Positions 1 through 64,000 of a stretch of DNA of 64,000 nucleotides are shown here, one piece after another. The number at the start of each line of letters is the position of its first letter. The first letter of the stretch is position 1. Source of the stretch: Thioalkalivibrio sp. ALJ24 (GTDB lineage Bacteria; Pseudomonadota; Gammaproteobacteria; Ectothiorhodospirales; Ectothiorhodospiraceae). A program made the position numbers and the translations under genes. The stretch is taken from the NCBI RefSeq assembly GCF_000377785.1, contig NZ_KB898724.1:124001-188000 (forward strand). The letters run 5' to 3'. The notes under the pieces are model-generated. The model saw nothing but the letters and a program-made list of their open reading frames with translations, was not told where the DNA came from and did not search any database.

Positions 1-42
1 GTCGACGATGGCGAAATCGCGGATGTGGATCAGGCGCAGCAT
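1..42 (-). CDS. recN: DNA repair protein RecN, N-terminal fragment cut by window edge
   Basis: Only the first 14 codons are inside the window. They read M-L-R-L-I-H-I-R-D-F-A-I-V-D, which matches the conserved RecN start (ML-x-L-x-I-x-N-F-A-I-V). RecN is an SMC-like ATPase that acts in double-strand break repair. The ATG lies one base after the nadK stop, so the two genes are probably cotranscribed. The nadK-recN order is conserved in enterobacteria, which supports the call despite the short length. The rest of the gene lies off the left edge, so nothing can be said about its integrity. Confidence 0.8.
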   Translation of the reverse strand, partial: MLRLIHIRDFAIVD

Positions 43-43
43 G

Positions 44-922
44 TCAGGGCTGTTCCCCCCAGCGCAGCTTGGAGCGCAGCGTGCGCAGGAACTGATGGTT
101 GTACGGGTGGATCAGGGTCATGCCGTGGGCGCGGCGGCGGATGCGCAGGCGGTCGCCGGGGCCGAAGTCGACGTTTTCCTGCCCGTCCAGCGCGACCTGG
201 GCCGGTGAACGGCTCTCGGGGGACAGCTGGATCTCCATCACCGATCCGCCGCCCACCACCAGCGGGCGGTGGTTGAGGCTGTGCGGGGCGACCGGGACGA
301 TCACCATGCCGTCCATCTCCGGGGTCAGGATGGGGCCGCCGGCCGACAGGGCATAGGCGGTGGAGCCGGTGGGCGTGGCCACCACCAGCCCGTCGGCGCG
401 CAGGCGGCCGACGTCGACGCCGTCGATGGTGGTGTCGAACTCGATGATGCGCACCACGCTGAGGACATGCAGCACCGCATCGTTGACCGCCACGCCGGTA
501 TGCACGGTCACACCGTCGCGGATTACCTCCGCTTCCAGCATGGAGCGCGGTTCCAGTACATAGGCGCCGTCCAGGACCTCGCCCAGTTCCTCCGGAGCGC
601 TCTCGGGAGAGACGTCGACCAGGAAGCCGAGGCGGCCCAGATTGATCCCCAGCAGCGGCGTGCCGATGCCGGCGGTCACCCGTGCGGTGGACAGCAGCGT
701 GCCGTCGCCGCCGATCACGATCAGGAGATCGGCCTCGCGTGCGAGCTCGTCCACCGGTTTGACCGGTACGTCGGCCGGGCGCTGGAAGCCCTGAATGTCG
801 GCCTCCATCAGGATATGGCGCTCGCGCTGGCACAGGAGGTCCACCAGCCGCTCCACCAGCGGAGCGGTGCGCGGGTCACTGGCCTTGCCGATCAGGCCGA
901 CGGTCTTGAACTCTGGCATCAT
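44..922 (-). CDS. nadK: NAD kinase
   Basis: NAD kinase phosphorylates NAD+ to NADP+ in the cytoplasm using ATP. The protein shows the family GGDGT motif (IVIGGDGTLLSTAR) around residue 73 and the NDAVLH and TPTGSTAYALSAGGP motifs of the substrate site. The frame stays open to 1015, but the ATG at 922 gives 292 residues, the length of E. coli NadK, beginning M-M-P-E-F-K-T-V-G-L-I-G-K. The second ATG at 919 is equally possible. It is divergent from hrcA and followed immediately by recN. Family assignment is secure; the exact start is the only doubt. Confidence 0.97.
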   Translation of the reverse strand: MMPEFKTVGLIGKASDPRTAPLVERLVDLLCQRERHILMEADIQGFQRPADVPVKPVDELAREADLLIVIGGDGTLLSTARVTAGIGTPLLGINLGRLGFLVDVSPESAPEELGEVLDGAYVLEPRSMLEAEVIRDGVTVHTGVAVNDAVLHVLSVVRIIEFDTTIDGVDVGRLRADGLVVATPTGSTAYALSAGGPILTPEMDGMVIVPVAPHSLNHRPLVVGGGSVMEIQLSPESRSPAQVALDGQENVDFGPGDRLRIRRRAHGMTLIHPYNHQFLRTLRSKLRWGEQP

Positions 923-965
923 GCCGGCATTATCCGGAAAACCGGGCGCGCCTGCACGCGGCCCG

Positions 966-992
966 CTTGACGCCGGACGGCCGTCCCCGAAC
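966..992 (+). promoter_or_regulatory. Possible sigma-32-type promoter of hrcA
   Basis: CTTGACG (966-972) and CCCCGAAC (985-992) are 12 bases apart and resemble the heat-shock consensus CTTGAAA / CCCCATNT. Transcription would start near 1000, just before the CIRCE-like repeat and the hrcA start. The -10 match is imperfect, so this is a weak call that gains support mainly from position. Confidence 0.35.
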
Positions 993-1004
993 ACTTGCGG
1001 GGTT

Positions 1005-1031
1005 GTGGCACTCATCCGGAAGGAGCGCTGA
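1005..1031 (+). promoter_or_regulatory. CIRCE-like operator (HrcA binding site), degenerate
   Basis: GTGGCACTC (1005-1013), nine bases, then GAGCGCTGA (1023-1031). The CIRCE consensus is TTAGCACTC-N9-GAGTGCTAA; each half matches at 7 of 9 positions and the spacer length is exact. It covers the hrcA Shine-Dalgarno (AGGAG, 1021-1025), as operators in HrcA-autoregulated genes often do. The two halves pair only partly with each other, so binding strength is uncertain. Confidence 0.5.
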
Positions 1032-1038
1032 CAGAACG

Positions 1039-2100
1039 ATGACCGACTCTTCGATCCAGCTGGATGCCCGCGAGCGGACCCTGCTGCGGACGCTGATCGA
1101 GAGCTATATCAGCGACGGTCAGCCGGTGGGGTCCCGCAATCTGGCGCGCGCCTCCGGTCTGAAGGTGAGCGCCGCCACGGTGCGCAACGTGATGGCGGAC
1201 CTGGAGGAGCGGGGCCTGATCCAGTCCCCGCATACCTCGGCCGGGCGCGTGCCGACCACGGCCGGTTACCGACTGTTCGTCGACAGCCTGCTGGAGGTGC
1301 GCAAGCCCAGCCGCGAGCAGATCGACGCGATCGAATCGCGCTTCGACCCGGGCGCGTCGACCCAGGATCTGCTGGACAGCGCCAGCAGCGTGCTGTCGCA
1401 GGTGACCCGCATGGCCGGGATGGTGCGCCTGCCGCGGCATCGCAACGTGGCCCTGTCGCAGATCGAGTTCCTGCGCCTGGGCGAGGGCCGGGTACTGGCG
1501 ATCCTGGTGATCGACGGGCGCGAGGTGCAGAATCGCGTGCTGGAGCTGGACCGCGATTTCAGCCAGGACGATCTCCAGCGCATGGCGAATTATCTCAATG
1601 CGCATCTCGCCGGGAAGAGCCTGCACACGGTGCGCGCCGAACTGCTGCGGGAGATGCGCGAGGTGCGCGACGACCTCGACGCGCAGATGCTGGCCGCCAT
1701 CGATCTGGGCGAGCAGGCGGTGGGCGCCGAGGACCCTGATGACGTGGTGGTGGCCGGCCAGACCCAGCTGCTGGGGTACGAGGAACTCTCGGACCGCGAA
1801 CGCCTGCGCCAGCTGCTGGAGGCCTTCAACGAGAAACGCGAGATCCTCGGCATCCTCGACCAGTGCATCCGCGGGGATCGCGTACAGATCTTCATCGGCC
1901 GCGAGTCCGGTCTCGACTGGTTCGAGAACTGCTCGGTGGTGACCGCGCCGTACAGCGTGGACGGCGAGGTGGTGGGCGTGCTGGGCGTGATCGGCCCGAC
2001 CCGCATGTCCTACGACCGGGTGGTCCCCATCGTGGACGTGACCGCCCGATTGCTGGGCTCGGCCTTGAATGTGCGCGGGGAATCCCCAGACTCCCAGTAA
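1039..2100 (+). CDS. hrcA: Heat-inducible transcription repressor HrcA
   Basis: HrcA is a dimeric repressor that binds CIRCE operators and holds heat-shock genes off; GroEL helps it fold. The 353-residue product has an N-terminal winged helix-turn-helix (residues 1-90, with SRNLARASGLKVSAATVRNVM as recognition region, then the HTSAGRVPT segment) and a C-terminal GAF-like dimerisation domain ending in VIGPTRMSYDRVVPIVD. The ATG at 1039 fits the family start M-x-x-x-x-I-x-L-x-x-R-E-R-x-L-L; upstream in-frame starts lack homology. It is first in a row of heat-shock genes, has a CIRCE-like element over its own ribosome binding site, and is closed by a strong hairpin at 2108. Confidence 0.98.
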   Translation: MTDSSIQLDARERTLLRTLIESYISDGQPVGSRNLARASGLKVSAATVRNVMADLEERGLIQSPHTSAGRVPTTAGYRLFVDSLLEVRKPSREQIDAIESRFDPGASTQDLLDSASSVLSQVTRMAGMVRLPRHRNVALSQIEFLRLGEGRVLAILVIDGREVQNRVLELDRDFSQDDLQRMANYLNAHLAGKSLHTVRAELLREMREVRDDLDAQMLAAIDLGEQAVGAEDPDDVVVAGQTQLLGYEELSDRERLRQLLEAFNEKREILGILDQCIRGDRVQIFIGRESGLDWFENCSVVTAPYSVDGEVVGVLGVIGPTRMSYDRVVPIVDVTARLLGSALNVRGESPDSQ

Positions 2101-2107
2101 ACGCCAC

Positions 2108-2133
2108 GAAGGCGGGGCCCCGGCCCCGCCTTC
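2108..2133 (+). terminator. GC-rich perfect hairpin after hrcA
   Basis: A 12-base arm (2108-2119) is followed by two bases and its exact complement (2122-2133), starting 8 bases after the hrcA stop. No long T run follows, so it may terminate only partly or protect the 3' end. Confidence 0.7.
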
Positions 2134-2195
2134 CTGCTTGTGCGTCGCCCATCGGTCGACGCCCGAACGAACATCCGACAGATTGCGAGGGAAGC

Positions 2196-2774
2196 ATGTC
2201 CGAACAGCCGGAATCCCGGGAACAGCACGAAAACGAGGCGCAGGAGGCGCCGTCCCCCGAGGAGCAGGAAGCCGCGGAGGCGGCCGCGGACGCCGAGCGC
2301 ATCCAGGAGCTCGAGGCCCTGGCGGAGGAGCGTCGCGACCAGGCCCTGCGTGCCCAGGCGGAGCTGGAGAACCAGCGTCGTCGTTTCGAGCGCGAGCTGG
2401 AGAACGCGCACAAATACGCGATGGAGAAATTCGCCTCGGAGATGCTGGAGGTCTGCGATTCGCTGGAGATGGGCCTGCAGGCCGCGCGCGAGTCGCAGGA
2501 CGTGGACCGCGTCATCGAGGGCGTGGAGCTGACCCTCAAGAACCTCACCAAGGTCTTCGAGAAGTTCGGCATTCAGCCCGAAGAGCCCACCGGCGAACGC
2601 TTCGATCCCGAACGCCATCAGGCGATGTCGATGCAGGAGGATCCCGAGCAGCCGCCGAACACCGTGGTCGCGACCATGCAGAAGGGTTACATGCTGCAGG
2701 ACCGCGTGCTGCGCCCGGCGATGGTCGTGGTCTCGCGGGCACCCAGCTCTCCGGGCATCGACGAGAGCGCCTGA
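2196..2774 (+). CDS. grpE: Nucleotide exchange factor GrpE
   Basis: GrpE dimers release ADP from DnaK in the chaperone cycle. The 192-residue product has an acidic, low-complexity start (residues 1-35), a long coiled-coil helix (about 35-120, containing RAQAELENQRRRFERE) and a C-terminal beta domain with FDPERHQAMSM and the family end GYMLQDRVLRPAMVVVS. The ATG at 2196 follows a GAGGGAAG ribosome binding site; the open frame upstream has no similarity to the family. It sits 95 bases after hrcA and 131 bases before dnaK. I saw no clear CIRCE or sigma-32 site directly upstream. Confidence 0.98.
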   Translation: MSEQPESREQHENEAQEAPSPEEQEAAEAAADAERIQELEALAEERRDQALRAQAELENQRRRFERELENAHKYAMEKFASEMLEVCDSLEMGLQAARESQDVDRVIEGVELTLKNLTKVFEKFGIQPEEPTGERFDPERHQAMSMQEDPEQPPNTVVATMQKGYMLQDRVLRPAMVVVSRAPSSPGIDESA

Positions 2775-2816
2775 CCGGCGTCGCGCCGGCCGGCCAGCGA
2801 AATTCTGCCGCGGCGG

Positions 2817-2844
2817 GTTGAAAAGGCCGTCGCGGCCCCCAGAT
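2817..2844 (+). promoter_or_regulatory. Sigma-32 (RpoH) heat-shock promoter of dnaK
   Basis: GTTGAAA (2817-2823), a 13-base spacer, and CCCCAGAT (2837-2844). The sigma-32 consensus is (C/G)TTGAAA, 11-16 bases, CCCCATNT, so the -35 is exact and the -10 differs at one fixed position. Transcription would start near 2850, about 55 bases before dnaK, in the only sizeable gap between grpE and dnaK. Confidence 0.7.
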
Positions 2845-2905
2845 CACCGGACAAACGCACGGGATGAAGCCCGTGCCACCAGTTCACTTTCAGGAGAGTT
2901 CAGCC

Positions 2906-4840
2906 ATGGGCAAGATGATCGGAATCGACCTCGGGACCACCAACTCCTGCGTCGCCGTGATGGAAGGCGACCAGGCCAAGGTCATCGAGAACGCGGAGGG
3001 CGCGCGCACCACGCCATCCATCGTCGCCTTCAGTGACGACGGCGAGGTGCTGGTGGGCCAGGCCGCCAAGCGCCAGGCGGTGACCAACCCGCAGAACACC
3101 ATCTTTGCGGCCAAGCGTCTGATCGGCCGCAAGTTCGAGGAAGATGAGGTCCAGAAGGACATCGAACTCGTCTCCTACAGCATCGTGAAGGCCGACAACG
3201 GCGACGCCTGGGTCGAGGTGCAGGGCAAGAAGATGGCCCCGCCGGAGATCTCCGCGCGCGTGCTGCAGAAGATGAAGAAGACCGCCGAGGATTACCTCGG
3301 GGAAGAGGTGACCGAAGCGGTCATCACCGTGCCGGCCTACTTCAACGACTCGCAGCGCCAGGCGACCAAGGACGCCGGCAAGATCGCCGGGCTGGAGGTC
3401 AAGCGCATCATCAACGAGCCGACGGCCGCCTCGCTGGCCTACGGCATGGACAAGCAGCGCGGTGACCGCAAGATCGCGGTGTACGACCTGGGCGGCGGTA
3501 CCTTCGACATCTCGATCATCGAGATCGCCGAGGTGGACGGCGAGCACCAGTTCGAGGTGCTGGCGACCAACGGTGACACCTTCCTCGGTGGCGAGGACTT
3601 CGACAATCGCCTGATCGACTACCTGGCCGACGAGTTCAAGAAGGACCAGGGCATCGACATCAAGGGCGATCCGCTGGCCATGCAGCGCGTGAAGGAAGCC
3701 GCCGAGAAGGCGAAGATCGAGCTGTCCTCCGCGCAGCAGACCGAAGTGAACCTGCCGTACATCACGGCCGACAATACCGGGCCCAAGCACCTGGCGATCA
3801 AGGTCACCCGGGCCAAGCTGGAAAGCCTGGTCGAGGACCTGATCCAGCGCTCCATCGAGCCCTGCAAGGTGGCCCTGAAGGACGCCGGCCTGTCCGCCTC
3901 CGAGGTGGACGACGTGATCCTGGTCGGCGGCCAGACCCGCATGCCCAAGGTGCAGGAAGCGGTCTCCGGCTTCTTCGGCAAGGATGCGCGCAAGGACGTG
4001 AACCCGGACGAGGCCGTCGCGGTCGGTGCCGCGGTGCAGGCCGGCGTGCTGGGCGGCGACGTCAAGGACGTGCTGCTGCTGGACGTGACCCCGCTGTCGC
4101 TCGGGATCGAGACCATGGGCGGCGTGATGACCAAGCTGATCGAGAAGAACACCACCATCCCGACCCGGGCACAGCAGGTGTTCTCCACCGCCGAGGACAA
4201 CCAGACCGCGGTGACCGTGCACGTGCTGCAGGGCGAGCGCGAGATGGCCAGCGCCAACAAGTCGCTTGGCCGCTTCGACCTGCAGGATATCCCGCCGGCT
4301 CCGCGCGGCGTGCCGCAGATCGAGGTCACCTTCGACATCGACTCCAACGGCATCCTGAACGTCTCGGCGAAGGACAAGGCGACCGGCAAGGAGAACAAGA
4401 TCGTCATCAAGGCCTCCTCCGGCCTGTCCGAGGAGGAGGTCGAGCAGATGGTCAAGGACGCCGAGGCCCATGCCGAAGAGGACAAGAAGTTCCAGCAGCT
4501 GGTGCAGGCGCGCAACCAGGCCGATGCGATGGTGCACTCGGCCGAGAAGTCGCTCAGTGATCTGGGCGACCAGGTCTCCGACGAGGAGCGCTCGGCGGTG
4601 GAGTCGGCGGTGGCCGAGGTGAAGACCGCGATGGAAGGCGACGACGCCGAGGCCATCGAGCAGGCCTCGCAGAAGCTGGCCGAGGCCTCCGGCAAGATCG
4701 CCGAGAAGGCCTATGCGCAGCAGGGCGGTGATGCCGGGGCGGCCGATGCCTCCGGGGAAGCCGGCGGGCAGCAGCAGGGCGACGACGTGGTCGACGCCGA
4801 GTTCGAGGAAGTCGACGACAACGACCGCAAGAACGGCTGA
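2906..4840 (+). CDS. dnaK: Molecular chaperone DnaK (Hsp70)
   Basis: Hsp70 chaperone that binds exposed hydrophobic peptides in an ATP-dependent cycle with DnaJ and GrpE. The 644-residue product opens with the phosphate-binding loop [11 protein letters not shown], has the second Hsp70 signature [15 protein letters not shown] and the third [14 protein letters not shown], a linker [15 protein letters not shown], a substrate-binding domain to about 505, a helical lid, and the conserved acidic tail [10 protein letters not shown]. The ATG at 2906 has AGGAG ten bases upstream; an earlier in-frame ATG at 2864 lacks homology. Preceded by a sigma-32-like promoter. Complete and ordinary. Confidence 0.99.
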
Positions 4841-4850
4841 TCCGCCGTTG

Positions 4851-4923
4851 CCGGGCCTCTCGGGGCCCGGTTCCGTTTGCGGGAATGGTGACGCCCGGGC
4901 ACGCGCACGCGCGAACCCGGGCG
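4851..4923 (+). terminator. Two hairpins between dnaK and dnaJ
   Basis: The 137-base gap holds CCGGGCC/GGCCCGG (4851-4857 with 4864-4870) and CGCCCGGG/CCCGGGCG (4892-4899 with 4916-4923, followed by CTTTCGTT). Neither has a proper T tract. They may attenuate readthrough so that less dnaJ than dnaK is made, or stabilise the dnaK transcript. Confidence 0.4.
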
Positions 4924-4977
4924 CTTTCGTTCCCGGAAGCGGCCTGATCGCCCCGTCCCATCCGCAGGAAACCGACC

Positions 4978-6126
4978 ATGGCAAAACGCGACTATTACGA
5001 GGTGCTGGGGGTGTCCAGGGACGCCTCCGCCGCCGAGATCAAGAAGGCCTTTCGTCGCCTGGCGATGAAGTACCACCCCGACCGCAATCCGGGGGATGAG
5101 GAGGCCGAGGCCCGCTTCAAGGAGGCCCGCGAGGCGCATGACGTCCTCAGCGACGACCAGAAACGCGCCGCCTATGACCGCTACGGCCACGCCGGCGTGG
5201 ACGGTTCGGCCGCCGGGGGCTTCGGCGGCGGGGCCGGGGGCGCCAACTTCAGCGACATCTTCGAGGATATCTTCGGCGATATCTTCGGCGGTGGCGGAGG
5301 GGGCCGCGGCGGCCAGCGCGCCTACCGCGGCTCCGATCTGCAGTACAACCTGGAGCTCACCCTGGAAGAGGCGGTGTTCGGCACCGAGGTGCAGATCCGC
5401 ATCCCCACGACCAGCAGCTGCGAGGCCTGTGACGGCTCGGGCGCGGAGCCGGGGACCTCCACCGAGACCTGCCCCACCTGTAACGGCATGGGCCAGGTCC
5501 GCATCCAGCAGGGTTTCTTCTCGGTGCAGCAGACCTGTCCGCGCTGTCAGGGTACCGGGCGGATCATCCCGACGCCGTGCAAGGCCTGCGGCGGCCAGGG
5601 GCGCGTACAGGAGCAGAGCACCCTCGACGTGAAGATCCCCGCCGGGGTCGACAACGGGGACCGCATTCGGCTGTCCGGTCAGGGCGAGGCCGGCCTCAAC
5701 GGAGGGCCGCCCGGGGATCTGTACGTGCAGGTGCGGGTCAAGCCGCACCAGCTGTTCCGGCGCGAGGGCAACGACCTGCACTGCGAGGTGCCGATCTCGT
5801 TCGCCACCGCGGCCCTGGGCGGCGAACTGGAAGTAGCGGCGCTGGATGGCCGGGTGAACCTCAAGATCCCGCCGGAGACCCAGAGCGGGAAGCAGTTCCG
5901 CATCAGCGGCAAGGGTGTGAAGTCGGTGCACGGTGGCAGCGTGGGCGATCTGATCTGTCGCGTGGTGGTGGAGACGCCGGTCAACCTGACGAAACGGCAG
6001 AAGGAACTACTGCAGGAGTTCGAGGAAGAGACCCGGGCCGGCGGCACCAAACACAGCCCGAAGGAGCATTCCTTTTTCGACGGGGTGCGTTCGTTCTTCG
6101 AGGACCTGAAGTTCTGGTCGAAGTAG
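4978..6126 (+). CDS. dnaJ: Chaperone protein DnaJ (Hsp40)
   Basis: Cochaperone that delivers substrates to DnaK and stimulates its ATPase. The 382-residue product has a J domain (1-70) with the essential HPD at residues 33-35, a Gly/Phe-rich linker (about 75-125), four CxxCxGxG zinc-binding repeats (about 142-210: [32 protein letters not shown]), and two C-terminal beta domains for substrate binding and dimerisation. The start follows GCAGGAAACCGACC. It faces the fimX-like gene end to end, 24 bases apart, and is the last heat-shock gene of the group. Confidence 0.99.
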
Positions 6127-6150
6127 TGTCGGAGCACGGCCCCGAGTGTC

Positions 6151-8217
6151 TCAGACGGACTCGAAGTCGAAGTCCGGTTCGGGCATAGGGGCCTGCAGGA
6201 AGAAGCCCTGCACGAGGTTGACGTTGAGGCCGTAGAGCACGGCCAGTGCCGAGGCGTCCTCGATATGCGGGACGATGACCTGCTTGCCCTTGGCGTGGGC
6301 GGCCTCGGTATATTCGCGGATCGTCTCCTGATTCTCCTCGCTGTCCGCGAGGTCCTTCACGAAGGAGGCATCCAGCTTGATGTGGTCGGCATCCAGGTGC
6401 TGCAGCAGCTGGAAGGGCTTGAGCCCGTTGCCGAAATCGTCCACGCACAGATGACTGTGCATCTCCTTGAGACCGCGGCCCACGCTCATCGCCGGCTTCA
6501 GGTGGGTGACGATGGTCGGTTCCTTGAGTTCCACCACCACGTTCTCCGCGGGTACGCGCAGGGCGTGCAGGTCATCGTTCAGCCAGGTCAGCACCGACGG
6601 GTCTCCGAGGGAGCCGTTGGTCAGTTTCAGGAAGAACTGGGTGCGTGAATCCTTCTTCAGCTGCTGCGCCAGCACCGCAAGTGCATGGCGCAGGATCCAG
6701 CGGTCGACCTGCGTGGCCACGCCGGTGCGCTCGGCGCTGGGAAGGAATTCCACCGGTTCGTGCACCGTGCCGTCCGGGTCCATCAGGCGCACGAACACGC
6801 TGTAGCGCGGGCGGTCGGCCCCGTGCAGGTTGACCACCGGCTGGTAGCGCAACTCCAGACGGTTCTCTTCCAGTGCTTCGAGGATGCGGTTCTTCCATTG
6901 CTGGTCCAGCTGGGCCTGGGTCAGCTCGCCTTCGGCCGGGCGGTAGAAGCGATGGGTGTTGCCGCCGGCCTTCACGGCCTCCTCCAGCGCGCGGTCGGTC
7001 TGCGCCAGCAGTTCCTCGGTGTCCGGGGCGGTCTCGTCGGCGATCACCCCGCCGACCGAAATGCTGCCGTGGGTGGACAGGCTGCCCACCTCGAAGACCC
7101 GTGAGGCGATGTCTCCCTGCAGGGCCTCCAGACGCTCCTCCGCGGGAGACTGCTGGGTGTCGGGCAGCACCACGCCAAAACGCTCGGCCTCCAGACGGGC
7201 CACCACGGCCTCTTCCGGGAAATGGGCCTCGATGATCTGGCCGATGTCCGCCAGCAGCAGATCGGCCCCGGACATGCCGGCATTGGCGCGGATCTCGGCG
7301 AAGTGGTCCACCGCGAGGGTGAGCAGCGTGAACGGTTTTTCGGTCTCGCCCGCATGCCGCCGCGCCGCCTCGATGGAATCGAGGAAATGCTGGCGGTTGT
7401 ACAGGCCGGTGACCAGGTCGCGCTGCGACAGGTAATCGATCTTCTCCGCCAGTTCGCTGTCGTCGCCGGAGCGCAGCTGTACCTGGGTGGCGGCCTCGCC
7501 GTCCACGGTGGTGGAGGAGAGATGCAGTTCCGCTTCGAAGGGCTCGCCATCGAGGGTGCGAAGCTGGAAGTTCTGGGCCGCGGCCTCCTCGCTGCCTTCC
7601 TGATAGCTGCGCAGGAAGCGCTTGAGGTCGTCGCGGCTGTCCGGGGCCACGAGGTCCATCAGCGGCAGGCCTTCGATGTCGTCGGGGTCTTCGACGCCGA
7701 AACGCTCCCGCCAGGAGGCGTTGGCGTAGACGTGCATGCCGTCGTGGATGTAGGCGATCGCGTCGCGGGAGTTGTTCAGCAGCAGCTGGCAGCGGCGCTC
7801 GGACTCCTGCAACGAGGCCTCCATCCGCTTGACCTGCTGGCGGCTGTGCAGATGATCCGCGGCGCGGATGGTCATGATCGCGGCGAGATCGACCAGTTCG
7901 CTGTCGACCACGGCGTAGGCCCCGGCCTCGTAATCGGGCAGACGCTCGCTCTCCGGGCGCTCGGTGAGGATCACCAGCGGGGTACGCCGGCCGGCACCCT
8001 TGAGGGCGTGATCCACCTCGGGGCGCGCCAGCCCCAGGCCCGGTTCCGACAGCACGATGGCGTCGAAGCGATGCTGCTGGATCGCCTCGCCCAGTGCATC
8101 CGCGTCATCGACCTGTTCCGGACGCACGGCGCAGCCACGGGAACGGATGTTGCTGATGACCTGTTCCGCTCGGTTGGGATCGGCGGTGACGAAAAGGACT
8201 CGAATGGATTCGATCAT
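6151..8217 (-). CDS. FimX-like protein: degenerate REC-PAS-GGDEF-EAL, likely c-di-GMP receptor
   Basis: The 688 residues match FimX of Pseudomonas aeruginosa (691) in length and domain order. A REC-like domain (1-120) has LSEPG where the phosphoacceptor Asp should be. A PAS domain follows (about 140-255). The GGDEF domain has EAERF at residues 343-347 in place of GGDEF. The EAL domain (about 435-688) has SVF at 473-475 in place of EAL, and VPHIED where AEGVET is expected. It should therefore neither make nor degrade c-di-GMP. It keeps VDDFGNG, IKLDASF and QGFF, consistent with ligand binding. FimX controls type IV pilus assembly and twitching; that role here is inferred. It lies 17 bases downstream of the PilZ-like gene. 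I see no good Shine-Dalgarno. Confidence 0.75.
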   Translation of the reverse strand: MIESIRVLFVTADPNRAEQVISNIRSRGCAVRPEQVDDADALGEAIQQHRFDAIVLSEPGLGLARPEVDHALKGAGRRTPLVILTERPESERLPDYEAGAYAVVDSELVDLAAIMTIRAADHLHSRQQVKRMEASLQESERRCQLLLNNSRDAIAYIHDGMHVYANASWRERFGVEDPDDIEGLPLMDLVAPDSRDDLKRFLRSYQEGSEEAAAQNFQLRTLDGEPFEAELHLSSTTVDGEAATQVQLRSGDDSELAEKIDYLSQRDLVTGLYNRQHFLDSIEAARRHAGETEKPFTLLTLAVDHFAEIRANAGMSGADLLLADIGQIIEAHFPEEAVVARLEAERFGVVLPDTQQSPAEERLEALQGDIASRVFEVGSLSTHGSISVGGVIADETAPDTEELLAQTDRALEEAVKAGGNTHRFYRPAEGELTQAQLDQQWKNRILEALEENRLELRYQPVVNLHGADRPRYSVFVRLMDPDGTVHEPVEFLPSAERTGVATQVDRWILRHALAVLAQQLKKDSRTQFFLKLTNGSLGDPSVLTWLNDDLHALRVPAENVVVELKEPTIVTHLKPAMSVGRGLKEMHSHLCVDDFGNGLKPFQLLQHLDADHIKLDASFVKDLADSEENQETIREYTEAAHAKGKQVIVPHIEDASALAVLYGLNVNLVQGFFLQAPMPEPDFDFESV

Positions 8218-8234
8218 GGATAGGCGGAGGCTTT

Positions 8235-10100
8235 CTATCGCGGGTCCAGGGAGAGGCCGTCACTGGCACCCGAGGTGGGCGCATCGTTGTCCGGGTCCTC
8301 GGCGAGCTCGATCTCGGTCATGCGGCAGCCGACCTCGGTGAACAGTGTAGTGCCCGTGCGCTCCGCGTCCAGCGCCAGCACCCGTGCACGCCCGTTGAGC
8401 CACACGACGACGCGGTTTTCGTGGTCGAACCCCTGTGCCGGGAGGAACAGGGCGGCCCCGCTCTCTCCGACGCGTACCGGGGTGAACAGGGCCGGCCGGG
8501 CCTCGCCTACCGCCCGTCCGGCACGAAAGAGCTGGACCTGCACCGGCATGCAGCGCTGGGCCAGGTATTCAACCCCGATGCTGATCTCGACGTTGTTCTC
8601 GAAGCGGATCCAGCGCAGCACGCCGACGGTCCAGCCGATCTGCTCGGGCGCCTGTTCGCGCAGCCCGACCAGATCGCCGATCAGCAGGGTCTGCCGGGGG
8701 GTCTGCAGGCGCAGGCGGATCCCGCCCGCGCCGATATCCTCGACCTGCCAGTGTTCCGGCTGCTGACGCTTGACGATCGGGGGCTGCGGCTCATCGCGGT
8801 CCGCGATCTCGAGCCCGCGGCCGACATCTTCCCAGGCCTGGCCGGCCCGGTCCGTGCCGCGGTCCGCCAGGGGGCGGGGTTCGCCGCCCCGATCCGCGGG
8901 GCGGGGGCTGTCGCTCAGACTCAGGCCGGCGTCGCTGCGGGCGGCCTCCGACATCTGCACCACATTGACGGAGGCCGCGCGCCCGCGGGGATGGCCGTCA
9001 CCCTCCCGGCGGTCGGGTACCGCCGTGTCGGTGGGAGCGGGCCTTCCGGGGCCCGTGCGGCTGTCCAGTGCGGCCTGCATGTAGGCGTGGATGCGGGTCA
9101 GGCCGAACAGACAGTAGCGCTGTTCGTCGGTGGTCTCCCGCGAATGCCGGCGCGTTGGCAGCCGCGACCACAGCCACAGCATCCGTTCGGCCAGCGTGTG
9201 TCCGTCGGGGCGTCGCACCGGGTCGAGGGCTTCCGGCTGATCGCGCAGGGCCTCAAGCAGCGGATCCAGCTCCACGTGGGTGCTGTTGTGCTCGGTGGGC
9301 AGGCTGCGCAGGACCAGTCCCGGGGGGTGGTCGGTATCCAGGTCCGCCCGCAGTACCGGCAGATCCGGGTGCCCGTCGGGGCCGGGCGTGGGACGGCCTT
9401 GAACCGTGATCCCGCCGATCCAGCGGGCCAGCAGGTCGATGTCACCGATCTCCAGGGCATTGACCCCGGTGCTGCCGAGGACGAACAGGCGCGCGCTCAT
9501 GGTGTCGATGCTGTCCGGACCCAGCGGGCTGATCGCCTGGCGCCGTACCGGGGGCTCGGTGGCGATTCCGGTCTCCAGCGCGAACCAGTACAGGCCATAG
9601 ATCTGCCGCCACAGGCCGCGCGGCAATGGCTGATAGAGGCGCCAGTGGTGGATTGCCAGGGCTGCGAGGGCATCCAGGGCGGCCTGCATGTGCGGGACGC
9701 CCTTGTCCCGCGAGGTCCTGTTGGTGGGCACGCTGACGGGGGTCAGCAGAAGGTGCATGCTCGCCAGTTCGCGCAGGGTGTCGCCAAAGATCTGCGCGCG
9801 CCGCAGGCTGCGCTCCGCCAGGGGCAGGGCGCGCTGGCGCAGGCTGCGTTCCACCTCCGGGATCAGCGGCAGCAGGTATTCCTCGATGATGCCGGCCAGC
9901 TCGTCGCGCACCCCGGGCTTGAGGGCGGTGCGGTTGAGCGAGCCGAGCAGCGCGCAAAGTTTTTCGAATGCCGCCTCGCCGTCGGCGCGCGGCAGATCCT
10001 CGCACCACGCACGAAGGGTCTTCGCGGTATGTGGTGGAAAGCCTCCGGCGGTGGGCTCCGTCTCCGGCAGAGGCGGAAAAACGGCATCCGAGTCGATCAT
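8235..10100 (-). CDS. Large protein with C-terminal PilZ-like domain
   Basis: A 621-residue soluble protein. Residues about 30-480 form a mostly helical region I do not recognise, with no catalytic motif evident. The C-terminal part (about 430-550) resembles a PilZ domain: VEDIGAGGIRL, starting near D455, stands where PilZ has (D/N)xSxxG, followed by GDLVGLR and ISIGVEYLAQ. The Ser is replaced by Gly and a clear RxxxR motif is absent, so c-di-GMP binding is doubtful. The frame is open to 10493, but that extension overlaps epmB and has shadow-like composition; the ATG at 10100 starts M-I-D-S-D-A-V-F-P-P-L-P. It lies between epmB (73 bases upstream) and the fimX-like gene, suggesting shared function with the latter. 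Confidence 0.7.
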   Translation of the reverse strand: MIDSDAVFPPLPETEPTAGGFPPHTAKTLRAWCEDLPRADGEAAFEKLCALLGSLNRTALKPGVRDELAGIIEEYLLPLIPEVERSLRQRALPLAERSLRRAQIFGDTLRELASMHLLLTPVSVPTNRTSRDKGVPHMQAALDALAALAIHHWRLYQPLPRGLWRQIYGLYWFALETGIATEPPVRRQAISPLGPDSIDTMSARLFVLGSTGVNALEIGDIDLLARWIGGITVQGRPTPGPDGHPDLPVLRADLDTDHPPGLVLRSLPTEHNSTHVELDPLLEALRDQPEALDPVRRPDGHTLAERMLWLWSRLPTRRHSRETTDEQRYCLFGLTRIHAYMQAALDSRTGPGRPAPTDTAVPDRREGDGHPRGRAASVNVVQMSEAARSDAGLSLSDSPRPADRGGEPRPLADRGTDRAGQAWEDVGRGLEIADRDEPQPPIVKRQQPEHWQVEDIGAGGIRLRLQTPRQTLLIGDLVGLREQAPEQIGWTVGVLRWIRFENNVEISIGVEYLAQRCMPVQVQLFRAGRAVGEARPALFTPVRVGESGAALFLPAQGFDHENRVVVWLNGRARVLALDAERTGTTLFTEVGCRMTEIELAEDPDNDAPTSGASDGLSLDPR

Positions 10101-10173
10101 GGCCTGTTCCGGCAAGAGTGGGATATCTCCCCGAAGGTACCCGATCAAAAGACGGGGCAAAAGTCGGGGAATG

Positions 10174-11202
10174 CTATTTTTCGGCGCTCTGCCCCGCTTG
10201 CACTGCCGTCTTGCCCGGTTCGCCGGCGACTTCGCGCACCCGTCGCGGCAGCAGATAGCCCGGAAGGCGGCGGTGCATCTCCCGGTACAGAGCGGCGGCA
10301 CGGTCGGGGGGTACCTCGAAATGCGCGGTGCCGCGGGTGCGGTCCAGGCAGTGCAGATAGTACGGCAGCACGCCGTGACGAAAGCCGCTTTCCTGCAGAG
10401 CCACCAGGGTATCGGCGTCGTCATTGACCCCGGCCAGCAGCACGGCCTGGTTGAGCAGGGTGATGCCGCTGGCCCGCAGGCGTTCCAGGGCATGATCGGC
10501 CGGGGCGGTGAATTCGCGCGGATGGTTGGCGTGCAGTACCAGCACGTGCTGCAGGCGCCCCTGCCCCAGCCAGCCGAGCAGGGCGTCGTCGACCCGCTCC
10601 GGCAGCACCACCGGCAGGCGGGTGTGGATGCGCAGGCGTTCGAGGTGGGGAATGCCTTCCAGGCGTGTCACCAGCCGCGCCAGCCGGGTGTCGGACTGGC
10701 TCAGGGGGTCGCCACCGCTGAGGATGACCTCGCGGATGTCGGGGTGTGCCGCGAGATAGTCCAGTGCCGGGCCCCAGTCGTCGCGCGCCGGGTTGTGGTC
10801 GGCGTAGTCGAATTCGCGTCGGAAGCAGTAGCGACAGTGGATCGCGCAGGCCCCGGTAGTCAGCAACAGGGCGCGCCCGGCGTACTTGTGCACCACGCCG
10901 GGGGCGGCCAGGGCCTCGTGATCGCCCACCGGATCGGCGACGAAACCGGGTACCTCGTCGGTTTCCGCCGTCACTGGCAGGACCTGGAGCAGCAGTGGAT
11001 CCTTCGGTTCGCCGGGCACGATCCGGACGAGCCAGCTCTCCGGTACCCGGATCGGGAAGCTGGCGTGTCCGGCCTGCATCCCGGGCAGATGCTCCGGTGC
11101 GAGGGACAGGCGCCGGGCAAGGGTGCCCGGGTCGCGGATCGCGGCGGCCAGCGCGCGTTGCCAGCGGGGCGTATGGGTTGCCGGCGGTGTACGCGTTATC
11201 AT
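10174..11202 (-). CDS. epmB: EF-P (R)-beta-lysine modification: lysine 2,3-aminomutase EpmB
   Basis: Radical SAM, PLP-dependent enzyme that converts (S)-alpha-lysine to (R)-beta-lysine for attachment to EF-P. The radical SAM motif CxxxCxxC is at C119, C123 and C126 ([12 protein letters not shown]), with GGDPL further on. Starting at the ATG at 11202 gives 342 residues, the length of E. coli EpmB; an alternative ATG at 11220 adds six. It is divergent from efp, which it helps modify, and is followed on the same strand by the PilZ-like gene. Confidence 0.96.
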
Positions 11203-11302
11203 GATCGAATTTTTGGGCATGGTCGGTTCCCGGCGGGACGGCCGGCCCGCGTCGTTTGAACGGCTGGAAGAACTGGCTGGAAACCTTCGAGGATTACGCG
11301 CA

Positions 11303-11866
11303 ATGGCAACCTACAGTACCAACGAATTCAAGGGCGGTCTCAAACTCCTGCTGGATGGTGACCCGATGTCCATCGTCGAGAACGAGTTTGTCAAACCGGG
11401 CAAGGGGCAGGCCTTCAACCGGGTGAAGCTGCGAAACCTGCGCACCGGGCGCGTGGTGGAGAAGACCTTCAAGTCGGGCGAGTCGGTGGAGGCCGCCGAC
11501 GTGCTCGAGACCGAGATGCAGTATCTCTACAACGACGGCGAGTTCTGGCACTTCATGACCCCGGAGAGCTTCGAGCAGTATGCGGTGAGCAAGGCCGCGC
11601 TGAACGGTGCCGAACAGTGGCTGAAGGAACAGGACATGTGCACCGTGACCCTGTGGAACGGCGAGCCGCTGTCGGTGGAGGCCCCGGCCTTCGTCGAGCT
11701 GCAGATCACCCAGTGCGACCCGGGCATCCGCGGCGACACCGCCCAGGGCGGCACCAAGCCGGCCACGCTGGAGACCGGCGCGGTGGTCAAGGTGCCGCTG
11801 TTCGTCGAGGAGGGTGAGTCGATCAAGGTCGACACCCGCACGGGTGAATACGTCTCGCGCGTCTGA
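11303..11866 (+). CDS. efp: Elongation factor P
   Basis: EF-P binds between the ribosomal P and E sites and relieves stalling at polyproline stretches. The 187-residue product has three beta-barrel domains: an N-terminal KOW-like domain, an OB domain, and a C-terminal OB domain ending in [18 protein letters not shown]. The modified Lys is K34, in VKPGKGQAF, exactly as in E. coli, which agrees with the epmA/epmB neighbours. The ATG at 11303 has GAGGA at 11289. An upstream in-frame start has no homology. Confidence 0.99.
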
Positions 11867-11876
11867 TTCGGGGTCC

Positions 11877-12854
11877 GTGTCGGACTGGCGGCCGCGGGCC
11901 GGCGGGGCGCGCGTGGCCCGGGCCCGCCTGCTGGCCGAACTGCGGGGGTTCTTCGCGCGCCGCGGCGTGCTGGAGGTGGAGACCCCGGTCCTCGGGCGGG
12001 GCACGGTGCTCGATCCTGCCATCGAGAGCTGGCATGCCCGCAGCGGTGACCGGGCCGACCGGATGGAGGGCTGGCTGCAGACCTCGCCGGAATACCCGAT
12101 GAAGCGCCTGCTGGCGGATGGCGCGGGCGACATCTACCAGATTGCCCGGGTGTTTCGCGGCGGCGAAAGCGGCGCCCGCCACAACCCGGAATTCAGCCTG
12201 CTGGAGTGGTATCGTCTCGGGCTGGACGACCGGACGCTGGCCGACGAGGTGGTGACCCTGCTGCAGGAGGTCGCTGCGGCGGACCCGGCCTGGCATGCGC
12301 CGGACCCGGGGCCGCGGGTGGTGGCCTACCCGGACCTGCTGCACGAGGCCCTGGGCGTCGACGTGCTGCACGACGACGCGGCGCGTCTGCAGGCCGTGGC
12401 CGCGCAGCGCGGGCTGACCGTCCACGGCGAACTGGACCGCGACGCCTGGCTGGATGCTTTGGTGTCTCTGTGCGTGGTGCCGGAGTTTCCGCCCGGTCGG
12501 GTCACCATCCTGCACGACTACCCCGAGAGTCAGGCAATCCTCGCCCGACGCAGTCGCGAGCGTCCCGGCTGCGCCGCGCGCTTCGAGGTCTACTGGGGCG
12601 ATCTGGAACTGGCCAACGGCTATTTCGAGCTGACCGACCCGGCGGAATTCCGCCGGCGCCGCGAGCAGGACCGGGCGCTACGGCGTGCGCGCGGGCAGCC
12701 GGAACCCGCGGCCGATCCGTTCCTGGAGGCCGCGCTGGAAGCGGGACTGCCCGACTGCGCCGGGGTGGCTCTGGGGGTGGACCGCCTGCTGATGCGCCTA
12801 CTGGGCGAGGACGATATCCGGCGGGTGATCGATTTCCCCTGGGGATGCGCCTGA
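11877..12854 (+). CDS. epmA: EF-P--(R)-beta-lysine ligase EpmA
   Basis: A truncated class II lysyl-tRNA synthetase paralogue that joins (R)-beta-lysine to Lys34 of EF-P. It has the class II motifs (GVLEVETPVL; FRGGESGARHNPEFSLLEWY; GVALGVDRLLMRLLG) but no tRNA anticodon-binding domain. A GTG at 11877 starts (M)-S-D-W-R-P and gives 325 residues, identical to E. coli EpmA. The frame is open from an earlier GTG at 11814, inside efp; I consider that less likely. Only 10 bases separate it from efp, so the two are probably cotranscribed. No epmC hydroxylase gene is seen nearby. Confidence 0.95.
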   Translation: MSDWRPRAGGARVARARLLAELRGFFARRGVLEVETPVLGRGTVLDPAIESWHARSGDRADRMEGWLQTSPEYPMKRLLADGAGDIYQIARVFRGGESGARHNPEFSLLEWYRLGLDDRTLADEVVTLLQEVAAADPAWHAPDPGPRVVAYPDLLHEALGVDVLHDDAARLQAVAAQRGLTVHGELDRDAWLDALVSLCVVPEFPPGRVTILHDYPESQAILARRSRERPGCAARFEVYWGDLELANGYFELTDPAEFRRRREQDRALRRARGQPEPAADPFLEAALEAGLPDCAGVALGVDRLLMRLLGEDDIRRVIDFPWGCA

Positions 12855-12856
12855 AG

Positions 12857-12870
12857 CGCCCGCGGGGGCG
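12857..12870. terminator. Short hairpin between convergent epmA and psd
   Basis: CGCCC (12857-12861), four bases, GGGCG (12866-12870) in the 18-base gap between two convergent genes. It could act in both directions but has no T tract. Confidence 0.35.
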
Positions 12871-12872
12871 GC

Positions 12873-13736
12873 TCAGTCCCGGCCAGTGTAACGCCCCAGG
12901 GCGCTGCGCACCTGCACCTCGGTTTCCGGCGTCAGCGCCGGGTCCAGTTCCAGCGGCCCCGGGGGCAGCAGCAGGACCACCGACGATCCCAGGTTGAAGC
13001 GGCCCATCTCCGCGCCGCGCTCCAGTGCGATGTCGCGCTCCGGCCAGGTCACGCAGCTGGCCTTGCGCGCCGAGGGTGGTGTGATCTCCCCGGCCCACAC
13101 GGTCTCGATCGAGCCCACGTTCTGGGCCCCGATCAGGGCCATCGCCATGGGACCGAAACGGGTGTCGAACAGCGCCACCACGCGTTCATTGCGGGCGTAG
13201 ATGCGCGGCACGTGGCGCACGATGCGCGGCGCCACCGAGAACAGCCGCCCGGGGACGTGGATCGCATGGGTCAGGGTGCCGTCCAGCGGCATGTGCAGGC
13301 GGTGGTAGTGGCGGGGGGACAGGTACAGGGTGACGAAATGCCCGTTGCGAAACGGCACGGCGAGGTCGTTCTCGCCGCCCAGCAGTTCTTCCACCGAATA
13401 GTCGTGCCCCTTGGCCTGGAAGATGCGCCCGGACTCGATGCGTCCGCTGGCGCTGACCCGCGCATCCGCCGGACTGACCACGGTCGCGGCGTCGCCCTCC
13501 AGCGGGCGTACCCCGTCGCGCAGGGCGCGGGTGAACAGGGCGTTGAAGCTGGGGTAGGCGGCGATGTCCGGCTCCGCGGCCTCGTTCATGTCGAGCCCGT
13601 AGCGCTGCACGAAGGCGCGCAGCAGCGGCTGTACCCGTGGTGACTCGATGCGGGCCAGGCGATGCACCAGCCGCGACAGGGCGTGATGGGGCAGGGCGTA
13701 CGACAGTCGGGCGAGCCAGGGGTCCAGGGCGCTCAT
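12873..13736 (-). CDS. psd: Phosphatidylserine decarboxylase proenzyme
   Basis: Membrane-associated pyruvoyl enzyme that decarboxylates phosphatidylserine to phosphatidylethanolamine. The proenzyme cuts itself at the Gly-Ser bond of LGSS (G250-S251), making the pyruvoyl group on the new alpha-chain. The family triad regions are visible: SPADARV (Asp), YLSPRHYHRLHMP (His) and FNLGSS. The frame opens at 13766, but the ATG at 13736 has GAGGAA upstream and gives 287 residues, the usual size. It converges on epmA and diverges from prmB. Confidence 0.98.
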   Translation of the reverse strand: MSALDPWLARLSYALPHHALSRLVHRLARIESPRVQPLLRAFVQRYGLDMNEAAEPDIAAYPSFNALFTRALRDGVRPLEGDAATVVSPADARVSASGRIESGRIFQAKGHDYSVEELLGGENDLAVPFRNGHFVTLYLSPRHYHRLHMPLDGTLTHAIHVPGRLFSVAPRIVRHVPRIYARNERVVALFDTRFGPMAMALIGAQNVGSIETVWAGEITPPSARKASCVTWPERDIALERGAEMGRFNLGSSVVLLLPPGPLELDPALTPETEVQVRSALGRYTGRD

Positions 13737-13820
13737 GCGTTCCTCGCGGCGTGGGGGCGAGTGCATGATGCCGTTCGCGGGTTATCATGGCGACCCTTCA
13801 ACCCTTCCCGGAGTGTGAAA

Positions 13821-14714
13821 ATGGAACCCGGTACCGGTCTGCTCACCCTGCGCGACTTCATCCGCTACGGCGCGTCTCAGTTCCGCGCGGCCGGGCTCGC
13901 CTTCGGGCACGGCACCGATAACGCGTTTGACGAGGCGGCCTGGCTGACCCTGCACGCGCTGCACCTGCCGCTGGACCTGGAGGCCCACTGGTGGGACAGC
14001 CGCTTGACCCAGGCGGAGCGCGAACGGGTCGAGGGCCTGCTGCGCGAGCGTATCCAGTCGCGCAAGCCGGCGGCCTATCTCACGCGCGAGGCGTGGTTCG
14101 CCGGGCTGCCCTTCCATGTCGACGAACGGGTGCTGGTGCCGCGCTCGCCGTTCGCCGAGGTGATCGAGTCGGGGTTCGAGCCGTGGGTGGACCCGGACAG
14201 CGTGGAGCGGGTGCTGGATCTGGGCACCGGGGCCGGGTGCATCGGCATCGCCGCGGCGATGGTGCTGCCGCAGGCGCGGGTGGATCTGGCCGATATCTCT
14301 CCCGACGCTCTGGCGGTGGCGCGCGACAACGTGGCGCGCTTCGAGCTGGAAGATCGCGTCCGGCTGGTGCAGAGCGACGTGTTCGAGGGGCTGGATCCGG
14401 AGGATCGCTATGATCTGATCGTGACCAACCCGCCCTACGTGGACGCCCGCGACATGGCCGATCTGCCGGACGAATACCGCCACGAGCCGGAACTGGGCCT
14501 GGCGGCCGGGGACGACGGCCTGGACATCGTGCGCCGCATCCTCGCCGGGGCGCGTCGCCACCTGACCGACGACGGCGTGCTGATGGTGGAAGTGGGCAAC
14601 AGCCAGGAGGCCGTGGAGGATGCATTCCATGACATCCCGATGGTCTGGCTGGATTTCGCGGCCGGTGGCCACGGCGTGTTCGTGGTGCGGGCCCAGGACC
14701 TGCCCCCCGCCTGA
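13821..14714 (+). CDS. prmB: Ribosomal protein uL3 glutamine N5-methyltransferase PrmB
   Basis: SAM-dependent enzyme that methylates a Gln in ribosomal protein L3. It has an N-terminal helical substrate-recognition domain (1-110), a Rossmann methyltransferase fold with VLDLGTGAGCIGIAAA (motif I), and the catalytic NPPY (LIVTNPPYVD) shared by PrmA/PrmB/PrmC/HemK. The family position of L3-type enzymes is supported by nearby aroC, since prmB-aroC are neighbours in E. coli. The ATG at 13821 has GGAG at 13810 and gives 297 residues. PrmC is the closest alternative, but it normally sits beside prfA. Confidence 0.93.
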   Translation: MEPGTGLLTLRDFIRYGASQFRAAGLAFGHGTDNAFDEAAWLTLHALHLPLDLEAHWWDSRLTQAERERVEGLLRERIQSRKPAAYLTREAWFAGLPFHVDERVLVPRSPFAEVIESGFEPWVDPDSVERVLDLGTGAGCIGIAAAMVLPQARVDLADISPDALAVARDNVARFELEDRVRLVQSDVFEGLDPEDRYDLIVTNPPYVDARDMADLPDEYRHEPELGLAAGDDGLDIVRRILAGARRHLTDDGVLMVEVGNSQEAVEDAFHDIPMVWLDFAAGGHGVFVVRAQDLPPA

Positions 14715-14723
14715 GGTCCGTCT

Positions 14724-15185
14724 TCAGCACTGCTCCCAGGGCAGGCCGTGATAGCGCCAGCCGCCCACGGTGGAACGGTGGTGCTGCTCGTCCAGCGGGC
14801 CCTCGAAGCCCTCCTCGACCGAATACACGTTGTGCACCCCGGCCTGCAGCAGGGCCTCGGCGGCCGCCAGGGTGCGCTTGCCGCTGCGGCAGATCAGGTA
14901 CACCGACGGGGCGTCCTCGGCGGTGTCCATGGCTCCGCCAAGCAGCAGCTTGCGCACCTGCGGCACGAAGTCCGGGTTCACCGTCCAGTCCGGTTCGTCG
15001 ATCCACGGGATGTGGATCGCCCCGGCGGGGTGTCCCACGAACAGGAATTCCATGGTCGAGCGAACATCGACCAGCAGATCCCGGGGGCGTTCGCGCAGGC
15101 GCTCCCACGCCTCCACCGGGTGGATGCGCGGGACGCCGGCGCCGGTGTCCGGCGAGTGGCCGTGCGGATCGGAATGTTCACTCAT
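14724..15185 (-). CDS. Single-domain rhodanese-like sulfurtransferase
   Basis: A 153-residue cytoplasmic protein with one rhodanese domain: LLVDVRSTMEFLFVGHPAGA (CH2A region) and the active-site loop CRSGKRT with catalytic Cys at C99. Such enzymes carry sulfane sulfur as a persulfide and pass it to an acceptor; the acceptor here is unknown. There is no signal peptide. The ATG at 15185 has GGAGAG upstream; the longer open frame to 15308 runs into the next gene and lacks homology. It is 22 bases downstream of the GlcG-like gene on the same strand and converges on prmB. Confidence 0.9.
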   Translation of the reverse strand: MSEHSDPHGHSPDTGAGVPRIHPVEAWERLRERPRDLLVDVRSTMEFLFVGHPAGAIHIPWIDEPDWTVNPDFVPQVRKLLLGGAMDTAEDAPSVYLICRSGKRTLAAAEALLQAGVHNVYSVEEGFEGPLDEQHHRSTVGGWRYHGLPWEQC

Positions 15186-15207
15186 GCCGCGCTCTCCGCT
15201 TGCGGGG

Positions 15208-15723
15208 TTACATGGCGAAGTCCAGTTCTTCCTGGATCGCCTCCATGCCTTCTTCCGCGCAGGCGCGGTCCAGGTCGCCGCCCGGGGCACCGGAGACCCC
15301 CACCGCACCGAGGACCCGTCCGGCGGCCTCGATGAGGATCGCCCCGTCCAGCATCAGGATCCCGTCGACGTTGTTCATTTCGTGGCGGATGTCTTCCCGG
15401 TTGGCGACAAAATCGCCGGAGTCCAGGCCCGACATCACCGAGGCGCGGGCCTTGTCACCGGCGATCGAGATGGTCTGCGGCGCGGCGCGGTCATCGCGCA
15501 TGACCACGCGGTCGTTGCCGCTGCGGTCGACCACCACGGCGCTGACCTGGTGCCCGTCGTCGCGGCAGGACTGCACGGTGGCCATCGCCAGCTCCTGGGC
15601 CAGGTCGAGGTTGAGGCTGGCCTGCTCGGTGTAGACATCGGCCGTGGCCGTGCCGCCGAGGCCCAGCAAAGCGCTCAGGAGCGTGGCCAGGGCGGTGCGG
15701 CGGAGGGATTGCAGGCGGGTCAT
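15208..15723 (-). CDS. Secreted GlcG/HbpS (DUF336) family protein
   Basis: A 171-residue protein with a Sec signal peptide (about 1-28; basic start MTRLQSLRR, hydrophobic core, cleavage likely after TATA) and a DUF336 domain: LDLAQELAMATVQSCRDDG, AVVVDRSGNDRVVMRDD, GAILIEAAGRVLGAVGVSGA. Family members bind haem or small ligands outside the cell (HbpS) or occur in glycolate loci (GlcG); the role here is unknown and no glycolate genes are near. The ATG at 15723 has AAGGAG upstream. It forms a two-gene minus-strand unit with the rhodanese, and the two together separate prmB from aroC. Confidence 0.88.
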   Translation of the reverse strand: MTRLQSLRRTALATLLSALLGLGGTATADVYTEQASLNLDLAQELAMATVQSCRDDGHQVSAVVVDRSGNDRVVMRDDRAAPQTISIAGDKARASVMSGLDSGDFVANREDIRHEMNNVDGILMLDGAILIEAAGRVLGAVGVSGAPGGDLDRACAEEGMEAIQEELDFAM

Positions 15724-15850
15724 GGAGAACTCCTTGCGCTTGAATGACAGGAGCATAGACGACACGGCGGGGGCGCGGATTCCGGTGGTGGATTCCGGGT
15801 CACTTCCATGGACGGGCGACATCCCCGGCCGCGGGCGGTAGACTGGCGCC

Positions 15851-16957
15851 ATGTCAGGAAACAGCTTCGGACGACTGTTCGTCGTCACCACATTCGGGGA
15901 AAGCCACGGACCGGCCCTGGGCGGGGTCGTGGATGGCTGCCCGCCCGGCATCCCGCTCACCGAGGCCGATCTGCAGAAGGATCTGGATCGGCGGCGCCCC
16001 GGCCAGTCGCGGCACACGACCCAGCGGCGCGAGCCGGACCGGGTGCGCATCCTGTCCGGGGTCTTCGAGGGCGTGACCACCGGTGCTCCGATCGGGTTGC
16101 TGATCGAGAATACCGATCAGCGCTCGAAGGACTACAGCGAGATCAAGGACCAGTTCCGGCCGGGGCACGCGGACTACACCTATCATCGCAAGTACGGCAT
16201 CCGCGATTATCGCGGAGGCGGGCGCAGTTCCGCGCGCGAGACCGCGCTGCGGGTGGCGGCGGGCTCGGTGGCGCGGCGCTTTCTCGAGGAGCGCTACGGC
16301 ATCGCGATCCAGGGCTGGCTGTCACAGCTGGGGCCGCTGGAGCTGGCGGAGAAGGACCTCACCCGTACCGAGGAGAACCCGTTCTTCTGCCCGGATCCCG
16401 ACCGGGTCCCGGAGCTGGAGGAGTTCATGGACGCGCTGCGCAAGTCGGGGGATTCCATCGGGGCGCGGGTGACGGTGGAGGCCCGCGGGGTCCCGGCCGG
16501 GTGGGGCGAACCGGTGTTCGACCGCCTGGATGCCGAGCTGGCCCACGCCCTGATGAGCATCAATGCGGTGAAGGGCGTGGAGATCGGCGCCGGTTTTGAC
16601 AGCGTCGCTCAGCGCGGCACCGAGCACCGTGACGAGATCACCCCGGAGGACGGTTTCCTGTCCAACCATGCCGGGGGCGTGCTGGGCGGCATCTCCACCG
16701 GCCAGGCGCTGCGCGCGAACCTGGCGCTCAAGCCGACCTCGTCGATCCGCCTGCCGGGGCGCAGCATCGACACCGCGGGCGAGCCGGTGGAGGTGGTGAC
16801 CAAGGGGCGCCACGACCCCTGCGTGGGCATCCGCGCCGCGCCCATCGCCGAGGCGATGACGGCGCTGGTGCTGGCCGACCATGCCCTGCGTCATCGGGGG
16901 CAGAATGCCGACGTGCCCGACCGCGGGCCGCATCCCGGGGACGCGTCCGGGACTTGA
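15851..16957 (+). CDS. aroC: Chorismate synthase
   Basis: Last step of the shikimate pathway: converts 5-enolpyruvylshikimate-3-phosphate to chorismate using reduced FMN. The 368-residue product carries all three family signatures: [19 protein letters not shown] near the start, the central [12 protein letters not shown], and [17 protein letters not shown] near the end. The ATG at 15851 begins [10 protein letters not shown], the standard start, though its ribosome binding site is weak. It diverges from the GlcG-like gene across a 127-base gap. Confidence 0.99.
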
Positions 16958-17077
16958 TCCCGGGCATGCTCCCGTAGCGTTTCGGGGTCGGCGTCGGCCC
17001 TTTCGTCCGTTTTCCCTGGCTGCGGCGGATCCGTGCGTAACGGGGTCCGGCGCAGCCCGTAACCCGTTGTTCCGGTC

Positions 17078-18256
17078 GTGACGCCCAACCTGCGCCTGTC
17101 CAGCTTCTATTTCTTCTATTTCGCCACCATCGGGGCGTTCATGCCCTACTGGGGGCCGTATCTGTCCGAGCTGGGCTTCTCCGGCTCGCAGATCGGCGAG
17201 CTGATGGCGATCGTGCTGGCGACCAAGATCATCGCGCCCAACGTCTGGGGCTGGCTGGCCGATCGCACCGGGACCCACATGCCGCTGGTGCGCTTGGGGG
17301 CGCTGGCCGGGCTGATCGCCTTCACCGGGGTGCTGCTGTACTCCGGCTACTGGTGGCTGGCGGCGGTGATGGCGGTGTTCAGTTTCTTCTGGAACGCGAT
17401 CCTGCCGCAGTTCGAGGCCACCACCCTGCGCACCCTGGGACGCGACAGCCACCGCTACGCCCTGGTCCGGCTGTGGGGGTCGGTGGGCTTCATCGTGGCG
17501 GTGGCCTCGCTGGGCTGGCTGTTCGACTTCATCGCAATCGCCTGGCTGCCGTGGCTGGTGCTGCTGCTGTTCGTGGGCCTGTATGTCAGCACGCTGCAGG
17601 TCCCGGAGCCGCCGCGTGACGAGGTGGCCGAGAACAACGTGCCGTCGATCGGGAGCGTGCTGCGGCGGCCCGAGGTCATCGGGCTGTTCCTGGCCTGTTT
17701 CTTCATGCAGGCGAGTCACGGGCCGTACTATGCGTTCTTCACCCTGTACGTGGAGGAGGCCGGTTTCTCCCGCTCCATGGCCGGGCAGCTGTGGGCCCTG
17801 GGCGTGCTGGCCGAGGTGTTCCTGTTCCTGATCACGCCGCGGCTGATCCTGCGCTTCGGTGCGTGGTTCCTGGTGACGCTCGCGCTGGTGCTGACCACCC
17901 TGCGCTGGTCGCTGCTGGCGGCGGTGCCGGAGTCGCTGCCGATGCTGCTGTTCATCCAGACCCTGCATGCCTTCAGCTACGGGGTGTATCACGCGGCGGC
18001 GATCTCGTTGATCCATTATTTCTTCCCCGGTCGACTGCAGGGGCGCGGGCAGGCGCTTTATTCGTCGCTGGCCTTCGGCGTCGGCGGGGCGCTGGGCAGT
18101 CTGGCCGCCGGCTATCTGTGGGACGGCGTGGGTTCGGTGTCGGTCTACGTACTGGCCGCGGGGCTGGCGGCGGCCGGGGTGTTGGCCTCGCTGTTCGGCC
18201 ACTGGCGCCACCGCCGGGCGGCGACCGGGCCCGCGGCCGGTGGTGCTCGGGACTGA
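17078..18256 (+). CDS. MFS transporter, HcaT-like
   Basis: A 392-residue inner-membrane transporter with about 12 predicted transmembrane helices. The MFS loop 2-3 signature appears as GWLADRTGTH. Residues RYALVRLWGSVGF and the start FYFFYFATIGAFMPYWGPYLSELGFS resemble the HcaT / MFS_1-like family, which includes E. coli 3-phenylpropionate transporter HcaT and is related to LacY-type symporters. The substrate cannot be told from sequence, and no aromatic degradation genes are nearby. Start is a GTG. It lies 120 bases after aroC and 69 before dapB on the same strand. Confidence 0.85.
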   Translation: MTPNLRLSSFYFFYFATIGAFMPYWGPYLSELGFSGSQIGELMAIVLATKIIAPNVWGWLADRTGTHMPLVRLGALAGLIAFTGVLLYSGYWWLAAVMAVFSFFWNAILPQFEATTLRTLGRDSHRYALVRLWGSVGFIVAVASLGWLFDFIAIAWLPWLVLLLFVGLYVSTLQVPEPPRDEVAENNVPSIGSVLRRPEVIGLFLACFFMQASHGPYYAFFTLYVEEAGFSRSMAGQLWALGVLAEVFLFLITPRLILRFGAWFLVTLALVLTTLRWSLLAAVPESLPMLLFIQTLHAFSYGVYHAAAISLIHYFFPGRLQGRGQALYSSLAFGVGGALGSLAAGYLWDGVGSVSVYVLAAGLAAAGVLASLFGHWRHRRAATGPAAGGARD

Positions 18257-18266
18257 CCACTCCGGG

Positions 18267-18295
18267 CTGACGCATCGCCGGGGCTCGCGTAGGCT
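18267..18295 (+). promoter_or_regulatory. Possible sigma-70 promoter of dapB
   Basis: CTGACG (18267-18272), 17 bases, TAGGCT (18290-18295), ending 30 bases before the dapB ATG. Each hexamer matches the consensus at four of six positions, so this is tentative. Confidence 0.35.
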
Positions 18296-18307
18296 TTGGG
18301 CAACTGA

Positions 18308-19120
<813 letters not shown>

Positions 19121-19121
19121 T

Positions 19122-19149
19122 CCCGTCCGCGCGGTCCGCGTTGGACGGG
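19122..19149 (+). terminator. Hairpin after dapB
   Basis: CCCGTCC (19122-19128) pairs with GGACGGG (19143-19149), with a nested CGCG stem in the loop. It starts two bases after the dapB stop and has no T tract; weak terminator or 3' stabiliser. Confidence 0.4.
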
Positions 19150-19171
19150 GGTTCGGGCCCTCGCGTACACT
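19141..19171 (+). promoter_or_regulatory. Possible promoter of carA
   Basis: TTGGAC (19141-19146), 19 bases, TACACT (19166-19171). The -10 is good, but the spacer is long and the -35 overlaps the dapB hairpin. It ends 41 bases before the carA start. No convincing ArgR or PurR box was seen. Confidence 0.35.
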
Positions 19172-19212
19172 GATTCCATCCCTATCGTAGATGCCCTGCC
19201 GGAGGTTCGCCC

Positions 19213-20346
19213 GTGCCCGCGCCCGCCCTGCTCGTCCTTGAAGATGGCACCGTGTTTCATGGTCAGGCGGTGGGGGCCCTTGGCCAGACCGTTGGCGAGG
19301 TGGTGTTCAACACGGCCATGACCGGTTATCAGGAGATCCTGACGGACCCCTCCTATGCCCGGCAGATGGTGACCCTTACCTATCCGCACATCGGCAACAC
19401 CGGCACCAACCCGGAAGACGACGAGTCGTCCCGCGCGCACGCAGCCGGGCTGATCGTACGCGACGTGCCGCCGCTGGTGTCGAACTTCCGCTCGCGCGAA
19501 TCGCTGCCGGATTACCTGCTGCGCCACGGCATCGTGGCCATCGCCGGCATCGACACCCGGCGGCTGACCCGCATCCTGCGCGAGAAGGGGGCACAGAATG
19601 GCTGCATCCAGGCCGGCGAGGCGGACGAGGCCTCGGCCCTGGCCGCGGCGCGCGAATTCCCCGGCATCAAGGGCATGGACCTGGCCCGCGAGGTCACCAC
19701 CGGCAAGCGCTATGAGTGGCTGGAGGGGACCTGGCAGCTGGGCGAACAGCCGCGACGTCTGTCCCCGGAAGCTGCGGAGTACCACGTGGTCGCCTACGAT
19801 TTCGGGATGAAGAAGAACATCCTGCGCATGATGGTCGATCGCGGCTGCCGGGTGACCGTGGTCCCGGCCGAGACCCCGGCCGCCGAGGTGATGGAGCTGG
19901 GTCCCGACGGGGTCTTCCTGTCCAACGGCCCCGGCGATCCCGAACCCTGCGGCTATGCGATCGAGGCGATCCGCGAGTTCTGCGAGCGGCGCATGCCGGT
20001 GTTCGGGATCTGCCTGGGGCACCAGCTGCTGGGGCTCGCCAGCGGCGCCAAGAGCATGAAGATGAAATTCGGCCATCACGGGGCCAACCACCCCATCCGT
20101 CACGAGGCCAGCGGCCGGGTGATGATCTCGTCGCAGAACCATGGCTTCGCGATCGACGAGGACCGGCTCCCGGAGACCCTGACGCCGACCCACCGCTCGC
20201 TGTTCGACGGCACCCTGCAGGGCGTCGCGCGCACCGACTGCCCGGCATTCAGCCTGCAGGGGCATCCGGAGGCGAGCCCCGGTCCGCACGACGTGTCCGC
20301 GGCGTTCGACGATTTCGTCGAGCTGATGCGCAGCGCCCGCGCCTGA
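19213..20346 (+). CDS. carA: Carbamoyl-phosphate synthase small (glutaminase) subunit
   Basis: Hydrolyses glutamine and channels ammonia to CarB for carbamoyl phosphate, precursor of arginine and pyrimidines. The 377-residue product has the N-terminal CPSase small domain ([21 protein letters not shown]) and a class I glutamine amidotransferase domain with nucleophile Cys267 in [10 protein letters not shown] and His351 in GHPEASPGP. Start is GTG with GGAGG at 19201. It is followed by carB after 67 bases, including a GC palindrome. Confidence 0.99.
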
Positions 20347-20413
20347 GAATCCCGCCGGCGCGCCGGCACCCCCGAACCCGAACCATGATCCGACAGCCAG
20401 CGAGAGCGGCCTC

Positions 20414-23646
<3,233 letters not shown>

Positions 23647-23650
<4 letters not shown>

Positions 23651-24126
23651 AGAAGACACCGCTTACCCTCAACGGCGCCGAGAAGATGAAGGAAGAACTG
23701 CGGCGGCTGAAGGCCGAAGACCGGCCGAAGGTGGTCAACGCGATCGCCGAGGCGCGCGAGCACGGCGACCTGAAGGAGAACGCCGAGTATCACGCCGCGC
23801 GCGAGCAGCAGAGCTTCATCGAGGGGCGCATCCGCGAGCTGGAAGGGACCCTGTCCAACGCGGAGATCATCGACGTGACCGCACTGCCGCAGACCGGCAA
23901 GGTGGTGTTCGGCACCACGGTGGTGCTGGAGGCGACCGAGGACGGGCGCGAGGTGACCTACAAGATCGTCGGCGACGACGAGGCCGACATCAAGCAGAAC
24001 ATGATCTCGGTCTCCTCGCCGATCGCGCGCGCGCTGATCGGCAAGGAGGAGGGCGACGTGGTGACCGTGCAGGCGCCGGGCGGCGAGACGGAATACGAGA
24101 TCCTGGAGGTTCGCTACGTCAACTGA
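23647..24126 (+). CDS. greA: Transcription elongation factor GreA
   Basis: GreA enters the RNA polymerase secondary channel and stimulates cleavage of backtracked RNA. The 159-residue product has an N-terminal antiparallel coiled coil (1-75) with the acidic tip [17 protein letters not shown], and a C-terminal FKBP-like domain with [16 protein letters not shown] and the end YEILEVRY. Its ATG lies within ATGA at the carB stop. Its 3' end overlaps that of the convergent yhbY gene by eight bases. Confidence 0.99.
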
Positions 24127-24421
24127 CGGGGTCGAGACTGACCTTCGGTGCTTTCGGGTTGCGGCGGAACAGCGTGGCCACGTGGCCGATGCGCTGGACC
24201 AGCTCCGCGCCGGTGCGCTCGCACAGGTCGTGCACGACCTCGGCGCGGGCGTCGCGGTCGCCGATGCCGACCTTGACCTTGACCAGTTCATGATGGGCCA
24301 GCGCCTGTTCCAGTTCGGCCAGCACCGCGTCGGTCAGGCCGTTGCGGCCGAGGGTCACGACGGGTTTGCGCGGATGGGCCAGGCTGCGCAGGTGGCGGCG
24401 TTGCGCGTCAGTCAGATTCAC
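24119..24421 (-). CDS. yhbY: Ribosome assembly RNA-binding protein YhbY
   Basis: Small CRM-domain RNA-binding protein associated with pre-50S ribosome particles. The frame continues upstream to 24913 across rlmE, but homology begins at a GTG at 24421, (M)[15 protein letters not shown], matching E. coli YhbY. The 100-residue product holds the CRM hallmark [21 protein letters not shown] and HELVKVKVG. The region before the GTG has no Shine-Dalgarno. It is divergent from rlmE and converges on greA, the usual arrangement. Confidence 0.95.
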
Positions 24422-24493
24422 GGAGGTCAGGCTTCGTTTTGAAACGCACGGAGTGTAGCACGCCCTTACCGGCACGAAACCGGGGAGCGGGGG

Positions 24494-25120
24494 ATGCCTA
24501 AGCGCAGTCGCTCCAGCCAGCGCTGGCTGAAAGAACATTTCGATGACCCGTACGTCCAGCGTGCCCAGCAGGAGGGCTATCGCGGCCGCGCGGTGTACAA
24601 GCTCGAGGAGCTGGATCAGCGCGACCGCCTGCTGCGCCCGGGGATGCGGGTGGTGGACCTGGGCGCGGCCCCCGGTGGCTGGACCCAGTACGCGGCGGGC
24701 CGCATCGGCCGCAAGGGGGTGCTGGTGGCATCGGACATCCTGCCGATGGATCCGGTGCCGGGTGCGGAGATCGTGACCGGAGATTTCCGCGAGGACGAGG
24801 TGCTGGAGCGCATCCTCGAGACCCTGGGTGGAGAGGGTGCGGATCTTGTGCTTTCGGACATGGCCCCCAACCTGACCGGTACGGATGCCGTGGATCAGCC
24901 CCGGTCGATCCACCTGTGCGAGCTGGCGCTGGAGCTGGCGCTGCGGGTGCTGAAACCGAACGGGGCGTTCCTGGTCAAGCTGTTCCAGGGGGAGGGCTCG
25001 GATGCCTTTCTTGCCGAGGTGCGACGGTCCTTTGCGCAGGTAAAGGTGCGCAAGCCGAAGGCCTCGCGTCCCCGCTCACGTGAAGTGTATGTATTGGCGC
25101 GGAACCCACGGGATGTGTAA
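24494..25120 (+). CDS. rlmE: 23S rRNA 2'-O-ribose U2552 methyltransferase RlmE (FtsJ)
   Basis: SAM-dependent heat-shock methyltransferase acting on the 50S A-loop. The 208-residue product shows [16 protein letters not shown] (SAM motif) and the K-D-K-E tetrad regions [31 protein letters not shown] and [12 protein letters not shown]. Start at 24494 follows GGGGAGCGGGGG. It lies 58 bases ahead of ftsH, the order known from E. coli, where the pair is under sigma-32. Confidence 0.98.
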
Positions 25121-25178
25121 CGATCCATTAGTTTACGTGGATATGCGTTCGGCCCAGCACAGCTTTTGAGGTGTCGTT

Positions 25179-27131
25179 TTGAATGGCCTGGTAAAGAATC
25201 TGATCATCTGGGCGGTGATTGCCATCGTCCTGATGTCCATCTTCAACAACTTCGCGCCGGATCCCGAAGAACAGGCGACCCGCAGCATCACCTACTCGGA
25301 GTTCATCCAGCAGGTGCAGGGGGGTCGCGTGGACAATGTCACCATCGAGGGTGACAAGATCACCGGGCAGATGGCCGACGGCGAGCGGTTCTCCACCGTC
25401 AACCCGAACGATTCGGGACTGATCGGCGACCTGCTCAACTACAACGTCGAGATCAACGCCGAGGAGGAAGCCGAACGCGGCCTGCTGATGAGCATCCTTA
25501 TCAGCTGGTTCCCGATCCTGCTGCTGATCGCCGTGTGGATCTACTTCATGCGGCAGATGCAGGGTGGCGGTGCCGGCGGCAAGGGTGCGATGTCCTTCGG
25601 CAAGTCCAAGGCCAAACTGATGTCGGAGGACCAGGTGAAGGTGACCTTCGCCGACGTCGCCGGCTGTGACGAGGCCAAGGACGAGGTCGTCGAGCTGGTC
25701 GACTTCCTCAAGGATCCCAGCAAGTTCCAGAAGCTCGGCGGCCAGATCCCGCGCGGTGTTCTGATGGTCGGCTCGCCGGGTACCGGCAAGACGCTGCTGG
25801 CCAAGGCCATCGCGGGCGAGGCCAAGGTGCCGTTCTTCAGCATCTCCGGCTCCGACTTCGTCGAGATGTTCGTGGGCGTGGGGGCCTCGCGCGTGCGCGA
25901 CATGTTCGCCGAGGCCAAGAAGCACGCGCCGTGCATCATCTTCATCGACGAGCTGGACGCCGTCGGGCGTCAGCGCGGCGGTGGCATGGGTGGCGGCGGC
26001 CACGACGAGCGCGAGCAGACCCTCAACCAGCTGCTGGTGGAGATGGACGGCTTCGAGGGCACCGAGGGGGTGATCGTGATCGCCGCGACCAACCGCCCGG
26101 ACGTGCTCGACCAGGCGCTGCTGCGTCCCGGCCGCTTCGACCGTCAGGTGGTGGTGCCGCCGCCGGACGTGCGCGGCCGCGAGCAGATCCTCAACGTGCA
26201 CATGAAGAAGACGCCGATCGCCGACGACGTGAACCCGCACCTGATCGCGCGCGGCACGCCGGGCTTCTCCGGCGCGGATCTGGCCAACCTGGTCAACGAG
26301 GCGGCGCTGTTCGCCGCTCGTGCCGGCAAGCGCCTGGTGGACATGAGCGACTTCGAGCGCGCCAAGGACAAGATCATGATGGGCGCCGAACGCCGCTCCA
26401 TGGTGATGTCCGAGGACGAGAAGAAGCTGACCGCCTATCACGAGGCCGGGCACGCGATCGTGGGCCTGACCGTCCCCGAGCATGATCCGGTGTACAAGGT
26501 CAGCATCATCCCGCGCGGCCGGGCGCTGGGCGTGACCATGTTCCTGCCGGAGGAGGACCGTTACAGCCATTCGCGGACCAAGCTGGAGAGCCAGATCGCC
26601 AGCCTGTTCGGCGGGCGCCTGGCCGAAGAGATCATCTTCGGCGAGAAATCGGTCACCACGGGGGCATCCAACGACATCGAGAAGGCCTCGCAGATCGCCC
26701 GCAACATGGTGACCAAGTGGGGGCTGTCGGAGAAGCTGGGGCCGCTGGACTACGGCGAGGACGAGCAGCAGTCGTTCCTCGGGCCGCAGATGGGCAAGCC
26801 CAAGCAGATGTCCGACGAGACCGCTAATGCGATCGACGAGGAAGTGCGCAAGATCATCGACACGCATTACAACCATGCGCGTCAGATCCTGCTCGACAAC
26901 CTCGACAAGCTGCACGCGATGGCTACTGCGCTGATGAAATACGAGACCATCGACGACAAGCAGATCGAGGACATCATGGCCGGTCGCGAGCCGCGCGAAC
27001 CCGCCGACTGGAATGACGACACGTCCTCCGGCGGCGGTGACGGCACGGTGACCGGCGAGGGCGAGGAAGGCAGTGACGATTCGCGCGACGACGATCGTGG
27101 CGTGGTGAGCGGGCCGGCCCCGCAGTCCTGA
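25179..27131 (+). CDS. ftsH: ATP-dependent zinc metalloprotease FtsH
   Basis: Inner-membrane AAA+ protease that degrades misfolded membrane proteins and regulators such as LpxC and sigma-32. The 650-residue product starts at TTG with GAGG at 25168, giving (M)[10 protein letters not shown]. It has TM1 (about 8-24), a periplasmic loop, TM2 (about 105-125), the AAA Walker A GSPGTGKT (P to S against the usual GPPGTGKT, still consensus), Walker [11 protein letters not shown], the SRH region [19 protein letters not shown], and the zinc site HEAGH. The acidic, low-complexity tail is normal. A strong terminator follows. Confidence 0.99.
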
Positions 27132-27154
27132 TCCCCCGTCCTCGTTGATGACGT

Positions 27155-27187
27155 GGCCGCCGTGGCCCTGTCGCGGCGGCCTTTTTT
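27155..27187 (+). terminator. Rho-independent terminator of ftsH
   Basis: An eight-base stem GGCCGCCG / CGGCGGCC (27155-27162 with 27174-27181) followed directly by six T residues (27182-27187), 24 bases after the ftsH stop. It should separate rlmE-ftsH from folP-glmM, although folP starts only 43 bases later. Confidence 0.88.
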
Positions 27188-27229
27188 GTGCGTGACCCGA
27201 CACCTTTTCAGCCGAACCCGGGACGACGG

Positions 27230-28111
27230 ATGACCCCTGCAACGGCCAGCCCCCTTCTGTACGGACCGAATGGTCCGCTGCCCCTCGATCGCCCGCGGGT
27301 GATGGGGATCCTCAACGTGACCCCGGATTCGTTCTCCGACGGCGGCGAGCATGCGCGGCTGGATCGTGCCGTCGCGCGCGCCCGTCAGATGCAGGCCGAA
27401 GGGGCCGATCTGATCGACGTGGGGGGCGAATCCACCAGGCCGGGTGCCGAACCGGTGTCGCTCGCGGAGGAACGCCGCCGGGTGCTGCCGGTACTGGAGG
27501 CGCTGGCCGCGGAGGTCGCCCTGCCGGTATCGCTGGACACCATGAAGCCGGAGATCATGCGCGAGGCGGTGCAGGCCGGCGCGGCGATGCTCAACGACGT
27601 CAACGCGTTTCGTCGACCCGGGGCCGAGGCGGCCGCAGTGGCGGCCGCGCGGGATCACGGCGTCGCGCTGTGCGTGATGCACATGCAGGGCGAGCCGCAG
27701 TCCATGCAGCAGGCGCCGCATTACGACGACGTGGCCGCCGAGGTCCGTGCCTTCCTCGAGCAGCGCTGTGCCGCACTGCAGGCCACGGGGGTGCCGGCCG
27801 ACCGCCTGGTGGTGGATCCGGGGTTCGGCTTCGGCAAGACCCTGGAGCACAACCGGACGCTGTTCCACGGGCTGGCGACCCTTGCCCGGGACGGGCGGTC
27901 GGTGCTGGTCGGGGTTTCGCGCAAGTCGATGATCGGTGCCCTGCTCGGCCAGCGCCCGGTGGAGGGGCGGGTGACCGGCAGCGTGGCCGCGGCGCTGCTG
28001 GCGGCGCAGCAGGGTGCGCGTATCCTGCGGGTGCACGACGTGGCGGCCACCGCCGATGCGCTCGCGATATACTCGGCACTGGATCCCCGCGCGGGGGGCA
28101 AGGGAGCATAG
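27230..28111 (+). CDS. folP: Dihydropteroate synthase
   Basis: Folate pathway enzyme that condenses p-aminobenzoate with dihydropterin pyrophosphate; target of sulfonamides. The 293-residue TIM barrel has both family signatures: [15 protein letters not shown] near the start and [20 protein letters not shown], plus [13 protein letters not shown]. The ATG at 27230 fits the homology; the upstream in-frame GTG at 27188 falls on the ftsH terminator. It is ten bases ahead of glmM, a conserved pair. Confidence 0.98.
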
Positions 28112-28121
28112 GGAGGAACGC

Positions 28122-29462
28122 ATGGGGCGCTATTTCGGGACCGACGGTATCCGCGGGCGCACCGGCCAGTGGCCGATGACGCCGGAATTCGCGCTGCGCC
28201 TGGGGTATGCGGTGGGCGAGATCCTGGGCGAGAACGGCCAGACCCAGGGGCCGGTGCTGGTGGGCAAGGACACCCGGGTGTCGGGCTACATGTTCGAGTC
28301 GGCGCTGGAGGCGGGGCTGTCCGCCGCGGGGCTGGACGTGGCGCTGCTGGGCCCGATGCCCACCCCCGCGGTGGCCTATCTGACGCGCACCTTCCGGGCG
28401 ACCGCCGGGGTGGTCATCAGCGCCTCGCACAACCCGTTCGACGACAACGGTTTCAAGTTCTTTACGCCCGAGGGCGACAAGCTCCCGGATGCGGTGGAGG
28501 AGGCGATCGAGGCACGTCTGGACCAGCCGGCCCAGGCGATCGACGGTCGCCGGCTGGGCAAGGCCGTGCGCATCTCCGATGCGGCCGGTCGCTATGTCGA
28601 GTTCTGCAAGAGCGCGATTCCGGCGCGTTCCGAGCTGCGCGGCCTTCGCATCGTCCTCGACTGCGCCCATGGCGCCACCTACAACGTTGCGCCCCACGTG
28701 TTCGAAGAGCTGGGGGCCGAGGTCGATCTGATCGGGTCGGCGCCCGACGGCTACAACATCAACGAGGGCACGGGTGCCCTGCATCCGGACGTGGTGGCGG
28801 AGCGGGTCGTGGCGACCGGCGCCGATCTCGGCATCGCGCTGGACGGCGACGGCGACCGGGTGATTCTGGTCGATGCCGACGGCCAGGTCGTCGACGGCGA
28901 CCGGATCCTGGGCATCCTCGCTCTGGAGCGCCAGCGTCAGGGCAGGCTGGGCGGGGGTGTGGTCGGGACGCAGATGACCAACCTCGGACTCGAGCAGGCG
29001 CTGTCGCGAGCCGGGATCGCGTTCGTTCGCGCCCGCGTCGGGGACCGCTACGTCCTGGAAGAGCTGCGCCGTCACGGCTGGATGCTGGGGGGCGAGGGCT
29101 CCGGGCACATCGTCTGCCTCGATCACACCACCACCGGTGATGGCACCGTGGCCGGCCTGCTCGTGGCCCACCTGATGCACCGCACGGGTCGTTCGCTGGC
29201 GGATCTGGCCGCCGCGATCCCGCAGCTGCCGCAGGTGCTGGTCAACGTACGTCTGGAAAGCGGAGTGCAGGAGCGCCTGGAGGCGGCACCCGTGCGCGCG
29301 GCGGTCGCCGAAGTCGAGTCCGGTCTGGGGGATCGCGGACGGGTGCTGCTGCGCCCCTCCGGTACTGAACCGTTGATTCGCGTGATGGTCGAGGCGGAGG
29401 ACGCCGGCGAGACCCGGGCCGCCGCCGAGCGCATCGCCGAGGCGATCCGCGCCGTCGCCTGA
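28122..29462 (+). CDS. glmM: Phosphoglucosamine mutase
   Basis: Interconverts glucosamine-6-phosphate and glucosamine-1-phosphate on the way to UDP-GlcNAc for peptidoglycan and LPS. The 446-residue product begins [12 protein letters not shown] and carries the phosphoserine loop [12 protein letters not shown] with catalytic S102, the same number as in E. coli, the metal loop ALDGDGDRV, the sugar loop GEGSGH and the phosphate-binding [23 protein letters not shown] precedes the ATG. Confidence 0.99.
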
Positions 29463-29492
29463 CCCTGGCGGCCCGGGGTGCCCCCCGGCCGG

Positions 29493-29521
29493 TTGATTTG
29501 ACCCGGGCGCGCCGGTAACAT
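29493..29521 (+). promoter_or_regulatory. Sigma-70 promoter of tpiA-secG
   Basis: TTGATT (29493-29498), exactly 17 bases, TAACAT (29516-29521), placed 48 bases ahead of the tpiA ATG. A CCGGGG/CCCCGG hairpin just before it (about 29473-29488) could end glmM transcripts. Confidence 0.55.
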
Positions 29522-29569
29522 CCCGCCGCTCAATCATGGAACCCTGGCCACCGCAGGAGGAACCACCGC

Positions 29570-30334
29570 ATGCGCAAGCCGCTGGTCGCCGGAAACTGGA
29601 AAATGAACGGCTCGCGGGACGCCAATCGCGAGCTGCTGTCCGCGCTCCAGGCGGAGCTGGCCGGCGTCGATTCGGTCGATCTGGCCGTTTGCCCGCCCGC
29701 GGTATATCTGGCGGAGGTGGTCGATACTCTCTCGGCGAGCCCCATCGCCGTGGGCGGCCAGGACTGCTCCGATCAGGCCTCCGGCGCCTACACCGGCGAG
29801 GTGGCCGCGCCGATGCTGCGCGAGATCGGCTGCCGCTACGTGATCGTCGGGCACTCCGAACGGCGCGAGCGCCAGAACGAGGACAGCGTCTGGGTGGCGG
29901 CCAAATACCAGGCGGCGCAGGCCGCCGGCCTGGTCCCGATCCTGTGCGTGGGCGAGCAGAAGGAAGAGCGCGAGGCTGGCCGCACCGAGGCGGTGGTGAG
30001 CGAGCAGCTGGATGCCGTGCTGGATGCGGCCGGGGTCGAGTCGTTCGACCATGCGGTGATCGCCTACGAGCCGGTCTGGGCAATCGGCACCGGCCTGACC
30101 GCCACGCCGGAACAGGCGGCCGAGGTGCATGCCTTCATCCGCAATCGCGTGGCGGCCCGCGACCCGCGCGTCGCCGCCGACCTGCGGATCCTGTACGGCG
30201 GCTCGATGAAGGCCGACAACGCGGCCGGCCTGCTGGCGCACGATGACATCGACGGCGGGCTGGTGGGTGGTGCCTCGCTGGATGCCGCGAACTTTGCCGG
30301 GATCGCGCGGGCCGCGGCCGGGGCGGGCGAATGA
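29570..30334 (+). CDS. tpiA: Triosephosphate isomerase
   Basis: Glycolytic enzyme interconverting dihydroxyacetone phosphate and glyceraldehyde-3-phosphate. The 254-residue TIM barrel begins MRKPLVAGNWKMNGS (substrate Lys in NWKMN), and has the electrophilic His in IVGHSERR, the catalytic Glu and loop 6 in AYEPVWAIGTGLTATP, and the C-terminal phosphate grip ILYGGSMKADN and GGASLDAANF. A strong AGGAGG precedes the ATG. It overlaps secG by four bases. Confidence 0.99.
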   Translation: MRKPLVAGNWKMNGSRDANRELLSALQAELAGVDSVDLAVCPPAVYLAEVVDTLSASPIAVGGQDCSDQASGAYTGEVAAPMLREIGCRYVIVGHSERRERQNEDSVWVAAKYQAAQAAGLVPILCVGEQKEEREAGRTEAVVSEQLDAVLDAAGVESFDHAVIAYEPVWAIGTGLTATPEQAAEVHAFIRNRVAARDPRVAADLRILYGGSMKADNAAGLLAHDDIDGGLVGGASLDAANFAGIARAAAGAGE

Positions 30335-30717
30335 TTTACGGGATTCTCCTCGTCGTCCAGGTGGTGGTGTCCATCGCCATCATCGCGCTGGTGCTGATGC
30401 AGCACGGCAAGGGCGCGGACGCGGGCGCCGCCTTCGGCAGCGGGGCGTCGGCCACGGTGTTCGGCGCCCAGGGTTCGGCCAATTTTCTCAGCCGTGCCAC
30501 CGCGTTCCTGGCCACGGTGTTCTTCGTCAACGGCTTGGCGCTGGCCTATATCGCGGCCTCCGAGCCGGAAGCGCGCAGCCTGATGGATCAACCGACCCCG
30601 GAGGAGGCGGTCGAGGAGGACATCCCGCTGAGCGACGTACCGGGCATGGATCCGGAAGAGGCGCCGGCCGACGAACCGGCCGACACGCCCGGAAGGCCGC
30701 AGGACGTGCCACAATAA
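30331..30717 (+). CDS. secG: Preprotein translocase subunit SecG
   Basis: Small inner-membrane component of the SecYEG channel. The 128-residue product has two transmembrane helices (about 2-22 and 52-72) joined by the conserved cytoplasmic loop VLMQHGKGADAGAAFGSGASATVFG. The tail is acidic and proline-rich, as in other gammaproteobacteria, and poorly conserved. ATGA overlap with tpiA implies coupling. It is followed after 19 bases by tRNA-Leu, a very conserved neighbour. Confidence 0.98.
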   Translation: MIYGILLVVQVVVSIAIIALVLMQHGKGADAGAAFGSGASATVFGAQGSANFLSRATAFLATVFFVNGLALAYIAASEPEARSLMDQPTPEEAVEEDIPLSDVPGMDPEEAPADEPADTPGRPQDVPQ

Positions 30718-30736
30718 GTCCACGATTCGGAAACAG

Positions 30737-30821
30737 GCAGATGTGGTGGAATTGGTAGACACGCTATCTTGAGGGGGTAGTGGCGCAAGCCGTGTGGGTT
30801 CGAGTCCCACCATCTGCACCA
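30737..30821 (+). tRNA. tRNA-Leu (GAG anticodon)
   Basis: 85 bases including encoded CCA. The acceptor stem GCAGATG pairs with CATCTGC; the anticodon stem CTATC/GGTAG encloses the loop TTGAGGG with anticodon GAG at 30771-30773; a class II variable arm and a T arm with GGTTCGAGTC follow. It reads CUC/CUU leucine codons and is the equivalent of E. coli leuU, also just after secG. No separate promoter was found; it may be read from tpiA-secG. Confidence 0.97.
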
Positions 30822-30830
30822 TTTTTCAGG

Positions 30831-30866
30831 AAAGGTTCCGTCCGGCATTCCGGGCGGAACCTTTTT
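30831..30866 (+). terminator. Strong terminator after tRNA-Leu
   Basis: A 15-base stem (30831-30845 with 30850-30864, one G-U pair) around a four-base loop CATT, followed by a T-rich run. It ends the tpiA-secG-tRNA-Leu unit and separates it from the nuo operon. Confidence 0.92.
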
Positions 30867-30910
30867 ATTTTAAATCCTTTATAATCAGTAAGTTGGCGAC
30901 AACAGGAAGC

Positions 30911-30940
30911 TTGACACCGTTTTCCGCCTTCACCTAGACT
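30911..30940 (+). promoter_or_regulatory. Sigma-70 promoter of the nuo operon
   Basis: TTGACA (30911-30916), an 18-base spacer and TAGACT (30935-30940). The -35 is the exact consensus. Transcription would start near 30947, leaving a leader of about 140 bases before nuoA, in which I see no conserved element. Confidence 0.75.
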
Positions 30941-31087
30941 GCCTCACCGGTGAACGCACCGGCCCGATCGCCGGAGGGCCCGTGGCCCCGGCGCATTCAC
31001 CCAGCAACGCTGAACCGCCCATGGTCCGGCCTCCTGTGCGGCCGACCCGTGGACCTGCCCGCCCGAGGCGGCGTACGGGAGAGAGAC

Positions 31088-31444
31088 ATGCTGGAAGGAT
31101 ATTTGCCCATCCTGCTGTTCATCGCAGTAGGCATCGTGATCGGCATCGTGCCCCTGGTGATCGGCATGGCCGTGGGCCCCCGCAAGGCGGACGCTGCGAA
31201 AGATTCGCCGTATGAATGCGGATTCGAGGCCTTCGAGGATTCGCGCCTCAAGTTCGATGTCCGCTTCTATCTGGTGGCCATCCTCTTCATCATCTTCGAT
31301 CTCGAGATCGCCTTCCTGTTTCCCTGGGCCGTCTCCCTCGATGCCGTAGGCCTGTTCGGGCTTCTTGCGATGGCGCTGTTTCTGCTGATTCTGGTAGTTG
31401 GCTTTGTCTACGAATGGAAGAAGGGGGCGCTGGAATGGGAATAG
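31088..31444 (+). CDS. nuoA: NADH-quinone oxidoreductase subunit A
   Basis: Membrane subunit of complex I near the quinone site. The 118-residue product has three transmembrane helices (about 5-27, 62-84, 88-110) and the conserved loop [24 protein letters not shown] at 31088 with GAGAGAGAC upstream; the longer open frame has no homology. First gene of a 14-gene operon; overlaps nuoB by ten bases. Confidence 0.98.
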
Positions 31445-31911
31445 AAGGCGTTCTGGAAAAGGGCTACGTCACCACCTCGGCTGACAAGCTCATCAACTGG
31501 GCCCGCACAGGCTCCCTGTGGCCGATGACCTTTGGTCTGGCCTGCTGCGCGGTGGAGATGATGCACACCGGTGCGGCGCGCTATGACATGGACCGCTTCG
31601 GGGTCGTGTTCCGGCCGAGTCCACGCCAGTCCGATGTGATGATCGTCGCCGGCACGCTGGTGAACAAGATGGCCCCGGCGCTGCGCAAGGTCTACGACCA
31701 GATGTCGGAACCTCGCTGGGTGATCTCCATGGGCTCCTGCGCCAACGGTGGCGGTTATTACCACTACTCGTACGCGGTGGTGCGGGGCTGCGACCGCATC
31801 GTGCCGGTGGATATCTACGTGCCCGGCTGTCCGCCGACCGCCGAGGCGCTGCTCTACGGCATCATCCAGCTTCAGAACAAGATTCGGCGCACGAACACGA
31901 TCGCGCGCTGA
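31435..31911 (+). CDS. nuoB: NADH-quinone oxidoreductase subunit B
   Basis: Carries 4Fe-4S cluster N2, the final electron donor to quinone in complex I. The 158-residue product shows the ligands in [17 protein letters not shown] and [10 protein letters not shown]. The ATG at 31435 lies inside the end of nuoA, a normal coupled overlap. Peripheral arm subunit. Confidence 0.98.
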
Positions 31912-31928
31912 GCGACCCGGGGTGGCAG

Positions 31929-32654
31929 ATGGCTGAACAACAGACCTGGATTGATGTGCTGCGCGCGAAACTGGGCGAACGCCTGGACGGCGTGCGGGTG
32001 GTCAACGGCGAGGCGACCATCGAGGTGCCGGTGGGCGCCTGGCGCGAGATTGCCGAGACGCTGCGCGACGACGAGGATTTCGCGTTCGATATCCTGATCG
32101 ACCTGTGCGGGGTCGATTACCTCGAATACGGTCAGTCCGAATGGGCCACCGAGGACGCCTCCAGCGAGGGTTTCAGCCGCGGCGTGCAGGCGGCCACCTC
32201 GGGGCGCTTTACCTTTGACGATGCTCCGGGCGAATCCGCCTGGGACGGGCCGCGGTTCGCCGTGGTGGTGCACCTGCTGTCGGTGCAGAACAACCGCCGT
32301 CTGCGCATGCGTGCCTGGCTGCCGGACGACGAATTCCCCGAGCTGGAGTCGCTGGTGGAGGTCTGGGCCTCGGCCAACTGGTTCGAGCGCGAAGCCTTCG
32401 ACCTGTTCGGCATCCTGTTCTCCGGACACCCCGACCTGCGCCGCATCCTGACCGACTACGGCTTCGTCGGTCATCCGTTCCGCAAGGATTTCCCGCTGAT
32501 CGGTCACGTGGAGATGCGCTACGACAGCGAACAGGCGCGCGTGGTGTATCAGCCGGTGACCATCGAGCCGCGCGTGCTGGTGCCCAAGGTGATCCGCGAC
32601 GACCATCGGTACACCGATGGCGACGCGCCGGCGGAAGGAGCCGATCATGCCTGA
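31929..32654 (+). CDS. nuoC: NADH-quinone oxidoreductase subunit C
   Basis: The 30 kDa peripheral-arm subunit. The 241-residue product has the family signature [22 protein letters not shown] followed by [17 protein letters not shown]. It is separate from nuoD, unlike the nuoCD fusion of E. coli and Pseudomonas. A stretch around residues 68-95 ([16 protein letters not shown]...) looks lineage-specific. It overlaps nuoD by eight bases. Confidence 0.98.
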
Positions 32655-33900
32655 GATTCGCAATTTCACCCTGAACTTCGGTCCCCAGCATCCGTCCGCG
32701 CACGGGGTGCTGCGGCTGGTGCTGGAGATGGACGGCGAGGTGGTGCAGCGTGCCGATCCGCATATCGGCCTGCTGCACCGCGGCACCGAGAAGCTGGCCG
32801 AGAGCAAGCCGTACAACCAGTCGATCGGCTACATGGACCGGCTCGATTACGTGTCCATGATGTGCAACGAGCACGGTTACGTCCTCGCGATGGAACGTTT
32901 ACTCGGGATCGAGGCGCCGTTGCGGGCCCAGTACATCCGGGTGATGTTCGACGAGATCACCCGCATCCTCAATCATCTGATGTGGCTGGGCGCGCATGCC
33001 CTGGACATCGGAGCGATGACCGTCTTCCTGTATGCGTTCCGCGAACGCGAGGACCTGATGGACTGCTACGAGGCGGTCTCGGGTGCGCGCATGCACGCGA
33101 CCTACTACCGCCCCGGCGGGGTGGCCCGTGATCTGCCGGGCACCATGCCGAAGTTCAAGCCGTCAGCCTGGAAGTCGCAGGAGGTGGTGGACGAGTTGAA
33201 CGCCAACCGGCAGGGCTCGCTGCTGGACTTCATCGAGTCGTTCACCGAGCGTTTCCCCGGCTGCGTCGATGAATACGAGACCCTGCTGACCGATAACCGG
33301 ATCTGGAAGCAGCGCACGGTCGGCATCGGCGTGGTGGATCCGGACCGGGCGAAGCAGCTCGGCTTTACCGGGCCGATGCTGCGCGGTTCCGGGGTCGAAT
33401 GGGACCTGCGCAAGAAGCAGCCCTACGAGGTCTACGACCAGCTCGATTTCGACATCCCGGTGGGCGCCAACGGCGACTGTTACGACCGTTACCTGGTGCG
33501 CATGGAAGAAATGCGCCAGTCCAACCGGATCATTCGTCAGTGCGTCGACTGGCTGCGCAACAACCCGGGCCCGGTGCTGCTGGAGGATCACAAGATCACC
33601 CCGCCGAAGCGCGAAGAGATGAAGGCGGACATGGAGTCGCTGATCCATCACTTCAAGCTGTTTACCGAGGGGATGTGCCTGCCGGAAGGCGAGGCCTACG
33701 CCGGCATCGAGCATCCCAAGGGCGAATTCGGCTGCTATCTGGTGTCCGATGGCGCCAACAAGCCGTATCGCCTCAAGGTGCGACCGCCGGGCTTTGTTCA
33801 CCTTTCCGCCCTGGACGAGATGGCGCGTGGCCACATGCTGGCCGACGTGGTTGCCATCATCGGGACCCAGGATATCGTCTTCGGGGAGATTGATCGCTGA
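32647..33900 (+). CDS. nuoD: NADH-quinone oxidoreductase subunit D
   Basis: The 49 kDa subunit forming the quinone pocket with NuoB. The 417-residue product begins [20 protein letters not shown], with the conserved HPSAHG loop carrying a quinone-site His, then [13 protein letters not shown], and ends DIVFGEIDR. The ATG at 32647 fits homology better than the upstream 32617. Its stop TGA shares one base with the nuoE ATG. Confidence 0.98.
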
Positions 33901-34430
33901 TGGCTGCCGAACCGAAACCCGTTGCCTTTCACAAGCCGGCCGAGCACAGGGTCGAACTGAGCGACCACGAGCGCGAGGAGATCGATCACTGGCTGGAGCG
34001 CTATCCGGAGGACCAGAAGCGCTCCGCGGTGCTGGCCGCGCTGCGTGCGGTGCAGCACGAGGACGGTCATCTGTCGACCGCCAAGATGGACGCGGTCGCC
34101 GAGTACCTCGGGCTGCCCGCCATCGCGGTCTACGAGGTCGGCTCGTTCTACTCGATGTTCGAGCTGGAACCGGTGGGCAAGCACACCATCGCCGTGTGCA
34201 ACAACATCTCCTGCAGCCTGCGCGGGTCCGCCGGCATTCTCGAACACCTCGAGAACCGCCTCGGGATCCGGCTGGGCGAGACGACGGCCGATGGCAAGTT
34301 CTACCTCAAGCCCGAAGAGGAATGCCTCGCGGCCTGCTGTGGCGCGCCGATGATGCAGGTAAACCACGTCTACTACGAGAATCTGACGCCCGACCGGGTG
34401 GACGAGATCCTCGACGGCCTGGAGTCCTGA
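33900..34430 (+). CDS. nuoE: NADH-quinone oxidoreductase subunit E
   Basis: Thioredoxin-fold subunit of the NADH dehydrogenase module holding 2Fe-2S cluster N1a. The 176-residue product has the four Cys ligands in CNNISC and [12 protein letters not shown] at 33900 overlaps nuoD by one base; nuoF follows after four bases. Confidence 0.98.
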
Positions 34431-34434
34431 CACG

Positions 34435-35715
34435 ATGGCCAACCAGATCTGTTTTGCGACCCGGCACCTGGACAACCCGAACTCGCTGGAGACCTACCGC
34501 AGCGTGGGCGGCTACCAGGCGCTGGAAAAGGTTTTTGCCGGCAAGATGGCCCCGGAGGACGTGATCGAGGAGGTCAAGACCTCCAATCTCCGTGGCCGTG
34601 GCGGGGCCGGCTTCCCCACCGGGATGAAATGGTCGTTCATGCCGCGCAACTCGCCCGGGCAGAAGTACATCGTGTGCAACTCGGACGAATCCGAGCCGGG
34701 TACCTGCAAGGACCGCGAGATCCTGATGTACAACCCGCACGCGCTGGTCGAGGGCATGGCCATTGCGGGCTATGCGATCGGGGCCACGGTCGGCTACAAC
34801 TACATGCGCGGCGAGTTCATGGACGAGACCTTCCGGCGCGTCGAAGCCGCGGTGAGGGAGGCCTACGAGGCCGGCTACCTCGGCAAGGACATCCTCGGCT
34901 CCGGGGTCGATTTCGATTTGTACAACTCGCTGGGTGCCGGAGCCTATATCTGTGGCGAGGAAACCGCGCTGCTGGAGTCCCTGGAAGGCAAGAAGGGCCA
35001 GCCGCGGTTCAAGCCGCCGTTCCCGGCCAACTTCGGCCTTTACGGCAAGCCGACCACGATCAACAACACCGAGTCGCTGGCCTCGATCCCGTCGATCATC
35101 CGCAATGGCGGTCAGTGGTTTGCCGACCTGGGGGTGCCCAAGTCCGGGGGCGAGAAGCTGTTCTCCGTCTCCGGCCACGTGAACAACCCGGGCAACTTCG
35201 AGGTCCCGCTGGGCACGCCGTTCCGCGAGTTGCTGAAGATGGCCGGCGGCGTGCTGAACGGTCGCCAGCTCAAGGCCGTGATCCCCGGGGGGTCCTCGGT
35301 GCCGGTGGTGCCGGGCGACACCATGCTGCAGACCAACATGGATTACGACTCGATCACCCAGGCCGGATCCATGCTGGGTTCCGGCGCAGTGATCGTGATG
35401 GACGAGACCACCGACATGGTGAAGGCGCTGCAGACCATCTCGCGCTTCTACTACTCGGAGTCCTGTGGCCAGTGCACCCCTTGCCGGGAAGGCACCGGCT
35501 GGCTCTACCGCATGCTGACCCGCATCGTCGAGGGTCAGGGACGGCCGGAAGACCTCGAGCGTCTGGACGACGTGGCCAGCAAGATCGAGGGGCACACCAT
35601 CTGTGCCCTGGGGGACGCCGCCGCGATGCCGGTGCGCAGTTTCGTGAAGCATTTCCGTCACGAGTTCGAACACTACATCCAGCACGGGCGGAGCCCGGTG
35701 GCCAGCGCCGCCTGA
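34435..35715 (+). CDS. nuoF: NADH-quinone oxidoreductase subunit F
   Basis: NADH- and FMN-binding subunit with 4Fe-4S cluster N3. The 426-residue product has the NADH site [17 protein letters not shown], the FMN site [11 protein letters not shown]-like segment ([16 protein letters not shown]), [20 protein letters not shown], and N3 ligands in [15 protein letters not shown] plus a later Cys in [11 protein letters not shown]. Complete. Confidence 0.98.
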
Positions 35716-35749
35716 TCGCCCCGTCGCGCACACGCAGCAGGAATCGAAC

Positions 35750-38155
35750 ATGAGTCAGGATCAGCCACAGGATCTGGTCACCGTCGAGATCGACGGGCGG
35801 ACCTTGCAGGCGCCCAAGGGCACCATGCTCATCGAGGTTGCGGACGAGGCCGATATCCGGATCCCGCGCTTCTGCTATCACAAGAAGCTGTCCGTGGCCG
35901 CGAATTGCCGGATGTGCCTGGTGGAGGTCGAGCGTGCCCCCAAGCCGCTGCCGGCCTGTGCCACGCCGGTGATGGACGGGATGAAGGTGTACACCCGTTC
36001 ACCCCTCGCGATTTCCGCGCAGAAGAACACGATGGAATTCCTGCTGATCAATCACCCGCTGGATTGCCCGATCTGCGACCAGGGTGGCGAGTGTGAACTG
36101 CAGGACGTTGCCATGGGGTATGGTGAGTCCGTTTCGCAATACACCGAAGCCAAGCGCGTGGTGCACGACAAGGATATTGGTCCGCTGATCGAGACCGAGA
36201 TGACCCGCTGCATTCATTGCACCCGCTGCGTGCGCTTCGGCGAGGAGATCGCCGGGGTGCGCGAACTGGGGGCTACCGGGCGCGGCGAAGACATGCGCAT
36301 CGGGACCTATGTCGAGAAGACGGTGGCGCACGAGCTCTCGGGCAACGTAATCGATCTGTGTCCGGTCGGCGCGCTCACGGCCAAGCCGTCTCGCTACGGG
36401 GCGCGGGCCTGGGAGTACGCTCAGGCCCCGAGCATCGCGCCGCATGACGGTGTCGGCTCGAACGTGTCGGTGCACACCTATGACGGTCGCGTCATGCGCG
36501 TGGTGCCGCGCGATAACGAGGCGGTCAACGAGACCTGGATCTCCGACCGTGATCGTTTCTCCTACGCCGGGCTGTATGCCGAGGACCGCCTGACCACCCC
36601 GCGCATCAAGCGCGACGGCCAGTGGCAGGACGTGGACTGGGAGACCGCCCTGCAGCATGCGGTGGAAGGCCTGCGCAAGGTGGCCCCGGAGCGCATCGGC
36701 GCTCTGTTTTCCCCGTCGCTGTCGCTTGAGGAGCACTACCTCGGGCAGAAACTGCTGCGCGGGCTGGGCGTGCGCGACATCGACCACCGGATGACGCAGC
36801 AGGATTTCCGTGACGATGACGCGGCGCCGCTGTTCCCGTGGCTGGGCAGCCCGATCGCAGACCTGGATCAGGCGGACGCGGTGCTGCTGATCGGCACCAA
36901 TCCGCGGCGCGAACAGCCGCTGCTGGCCCATCGCCTGCGCAAGGCCGCGCTCAACAACGACGCCCGCGTGACCCTGGTGCACAATCAGCTGCTGGATCTG
37001 ACCTACCCGCTGACGGCCCAGCTGGTGGGCAACGAGCATGCCCAGGTGATGGCGCTGGCGGGCATCGCCGGACGCATCGCCGCCGCCGGTGAGGGCCTGC
37101 CCCCGCGCCTGGAGAAGATCGTGAAGGCCGCGGAGACCGACGACCCGGATACCCGCGAGGCGTTCGAGCGTGCGGCGCGTTCCCTGCTGGACGGCGAGCA
37201 CGGACATGTGCTGCTGGGCGCCGATGCGATGGCCAGCCCGGCGTTCGCCACCCTGCGCGCGCTGGCCGGCTGGATCGCCCGGCACACTGGCGCGCATCTG
37301 GGCTACATGGCCGAAGGCGCCAATGCCGCCGGTGCCTGGCTGGCTGGCGTGCTGCCGCATCGCGGCGTCGCCGGCGGCGAGCTGGAAGAGGCCGGACGCC
37401 CGGCGCCGGAGATGCTCGCCCAGGGTCGCGACGCCTTCGTGGTCGCGGGCCTGGAACCCGGGCGTGACGGGCACGACCCGGTTGCCTTCGAGCAGGCCCT
37501 GCGCGATGCCGGTTTCGTGGTGGCGCTGGCGTCGTTCGCCGACGAACGTCTGCAGGGCTGCGCCGACGTGCTGCTGCCGGTGGCGACCAGCTTCGAGTCC
37601 TCCGGGACGTTCGTGAATGTCGAGGGCCGCTGGCAGAGCTATCGCGCCGCCAGCCGTGCCCCGGGCGAGGCGCGCCCCGGATGGAAGGTCTGGCGCGTGC
37701 TGGGCAACCTGTTTGGCCAGAAGGGTTTCGACTACCTCGACTCGCCGGCGGTGCGGGACGAGCTGAAGGGACTGCTGGCTGAAGTACGTTTCGACAACAC
37801 CGTGAACCTCAACCGCGTCCACGTGGAGGAGCCCGAGGTCGCCCAACCCGGCGGCAAGTCGCTGCTGCGCATGGCGTCGCGTTCGCTGTACGCTGTCGAC
37901 CCACTGGTGCGGCGTTCGGCCCCGCTGCAGGAGAGCCCCGAGGGGCAGCTGGCGGACGCGGTACGGGTCCATCCCGAGTCCGCCGCCGGAATCCCGGATG
38001 GTGGCCGCGTTCGGGTGAAACAGGGTCAGGGCGAGGCCGAACTGACGCTTGTGCTCGATGACTCCGTACCGCCGGGCATGGCGATCACCCTAACGGGTGG
38101 CGCCGCGGCCCGCCTTGGTGCCCCGGGCGAGCCGGTGACGCTCGCTCGCGCCTGA
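35750..38155 (+). CDS. nuoG: NADH-quinone oxidoreductase subunit G
   Basis: Large iron-sulfur subunit carrying electrons from NuoF to NuoI. The 801-residue product has a 2Fe-2S ferredoxin domain (FCYHKKLSVAANCRMCLVEV with a later Cys), the His-Cys3 cluster in HPLDCPICDQGGECELQD, and the 4Fe-4S ligands in CIHCTRCVRFGEE and LCPVGAL. The following molybdopterin-type domain lacks active metal. The N7 cysteines of E. coli NuoG are not present: the corresponding stretch reads SIAPHDGVGSN. The C-terminal 300 residues diverge most. Confidence 0.97.
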   Translation: MSQDQPQDLVTVEIDGRTLQAPKGTMLIEVADEADIRIPRFCYHKKLSVAANCRMCLVEVERAPKPLPACATPVMDGMKVYTRSPLAISAQKNTMEFLLINHPLDCPICDQGGECELQDVAMGYGESVSQYTEAKRVVHDKDIGPLIETEMTRCIHCTRCVRFGEEIAGVRELGATGRGEDMRIGTYVEKTVAHELSGNVIDLCPVGALTAKPSRYGARAWEYAQAPSIAPHDGVGSNVSVHTYDGRVMRVVPRDNEAVNETWISDRDRFSYAGLYAEDRLTTPRIKRDGQWQDVDWETALQHAVEGLRKVAPERIGALFSPSLSLEEHYLGQKLLRGLGVRDIDHRMTQQDFRDDDAAPLFPWLGSPIADLDQADAVLLIGTNPRREQPLLAHRLRKAALNNDARVTLVHNQLLDLTYPLTAQLVGNEHAQVMALAGIAGRIAAAGEGLPPRLEKIVKAAETDDPDTREAFERAARSLLDGEHGHVLLGADAMASPAFATLRALAGWIARHTGAHLGYMAEGANAAGAWLAGVLPHRGVAGGELEEAGRPAPEMLAQGRDAFVVAGLEPGRDGHDPVAFEQALRDAGFVVALASFADERLQGCADVLLPVATSFESSGTFVNVEGRWQSYRAASRAPGEARPGWKVWRVLGNLFGQKGFDYLDSPAVRDELKGLLAEVRFDNTVNLNRVHVEEPEVAQPGGKSLLRMASRSLYAVDPLVRRSAPLQESPEGQLADAVRVHPESAAGIPDGGRVRVKQGQGEAELTLVLDDSVPPGMAITLTGGAAARLGAPGEPVTLARA

Positions 38156-38169
38156 CAAGGGACTGAACC

Positions 38170-39234
38170 ATGTTCGACTGGATTCTCAATCTGTTCCACT
38201 CCCTGCCGACGGTGATGCAGATCCTGATCGCCATCCAGCTGATCGTCATCCCGTTGATGCTGGGCGTGGCCTACCTGACCTTCGCCGAGCGCAAGATCAT
38301 CGGCTACATCCAGGTGCGGGTGGGCCCCAACCGGGTCGGGCCGCGCGGCTGGCTGCAACCGATCGCCGACGCGGTCAAGCTCCTGATGAAGGAGGTGATC
38401 GTCCCGTCGAATGCGAACCGGTTCCTGTTTCTCAGTGCGCCGGTGCTGACCATTGCCCCGGCGCTGGCGGCGTGGGCGGTGATTCCGTTCTTCGAGGACG
38501 GTGCGCTGGCCGACGTCAACGCGGGTCTGCTGTACCTGCTGGCCCTGACCTCGCTGGGCGCCTACGGGATCATCATCGCCGGCTGGGCCTCCAACTCGAA
38601 GTACGCGCTGATGGGGTCGCTGCGGTCGGCCGCGCAGCTGGTCTCCTACGAGATCGCGATGGGCTTTGCGCTGGTGGGCGTGCTGATGGCCGCGGGCTCG
38701 ATGAACGTCGGCGAGATCGTCAAGGCGCAGGAGGGATCCATCTATCACTGGTTCCTGCTTCCGCTGTTGCCGCTGTTCTTCGTGTATTTCATCTCCGGCG
38801 TGGCCGAGACCAACCGCGCCCCGTTCGACGTGGCCGAGGGCGAGTCCGAGATCGTGGCCGGCTTCCACGTGGAATACTCCGGGATGGCCTTCGCGGTGTT
38901 CTTCCTCGCCGAATACGCGAACATGATCCTGATCTCGGCGCTGACCGCGGTGCTGTTCCTCGGCGGCTGGCTGTCGCCGTTCCAGGGCATCCTGCCGGCG
39001 GCGATGTTCGACTGGCCGGTGATCGGCACCCTGCTGGGCGACGGCCTGCACTGGTTCCTGATCAAGACCGCGCTGTTCCTGTTCATCTTCCTGTGGTTCC
39101 GTGCCACCTTCCCGCGCTATCGCTATGACCAGATCATGCGCCTGGGCTGGAAGGTGCTGATCCCGGTGACCATCGTGTGGCTGTTCGTGCTGGGCGTGTT
39201 TGTCGCGTTCGACGTCGGCCCGTGGTTTGCGTAA
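38170..39234 (+). CDS. nuoH: NADH-quinone oxidoreductase subunit H
   Basis: Membrane subunit forming part of the quinone chamber. The 354-residue product has about eight transmembrane helices, with the signatures [19 protein letters not shown] and [30 protein letters not shown] split across the middle. A short 14-base gap follows nuoG. Confidence 0.97.
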
Positions 39235-39244
39235 GGAGTTCGCC

Positions 39245-39733
39245 ATGAAATCCGTGCGTCATTTCTTCAAGAGCTTCCTGTTCTTCGAGCTGCTGCTGGG
39301 CATGCGGCTGACCGGGCGTTATCTGTTCCGGCGCAAGTTCACCGTACAGTACCCGGACGAGAAGACCCCGATGTCACCGCGTTTCCGCGGGCTGCACGCG
39401 CTGCGCCGTTACCCCAACGGGGAGGAACGCTGCATCGCCTGCAAGCTGTGCGAGGCGGTGTGCCCGGCGCTGGCGATTACCATCCACTCGGAGGAACGCG
39501 AGGACGGCACGCGGCGCACCTCGCGCTATGACATCGACCTGTTCAAGTGCATCTTCTGCGGTTTCTGTGAAGAGGCCTGTCCGGTGGATTCCATCGTCGA
39601 GACGCACATCTTCGAATACCACTTCGAGAACCGGGGCGAGCAGATCATGACCAAGGACAAGCTCCTGGCGATCGGCGACCGCTTCGAGAAGGAGATCGCC
39701 GAAGCACGCGCGATCGACGCCCCCTACCGGTAA
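39245..39733 (+). CDS. nuoI: NADH-quinone oxidoreductase subunit I
   Basis: Ferredoxin-like subunit with two 4Fe-4S clusters (N6a, N6b). The 162-residue product has the two motifs [12 protein letters not shown] and [12 protein letters not shown]. The ATG at 39245, with AAGGAG upstream, gives the family start [11 protein letters not shown]; a start at 39200 would overlap nuoH and lacks homology. Confidence 0.98.
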
Positions 39734-39748
39734 TCCAGGGACGCAACG

Positions 39749-40387
39749 ATGACCTTCGAGCTCTTTCTGTTCTATGTATTCGGCGCCATCCTGCTGGGTG
39801 CCGCGCTGGCAATGATCAGCGTACGCAACCCGGTCCATGCGGCCCTGTTCCTGGTGGTCTGCTTCGTATCCGCTGCCGCACTGTGGCTGATGGCGGAGGC
39901 GGAGTTCCTCGGTCTGGTGCTGGTGCTGGTGTATGTCGGCGCCGTCATGGTGCTGTTCCTGTTCGTGGTGATGATGCTCGACATCAACATCGCGAAGCTG
40001 CGCGAGGGCTTCACCGAATACCTGCCGGTGGGGCTGGTGGTCGCGGCGGCGATGGCTACGGTGCTGGTGCTGGTCATCACTCGCTACATCACCATGGATG
40101 CCCCGGAGCGTGCCGGTCCCGAATACGCCAACACCGAGGCGCTGGGCGCGATTCTCTACACCGAGTACGTCTATCCGTTCGAGATCGCGGCGGTGATCCT
40201 GCTGGTGGCGATCATTGCTGCGATCTCGCTGACCATGCGGCGGCGGCCCGACAACAAGCGCATCGATCCGGCCCGCCAGATCGAGGTTTCGCGTGAAGGC
40301 CGGGTGCGCATGGTGTCAATGAAGTCCGAAGACAAGGCGCGTGGCGGCCGCGGGGCGGAACGCGACGACGACCCGACCCAGGAATGA
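39749..40387 (+). CDS. nuoJ: NADH-quinone oxidoreductase subunit J
   Basis: Membrane subunit with five transmembrane helices and the helix pi-bulge region [19 protein letters not shown]. The 212-residue product ends in a charged cytoplasmic tail of about 45 residues, longer than in E. coli (184 in total). Confidence 0.97.
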
Positions 40388-40460
40388 CGCCGGCGCGCGC
40401 CGGTGCCTAATCACCGCGGGGCGGACTTCACCGCCCCCCAAAGGAATTCAGGGCCAGACA

Positions 40461-40766
40461 ATGATTACGCTAGAGCACTACCTGGTGCTGGCTGCGCTGC
40501 TGTTCTCGATCAGCGTGGCCGGGATCTTCCTGAACCGAAAGAACGTGATCGTGCTGCTGATGTGCATCGAGCTGATGCTGCTGGCGGTGAACATCAACTT
40601 CATTGCCTTCTCGTTCTTCCTGCAGGATCTGGCCGGGCAGGTCTTCGTGTTCTTCATCCTGACGGTCGCTGCGGCGGAAGCCGCGATCGGGCTGGCCATC
40701 CTGGTGTTGCTGTTCCGTAACCGCGGAACCATCAACGTCCAGGACCTGGACGCAATGAAAGGATAA
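40461..40766 (+). CDS. nuoK: NADH-quinone oxidoreductase subunit K
   Basis: Antiporter-like MrpC-type membrane subunit. The 101-residue product has three transmembrane helices with the two conserved membrane Glu residues ([11 protein letters not shown] and [11 protein letters not shown]). The ATG at 40461 begins [10 protein letters not shown]; the longer frame to 40341 overlaps nuoJ and is not homologous. Confidence 0.98.
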
Positions 40767-40772
40767 CGGGCC

Positions 40773-42767
40773 ATGGATACGATCTATCTCCTCATTGTCC
40801 TGGCGCCGCTGGCGGGCGCGATCATTGCCGGCCTGTTCGGTCGTCAGATCGGCCGGGTCGGCGCGCACAGCGTGACCATCGCCGGGGTGGCCATCTCGTT
40901 CCTGCTGTCGCTGGTGGTGTTCTACCAGCACGTGTTCGGCGGGGCGGGCGTCTACAACGAGTCCGTCTACACCTGGATGGTCTCCGACGGCATCCGTTTC
41001 GAGGTCGGCTTCCTGGTCGACAACCTCACCGCGATGATGATGCTGGTGGTGACCTTCGTGTCGCTGATGGTGCACATCTACACCATCGGCTACATGCAGG
41101 ATGACCCGGGTTACCAGCGCTTCTTCGCGTACATCTCGCTGTTCACCTTCTCCATGCTGATGCTGGTGATGGCGAACAACTTCATGCAGCTGTTCTTCGG
41201 CTGGGAGGCCGTGGGGCTGGTGTCGTATCTGCTGATCGGGTTCTGGTACAAGCGCCCGACCGCGATCTACGCCAACATGAAGGCGTTCATCGTCAACCGC
41301 GTCGGCGACTTCGGCTTCCTGATCGGGATCGCCGCGCTGGTGTTCTACACCGGCAGCCTCAACTACACCGAGGTCTTCGCCGAAGGCCAGGCGATGAGCG
41401 AGGCGACCATCACCATCTGGCCGGGCTGGACCTTCGGCCTGCTGGATCTGGCACTGATCTTCCTGTTCATCGGCGCGATGGGCAAGTCCGCGCAGGTGCC
41501 GCTGCACGTGTGGCTGCCGGACTCCATGGAAGGCCCGACCCCGATCTCGGCGCTGATCCACGCCGCGACCATGGTCACCGCGGGCATCTTCATGGTGGCG
41601 CGCATGTCGCCGCTGTACGAGTTCTCGGTGCCGGCGCTGTCGTTCATCCTGATCATCGGCGCGATCACGGCCTTCTTCATGGGTCTGATCGGTCTGGTGC
41701 AGAACGACATCAAGCGCGTGGTCGCGTATTCCACGCTGTCGCAGCTCGGGTACATGACCGTGGCCCTGGGGGCCTCCGCCTACGCCGCCGGCGTGTTCCA
41801 TCTGATGACCCACGCGTTCTTCAAGGCGCTGCTGTTCCTGGCCGCGGGCTCGGTGATCATCGCGATGCACCACCTGCAGGACATGCGTGCCATGGGCGGG
41901 CTGCGCCGGCACATGCCCATCACCTACGTGACCGCGCTGATCGGGTCGTTGGCGCTGATCGGATTCCCGTTCTTCTCCGGCTTCTTCTCCAAGGACGCGA
42001 TCATCGAGGCGGTGGGCTACTCGGAGATCCCGGGGGCCACCTTCGCCTACTGGATGGTGCTGCTGGGCGTGTTCGTGACCGCGCTGTACACCTTCCGCAT
42101 GTTCTTCCTCGTGTTCCACGGGGAGGAACGCTACGACCAGGCGCATCACTACATGCCCGACCACGGGGACGGCGAGGACCACCATCACCATGGCACGCCG
42201 CATCCGCACGAAACCCCGTGGGTGGTCACCCTGCCGCTGATCCTGCTGGCGATCCCGTCGGTGGTGGCCGGCTACTTCATCGGGCCGATGCTGTTCGGGG
42301 ACTTCTTCGCCGATGCGATCCACGTGAAGGAGGCGCAGGACGTCCTCGCGCTGAAGGGCGAGAGCTACACCGGCGTGTTCGGCTTCGTGCTGCAGGGCCT
42401 GATGCTGCCGGCCTTCTGGTTCGCGATGGCGGGCCTGGCCACGGCCTGGTACCTGTACATCAAGCGTCCGGATCTGCCGGCGGTGATCGCCGATCGGCTG
42501 CGGCCGGGTGTGCGCATCCTCGAGGACAAGTACGGCTTTGACCGCTTCAACGACTGGTTCTTCGCCGGTGGCACGCGGCGGCTCGGTCGGTGGCTGTGGC
42601 GCTATGGCGACGCGATGATCATCGACGGCTGGCTGGTCAACGGCACCGCCCGCTCGGTGGGCTGGCTGTCGACCCGCGTGCGCCACGTGCAGACCGGTTT
42701 CCTCTATCACTACGCGTTCGTGATGATCATCGGCCTGCTGGTCCTGATGTTCGCCTTCGTGATCTGA
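40773..42767 (+). CDS. nuoL: NADH-quinone oxidoreductase subunit L
   Basis: Distal antiporter-like proton-pumping subunit with the long lateral helix. The 664-residue product has about 16 transmembrane helices, the conserved FFGWEAVGLVSYLLIGFW (membrane Glu) and SAQVPLHVWLPDSMEGPTPI (Lys). A His-rich, acidic loop at residues 458-479 (10 His) precedes the HETPWVV segment, probably on a solvent-exposed loop. Complete. Confidence 0.98.
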   Translation: MDTIYLLIVLAPLAGAIIAGLFGRQIGRVGAHSVTIAGVAISFLLSLVVFYQHVFGGAGVYNESVYTWMVSDGIRFEVGFLVDNLTAMMMLVVTFVSLMVHIYTIGYMQDDPGYQRFFAYISLFTFSMLMLVMANNFMQLFFGWEAVGLVSYLLIGFWYKRPTAIYANMKAFIVNRVGDFGFLIGIAALVFYTGSLNYTEVFAEGQAMSEATITIWPGWTFGLLDLALIFLFIGAMGKSAQVPLHVWLPDSMEGPTPISALIHAATMVTAGIFMVARMSPLYEFSVPALSFILIIGAITAFFMGLIGLVQNDIKRVVAYSTLSQLGYMTVALGASAYAAGVFHLMTHAFFKALLFLAAGSVIIAMHHLQDMRAMGGLRRHMPITYVTALIGSLALIGFPFFSGFFSKDAIIEAVGYSEIPGATFAYWMVLLGVFVTALYTFRMFFLVFHGEERYDQAHHYMPDHGDGEDHHHHGTPHPHETPWVVTLPLILLAIPSVVAGYFIGPMLFGDFFADAIHVKEAQDVLALKGESYTGVFGFVLQGLMLPAFWFAMAGLATAWYLYIKRPDLPAVIADRLRPGVRILEDKYGFDRFNDWFFAGGTRRLGRWLWRYGDAMIIDGWLVNGTARSVGWLSTRVRHVQTGFLYHYAFVMIIGLLVLMFAFVI

Positions 42768-42779
42768 GAGGTTTCGACG

Positions 42780-42830
42780 ATGTTCGCCGCGAAGACCTCC
42801 GCTGTTTCAAGGAACGACCATGTTTGCTGA
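42780..42830 (+). other. Tiny 16-codon ORF between nuoL and nuoM
   Basis: ATG at 42780 follows GAGAGG and reads [16 protein letters not shown] to a TGA at 42830. It covers the nuoM ribosome binding site and stops eleven bases inside nuoM. It might couple nuoL and nuoM translation, or be chance. No known homologue. Confidence 0.2.
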
Positions 42831-44334
42831 CTGGCCCATTCTGAGTCTGTTGATCTGGCTGCCGATCCTCGGCGGCTTCCTGACGCTTGCCGCCGGGCGC
42901 GATGCGCCGGTGGTGGCCCGGCGCCTGGGCCTCAGCGTGGCCGTGGCCACCTTCGTGGCAAGCCTGCCGCTGTGGTTCCTGTTCGAGCGGGGGACCGCCG
43001 ACATGCAGTTCCAGGAGGTTGCTTCCTGGATCCCGGCGTTCAACGTGAACTACCACCTCGGGGTGGACGGCATCTCCATGCCGCTGATCCTGCTGACCAC
43101 GCTGATCACCGTGGTCGTGGTGATCGCGGCGTGGGAGTCGGTCAAGGACCGGATCGCGTACTACCTGTCCGCGATGCTGATCATGGAAGGCCTGATGATC
43201 GGCATGTTCGCGGCGATGGACGCGGTGCTGTTCTACGTGTTCTTCGAGGCGATGCTGATCCCGATGTTCCTGGTGATCGGGATCTGGGGCGGGCCCCGGC
43301 GCGTCTACGCGACCATCAAGTTCTTCTTGTACACGTTCCTCGGCTCGGTGTTCATGCTGGTCGCGCTGATCTACATGTACACCCAGTCGGGCAGCTTCCT
43401 GATCCAGGACTTCCATGATCTGCCGCTGGGCATGACCGCGCAGATCCTGATCTTCCTGGCCTTCTTCGCCGCCTTCGCGGTGAAGATCCCGATGTTCCCG
43501 GTGCATACCTGGCTGCCGGATGCGCACGTGGAGGCGCCCACCGGCGGCTCGGTGATCCTGGCGGCGATCATGCTGAAGATCGGGGGCTATGGCTTCCTGC
43601 GCTTCTCGCTGCCCATCACACCGGACGCCTCGGCGGTGCTGGACACCCTGATGATCGTGCTGTCGCTGATCGCGGTGGTGTACATCGGCGTGGTGGCCCT
43701 GATCCAGAGCGACATGAAGAAGCTGATCGCGTATTCGTCGATCGCGCACATGGGCTTCGTGACCCTGGGCTTCTTCCTCGCGTTCTACATCTACTCCAAT
43801 ACCGGTGACTGGCAGGGCGCGTCGCTGGGGATCGCCGGCGGCATGGTGCAGATGATCTCGCACGGCTTCATCTCCGCGGCGATGTTCCTCGCGGTGGGCG
43901 TGCTCTACGACCGCCTGCACAGCCGCCAGATCGCGGATTACGGCGGCGTGGTCAACACCATGCCGTGGTTCGCCGCCTTCTTCGTGCTGTTCGCGATGGC
44001 CAATACCGGCCTGCCGGGGACCTCCGGCTTCGTCGGCGAGTTCATGGTCATCCTGGCCGCCTTCAAGGCCGATTTCTGGATCGCCTTCCTGGCCGCGACC
44101 ACGCTGATCCTGGCCGCGGGCTACACCCTGTGGCTGGTCAAGCGCGTGATCTTCGGTGCGGTGGCCAGCGAGAAGGTGGCCGGCCTGTCCGACATGAACC
44201 GGCGCGAATTCTTCCTGATGGGGCTGCTGGCGTTCTTCACGCTGCTGCTGGGCGTGTGGCCGGCACCGCTGCTGGAAGTGATGAACGCGACCATCGACAA
44301 CCTCGTGGCGCATATCGCGCACTCGAAGCTCTGA
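42820..44334 (+). CDS. nuoM: NADH-quinone oxidoreductase subunit M
   Basis: Middle antiporter-like proton-pumping subunit. The 504-residue product has about 14 transmembrane helices, the conserved [17 protein letters not shown] (membrane Glu) and [20 protein letters not shown] (Lys, His). The ATG at 42820 follows AAGGAACGACC. 52-base gap after nuoL. Confidence 0.98.
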
Positions 44335-44347
44335 ACGGACGCCTGAC

Positions 44348-45796
44348 ATGAATTTCGAGATTCCTGCCTTTCTGCCCGCCGTTCCCGAGATGTTCGTGCT
44401 CGGGATGGCGTGCTTCATCCTGATACTGGATGCGTTCCTGCCGGATTCGCGCCGCGACATCACCTACGGCCTGGTGCAGGCGACCCTGGTGGGCGCCGCG
44501 GTGCTGACCCTGTGGCTGGCCGGGCCGGAGGTCGAGCTGACCTTCAGCGACAGCTTCATCAAGGATCCGATGAGCGATGTACTGAAGGTCGCGGTATATG
44601 TGACGAGCTTCTTCGTGTTCCTGTATTCGCGTCCGTATCTGATGGCGCGCGGGATCCACAAGGGCGAGTTCTACATCCTCGGCCTGTTCGCGGTCCTGGG
44701 GATGATGATCATGATCTCCGGGCACAACCTGCTGACGCTTTACCTGGGCCTGGAGCTGCTGTCGCTGTCGTCCTATGCGCTGGTGGCCTTCTGGCGCGAC
44801 AACACCCGCGCCACCGAGGCGGCGATGAAATACTTCGTCCTGGGGGCGCTGGCTTCCGGTCTGCTGCTGTACGGCATGTCGATGATCTACGGCATGACCG
44901 GGTCGCTGGACATCGCGGTGATCGCCTCCGAACTGACCGCGGCGGACGACACCATGAACGTCCCGCTGGTGTTCGGGCTGGTGTTCCTGGTGGTCGCGAT
45001 CGCGTTCAAGCTGGGGGCCGTGCCGTTCCACATGTGGGTGCCGGACGTCTATGACGGGGCGCCGACGGCGGTGACGCTGTTCATCGCCACCGCGCCCAAG
45101 ATCGCGGCATTCGCGTTCCTGATGCGCCTGCTGGTGGAGGGCATGGGACCGATGCATGCCGACTGGCAGGGGATGCTGATCATCCTGACCGTCCTGTCGC
45201 TGGCGGTGGGTAACGTGATCGCGATCGCGCAGACCAGCATCAAGCGGATGTTCGCGTATTCGACCATCGCGCATATCGGCTTCCTGTTCATGGGGATCCT
45301 GGCGGGTACCGAATCCGGGTACGCCTCGGCGATGTTCTACGTAATCGTCTACGCCCTGACTGCGGCGGGTGGTTTCGGCATGATCGTATTCCTGTCGCGT
45401 CAGGGCTACGAGGCGGACCGCATTGACGATTTCGCCGGCCTGGCCCGACGCAATCCGTGGTTCGCGTTCATCATGCTGCTGCTGCTGTTCTCGATGGCCG
45501 GGGTGCCGCCGACCGTGGGCTTCTACGCGAAGCTGGCGGTGATCCAGGCGGCCCTGGGGGCCGGCCTGGTCTGGCTGGGTGTGGTCGCGGTGATCTTCTC
45601 CATCATCGGTGCGTTCTACTACCTGCGCGTGGTGAAGATCATGTTCTTCGACGAACCGAAGGAGGACGCCAGCGAACCGGTCCAGCCTTCCGGGGCCCTG
45701 GCCACCGCGCTCAGTGTGAACGGGCTCGCGGTGCTGTTGCTGGGAATTTTCCCGGGGCTTCTGCTGTCCGTTACCCACTACGCCATCATCGGCTGA
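44348..45796 (+). CDS. nuoN: NADH-quinone oxidoreductase subunit N
   Basis: Third antiporter-like subunit, closest to NuoK. The 482-residue product has about 14 transmembrane helices, [18 protein letters not shown] (membrane Glu) and [20 protein letters not shown] (Lys). Last canonical nuo gene; a DUF2818 gene follows after 18 bases. Confidence 0.98.
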
Positions 45797-45814
45797 TCGA
45801 GCCCGGAGGAACCG

Positions 45815-46159
45815 TTGAATCAACTGATCCCGTTTGAGGCCCTGGTCTGGGGGTTCGTGGCGTTTGCCTTTGTGGCCGCCAATCTGCCTTGGCTGACCGA
45901 TCGCATCGGACTGATGTTTCTGCCGTCCAGCGGGACCAAGGGGGCGTGGACCCGGATATTCGAATGGCTGGCCCTGTTCCTGCTGGTCGGGCTGATCGGC
46001 AAGGGGCTGGAATACCAGGCCACCGGAAGCGTGCATGCGCAGGGCTGGGAGTTCTACGTGATCACGCTGTCGATGTTCGCGGTGTTCGCGATCCCGGGTT
46101 TCATCTGGCGCCACGACCTGCGTCCGCATCTGCGCCAGCGTGCGCGGCGGGCGCGCTGA
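45815..46159 (+). CDS. DUF2818 family membrane protein
   Basis: A 114-residue protein with about three transmembrane helices (6-25, 46-66, 78-98) and the family pattern FVAANLPWLTDR near the start and GFIWRHDLRP near the end. Function unknown. It starts at TTG with a clear GGAGGAACC upstream, 18 bases after nuoN, so it is probably the last gene of the nuo operon. The family typically follows nuoN in betaproteobacteria and some gammaproteobacteria, which suggests a role in complex I assembly or stability, but this is inference. Confidence 0.85.
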   Translation: MNQLIPFEALVWGFVAFAFVAANLPWLTDRIGLMFLPSSGTKGAWTRIFEWLALFLLVGLIGKGLEYQATGSVHAQGWEFYVITLSMFAVFAIPGFIWRHDLRPHLRQRARRAR

Positions 46160-46177
46160 GTCCCGCAAGATCGGGGC

Positions 46178-46206
46178 TTGCATGGGTGAAGAAGCGTTGG
46201 TATAGT
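46178..46206 (+). promoter_or_regulatory. Sigma-70 promoter of tRNA-fMet
   Basis: TTGCAT (46178-46183), exactly 17 bases, TATAGT (46201-46206). The tRNA begins 13 bases after the -10. Both hexamers are near consensus; a strong stable-RNA promoter that may also feed rimP-nusA-infB by readthrough. Confidence 0.8.
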
Positions 46207-46219
46207 CTCGATTCTCGGA

Positions 46220-46296
46220 TGCGGGGTGGAGCAGTCTGGCAGCTCGTCGGGCTCATAACCCGAAGGTCGCAGGTTCAAATCCTGCCCCCGCTACCA
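46220..46296 (+). tRNA. Initiator tRNA-fMet (CAT anticodon)
   Basis: 77 bases with encoded CCA, anticodon CAT at 46254-46256. Initiator marks are present: three consecutive G-C pairs in the anticodon stem (GGG/CCC in TCGGGCTCATAACCCGA), and no Watson-Crick pair at 1-72 (T1 against T72; E. coli has C against A). It is the equivalent of E. coli metY, which also heads the rimP-nusA-infB operon. Confidence 0.96.
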
Positions 46297-46302
46297 GTTT
46301 CC

Positions 46303-46329
46303 AAAAGGGCCCCTTCGCGGGGCCTTTTT
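46303..46329 (+). terminator. Terminator after tRNA-fMet
   Basis: GGCCCC (46308-46313), loop TTCGC, GGGGCC (46319-46324), then five T residues, flanked by A/T pairs. Seven bases after the tRNA end. Confidence 0.88.
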
Positions 46330-46395
46330 GTTAGGGCCGCGCTCCCGCGCGCCAGCAGGCTTCGAGCTGCAGCCTGTATCCATTACGGAAGGTGT

Positions 46396-46421
46396 AAAGG
46401 GGCGTTTAACGCCCTTTTTTT
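46396..46421 (+). terminator. Second terminator ahead of rimP
   Basis: GGGCG (46400-46404), loop TTTAA, CGCCC (46410-46414), then seven T residues, with AAA before the stem. It lies 48 bases before rimP, so rimP-nusA-infB must depend on readthrough, antitermination or a promoter I cannot see. Confidence 0.85.
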
Positions 46422-46468
46422 GTTTCCGGACTTCGTACCGGCGCTGTGGAATCGAGGTGGACGACCCT

Positions 46469-46936
46469 TTGTCCGAGCAGGTGGAACAACTCAGATTACT
46501 CCTGGAACCCGTGGTCGAGGGCCAGGGCTTCCGCCTGTGGGGCATCGAGCATCACCCGGGCTCGAAGCCGCAGATGCTGCGGATCTACATCGATGCGGAT
46601 GCCGGGGTCACGGTCGATGACTGTGCCCGGGTCAGCGAGCAGGTCAGTGCCGTGCTCGACGTGGAAGAACCGATCCGGGCGGATTACACCCTGGAGGTCT
46701 CCAGTCCCGGGATCGAGCGCCCCCTATTTACGCCGGAACAGTTCCGCGCCTACGTCGGGCACGGGGTCAAGGTGCGCCTGACCTGGCCCGAGCACGGGCG
46801 ACGGAATTTCCGTGGGCGTTTGCTGTCGGCGGATGACACCATGATCGAGGTGGCGGTCGACGGCATGGCCTACGAGCTGCCGCTGTCGGCCATCCACAAC
46901 GCGCGCGTGCTGGACGACGGCCCGGGGGCGCAATGA
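46469..46936 (+). CDS. rimP: Ribosome maturation factor RimP
   Basis: Needed for 30S subunit maturation. The 155-residue product has the alpha/beta N-terminal domain (VVEGQGFRLWGIE, LRIYIDADAGVTVDDCARVSEQVSAVLD), the signature YTLEVSSPGIERPL, and a C-terminal Sm-like beta barrel. No ATG is available: the frame runs up to 46328 without one near the homology. A TTG at 46469 gives (M)-S-E-Q-V-E-Q-L-R-L-L-L, matching the Pseudomonas start, with GAGGTGG just upstream; a GTG at 46457 is the alternative. Confidence 0.93.
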   Translation: MSEQVEQLRLLLEPVVEGQGFRLWGIEHHPGSKPQMLRIYIDADAGVTVDDCARVSEQVSAVLDVEEPIRADYTLEVSSPGIERPLFTPEQFRAYVGHGVKVRLTWPEHGRRNFRGRLLSADDTMIEVAVDGMAYELPLSAIHNARVLDDGPGAQ

Positions 46937-46987
46937 TGAACAACCTGATGTCGACAGACGACTGTCGAGGCTGCGAAGAGGCATGAC

Positions 46988-48481
46988 ATGAACAAGGAGA
47001 TCCTGCTGGTCGTCGACGCCGTATCCAATGAAAAGGGCGTCGACAAGGGCGTCATTTTCGAGGCCCTGGAATCGGCCCTGGCGATGGCGACGCGCAAGTA
47101 TCATGGCGGCCGCATGGACGTGCGCGTCAGCATCGACCGTGAAAGCGGCGACTACGAGGCCTATCGCCGCTGGACGGTGGTGGACGACGAGGATCCCGAG
47201 TTCGAATCGCCGGACTATCAGATGCTGCTGTCCTACGCGCAGCAGCAATACCCGGAGATCCAGATCGGCGAGGTGATCGAGGAGCCCGTCGAGGCGGTCG
47301 ATTTCGGGCGCATCGCGGCGCAGACCGCCAAGCAGGTGATCGTGCAGAAGGTGCGCGACGCCGAGCGTCAGAAGGTGGTCGAGGAGTACGAGGACCGCGT
47401 CGGGACCCTGGTGATGGGGATCGTGAAGCGCACCGACCGGAACGGCACGTACGTGGACCTGGGCAACAATGCGGAGGCCCTGATCCCGCGCGAACACATG
47501 ATCCCGCGCGAGACCGTGCGTACCAACGATCGCCTGCGCGGCTATCTCAAGGAGATCCGGCCGGACGCGCGCGGACCGCAGCTGATCCTCAGCCGCACCG
47601 CGCCGGAGTTCCTGATCGAGCTGTTCAAGCTGGAGGTCCCGGAGGTCGGGCAGGGCGTGATCGACATCCTCGGCGCGGCGCGCGATCCGGGTATGCGCGC
47701 GAAGATCGCGGTGCGCTCGAACGACCCGCGCCTGGATCCGGTCGGCGCCTGCGTCGGCATGCGCGGGTCGCGCGTGCAGTCGGTCTCCAACGAGCTGGCC
47801 GGTGAGCGCATCGACATCATCGTCTGGGACGAAAATCCCGCGCAGTTCGTGATCAACGCGATGTCGCCGGCCGAGGTGCTGTCGATCGTGGTCGACGAGG
47901 AAAAGCAGTCGATGGACATCGCGGTGGCCGAGGACAAGCTGTCGCTGGCGATCGGCCGCGGCGGGCAGAACATCCGCCTGGCCTCGCAGCTGACCGGCTG
48001 GGAACTCAACGTGATGACCGAGGAACAGGCCGAGGAGAAGAGCGAGGCCGAGGCGCGGCAGCTGGTGACCTTCTTCATGGAGTCGCTGGACGTCGACGAG
48101 GAGGTCGCCGGGATCCTGGTGCAGGAAGGCTTCAGCACGCTGGACGAAGTGGCCTACGTGGAAGAGGCCGAGCTGCTGTCGATCGAGGAATTCGACGAGG
48201 ATATGGTGGCCGAGCTGCGCAACCGCGCCAGCGATGCGCTGCTGACCCGGGCCATCGCGGCGCAGGACGGCGGGGGCGGCGAACCGGCCGAGGATCTGCT
48301 GAACATGGATGGCATGACCCTGGCGCTGGCCAACCGGCTTGCGGCCAGCGGCGTATGCACCATGGAGGATCTGGCCGAGCAGGCGGCCGACGATGTGGTG
48401 GAAATGCTGGGCATCTCCGAGCAGGAGGCGTCCGAGCTGATCATGACGGCGCGCGCCCCCTGGTTTGAAACCGGGGAATGA
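46988..48481 (+). CDS. nusA: Transcription termination/antitermination factor NusA
   Basis: Binds RNA polymerase and nascent RNA, modulating pausing, termination and antitermination. The 497-residue product (E. coli 495) has an N-terminal polymerase-binding domain (1-130), an S1 domain (about 135-200, [22 protein letters not shown]), KH1 and KH2 (about 205-350, with [13 protein letters not shown] and [13 protein letters not shown]), and two C-terminal acidic repeats (about 365-497) as in other proteobacteria. In E. coli NusA autoregulates this operon. Confidence 0.98.
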
Positions 48482-48547
48482 TCGCGACGCAGCGGCGATG
48501 ATCGGACAGCGGCACGCCGGAACAGAATCAGGAATGGAGGTAGCGCC

Positions 48548-51340
48548 ATGGCGCAAATGACAGTGCAGCAATTCGCCGAATCGGTGGGCAAGCCCGTCGA
48601 TCGTCTCCTCGAGCAGCTCAAGGAGGCGGGTGTCGAGGTGGCCGGGCCCGAGGCGCCCATCACCGATGCCGAGAAGCGCCAGCTGCTGGACCATCTGCGT
48701 CAGAGTTCCGGGAGCGGATCGAGTGAACGCGTGACCCTGCGTCGCCGTTCGCAGCCGCAGACGCTGAAGGTCAGCTCGGGACAGGGCAAGACCAAGACGG
48801 TCAACGTGGAGGTGCGCAAGAAGCGCACCCTGAAGCGCAAGCCGGCCGACACCCAGCCGGCACCGGAGGACCGCCCGGCCCCGGAACCGGCCGCACCGGC
48901 GGACGATCCGGAAACCGCACCGCGCGTGGAAGAGGCCCCGGAGCCTGAGGCGCCGACGACGCCCGAGCCCGAGGCGCCGGAAGTGGCGGAAGAGCCCGTG
49001 ACCGCGGAAGCGGAGCCGGAGGCGCCGGAGGTCGGTGCAGCAGAAGAGGACACCGCGGCGGACCATGCCGCCGAGGAACCGGTCGCCGAAGCGGAGGAGC
49101 CGGTCGTGGAGGAGGCCGGCGAACCAGCCGAGTCCGTCGAGCCTGTCGAGGAATCGCCCAAGGCCAGTGATGCGGCCGCGCCGAAGAAACCGCTCAGCCG
49201 CACCCAGCAGCTGGCGATGCAGCTGGAAGCGGAACGTGAGGCCCAGCGCAAGGCTGTCGAGGCGCGCAAGCAGGAAGAGGTCGAGCGCGAGGAACGCCAG
49301 AAGCGCAAGCAGGAAGAACAGGAAAAGCAGGAGGCGAAGCGCGAGAAGGAAGAGCAGGCGCGCCTGGAACGCGAGGCCGCGCAGCAGCGCCAGGCCCCGG
49401 CGGCCGAACCCGCGAAATCCGGCAAGGGCCGCAAGGGCGGGCGCAAGGACGACCGCAAGGAACTGCATGTCGCTGGCGATCGTCGTGGGCGGCGCAAGAA
49501 GGGTGACAAGGGCAAGGGTGGCGGTCAGTCGCAGGCGGCCCAGGCCGTGGCTGGCAAGCACGGCTTCGCCAAGCCGACCGCGCCGGTGGTGCGCGAGGTC
49601 GAGGTGCCGGAGACCATTACCGTGGCCGATCTGGCTCAGGCCATGGCGATCAAGGCGCCGCAGCTGATCAAGACCCTGATGGGCATGGGCGTGATGGCCA
49701 CCATCAACCAGTCCATCGACCAGGAAACCGCGATGCTGGTGGTCGAAGAGATGGGCCACACCGCGGTGCCGGCGAAGGAAGAGACGATCGAGGACCAGAT
49801 CGAGGTCGCCCAGGAGCAGACCGGCGAGCCCAAGGCGCGTCCGCCGGTGGTGACCGTGATGGGCCACGTCGACCACGGCAAGACCTCGCTGCTGGACCAT
49901 ATCCGCAAGACGCGCGTCGCCTCCGGCGAGGCGGGCGGGATCACCCAGCACATCGGTGCCTACCATGTGGAGAACCGGCATGACGGGGTGACCTTCCTGG
50001 ATACCCCGGGGCATGCGGCGTTCACCGCGATGCGGGCCCGGGGTGCGCAGTCCACGGACATCGTGATCCTGGTGGTGGCGGCGGATGACGGCGTGATGCC
50101 GCAGACGCTGGAGGCGATCAACCATGCGAAGGCCGCCGGTGTGCCGATGGTGGTCGCGGTCAACAAGATCGACAAGCCCGAGGCCGATCCGGACCGCGTG
50201 ATCAACGATCTGGCGCAGCACGAGGTGATCCCCGAGGAATGGGGCGGCGACACCCAGTTCATCCGGGTGTCGGCGCATTCCGGCGAAGGCATCGACGAAC
50301 TGCTGGAGGCACTGGGCCTGCAGGCCGAGGTGATGGAGCTGATGGCCCCGGACGAGGGTCCGGCGCGCGGCGTGGTGATCGAGTCGCGCCTGGACAAGGG
50401 CCGCGGCCCGGTGGCGACCGTGCTGGTTCAGTCCGGCAGTCTGAAGCACGGCGACATCGTGCTGACCGGCAAGGAATACGGCCGCGTGCGGGCGATGTTC
50501 GACGATACCGGCACGGCGGTGAAGGAAGTCGGGCCGTCGATGCCGGTGGAGATCCTCGGCCTGTCGGGGGTGCCCGAGGCCGGCGACGAGATGCTGGTGG
50601 TGGCGGACGAGAAGACCGCCCGCGAGGCCGCCGAGTACCGCGATGCCAAGCAGCGGGAGCGCAAGCTGGCGGCGCAGCAGGCCGCCAAGCTCGAGAACGT
50701 CTTCAACCAGATGCAGGAAGGCGAAGTCGGGACCGTCAATATCCTCATCAAGGCGGATGTGCAGGGTTCCGCCGAGGCCCTGCGCGAGTCGCTGGTGAAG
50801 CTGTCCAACGACGAGGTCCGGGTCAAGGTGATCGCGACCGGCGTGGGCGGCATCTCGGAGTCCGACATCAACCTCGCGACGGCGTCCGAGGCGATCGTGA
50901 TCGCGTTCAACGTGCGTGCCGATGCCGGCGCCAAGCGCTTGGCGCAGGAAAACGACATCGACGTGCGTTACTACTCGGTGATCTACGAGGCGATCGACGA
51001 CGTGAAGCAGGCGCTGTCCGGGCTGCTGGCGCCGGAGACCCGCGAGGAGATCGTCGGGCTGGCCGAGGTCCGCGACGTGTTCAAGGCCTCGGGCTTTGGC
51101 CAGGTCGCCGGCTGCCTGGTGGTCGAGGGCGCGGTCAAGCGGGGCAACCCGATCCGCGTGCTGCGCGACAACGTGGTCGTCTACGAGGGCGAGCTGGAGA
51201 GTCTGCGGCGCTTCAAGGATGACGTGAACGAGGTCAAGGCCGGTACCGAATGCGGCATCGCGGTGAAGAACTACAACGACGTGAAGCCCGGGGACCAGAT
51301 CGAGGTCTACCAGCGCGTCGAGGTCCAGCGGTCGCTGTAA
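48548..51340 (+). CDS. infB: Translation initiation factor IF-2
   Basis: GTPase that brings initiator tRNA to the ribosome. The 930-residue product has an IF2-N domain (1-50), a long Glu/Pro/Ala-rich then Lys/Arg/Glu-rich linker (about 95-345, low complexity), a second IF2-N-like domain (about 350-400), the G domain with [14 protein letters not shown] (G1), [10 protein letters not shown] (G3) and VAVNKIDKP (G4), and C-terminal domains C1 and C2. Length is close to E. coli (890). Its TAA stop shares one base with the rbfA ATG. Confidence 0.99.
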
Positions 51341-51786
51341 TGCCGGGACCCCGCGACTTCCAGCGCAGTGACCGGGTCGGCGAACAGATCCAGCGCGAGC
51401 TGGCCGAGCTGGTGCGCCTCGAGGTCAAGGATCCCCGGGTGGGGATGGTGACCATCTCGGGGGTGGAAGTGTCGAAGGACCTCGCCCACGCGCGGGTGTA
51501 CTTCACCCGTCTGGGGGGCGAGGAAGGCGGTCGCGAGGCGCAGCAGGGCCTCAACAGCGCGGCCGGTTTCCTGCGGCGCGCGCTGGGCAGCCGCATCCGC
51601 ATGCGCAGCATCCCGCAACTGCGTTTCATCTACGATGACACGCCGGAGCGGGGCGCGCGCATGTCCGCGCTGATCAGCCAGGCGCTGGCCGAAGACCGTG
51701 CGCGGCATGGCGACGTGGACGGTGATCCGGAAAACGGCGCGGACCCGGATGCCGCCGGGGGGCCGGACGCCCCGCAGGACCGGTAG
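51340..51786 (+). CDS. rbfA: 30S ribosome-binding factor RbfA
   Basis: Late 30S maturation factor with a single KH-like domain. The 148-residue product includes RVGEQIQRELAELV, VTISGVEVSKDLAHARVYFT and RIRMRSIPQLRFIYDDTPERG. The ATG at 51340 overlaps the infB stop as TAATG; a longer frame upstream is inside infB. The last 35 residues are acidic and of low complexity. Confidence 0.98.
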   Translation: MPGPRDFQRSDRVGEQIQRELAELVRLEVKDPRVGMVTISGVEVSKDLAHARVYFTRLGGEEGGREAQQGLNSAAGFLRRALGSRIRMRSIPQLRFIYDDTPERGARMSALISQALAEDRARHGDVDGDPENGADPDAAGGPDAPQDR

Positions 51787-51800
51787 AACCGGACCGACCC

Positions 51801-52760
51801 GTGGCACGCAGGAAGGGTCGCAACGTCGACGGCATCCTGCTGCTCGACAAGCCGCAGGGCCTCAGCTCCAGTCAGGCGCTGGGGCGGGTGAAATATCTGC
51901 TGGGCGCGCGTAAGGCCGGGCACACCGGTGCACTGGATCCGCGCGCGACCGGCCTTCTCCCGTTGTGTTTCGGTCAGGCCACCAAGGTCTCCGGCTGGCT
52001 GCTGGACGCCGACAAGCGCTACACCGCGCTGGCGCGTCTGGGGGTGGAGACCGACTCCGCCGACATGGACGGCCGCGTGCTGAGCGAGGCTCCGGTGCCG
52101 ACGCTTGCCCCCGAGGATCTGGCGCGCCTGGAACGCGAGTTCAGCGGTGCGCTGGAACAGGTGCCGCCGATGGTCTCCGCGCTGAAGCAGGACGGGCGGC
52201 GGCTGTACGAACTGGCGCGCGAGGGTGTGGAAGTCGAACGCCCGCCGCGACCGGTGCAGGTCCATTCGCTGCACATCGAGCCGCGGGGCGAGGATCGCCT
52301 GCATCTCGAGGTGCACTGTTCCAAGGGTACCTACATCCGTTCGCTGGTGGCCGACATCGGCCGCGCCCTGGGCTGCGGGGCGGCGGTGGAAGAGCTGCGC
52401 CGCACCGGCCACGGGGTGTTCGACGCGTCCGCGATGTGGACCCGGGAGGCCCTGGAGGAACGCTTCGAACAGGGCGGGGCCGCGGCCATCGAGGCCTGCC
52501 TGCTGCCGGCCGAGGCCGCGCTGGCCGACTGGCCGGGGGTGCGGGTGAACGATGCCGGAGCCGCGGCCCTGCGGCATGGCAACCCGGCGCCGGCGGAGAC
52601 GGTGGCGGCCCGCGTCGCCGGGCGCTCGCCGGAACCCGGTGCGGAGGAGCCACCGGGGATGCTGGTGCGCATGCACGATGCGCAGGGACGCTTCCTCGGT
52701 GTTGGCCTGCAGGGCGCGGACGGGGTTATCCGTCCGCGGCGGCTGTTCATCCCCGACTGA
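51801..52760 (+). CDS. truB: tRNA pseudouridine(55) synthase TruB
   Basis: Makes pseudouridine 55 in the T loop of tRNAs. The 319-residue product has the catalytic Asp at D46 in KAGHTGALDPRATGLLPL, KRYTALARLGVETDSAD, and VHCSKGTYIRSLVADIG. A C-terminal PUA-like domain ends at GVIRPRRLFIPD. GTG start at 51801, 14 bases after rbfA. Its end overlaps by 14 bases the convergent GGDEF-EAL gene, which separates it from its usual neighbour rpsO. Confidence 0.98.
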   Translation: MARRKGRNVDGILLLDKPQGLSSSQALGRVKYLLGARKAGHTGALDPRATGLLPLCFGQATKVSGWLLDADKRYTALARLGVETDSADMDGRVLSEAPVPTLAPEDLARLEREFSGALEQVPPMVSALKQDGRRLYELAREGVEVERPPRPVQVHSLHIEPRGEDRLHLEVHCSKGTYIRSLVADIGRALGCGAAVEELRRTGHGVFDASAMWTREALEERFEQGGAAAIEACLLPAEAALADWPGVRVNDAGAAALRHGNPAPAETVAARVAGRSPEPGAEEPPGMLVRMHDAQGRFLGVGLQGADGVIRPRRLFIPD

Positions 52761-55398
52761 CCGGGCCCGACTGGCGGTAGAGCGGCACCGGGTTGTCGAT
52801 CACCCCGGCCAGCTGCTCCCCGGATATCGGGCGCGCCAGATAATACCCCTGGGCCTGGTCGCAGCCTTCGTCGATGAGCATCCGGAGCTGGGTCCCGGTC
52901 TCCACGCCTTCGGCGATGACCTCCAGACCGAGCTTGTGGCCCATCGCGATCACCGAGGCGGTCAGCGCGGCGTCGGCCGCGTCGTTGTCGGCCCCCCGGA
53001 CGAAGGAGCCGTCCACCTTCAGGCGCTGCACCGGCAGGCGCTTGAGGTAGCTGAGCGAGGAGTAACCGGTGCCGAAGTCGTCGATGGCCAGCTGCACGCC
53101 CATCGCCCGCAGCTCCTCCAGCACCTCGATGCCGCGCTCGGCGTGGTCGATCAGGAAGCCTTCGGTGATCTCGAGTTCCAGACGCCACGGCGGCAGATCG
53201 CTCTCTGCCAGTACCTCGCGCACGTCACCGACGATGTTCCCGAACAGGATCTGGTGCCCGGAGACGTTCACGCCGATGCGCCCGAGACGTTCCGGGCCCC
53301 ACTCGCAGGCGCGGCGCACGGCCTCGCGCAGGACCCAGCGCCCCAGCAGGCCGATGGTGCCGTTTTCCTCCGCCACCGAGATGAATTCCGCCGGGCTGAT
53401 CATGCCGAACTCCGGATGACGCCAGCGGACCAGCGCCTCGGCCCCGGTCAGCGACTCGCCGGGCAGGTCCCATTGCGGCTGGTACACGACCTCGAGCTCG
53501 TCACCCTCGATCGCCCGGCGCAGGCCGGCCTCGATCGCCAGTCGCCGGTGGCTGGCCTCGGTGAGATCGGCGGTGTAGATCTGCACGTTGTTGCGGCCAC
53601 GGGCCTTGGCCCGGTACATCGCGGAGTCCGCGTTGCGGATCAGCATGTCCGGTGTGGCCGCGTCGTCCGGGAACACGCTGATGCCGATGCTGGCACCGAT
53701 GAAGAGCTCCTGTCCGGCCACGTGGAACGGGGCGTCCAGCGCGCGCAGGAGGCCGTGGGCCACGGCTTCGGCCTCGGTAGTCGCATGGATGCGTTCGCTC
53801 AGGACCACGAACTCGTCGCCGCCGTGGCGGGCGATGGTGGAGTGCGGATCCACCGCGTCCAGCAGGCGGCCGGCCACTGCCTCCAGCAGTTCGTCGCCGC
53901 GGTGGTGGCCAAGGCTGTCGTTGACGTACTTGAAACCGTCGAGGTCGACGAACAGCACCGCCAGTCGCTCTTCATGCTGGCGGCAGCGTTCGATCGCGCG
54001 GGCCAGGCGCTCATCCAGCTGGGTCCGGTTCGGCAGCTCGGTCAGCGGGTCATAATTGGCCAGGTGAGTGACCCGGCGGTGGGCCTCCTCGCGGCTGGTG
54101 ACGTCGCGCGCGACTCCGAAGATGTCCACCACCCGGTCGCCGTCGTAGCGCACCCGGGCATTGAGTTCCAGCATTACCCGATGGCCGTCCGCGTCCAGGA
54201 CTTCGGTGCGCGCCGGGGGCAGGTCGGCATCGTCGCCGCCGTCGATGGGCACCGCGGTGCCCTCGAGATAGGGCAGGAAGGGTTCCACTAGGGCGCGCAG
54301 GGTTCCTTCCGGCAGGCGGTCCATGCTGCGGCCGAGGACGCGCTCGACGCCCGCTGATACGTAGCGCGCGCGGCCCGAGCGGTCGAAGCGATAGACGAAG
54401 CCGCTGGCATATTCCAGCAGGTCTTCCTGTTCCTCCGCGGCCTGTTCCAGGGCCTCCGACTGCGCGACCACCTGGCGTGAAAGCGGGCGGATCACCCCGA
54501 CGAGGCCCAGCCCCGACAGCAGGGCCATGCCAAGCACCAGGGCCACCGGCAGGGCGAGGTGGACCGCCATCCCTTCGTAGAGCTCGTCGGCAGGCAGCGC
54601 GACGGCCAGGCCCCAGTCCTCGCGGACCGGGGCGGAGAACACCACCTCGTTATCGCCGCGCTGCAGTGCGGCAGTGCCTCCCCGGGCCAGCTGCAGCGCC
54701 GGTGCGACGGGCTCGCCGGCGCCGGTGGGCATCAGGCTCCAGGTGATATCGTCGACCCGCAGGACGACGCCTTCGGGACCCTCGAGATAGGCCCCGTTGC
54801 GACCTTCGGCGACTCCCTCCATCACGCTGCCCAGGGCCTCGGCGGGGAACACCAGGATGTCCGCACCCAGCCATTCATCATCACGCGACAGGATCGGCAC
54901 CGCGATCATCACGTAGGCCCGACTTTGCCAGGCCAGATGGTCGCGCAGCCGGGTCTCGCGCATTCCTGGTTCCACATCCGGCCAGTAGATGGCGTCCGGA
55001 GTGGTCTCGCCCACCGACAGGACCTTGCTTCCCTCGGCATCTAGGCGGATGATGCCGGCCGCTCCCGAGGGGCGCAGTGCATCCTCCAGCTTGTCGTGGG
55101 TGAATTCCCGCAGGGTCTCCCGGTCCACCTCGCCACGGTTGTAGGCGGCCAGCTCGTCGCGGATGCGGCTGCGGCTGGCGACCTGCCATGCGATGTCCTC
55201 GAGGCGGTCGAAGTACTGTGCCACCGCCAGCCCGTGGTTCTGCAGTGCCGACTGCTGCGCCAGGTCGGCGCGGTCACGCGCCTGCTGGTAGTAGGCGTGG
55301 GCGGTGAGCCCGGCCGCGATCAGGCCCACCAGTACCAGCACTGTCAGCGACAGCAGCAGGATTCGGGCCTGAAGTCGCCGGGTTTCCTGCGTGGTCAT
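52747..55398 (-). CDS. Membrane GGDEF-EAL c-di-GMP cyclase/phosphodiesterase with periplasmic sensor
   Basis: An 883-residue inner-membrane protein: TM1 (about 12-34), periplasmic Cache-like sensor (35-285), TM2 (about 288-312), PAS (about 335-445), GGDEF (about 450-610) and EAL (about 620-875). The cyclase site is intact (HGGDEF, G526-F530), as is the EAL motif at 654-656. Other phosphodiesterase residues are present: VNVSGHQ, LEITEG, AIDDFGTGYSSL, LKVDGSF, AEGVET and QGYYLARP. Both activities are possible; in such proteins phosphodiesterase activity often dominates. The ligand is unknown. It is antisense to its neighbours, between truB (14-base tail overlap) and rpsO, and looks like an insertion into the conserved truB-rpsO-pnp order. 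Confidence 0.9.
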   Translation of the reverse strand: MTTQETRRLQARILLLSLTVLVLVGLIAAGLTAHAYYQQARDRADLAQQSALQNHGLAVAQYFDRLEDIAWQVASRSRIRDELAAYNRGEVDRETLREFTHDKLEDALRPSGAAGIIRLDAEGSKVLSVGETTPDAIYWPDVEPGMRETRLRDHLAWQSRAYVMIAVPILSRDDEWLGADILVFPAEALGSVMEGVAEGRNGAYLEGPEGVVLRVDDITWSLMPTGAGEPVAPALQLARGGTAALQRGDNEVVFSAPVREDWGLAVALPADELYEGMAVHLALPVALVLGMALLSGLGLVGVIRPLSRQVVAQSEALEQAAEEQEDLLEYASGFVYRFDRSGRARYVSAGVERVLGRSMDRLPEGTLRALVEPFLPYLEGTAVPIDGGDDADLPPARTEVLDADGHRVMLELNARVRYDGDRVVDIFGVARDVTSREEAHRRVTHLANYDPLTELPNRTQLDERLARAIERCRQHEERLAVLFVDLDGFKYVNDSLGHHRGDELLEAVAGRLLDAVDPHSTIARHGGDEFVVLSERIHATTEAEAVAHGLLRALDAPFHVAGQELFIGASIGISVFPDDAATPDMLIRNADSAMYRAKARGRNNVQIYTADLTEASHRRLAIEAGLRRAIEGDELEVVYQPQWDLPGESLTGAEALVRWRHPEFGMISPAEFISVAEENGTIGLLGRWVLREAVRRACEWGPERLGRIGVNVSGHQILFGNIVGDVREVLAESDLPPWRLELEITEGFLIDHAERGIEVLEELRAMGVQLAIDDFGTGYSSLSYLKRLPVQRLKVDGSFVRGADNDAADAALTASVIAMGHKLGLEVIAEGVETGTQLRMLIDEGCDQAQGYYLARPISGEQLAGVIDNPVPLYRQSGPVSRG

Positions 55399-55473
55399 GA
55401 CCTTCCCTGTCCGGAGGCGATGCGCCCCACATTACATCACAACGTGGCGGTCGGGTATGTAGCGGTCTCCCGC

Positions 55474-55502
55474 TGTTCATGCTCCCGGGGGCGTGCTAAC
55501 AT
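55474..55502 (+). promoter_or_regulatory. Extended -10 promoter of rpsO
   Basis: TAACAT (55497-55502) preceded by TGC, an extended -10, with a weak TGTTCA (55474-55479) 17 bases upstream. It lies 68 bases ahead of the rpsO ATG in the 172-base gap from the divergent GGDEF-EAL gene. A promoter here makes sense because rpsO is cut off from truB. Confidence 0.55.
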
Positions 55503-55570
55503 GTGCGCCCTGTTCGCCAGCGCCACTGGCCACTCAGACAGACGGTTCAGGAATCAGGAGACAGCCTTAC

Positions 55571-55840
55571 ATGTCGCTCACCACCGAAGAGAAATCGGCC
55601 ATCGTCGAGAAGCACAAGCGCGATGCCAGTGATACCGGATCGCCCGAGGTGCAGATCGCCCTCCTGACGGCGCGTATCCAGCATCTGATGGGCCACTTCG
55701 ACAAGCACAAGCAGGACCACCATTCCCGGCGCGGCCTGCTGAAGATGGTCAGCCAGCGGCGCAAGCTGCTGTCCTATCTCAAGCGAAAGGACGTCGAACG
55801 CTATCAGTCGATCGTGAAGGAACTGGGGCTTCGCCGCTAG
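55571..55840 (+). CDS. rpsO: 30S ribosomal protein S15
   Basis: Primary 16S rRNA-binding protein. The 89-residue product has the signature [39 protein letters not shown] in pieces along residues 35-75 and ends [12 protein letters not shown]. The ATG at 55571 has AGGAG upstream. In E. coli S15 represses its own translation through a pseudoknot in the leader; I did not resolve an equivalent here. Confidence 0.99.
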
Positions 55841-55852
55841 GCTCCGCCCCCT

Positions 55853-55879
55853 CGGGCCCGCGCCACCGGTGCGGGCCCG
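55853..55879 (+). terminator. Hairpin between rpsO and pnp
   Basis: CGGGCCCGC (55853-55861) pairs with GCGGGCCCG (55871-55879), starting 12 bases after the rpsO stop. T-poor, so probably a partial terminator or processing site, as known between rpsO and pnp in E. coli. Confidence 0.65.
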
Positions 55880-55958
55880 TCTGTTTCAGGGATCCGCTGG
55901 CCGCCTGCGTGGTGGCCGGCGGATCGCATCAGGGAATCAACGGGAAACGGGAAATCAC

Positions 55959-58046
55959 GTGTCATACAAGAAGTCGTTCCAGTACGGAAATCACACCGTC
56001 ACGCTCGAAACCGGAGACATTGCCCGCCAGGCCAGCGGCGCGGTGCTGGTCAACATGGCCGAGACCGTGGTTCTGGTCACCGTGGTCGCCCGCAAGGAGG
56101 CCGACCCGGGGCGCGACTTCTTCCCCCTGACCGTCAACTACCAGGAACGCACCTACGCCGCAGGCAAGATCCCCGGCGGCTTCTTCAAGCGTGAAGGGCG
56201 CCCGAGCGAGAAGGAAACCCTGACCTCGCGCCTGATCGATCGTCCGATCCGGCCGCTGTTTCCCGAGGGCTTCAAGAACGAGACCCAGGTGATCGCCACG
56301 GTGGTGTCGATCAACCCCGAAGTGGATCCGGACGTTCCGGCGATGCTGGGTGCGTCGGCCGCGCTGGCGCTGTCGGGTGTTCCCTTCGGCGGCCCCATCG
56401 GCGCCGCCCGCGTCGGCTACCGTGCCGGCGAGTATCTGCTGAACCCGAGCTTCAGCGCGCTGGAGGAATCGGAGCTGAACCTGGTCGTGGCCGGTACCGA
56501 GAACGCGGTGCTGATGGTGGAGTCCGAGGCCAGCGAGCTGTCCGAGGAGACCATGCTGGGCGCGGTGATGTACGGCCACGAACAGATGCAGACCGCGATC
56601 CGCGCGATCAACGAGCTGGCCGCCGAGGCCGGCGAGCCGGCCTGGGACTGGCAGCCGCCGGAGAGCGATGCGTCGGTGGAAGACCGCGTGGCCGCCGCCG
56701 CGCGCGACGAGCTGACCGAGATCTACCAGATCGCCGACAAGCAGACCCGCAGCCAGCGCCTGAGCGAACTGCGCAACCGCCTGGTCGATTCCCTGGCGAG
56801 TGATGATGAATCCGGACCGGATGCCGACGCGGTCAAGACCGCCCTTCACGATCTGGAATACCGCCTGGTGCGCGATCGCATCCTCGATGGCCACCCGCGT
56901 ATCGATGGCCGCGACACGAAGACCGTGCGCACGATCGACGTGAAGACCGGCATCCTGCCGCGGGCCCATGGCTCGTCGCTGTTCACCCGGGGCGAGACCC
57001 AGGCGATGGTGGTGGCGACCCTGGGCACCGACCGCGATGCCCAGGTGATCGACGCGATCGAGGGCGAGCGCCGCGACCGCTTCATGCTGCATTACAACTT
57101 CCCGCCGTACTGCACCGGGGAGACCGGTTTCGTCGGCTCGCCCAAGCGTCGCGAGATCGGCCACGGCCGGCTCGCCAAGCGCGGCGTGGCCGCGGTGATG
57201 CCGAACGACGAGGACTTCCCCTACGTGGTGCGCGTGGTTTCCGAGATCACCGAGTCGAACGGCTCCAGTTCCATGGCCTCGGTGTGCGGCACCTCGCTGG
57301 CGTTGATGGACGCCGGCGTGCCGCTGAAGGCGCCGGTTGCGGGCATCGCCATGGGCCTGATCAAGGAGGACGACCGTTTCGCCGTGCTCTCGGACATCCT
57401 CGGTGACGAGGACCACCTGGGCGACATGGATTTCAAGGTCGCCGGGACCTCGGACGGGGTGACCGCGCTGCAGATGGACATCAAGATTGACGGGATCACC
57501 CGCGAGATCATGGAAAAGGCGCTGGAGCAGGCGCGTGAAGGCCGTCTGCACATCCTCGGCTGCATGAACGCCGAGCTGGACTCCCATCGCGAGGAGATGT
57601 CCGAGCACGCGCCGCGCTTCATCACCATGAAGATCAACCCGGACAAGATTCGCGACGTGATCGGCAAGGGCGGCGCGACCATCCGCACCCTGACCGAGGA
57701 GACTGGCACGACCATCGACATCGGCGATGATGGCACGGTCAAGATCGCCTCCACCGATGCCGCCGCCGGTAACGAGGCGAAGCGTCGTATCGAGGAGCTG
57801 ACCGCCGACATCGAGGTGGGTCGCCAGTACACCGGCAAGGTGGCCAAGATCATGGATTTCGGCGCCTTCGTGTCGATCCTGCCCGGCCGCGATGGTCTGG
57901 TGCACATCTCGCAGATCTCCGACGAGCGCGTGGAGAACGTCAGCGATTTCCTGTCCGAGGGCGACTCGGTCACCGTGCGTGTGCTGGAGGTCGACAAGCA
58001 GGGCCGCATCCGGCTGAGCATGAAGGCGGTCGAAGAAGACGCCTGA
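55959..58046 (+). CDS. pnp: Polyribonucleotide nucleotidyltransferase (PNPase)
   Basis: Phosphorolytic 3'-5' exoribonuclease of the RNA degradosome. The 695-residue product has two RNase PH domains (about 1-230 and 310-545; the second with [16 protein letters not shown] and the catalytic [15 protein letters not shown]), a helical linker, a KH domain ([21 protein letters not shown], about 555-615) and an S1 domain ([20 protein letters not shown], about 622-692). No ATG fits; a GTG at 55959 gives (M)[15 protein letters not shown]. The open frame upstream covers the hairpin and is not coding. Confidence 0.98.
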
Positions 58047-58105
58047 GGACGGGACGACGGGCCCGGCCCCGGGCCGGGTCCCGACTTCTCTCGGGGACGA
58101 CAGGC

Positions 58106-58723
58106 ATGGATCTGGTCAGCATTCGCAAGAGCTATCGGCGCTACGCGCGGCACTATGACGCGACCTTCGGGCGGGTGTTCGCCACCGGGCGGCACAGTGC
58201 GCAAAAGACCCTCGCGCCGCTGGAGGGCAAAAGGGTCCTCGAGGTCGGGGTCGGAACCGGCATTTCGTTTCCGGAATACCCCGAGGGGGTCGACCTGGTC
58301 GGGATCGACGTCTCGCGCGAGATGCTGCAGGTCGCTCAGGAACGCATCAACGGCGGTCTGCCCGGGGTACGCGGGGTCGCGGAGATGGACGCCGAAGCAC
58401 TCGGTTTTCGCGACGACAGCTTCGATGCGGTGGTCGGGATGTACGTCGCCTCGGTGGTGCCCAACCCCGACCGCATGTTCGCGGAGATGTGGCGCGTCTG
58501 CCGGCCCGGCGGCCGGATCCTGCTGGTGAATCATTTCGCCTCGCGCCAGTGGTTTCTGCGCGGGGTGGAGCGCAGCCTGCGGCCGCTGTCGCGTGCGGTC
58601 GGCTTTCGTCCCGACATGGAGCTGGATCACTTCGTGTCGCTCACCGGCTGCGAGCCGGAGGCAGTGGAACCGGCCAGCCTGTTCGGCTACTGGAAGCAGG
58701 TCGCCTTCCGCAAGCCGGCGTGA
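58106..58723 (+). CDS. Class I SAM methyltransferase, PmtA-like
   Basis: A 205-residue soluble methyltransferase. It opens IRKSYRRYARHYDATFGRVFATGR and has motif I LEVGVGTGISFPEYP, VGIDVSREMLQVA (motif II), EMDAEALGFRDDSFDAVVGMYVASVVPNP and RVCRPGGRILLVNHF. This pattern resembles the Rhodobacter-type phosphatidylethanolamine N-methyltransferase PmtA (about 200 residues), which makes phosphatidylcholine; it also resembles UbiE-type enzymes generally. The window encodes psd, which makes the substrate, but 44 kb away. Family call is firm, substrate is inference. It sits 59 bases after pnp. Confidence 0.65.
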   Translation: MDLVSIRKSYRRYARHYDATFGRVFATGRHSAQKTLAPLEGKRVLEVGVGTGISFPEYPEGVDLVGIDVSREMLQVAQERINGGLPGVRGVAEMDAEALGFRDDSFDAVVGMYVASVVPNPDRMFAEMWRVCRPGGRILLVNHFASRQWFLRGVERSLRPLSRAVGFRPDMELDHFVSLTGCEPEAVEPASLFGYWKQVAFRKPA

Positions 58724-58841
58724 TCCGCGGGCCGCAGGGGACCCCCGGTTACCCCGGGGAGGGAAACCCTGATGGAGCTTCGCCGGGCCCGTGGGGTCCG
58801 GTCCTGCCCTCGCCCGAGGGCGCCGATCCCGGGACCAGCCG

Positions 58842-62131
<3,290 letters not shown>

Positions 62132-62135
<4 letters not shown>

Positions 62136-63052
62136 CCGGTGCGCATCGGGCCCGCATCCTGGTGGTGGATGACGAGCCGGCCAACATCGAACTGCTGGCC
62201 GGGGTCTTCGAGGACCAGCACGAGGTGCTGTTCGCGACCAATGGCGAGAAGGCCATGGAACTGGCTGCCTCCGCCCGGCCGGACGTGATCCTGCTGGACG
62301 TGATGATGCCCGGGACCGACGGTTTTCAGGTCTGCGAGTGGCTGAAATCCGAACGCGCGACTGCGAACATCCCGGTGATCTTCATCACCGGTGTCGGTGA
62401 CAACGAGGGCGAGGCCCGGGGCCTGGAGCTGGGCGCCGTCGACTACGTGAACAAGCCGATCAACCCGCCGGTGGTGCGCCTGCGGGTCCAGCACCAGATC
62501 GAACTGAAGCGGGCCCGTGACCAGCTGACCCGCATGGCGGTCACCGACGGGCTCACCGGTCTGGCCAACCGCCGCCAGTTCGAGGACACCCTGGAACGCG
62601 AGAATGCGCGCCTGGCGCGCACCGGGGGCGAGCTCTCGGTGATCCTGATGGATATCGACTACTTCAAGCCCTTCAACGACAGCCTCGGGCACGTGCGCGG
62701 CGATGACTGCCTGCGCGAGGTGGCCCGGGTGCTGGACGAGACCGTGTCGCGTTCCGCGGATCTCGCGGCCCGCTACGGTGGGGAGGAATTCGGCTGTATC
62801 CTGCCGGACACCGCGCTGGGGAATGCCGCCGAGGTGGCTGAACGGGTGCGTCGGGCAATCACCGAGCTGGCGATTCCTCACCCCGCCTCCGCGGTGGCGG
62901 ACCATGTGACCGCCAGCCTCGGGGTCGCCAGCCTGCTGTGCAAGCCGCGGCGCTCGGCGCTGCGGGTGGTCGCGCGGGCCGACGAGCAGCTCTACCGGGC
63001 CAAGGCCGAGGGCCGTAACCGGGTCTGCGCCGCCGACGGACCGGAGGAGTAA
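62132..63052 (+). CDS. Response regulator diguanylate cyclase (REC-GGDEF)
   Basis: A 306-residue protein that should make c-di-GMP when phosphorylated. The REC domain (about 5-125) has phosphoacceptor D56 in LLDVMMPG, Thr in FITGVGD and Lys in VNKPINPP. The GGDEF domain (about 140-305) has GGEEF at 216-220, MDIDYFKPFNDSLGHVRGDD, and an inhibitory I-site RSAD (207-210) exactly five residues before GGEEF, so product feedback is expected. ATG overlaps the hybrid kinase stop by four bases, marking them as a cognate pair. Similar in layout to WspR/PleD-type regulators. Confidence 0.94.
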
Positions 63053-63356
63053 GCGGGGCACAGGCGCGGGTGAACAGCGGGAGTTCGTGACGCCGGGCGT
63101 TGGCGGCGAGGAAGCGTCCGCGTCCGGGATGGTCGGCCTCCAGCGCGTCGAGATACTGCGAGGCCTCGCCCGCCACCGTCGACAGGAACACCTCCAGCTC
63201 GCGGGGGTCCACCCGTGGCGGCCCGTAAGCGGAACCGTCGTCGGCCGGATACCAGAACAGCCGCGGCTGCCAGTTGCAGCCCTGAATGCGCGGATCCTCG
63301 AACAGGGCCTGCACGCGTTGCAGCAGTTGCGGGTCGTGTGCGGCGCTCGCGCTCAT
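62859..63356 (-). CDS. Unknown small protein downstream of ispG
   Basis: I do not recognise it. The ATG at 63356 overlaps the ispG stop as ATGA, so translation is probably coupled. The first about 105 residues look like a normal soluble protein ([49 protein letters not shown]). The rest (about 60 residues) is Arg/Pro-rich, because the frame stays open for 194 bases antisense to the 3' end of the cyclase gene. The natural protein may end near 63050 if the stop was lost or if there is a frameshift; otherwise it carries a basic tail. Confidence 0.6.
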
Positions 63357-64000
63357 CCGGCCTGTCCGTAGCGGCGTTCGATGTAGGCTTCGACGCGGGC
63401 CTGGAACTCCTCGGCAATATGCTCGCCCTTGAGGGTCACGGTCTTCTCGCCGTCCTCGTAGACCGGTGCGACCGGCTGCTCTCCGGTGCCGGGCAGGGAG
63501 ATCCCGATGTCGGCGTGCTTGCTCTCGCCCGGGCCGTTGACCACGCAGCCCATCACCGCGACGGTCATCTCCTCGACCCCGGGGTAGTGCTGGCGCCAGT
63601 TCGGCATCTGCTGGCGGATGTAGCTCTGGATGTCCTGCGCCAGGTGCTGGAAGTACTCGCTGGAGGTGCGGCCGCAGCCAGGGCAGGCCACCACCGAGGG
63701 CAGGAAGCTGCGCAGGCCCATGCTCTGCAGGATCTCCTGCGCGACGCTGACCTCCTGCGTGCGGTCACCGCCGGGTTCCGGGGTCAGCGAGATGCGGATG
63801 GTATCGCCGATGCCCTGCTGCAGCAGGACGGACAGCGCGGCGGTGGAGGCGACGATCCCCTTGGCCCCCATGCCGGCCTCGGTCAGACCCAGGTGCAGGG
63901 GGTAGTCGCAGCGCGCAGCGAGGTCCTGGTAGACCCGGATCAGTGGCTGCACGCCACTGACCTTGGCCGACAGGATGATGCGGTCATGTGGCAGGCCGAT
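63353..64000 (-). CDS. ispG: 4-hydroxy-3-methylbut-2-enyl diphosphate synthase, C-terminal part
   Basis: Iron-sulfur enzyme of the non-mevalonate isoprenoid pathway, converting methylerythritol cyclodiphosphate to HMBPP. The 215 codons inside the window cover the end of the TIM barrel ([16 protein letters not shown]) and the 4Fe-4S domain with ligands in [11 protein letters not shown] and the CVVNGPGES signature. The gene runs off the right edge: the frame is open up to 64000 ([14 protein letters not shown]), so the start is not visible. Coupled to the downstream small gene. Confidence 0.97.

Follow-up and report, generated by a model that had tools for sequence, protein, structure and literature searches.

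A conserved fimW-fimX gene pair in Thioalkalivibrio and its distribution among gammaproteobacteria

Two neighbouring genes in Thioalkalivibrio sp. ALJ24 raise the question of which proteins they encode and whether these act together in c-di-GMP control of type IV pili. The window, that is the whole stretch of DNA that was analysed, comprises 64,000 nucleotides of a gammaproteobacterial genome of 2.8 Mb. A sequence-only reading of the window described a degenerate REC-PAS-GGDEF-EAL gene 17 bases after the gene for a 621-residue protein, and both frames are present at those positions:

6151..8217, minus strand: fimX orthologue of 688 aa, domain order REC-PAS-GGDEF-EAL, catalytic motifs degenerate (open reading frame, profile and Pfam)
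8235..10100, minus strand: fimW orthologue, 621 aa, with a helical N-terminal domain, a split PilZ domain and a C-terminal beta domain
10174..11220, minus strand: epmB (EF-P lysine aminomutase), upstream of fimW, named from its sequence and its place beside efp and epmA

The fimW gene lies 5' of fimX on the same minus strand with a gap of 17 nt (bases 8218-8234), and fimX ends just past dnaJ, which is on the opposite strand. The epmB gene has no evident role in the pair.

Judged from its sequence, the 688-residue protein is an orthologue of FimX. The FimX profile matches it over positions 5-691 of 694 in a single open frame, and Pfam calls the PAS, GGDEF and EAL domains but not Response_reg. 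Its closest solved relative in a PDB sequence search is P. aeruginosa FimX 4j40 (E 5.9e-82), followed by the FimX chain 7lkq (E 1.3e-60), and the top relative other than FimX has an E-value of 1.7e-48. The REC segment, compared by eye, reads FDAIVLSEPG and lacks an aspartate where the phosphoacceptor is usually found. Two further sites are degenerate:

7177..7191, minus strand: degenerate GGDEF site EAERF, FimX residues 343-347, probably inactive to judge from its letters
6793..6801, minus strand: degenerate EAL site SVF, FimX residues 473-475

The earlier description of a FimX-like receptor with degenerate motifs and without a phosphoacceptor is thus borne out. The EAL site reads SVF here, EVL in P. 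aeruginosa FimX and QAF in the 7lkq chain, and the arginine that follows the site is retained in the window protein. Mutation of EVL to AAA in P. aeruginosa FimX abolishes c-di-GMP binding (PMC5595344). SVF is further removed from EAL than EVL is, which would count against the window protein being a c-di-GMP receptor. An SVF-bearing FimX may nevertheless bind it, since the solved FimX proteins have EVL and QAF at this site.

The 621-residue protein is, as far as sequence comparison can tell, an orthologue of P. aeruginosa FimW. A scan of named genomes with a two-sequence alignment as query returned mainly Pseudomonas and Stutzerimonas, and in P. aeruginosa PA7 (locus L191) it found a FimW-family gene directly upstream of fimX, with serB beyond fimX on the opposite strand. 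The window protein matches the PA7 gene with an E-value of 6e-21 as a single sequence and 2e-40 as a genus profile. The homology covers both the N- and C-terminal parts, with an identity of only about 20%. We take PA4958 to be the locus tag of P. aeruginosa fimW; no functional paper was found in the literature under PA4958 or PA14_65530.

The PA7 gene was identified as fimW because of its position, together with the statement in a 2024 review that FimX in P. aeruginosa is 'encoded with' FimW, a c-di-GMP-binding regulator of extension (PMC11656802). FimW is also counted among the PilZ-domain proteins (PMC12564702). It is reported to dimerise in a c-di-GMP-dependent manner, to be recruited to the pole and to stimulate pilus assembly (PMC10212136), the recruitment occurring on surface contact (PMC10212136, PMC11656802). 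The source for FimW, in the citation given by PMC10212136, is Laventie et al. 2019. A PA14 strain with a fimW deletion had twitching comparable to wild type in one study (PMC12288467), and the effect of fimW may therefore be subtle or conditional. A wholly undescribed family was rejected because FimW is described in reviews. The PilZ-like neighbour of FimX had been called unrecognised and the pair a candidate for an under-described signalling module, but the former is an orthologue of a published protein (PMC11656802, PMC12564702, PMC10212136) and both members are already known in P. aeruginosa.

The organisation of the window FimW was deduced from an alignment of 97 relatives and from an AlphaFold2 model with a mean pLDDT of 83.6:

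9171..10025, minus strand: mostly helical N-terminal domain, residues ~26-310, with only weak, non-specific structural matches
9138..9152, minus strand: RxxxR c-di-GMP motif (R317-R321), with R321 in 97/97 and R317 in 95/97 relatives
8775..9014, minus strand: linker that interrupts the PilZ domain and is predicted to be disordered (residues 363-442, pLDDT <50)
8550..8774, minus strand: residues 443-517, which form the larger part of the PilZ beta barrel
8721..8738, minus strand: second c-di-GMP motif, [D/N]xSxxG, which reads DIGAGG in the window protein (residues 455-460)
8301..8549, minus strand: second small C-terminal beta domain, residues 518-600, with weak structural matches

A PilZ-like domain had been placed at the end of the protein. 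The domain is there, but it is split (residues ~316-350 and 443-517) and not terminal, since a further beta domain of residues ~518-600 follows it. R321, G460, G475 and G509 are invariant in the alignment, and RxxxR and [D/N]x[SGA]xxG are both intact in 89 of the 97 relatives, with a linker of 65-134 residues between the two motifs. The window protein has glycine in place of the serine of DxSxxG. Both motif segments fall into one PilZ barrel in the model (residues 316-517), and the PilZ region (316-350 and 443-517) matches the c-di-GMP-binding PilZ structures of BcsA, VCA0042, YcgR and MrkH with Z 9.5-8.1. The N-terminal domain matched 14-3-3 and designed helical proteins no better than unrelated helical folds do. 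The C-terminal beta domain folded alone gave weak matches only, a PilZ barrel among them, and a search for the YcgR-N beta domain that stands beside PilZ domains was equally limited to weak matches.

No model in Pfam or NCBIfam covers the FimW family. The Pfam PilZ model PF07238 scores 16.8 bits on the window protein (residues 449-512), below its cut-off of 22.5; a score below the cut-off is common to the whole family, and P. aeruginosa PA7 FimW has no Pfam hit. A pairwise PDB sequence search with the window protein also found nothing significant. The variable linker, which splits the domain between RxxxR and [D/N]xSxxG, explains why neither Pfam nor NCBIfam detects it.

Co-occurrence of the two genes across gammaproteobacteria had been proposed as a check, and they do stay together in many of them: fimW and fimX are adjacent on one strand in at least 59 of 370 genomes, with 18-1879 nt between the profile matches. 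Full-length FimX was found in 135 genomes, the FimW family profile found a member in 176, and 99 genomes have both (Fisher p 4e-14, a value that ignores shared ancestry). The FimW family is absent from 36 of the 135 FimX-bearing genomes, and three genomes of family f13 with a FimX 66-70% identical to 7lkq FimX have no FimW-family gene. FimW relatives precede fimX in nearly all loci of the genus that reach far enough. The usual order is efp on one strand and then epmB, fimW and fimX on the other, sometimes with an extra gene between fimW and fimX. Because the pair is conserved across at least 25 GTDB families, its arrangement is not due to chance. On a tree of 59 rows the FimX-adjacency label changes 3 times versus 16.8 times in shuffles, and the adjacency looks ancestral with few losses. 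The window genus was on a long branch in a first tree; in the 59-row tree, built with a better model, it grouped with a FimX-linked member of its own GTDB family.

Fifteen paralogues without FimX form a separate clade in the 59-row tree. Members of this clade (L067, L070, L081, L091, L098, L099, L114 and others) are never beside FimX, have varied gene contexts and have, in most cases, intact c-di-GMP motifs. Other arrangements were also seen. Four genomes of family f22 (L072:2695-6589, L079:2996-6788, L084:2736-6458, L095:2582-6732) have tandem FimW-family genes and no full-length FimX, and the second copy occupies the usual fimX position. FimX-like neighbours at L097:1192-3036 and L071:1110-2936 are 609-615 aa long and only their GGDEF-EAL part matches the FimX profile. 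At L110:3123-5249 the fimW gene that precedes an intact FimX is broken into frames of 546 and 118 aa.

The large PilZ-like protein had first been suggested as a possible dedicated partner of FimX. It does not stand in for the small PilZ protein of the Xanthomonas complex, since the genome has a small PilZ of the pilus type at another locus (L003, identified by eye from its sequence). FimW as its replacement was therefore rejected, and FimW is an additional component rather than a partner of the Xanthomonas type. FimW also falls outside the small pilus PilZ group (PA2960/XAC1133, about 118 aa, without c-di-GMP motifs), having 621 aa and both motifs. PilB was found in this genome above its cut-off. 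Another PilZ-domain protein in the genome (L005:1107-1875) has a possible YcgR-N-like region before the PilZ domain. The residues of FimX that contact PilZ gave no clear result as a marker of genomes without FimW; two methionines are lost even in close relatives of 7lkq FimX.

What is established here is orthology, gene order, motif conservation, a predicted fold, and the presence of PilB and a small PilZ in the genome. With these the pair can with considerable confidence be read as fimW-fimX, a pair of genes for c-di-GMP receptors through which the extension of type IV pili is controlled. FimX, whose GGDEF and EAL sites are presumably dead, would bind c-di-GMP in the EAL domain and engage PilB, the motor of extension. 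The PilZ domain of FimW would be its binding site for c-di-GMP, the two motif segments meeting across the long disordered linker. FimW would then form dimers, relocate to the pole and promote the assembly of pili, as its P. aeruginosa counterpart is reported to do. Most likely each protein senses c-di-GMP and both promote PilB-driven extension; ligand binding, localisation and the effect on pili are presumed to be the same in the window organism as in P. aeruginosa.

How closely the two receptors cooperate can be read in more than one way. The chances are about even that FimW is an independent c-di-GMP effector whose gene lies in one operon with fimX simply so that both are expressed together, and which acts elsewhere in the pilus machine. 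Each protein has its own plausible c-di-GMP site, many genomes have FimW paralogues at a distance from fimX, and the f22 genomes with tandem FimW lack a full-length FimX; the conserved gene order and the rare losses on the tree nevertheless suggest a closer functional tie.

It is doubtful that FimW is a dedicated physical partner which bridges FimX to PilB in a single complex, as the small PilZ does in Xanthomonas. The long-conserved adjacency, which looks ancestral, speaks for such a partner, and a contact between FimX and PilZ could not be detected in P. aeruginosa (PMC12533971, PMC5595344); the three f13 genomes with a FimX close to 7lkq, which have no FimW family, also fit this explanation. 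However, adjacency alone cannot show contact, the family is missing from 36 FimX-bearing genomes, the FimX of P. aeruginosa makes direct contact with PilB, also when PilZ is absent and in E. coli (PMC5595344), and a review states that evidence for an interaction of FimW with either FimX or PilB is lacking (PMC11656802). A broader version is improbable, namely that FimW and FimX together make up an ancestral c-di-GMP complex with two receptors in the type IV pili of gammaproteobacteria, in which FimW is the missing bridge from FimX to the machine and for which the Xanthomonas lineage substituted a direct FimX-PilZ contact. Most improbable is a degenerate, non-binding scaffold like the small pilus PilZ: the Pfam score below the cut-off and the glycine in DxSxxG would fit it, but nearly all relatives keep both arginines and the closing glycine, the modelled fold matches ligand-bound PilZ structures across the motif region, and c-di-GMP binding has been reported for the FimW of P. 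aeruginosa (PMC11656802, PMC10212136).

The FimW-FimX pair is a real and widespread module of a known kind, not a new one. FimW, which has been studied in one species, emerges from the survey as a widespread companion of FimX. What is added lies at the family level: the breadth of conservation of the pair, the clade of paralogues, and a split PilZ domain that escapes the Pfam and NCBIfam models. A profile of the FimW family would reveal many unannotated putative c-di-GMP receptors, including the paralogues.

FimX of the window shares with P. aeruginosa FimX the REC-PAS-GGDEF-EAL order, a dead GGDEF site and the lack of a phosphoacceptor, with 34% identity over the length, but differs in having SVF for EVL. 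FimW resembles P. aeruginosa FimW in its full-length homology, its place before fimX and a split PilZ domain with RxxxR and NxSxxG. The two differ in that identity is about 20%, the window protein has DxG instead of NxS, and fimW follows epmB here and psd/rhodanese genes in P. aeruginosa. FimW has the PilZ fold and c-di-GMP motifs of receptors of the YcgR, MrkH and VCA0042 type, but its PilZ domain contains a long linker and its N-terminal domain is large and helical, apparently in the place of YcgR-N. c-di-GMP reaches the motor of the pilus by different routes in P. aeruginosa and in Xanthomonas. The FimX-PilZ-PilB complex of Xanthomonas citri has a FimX with the same domain order, and a small PilZ and PilB are encoded in this genome as well, but the PilZ-domain protein beside the window FimX is FimW and not the small PilZ. 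In the stretch of X. citri FimX that contacts PilZ, two methionines and one alanine are replaced by valine, histidine and glutamate in the window FimX, and the tryptophan is kept.
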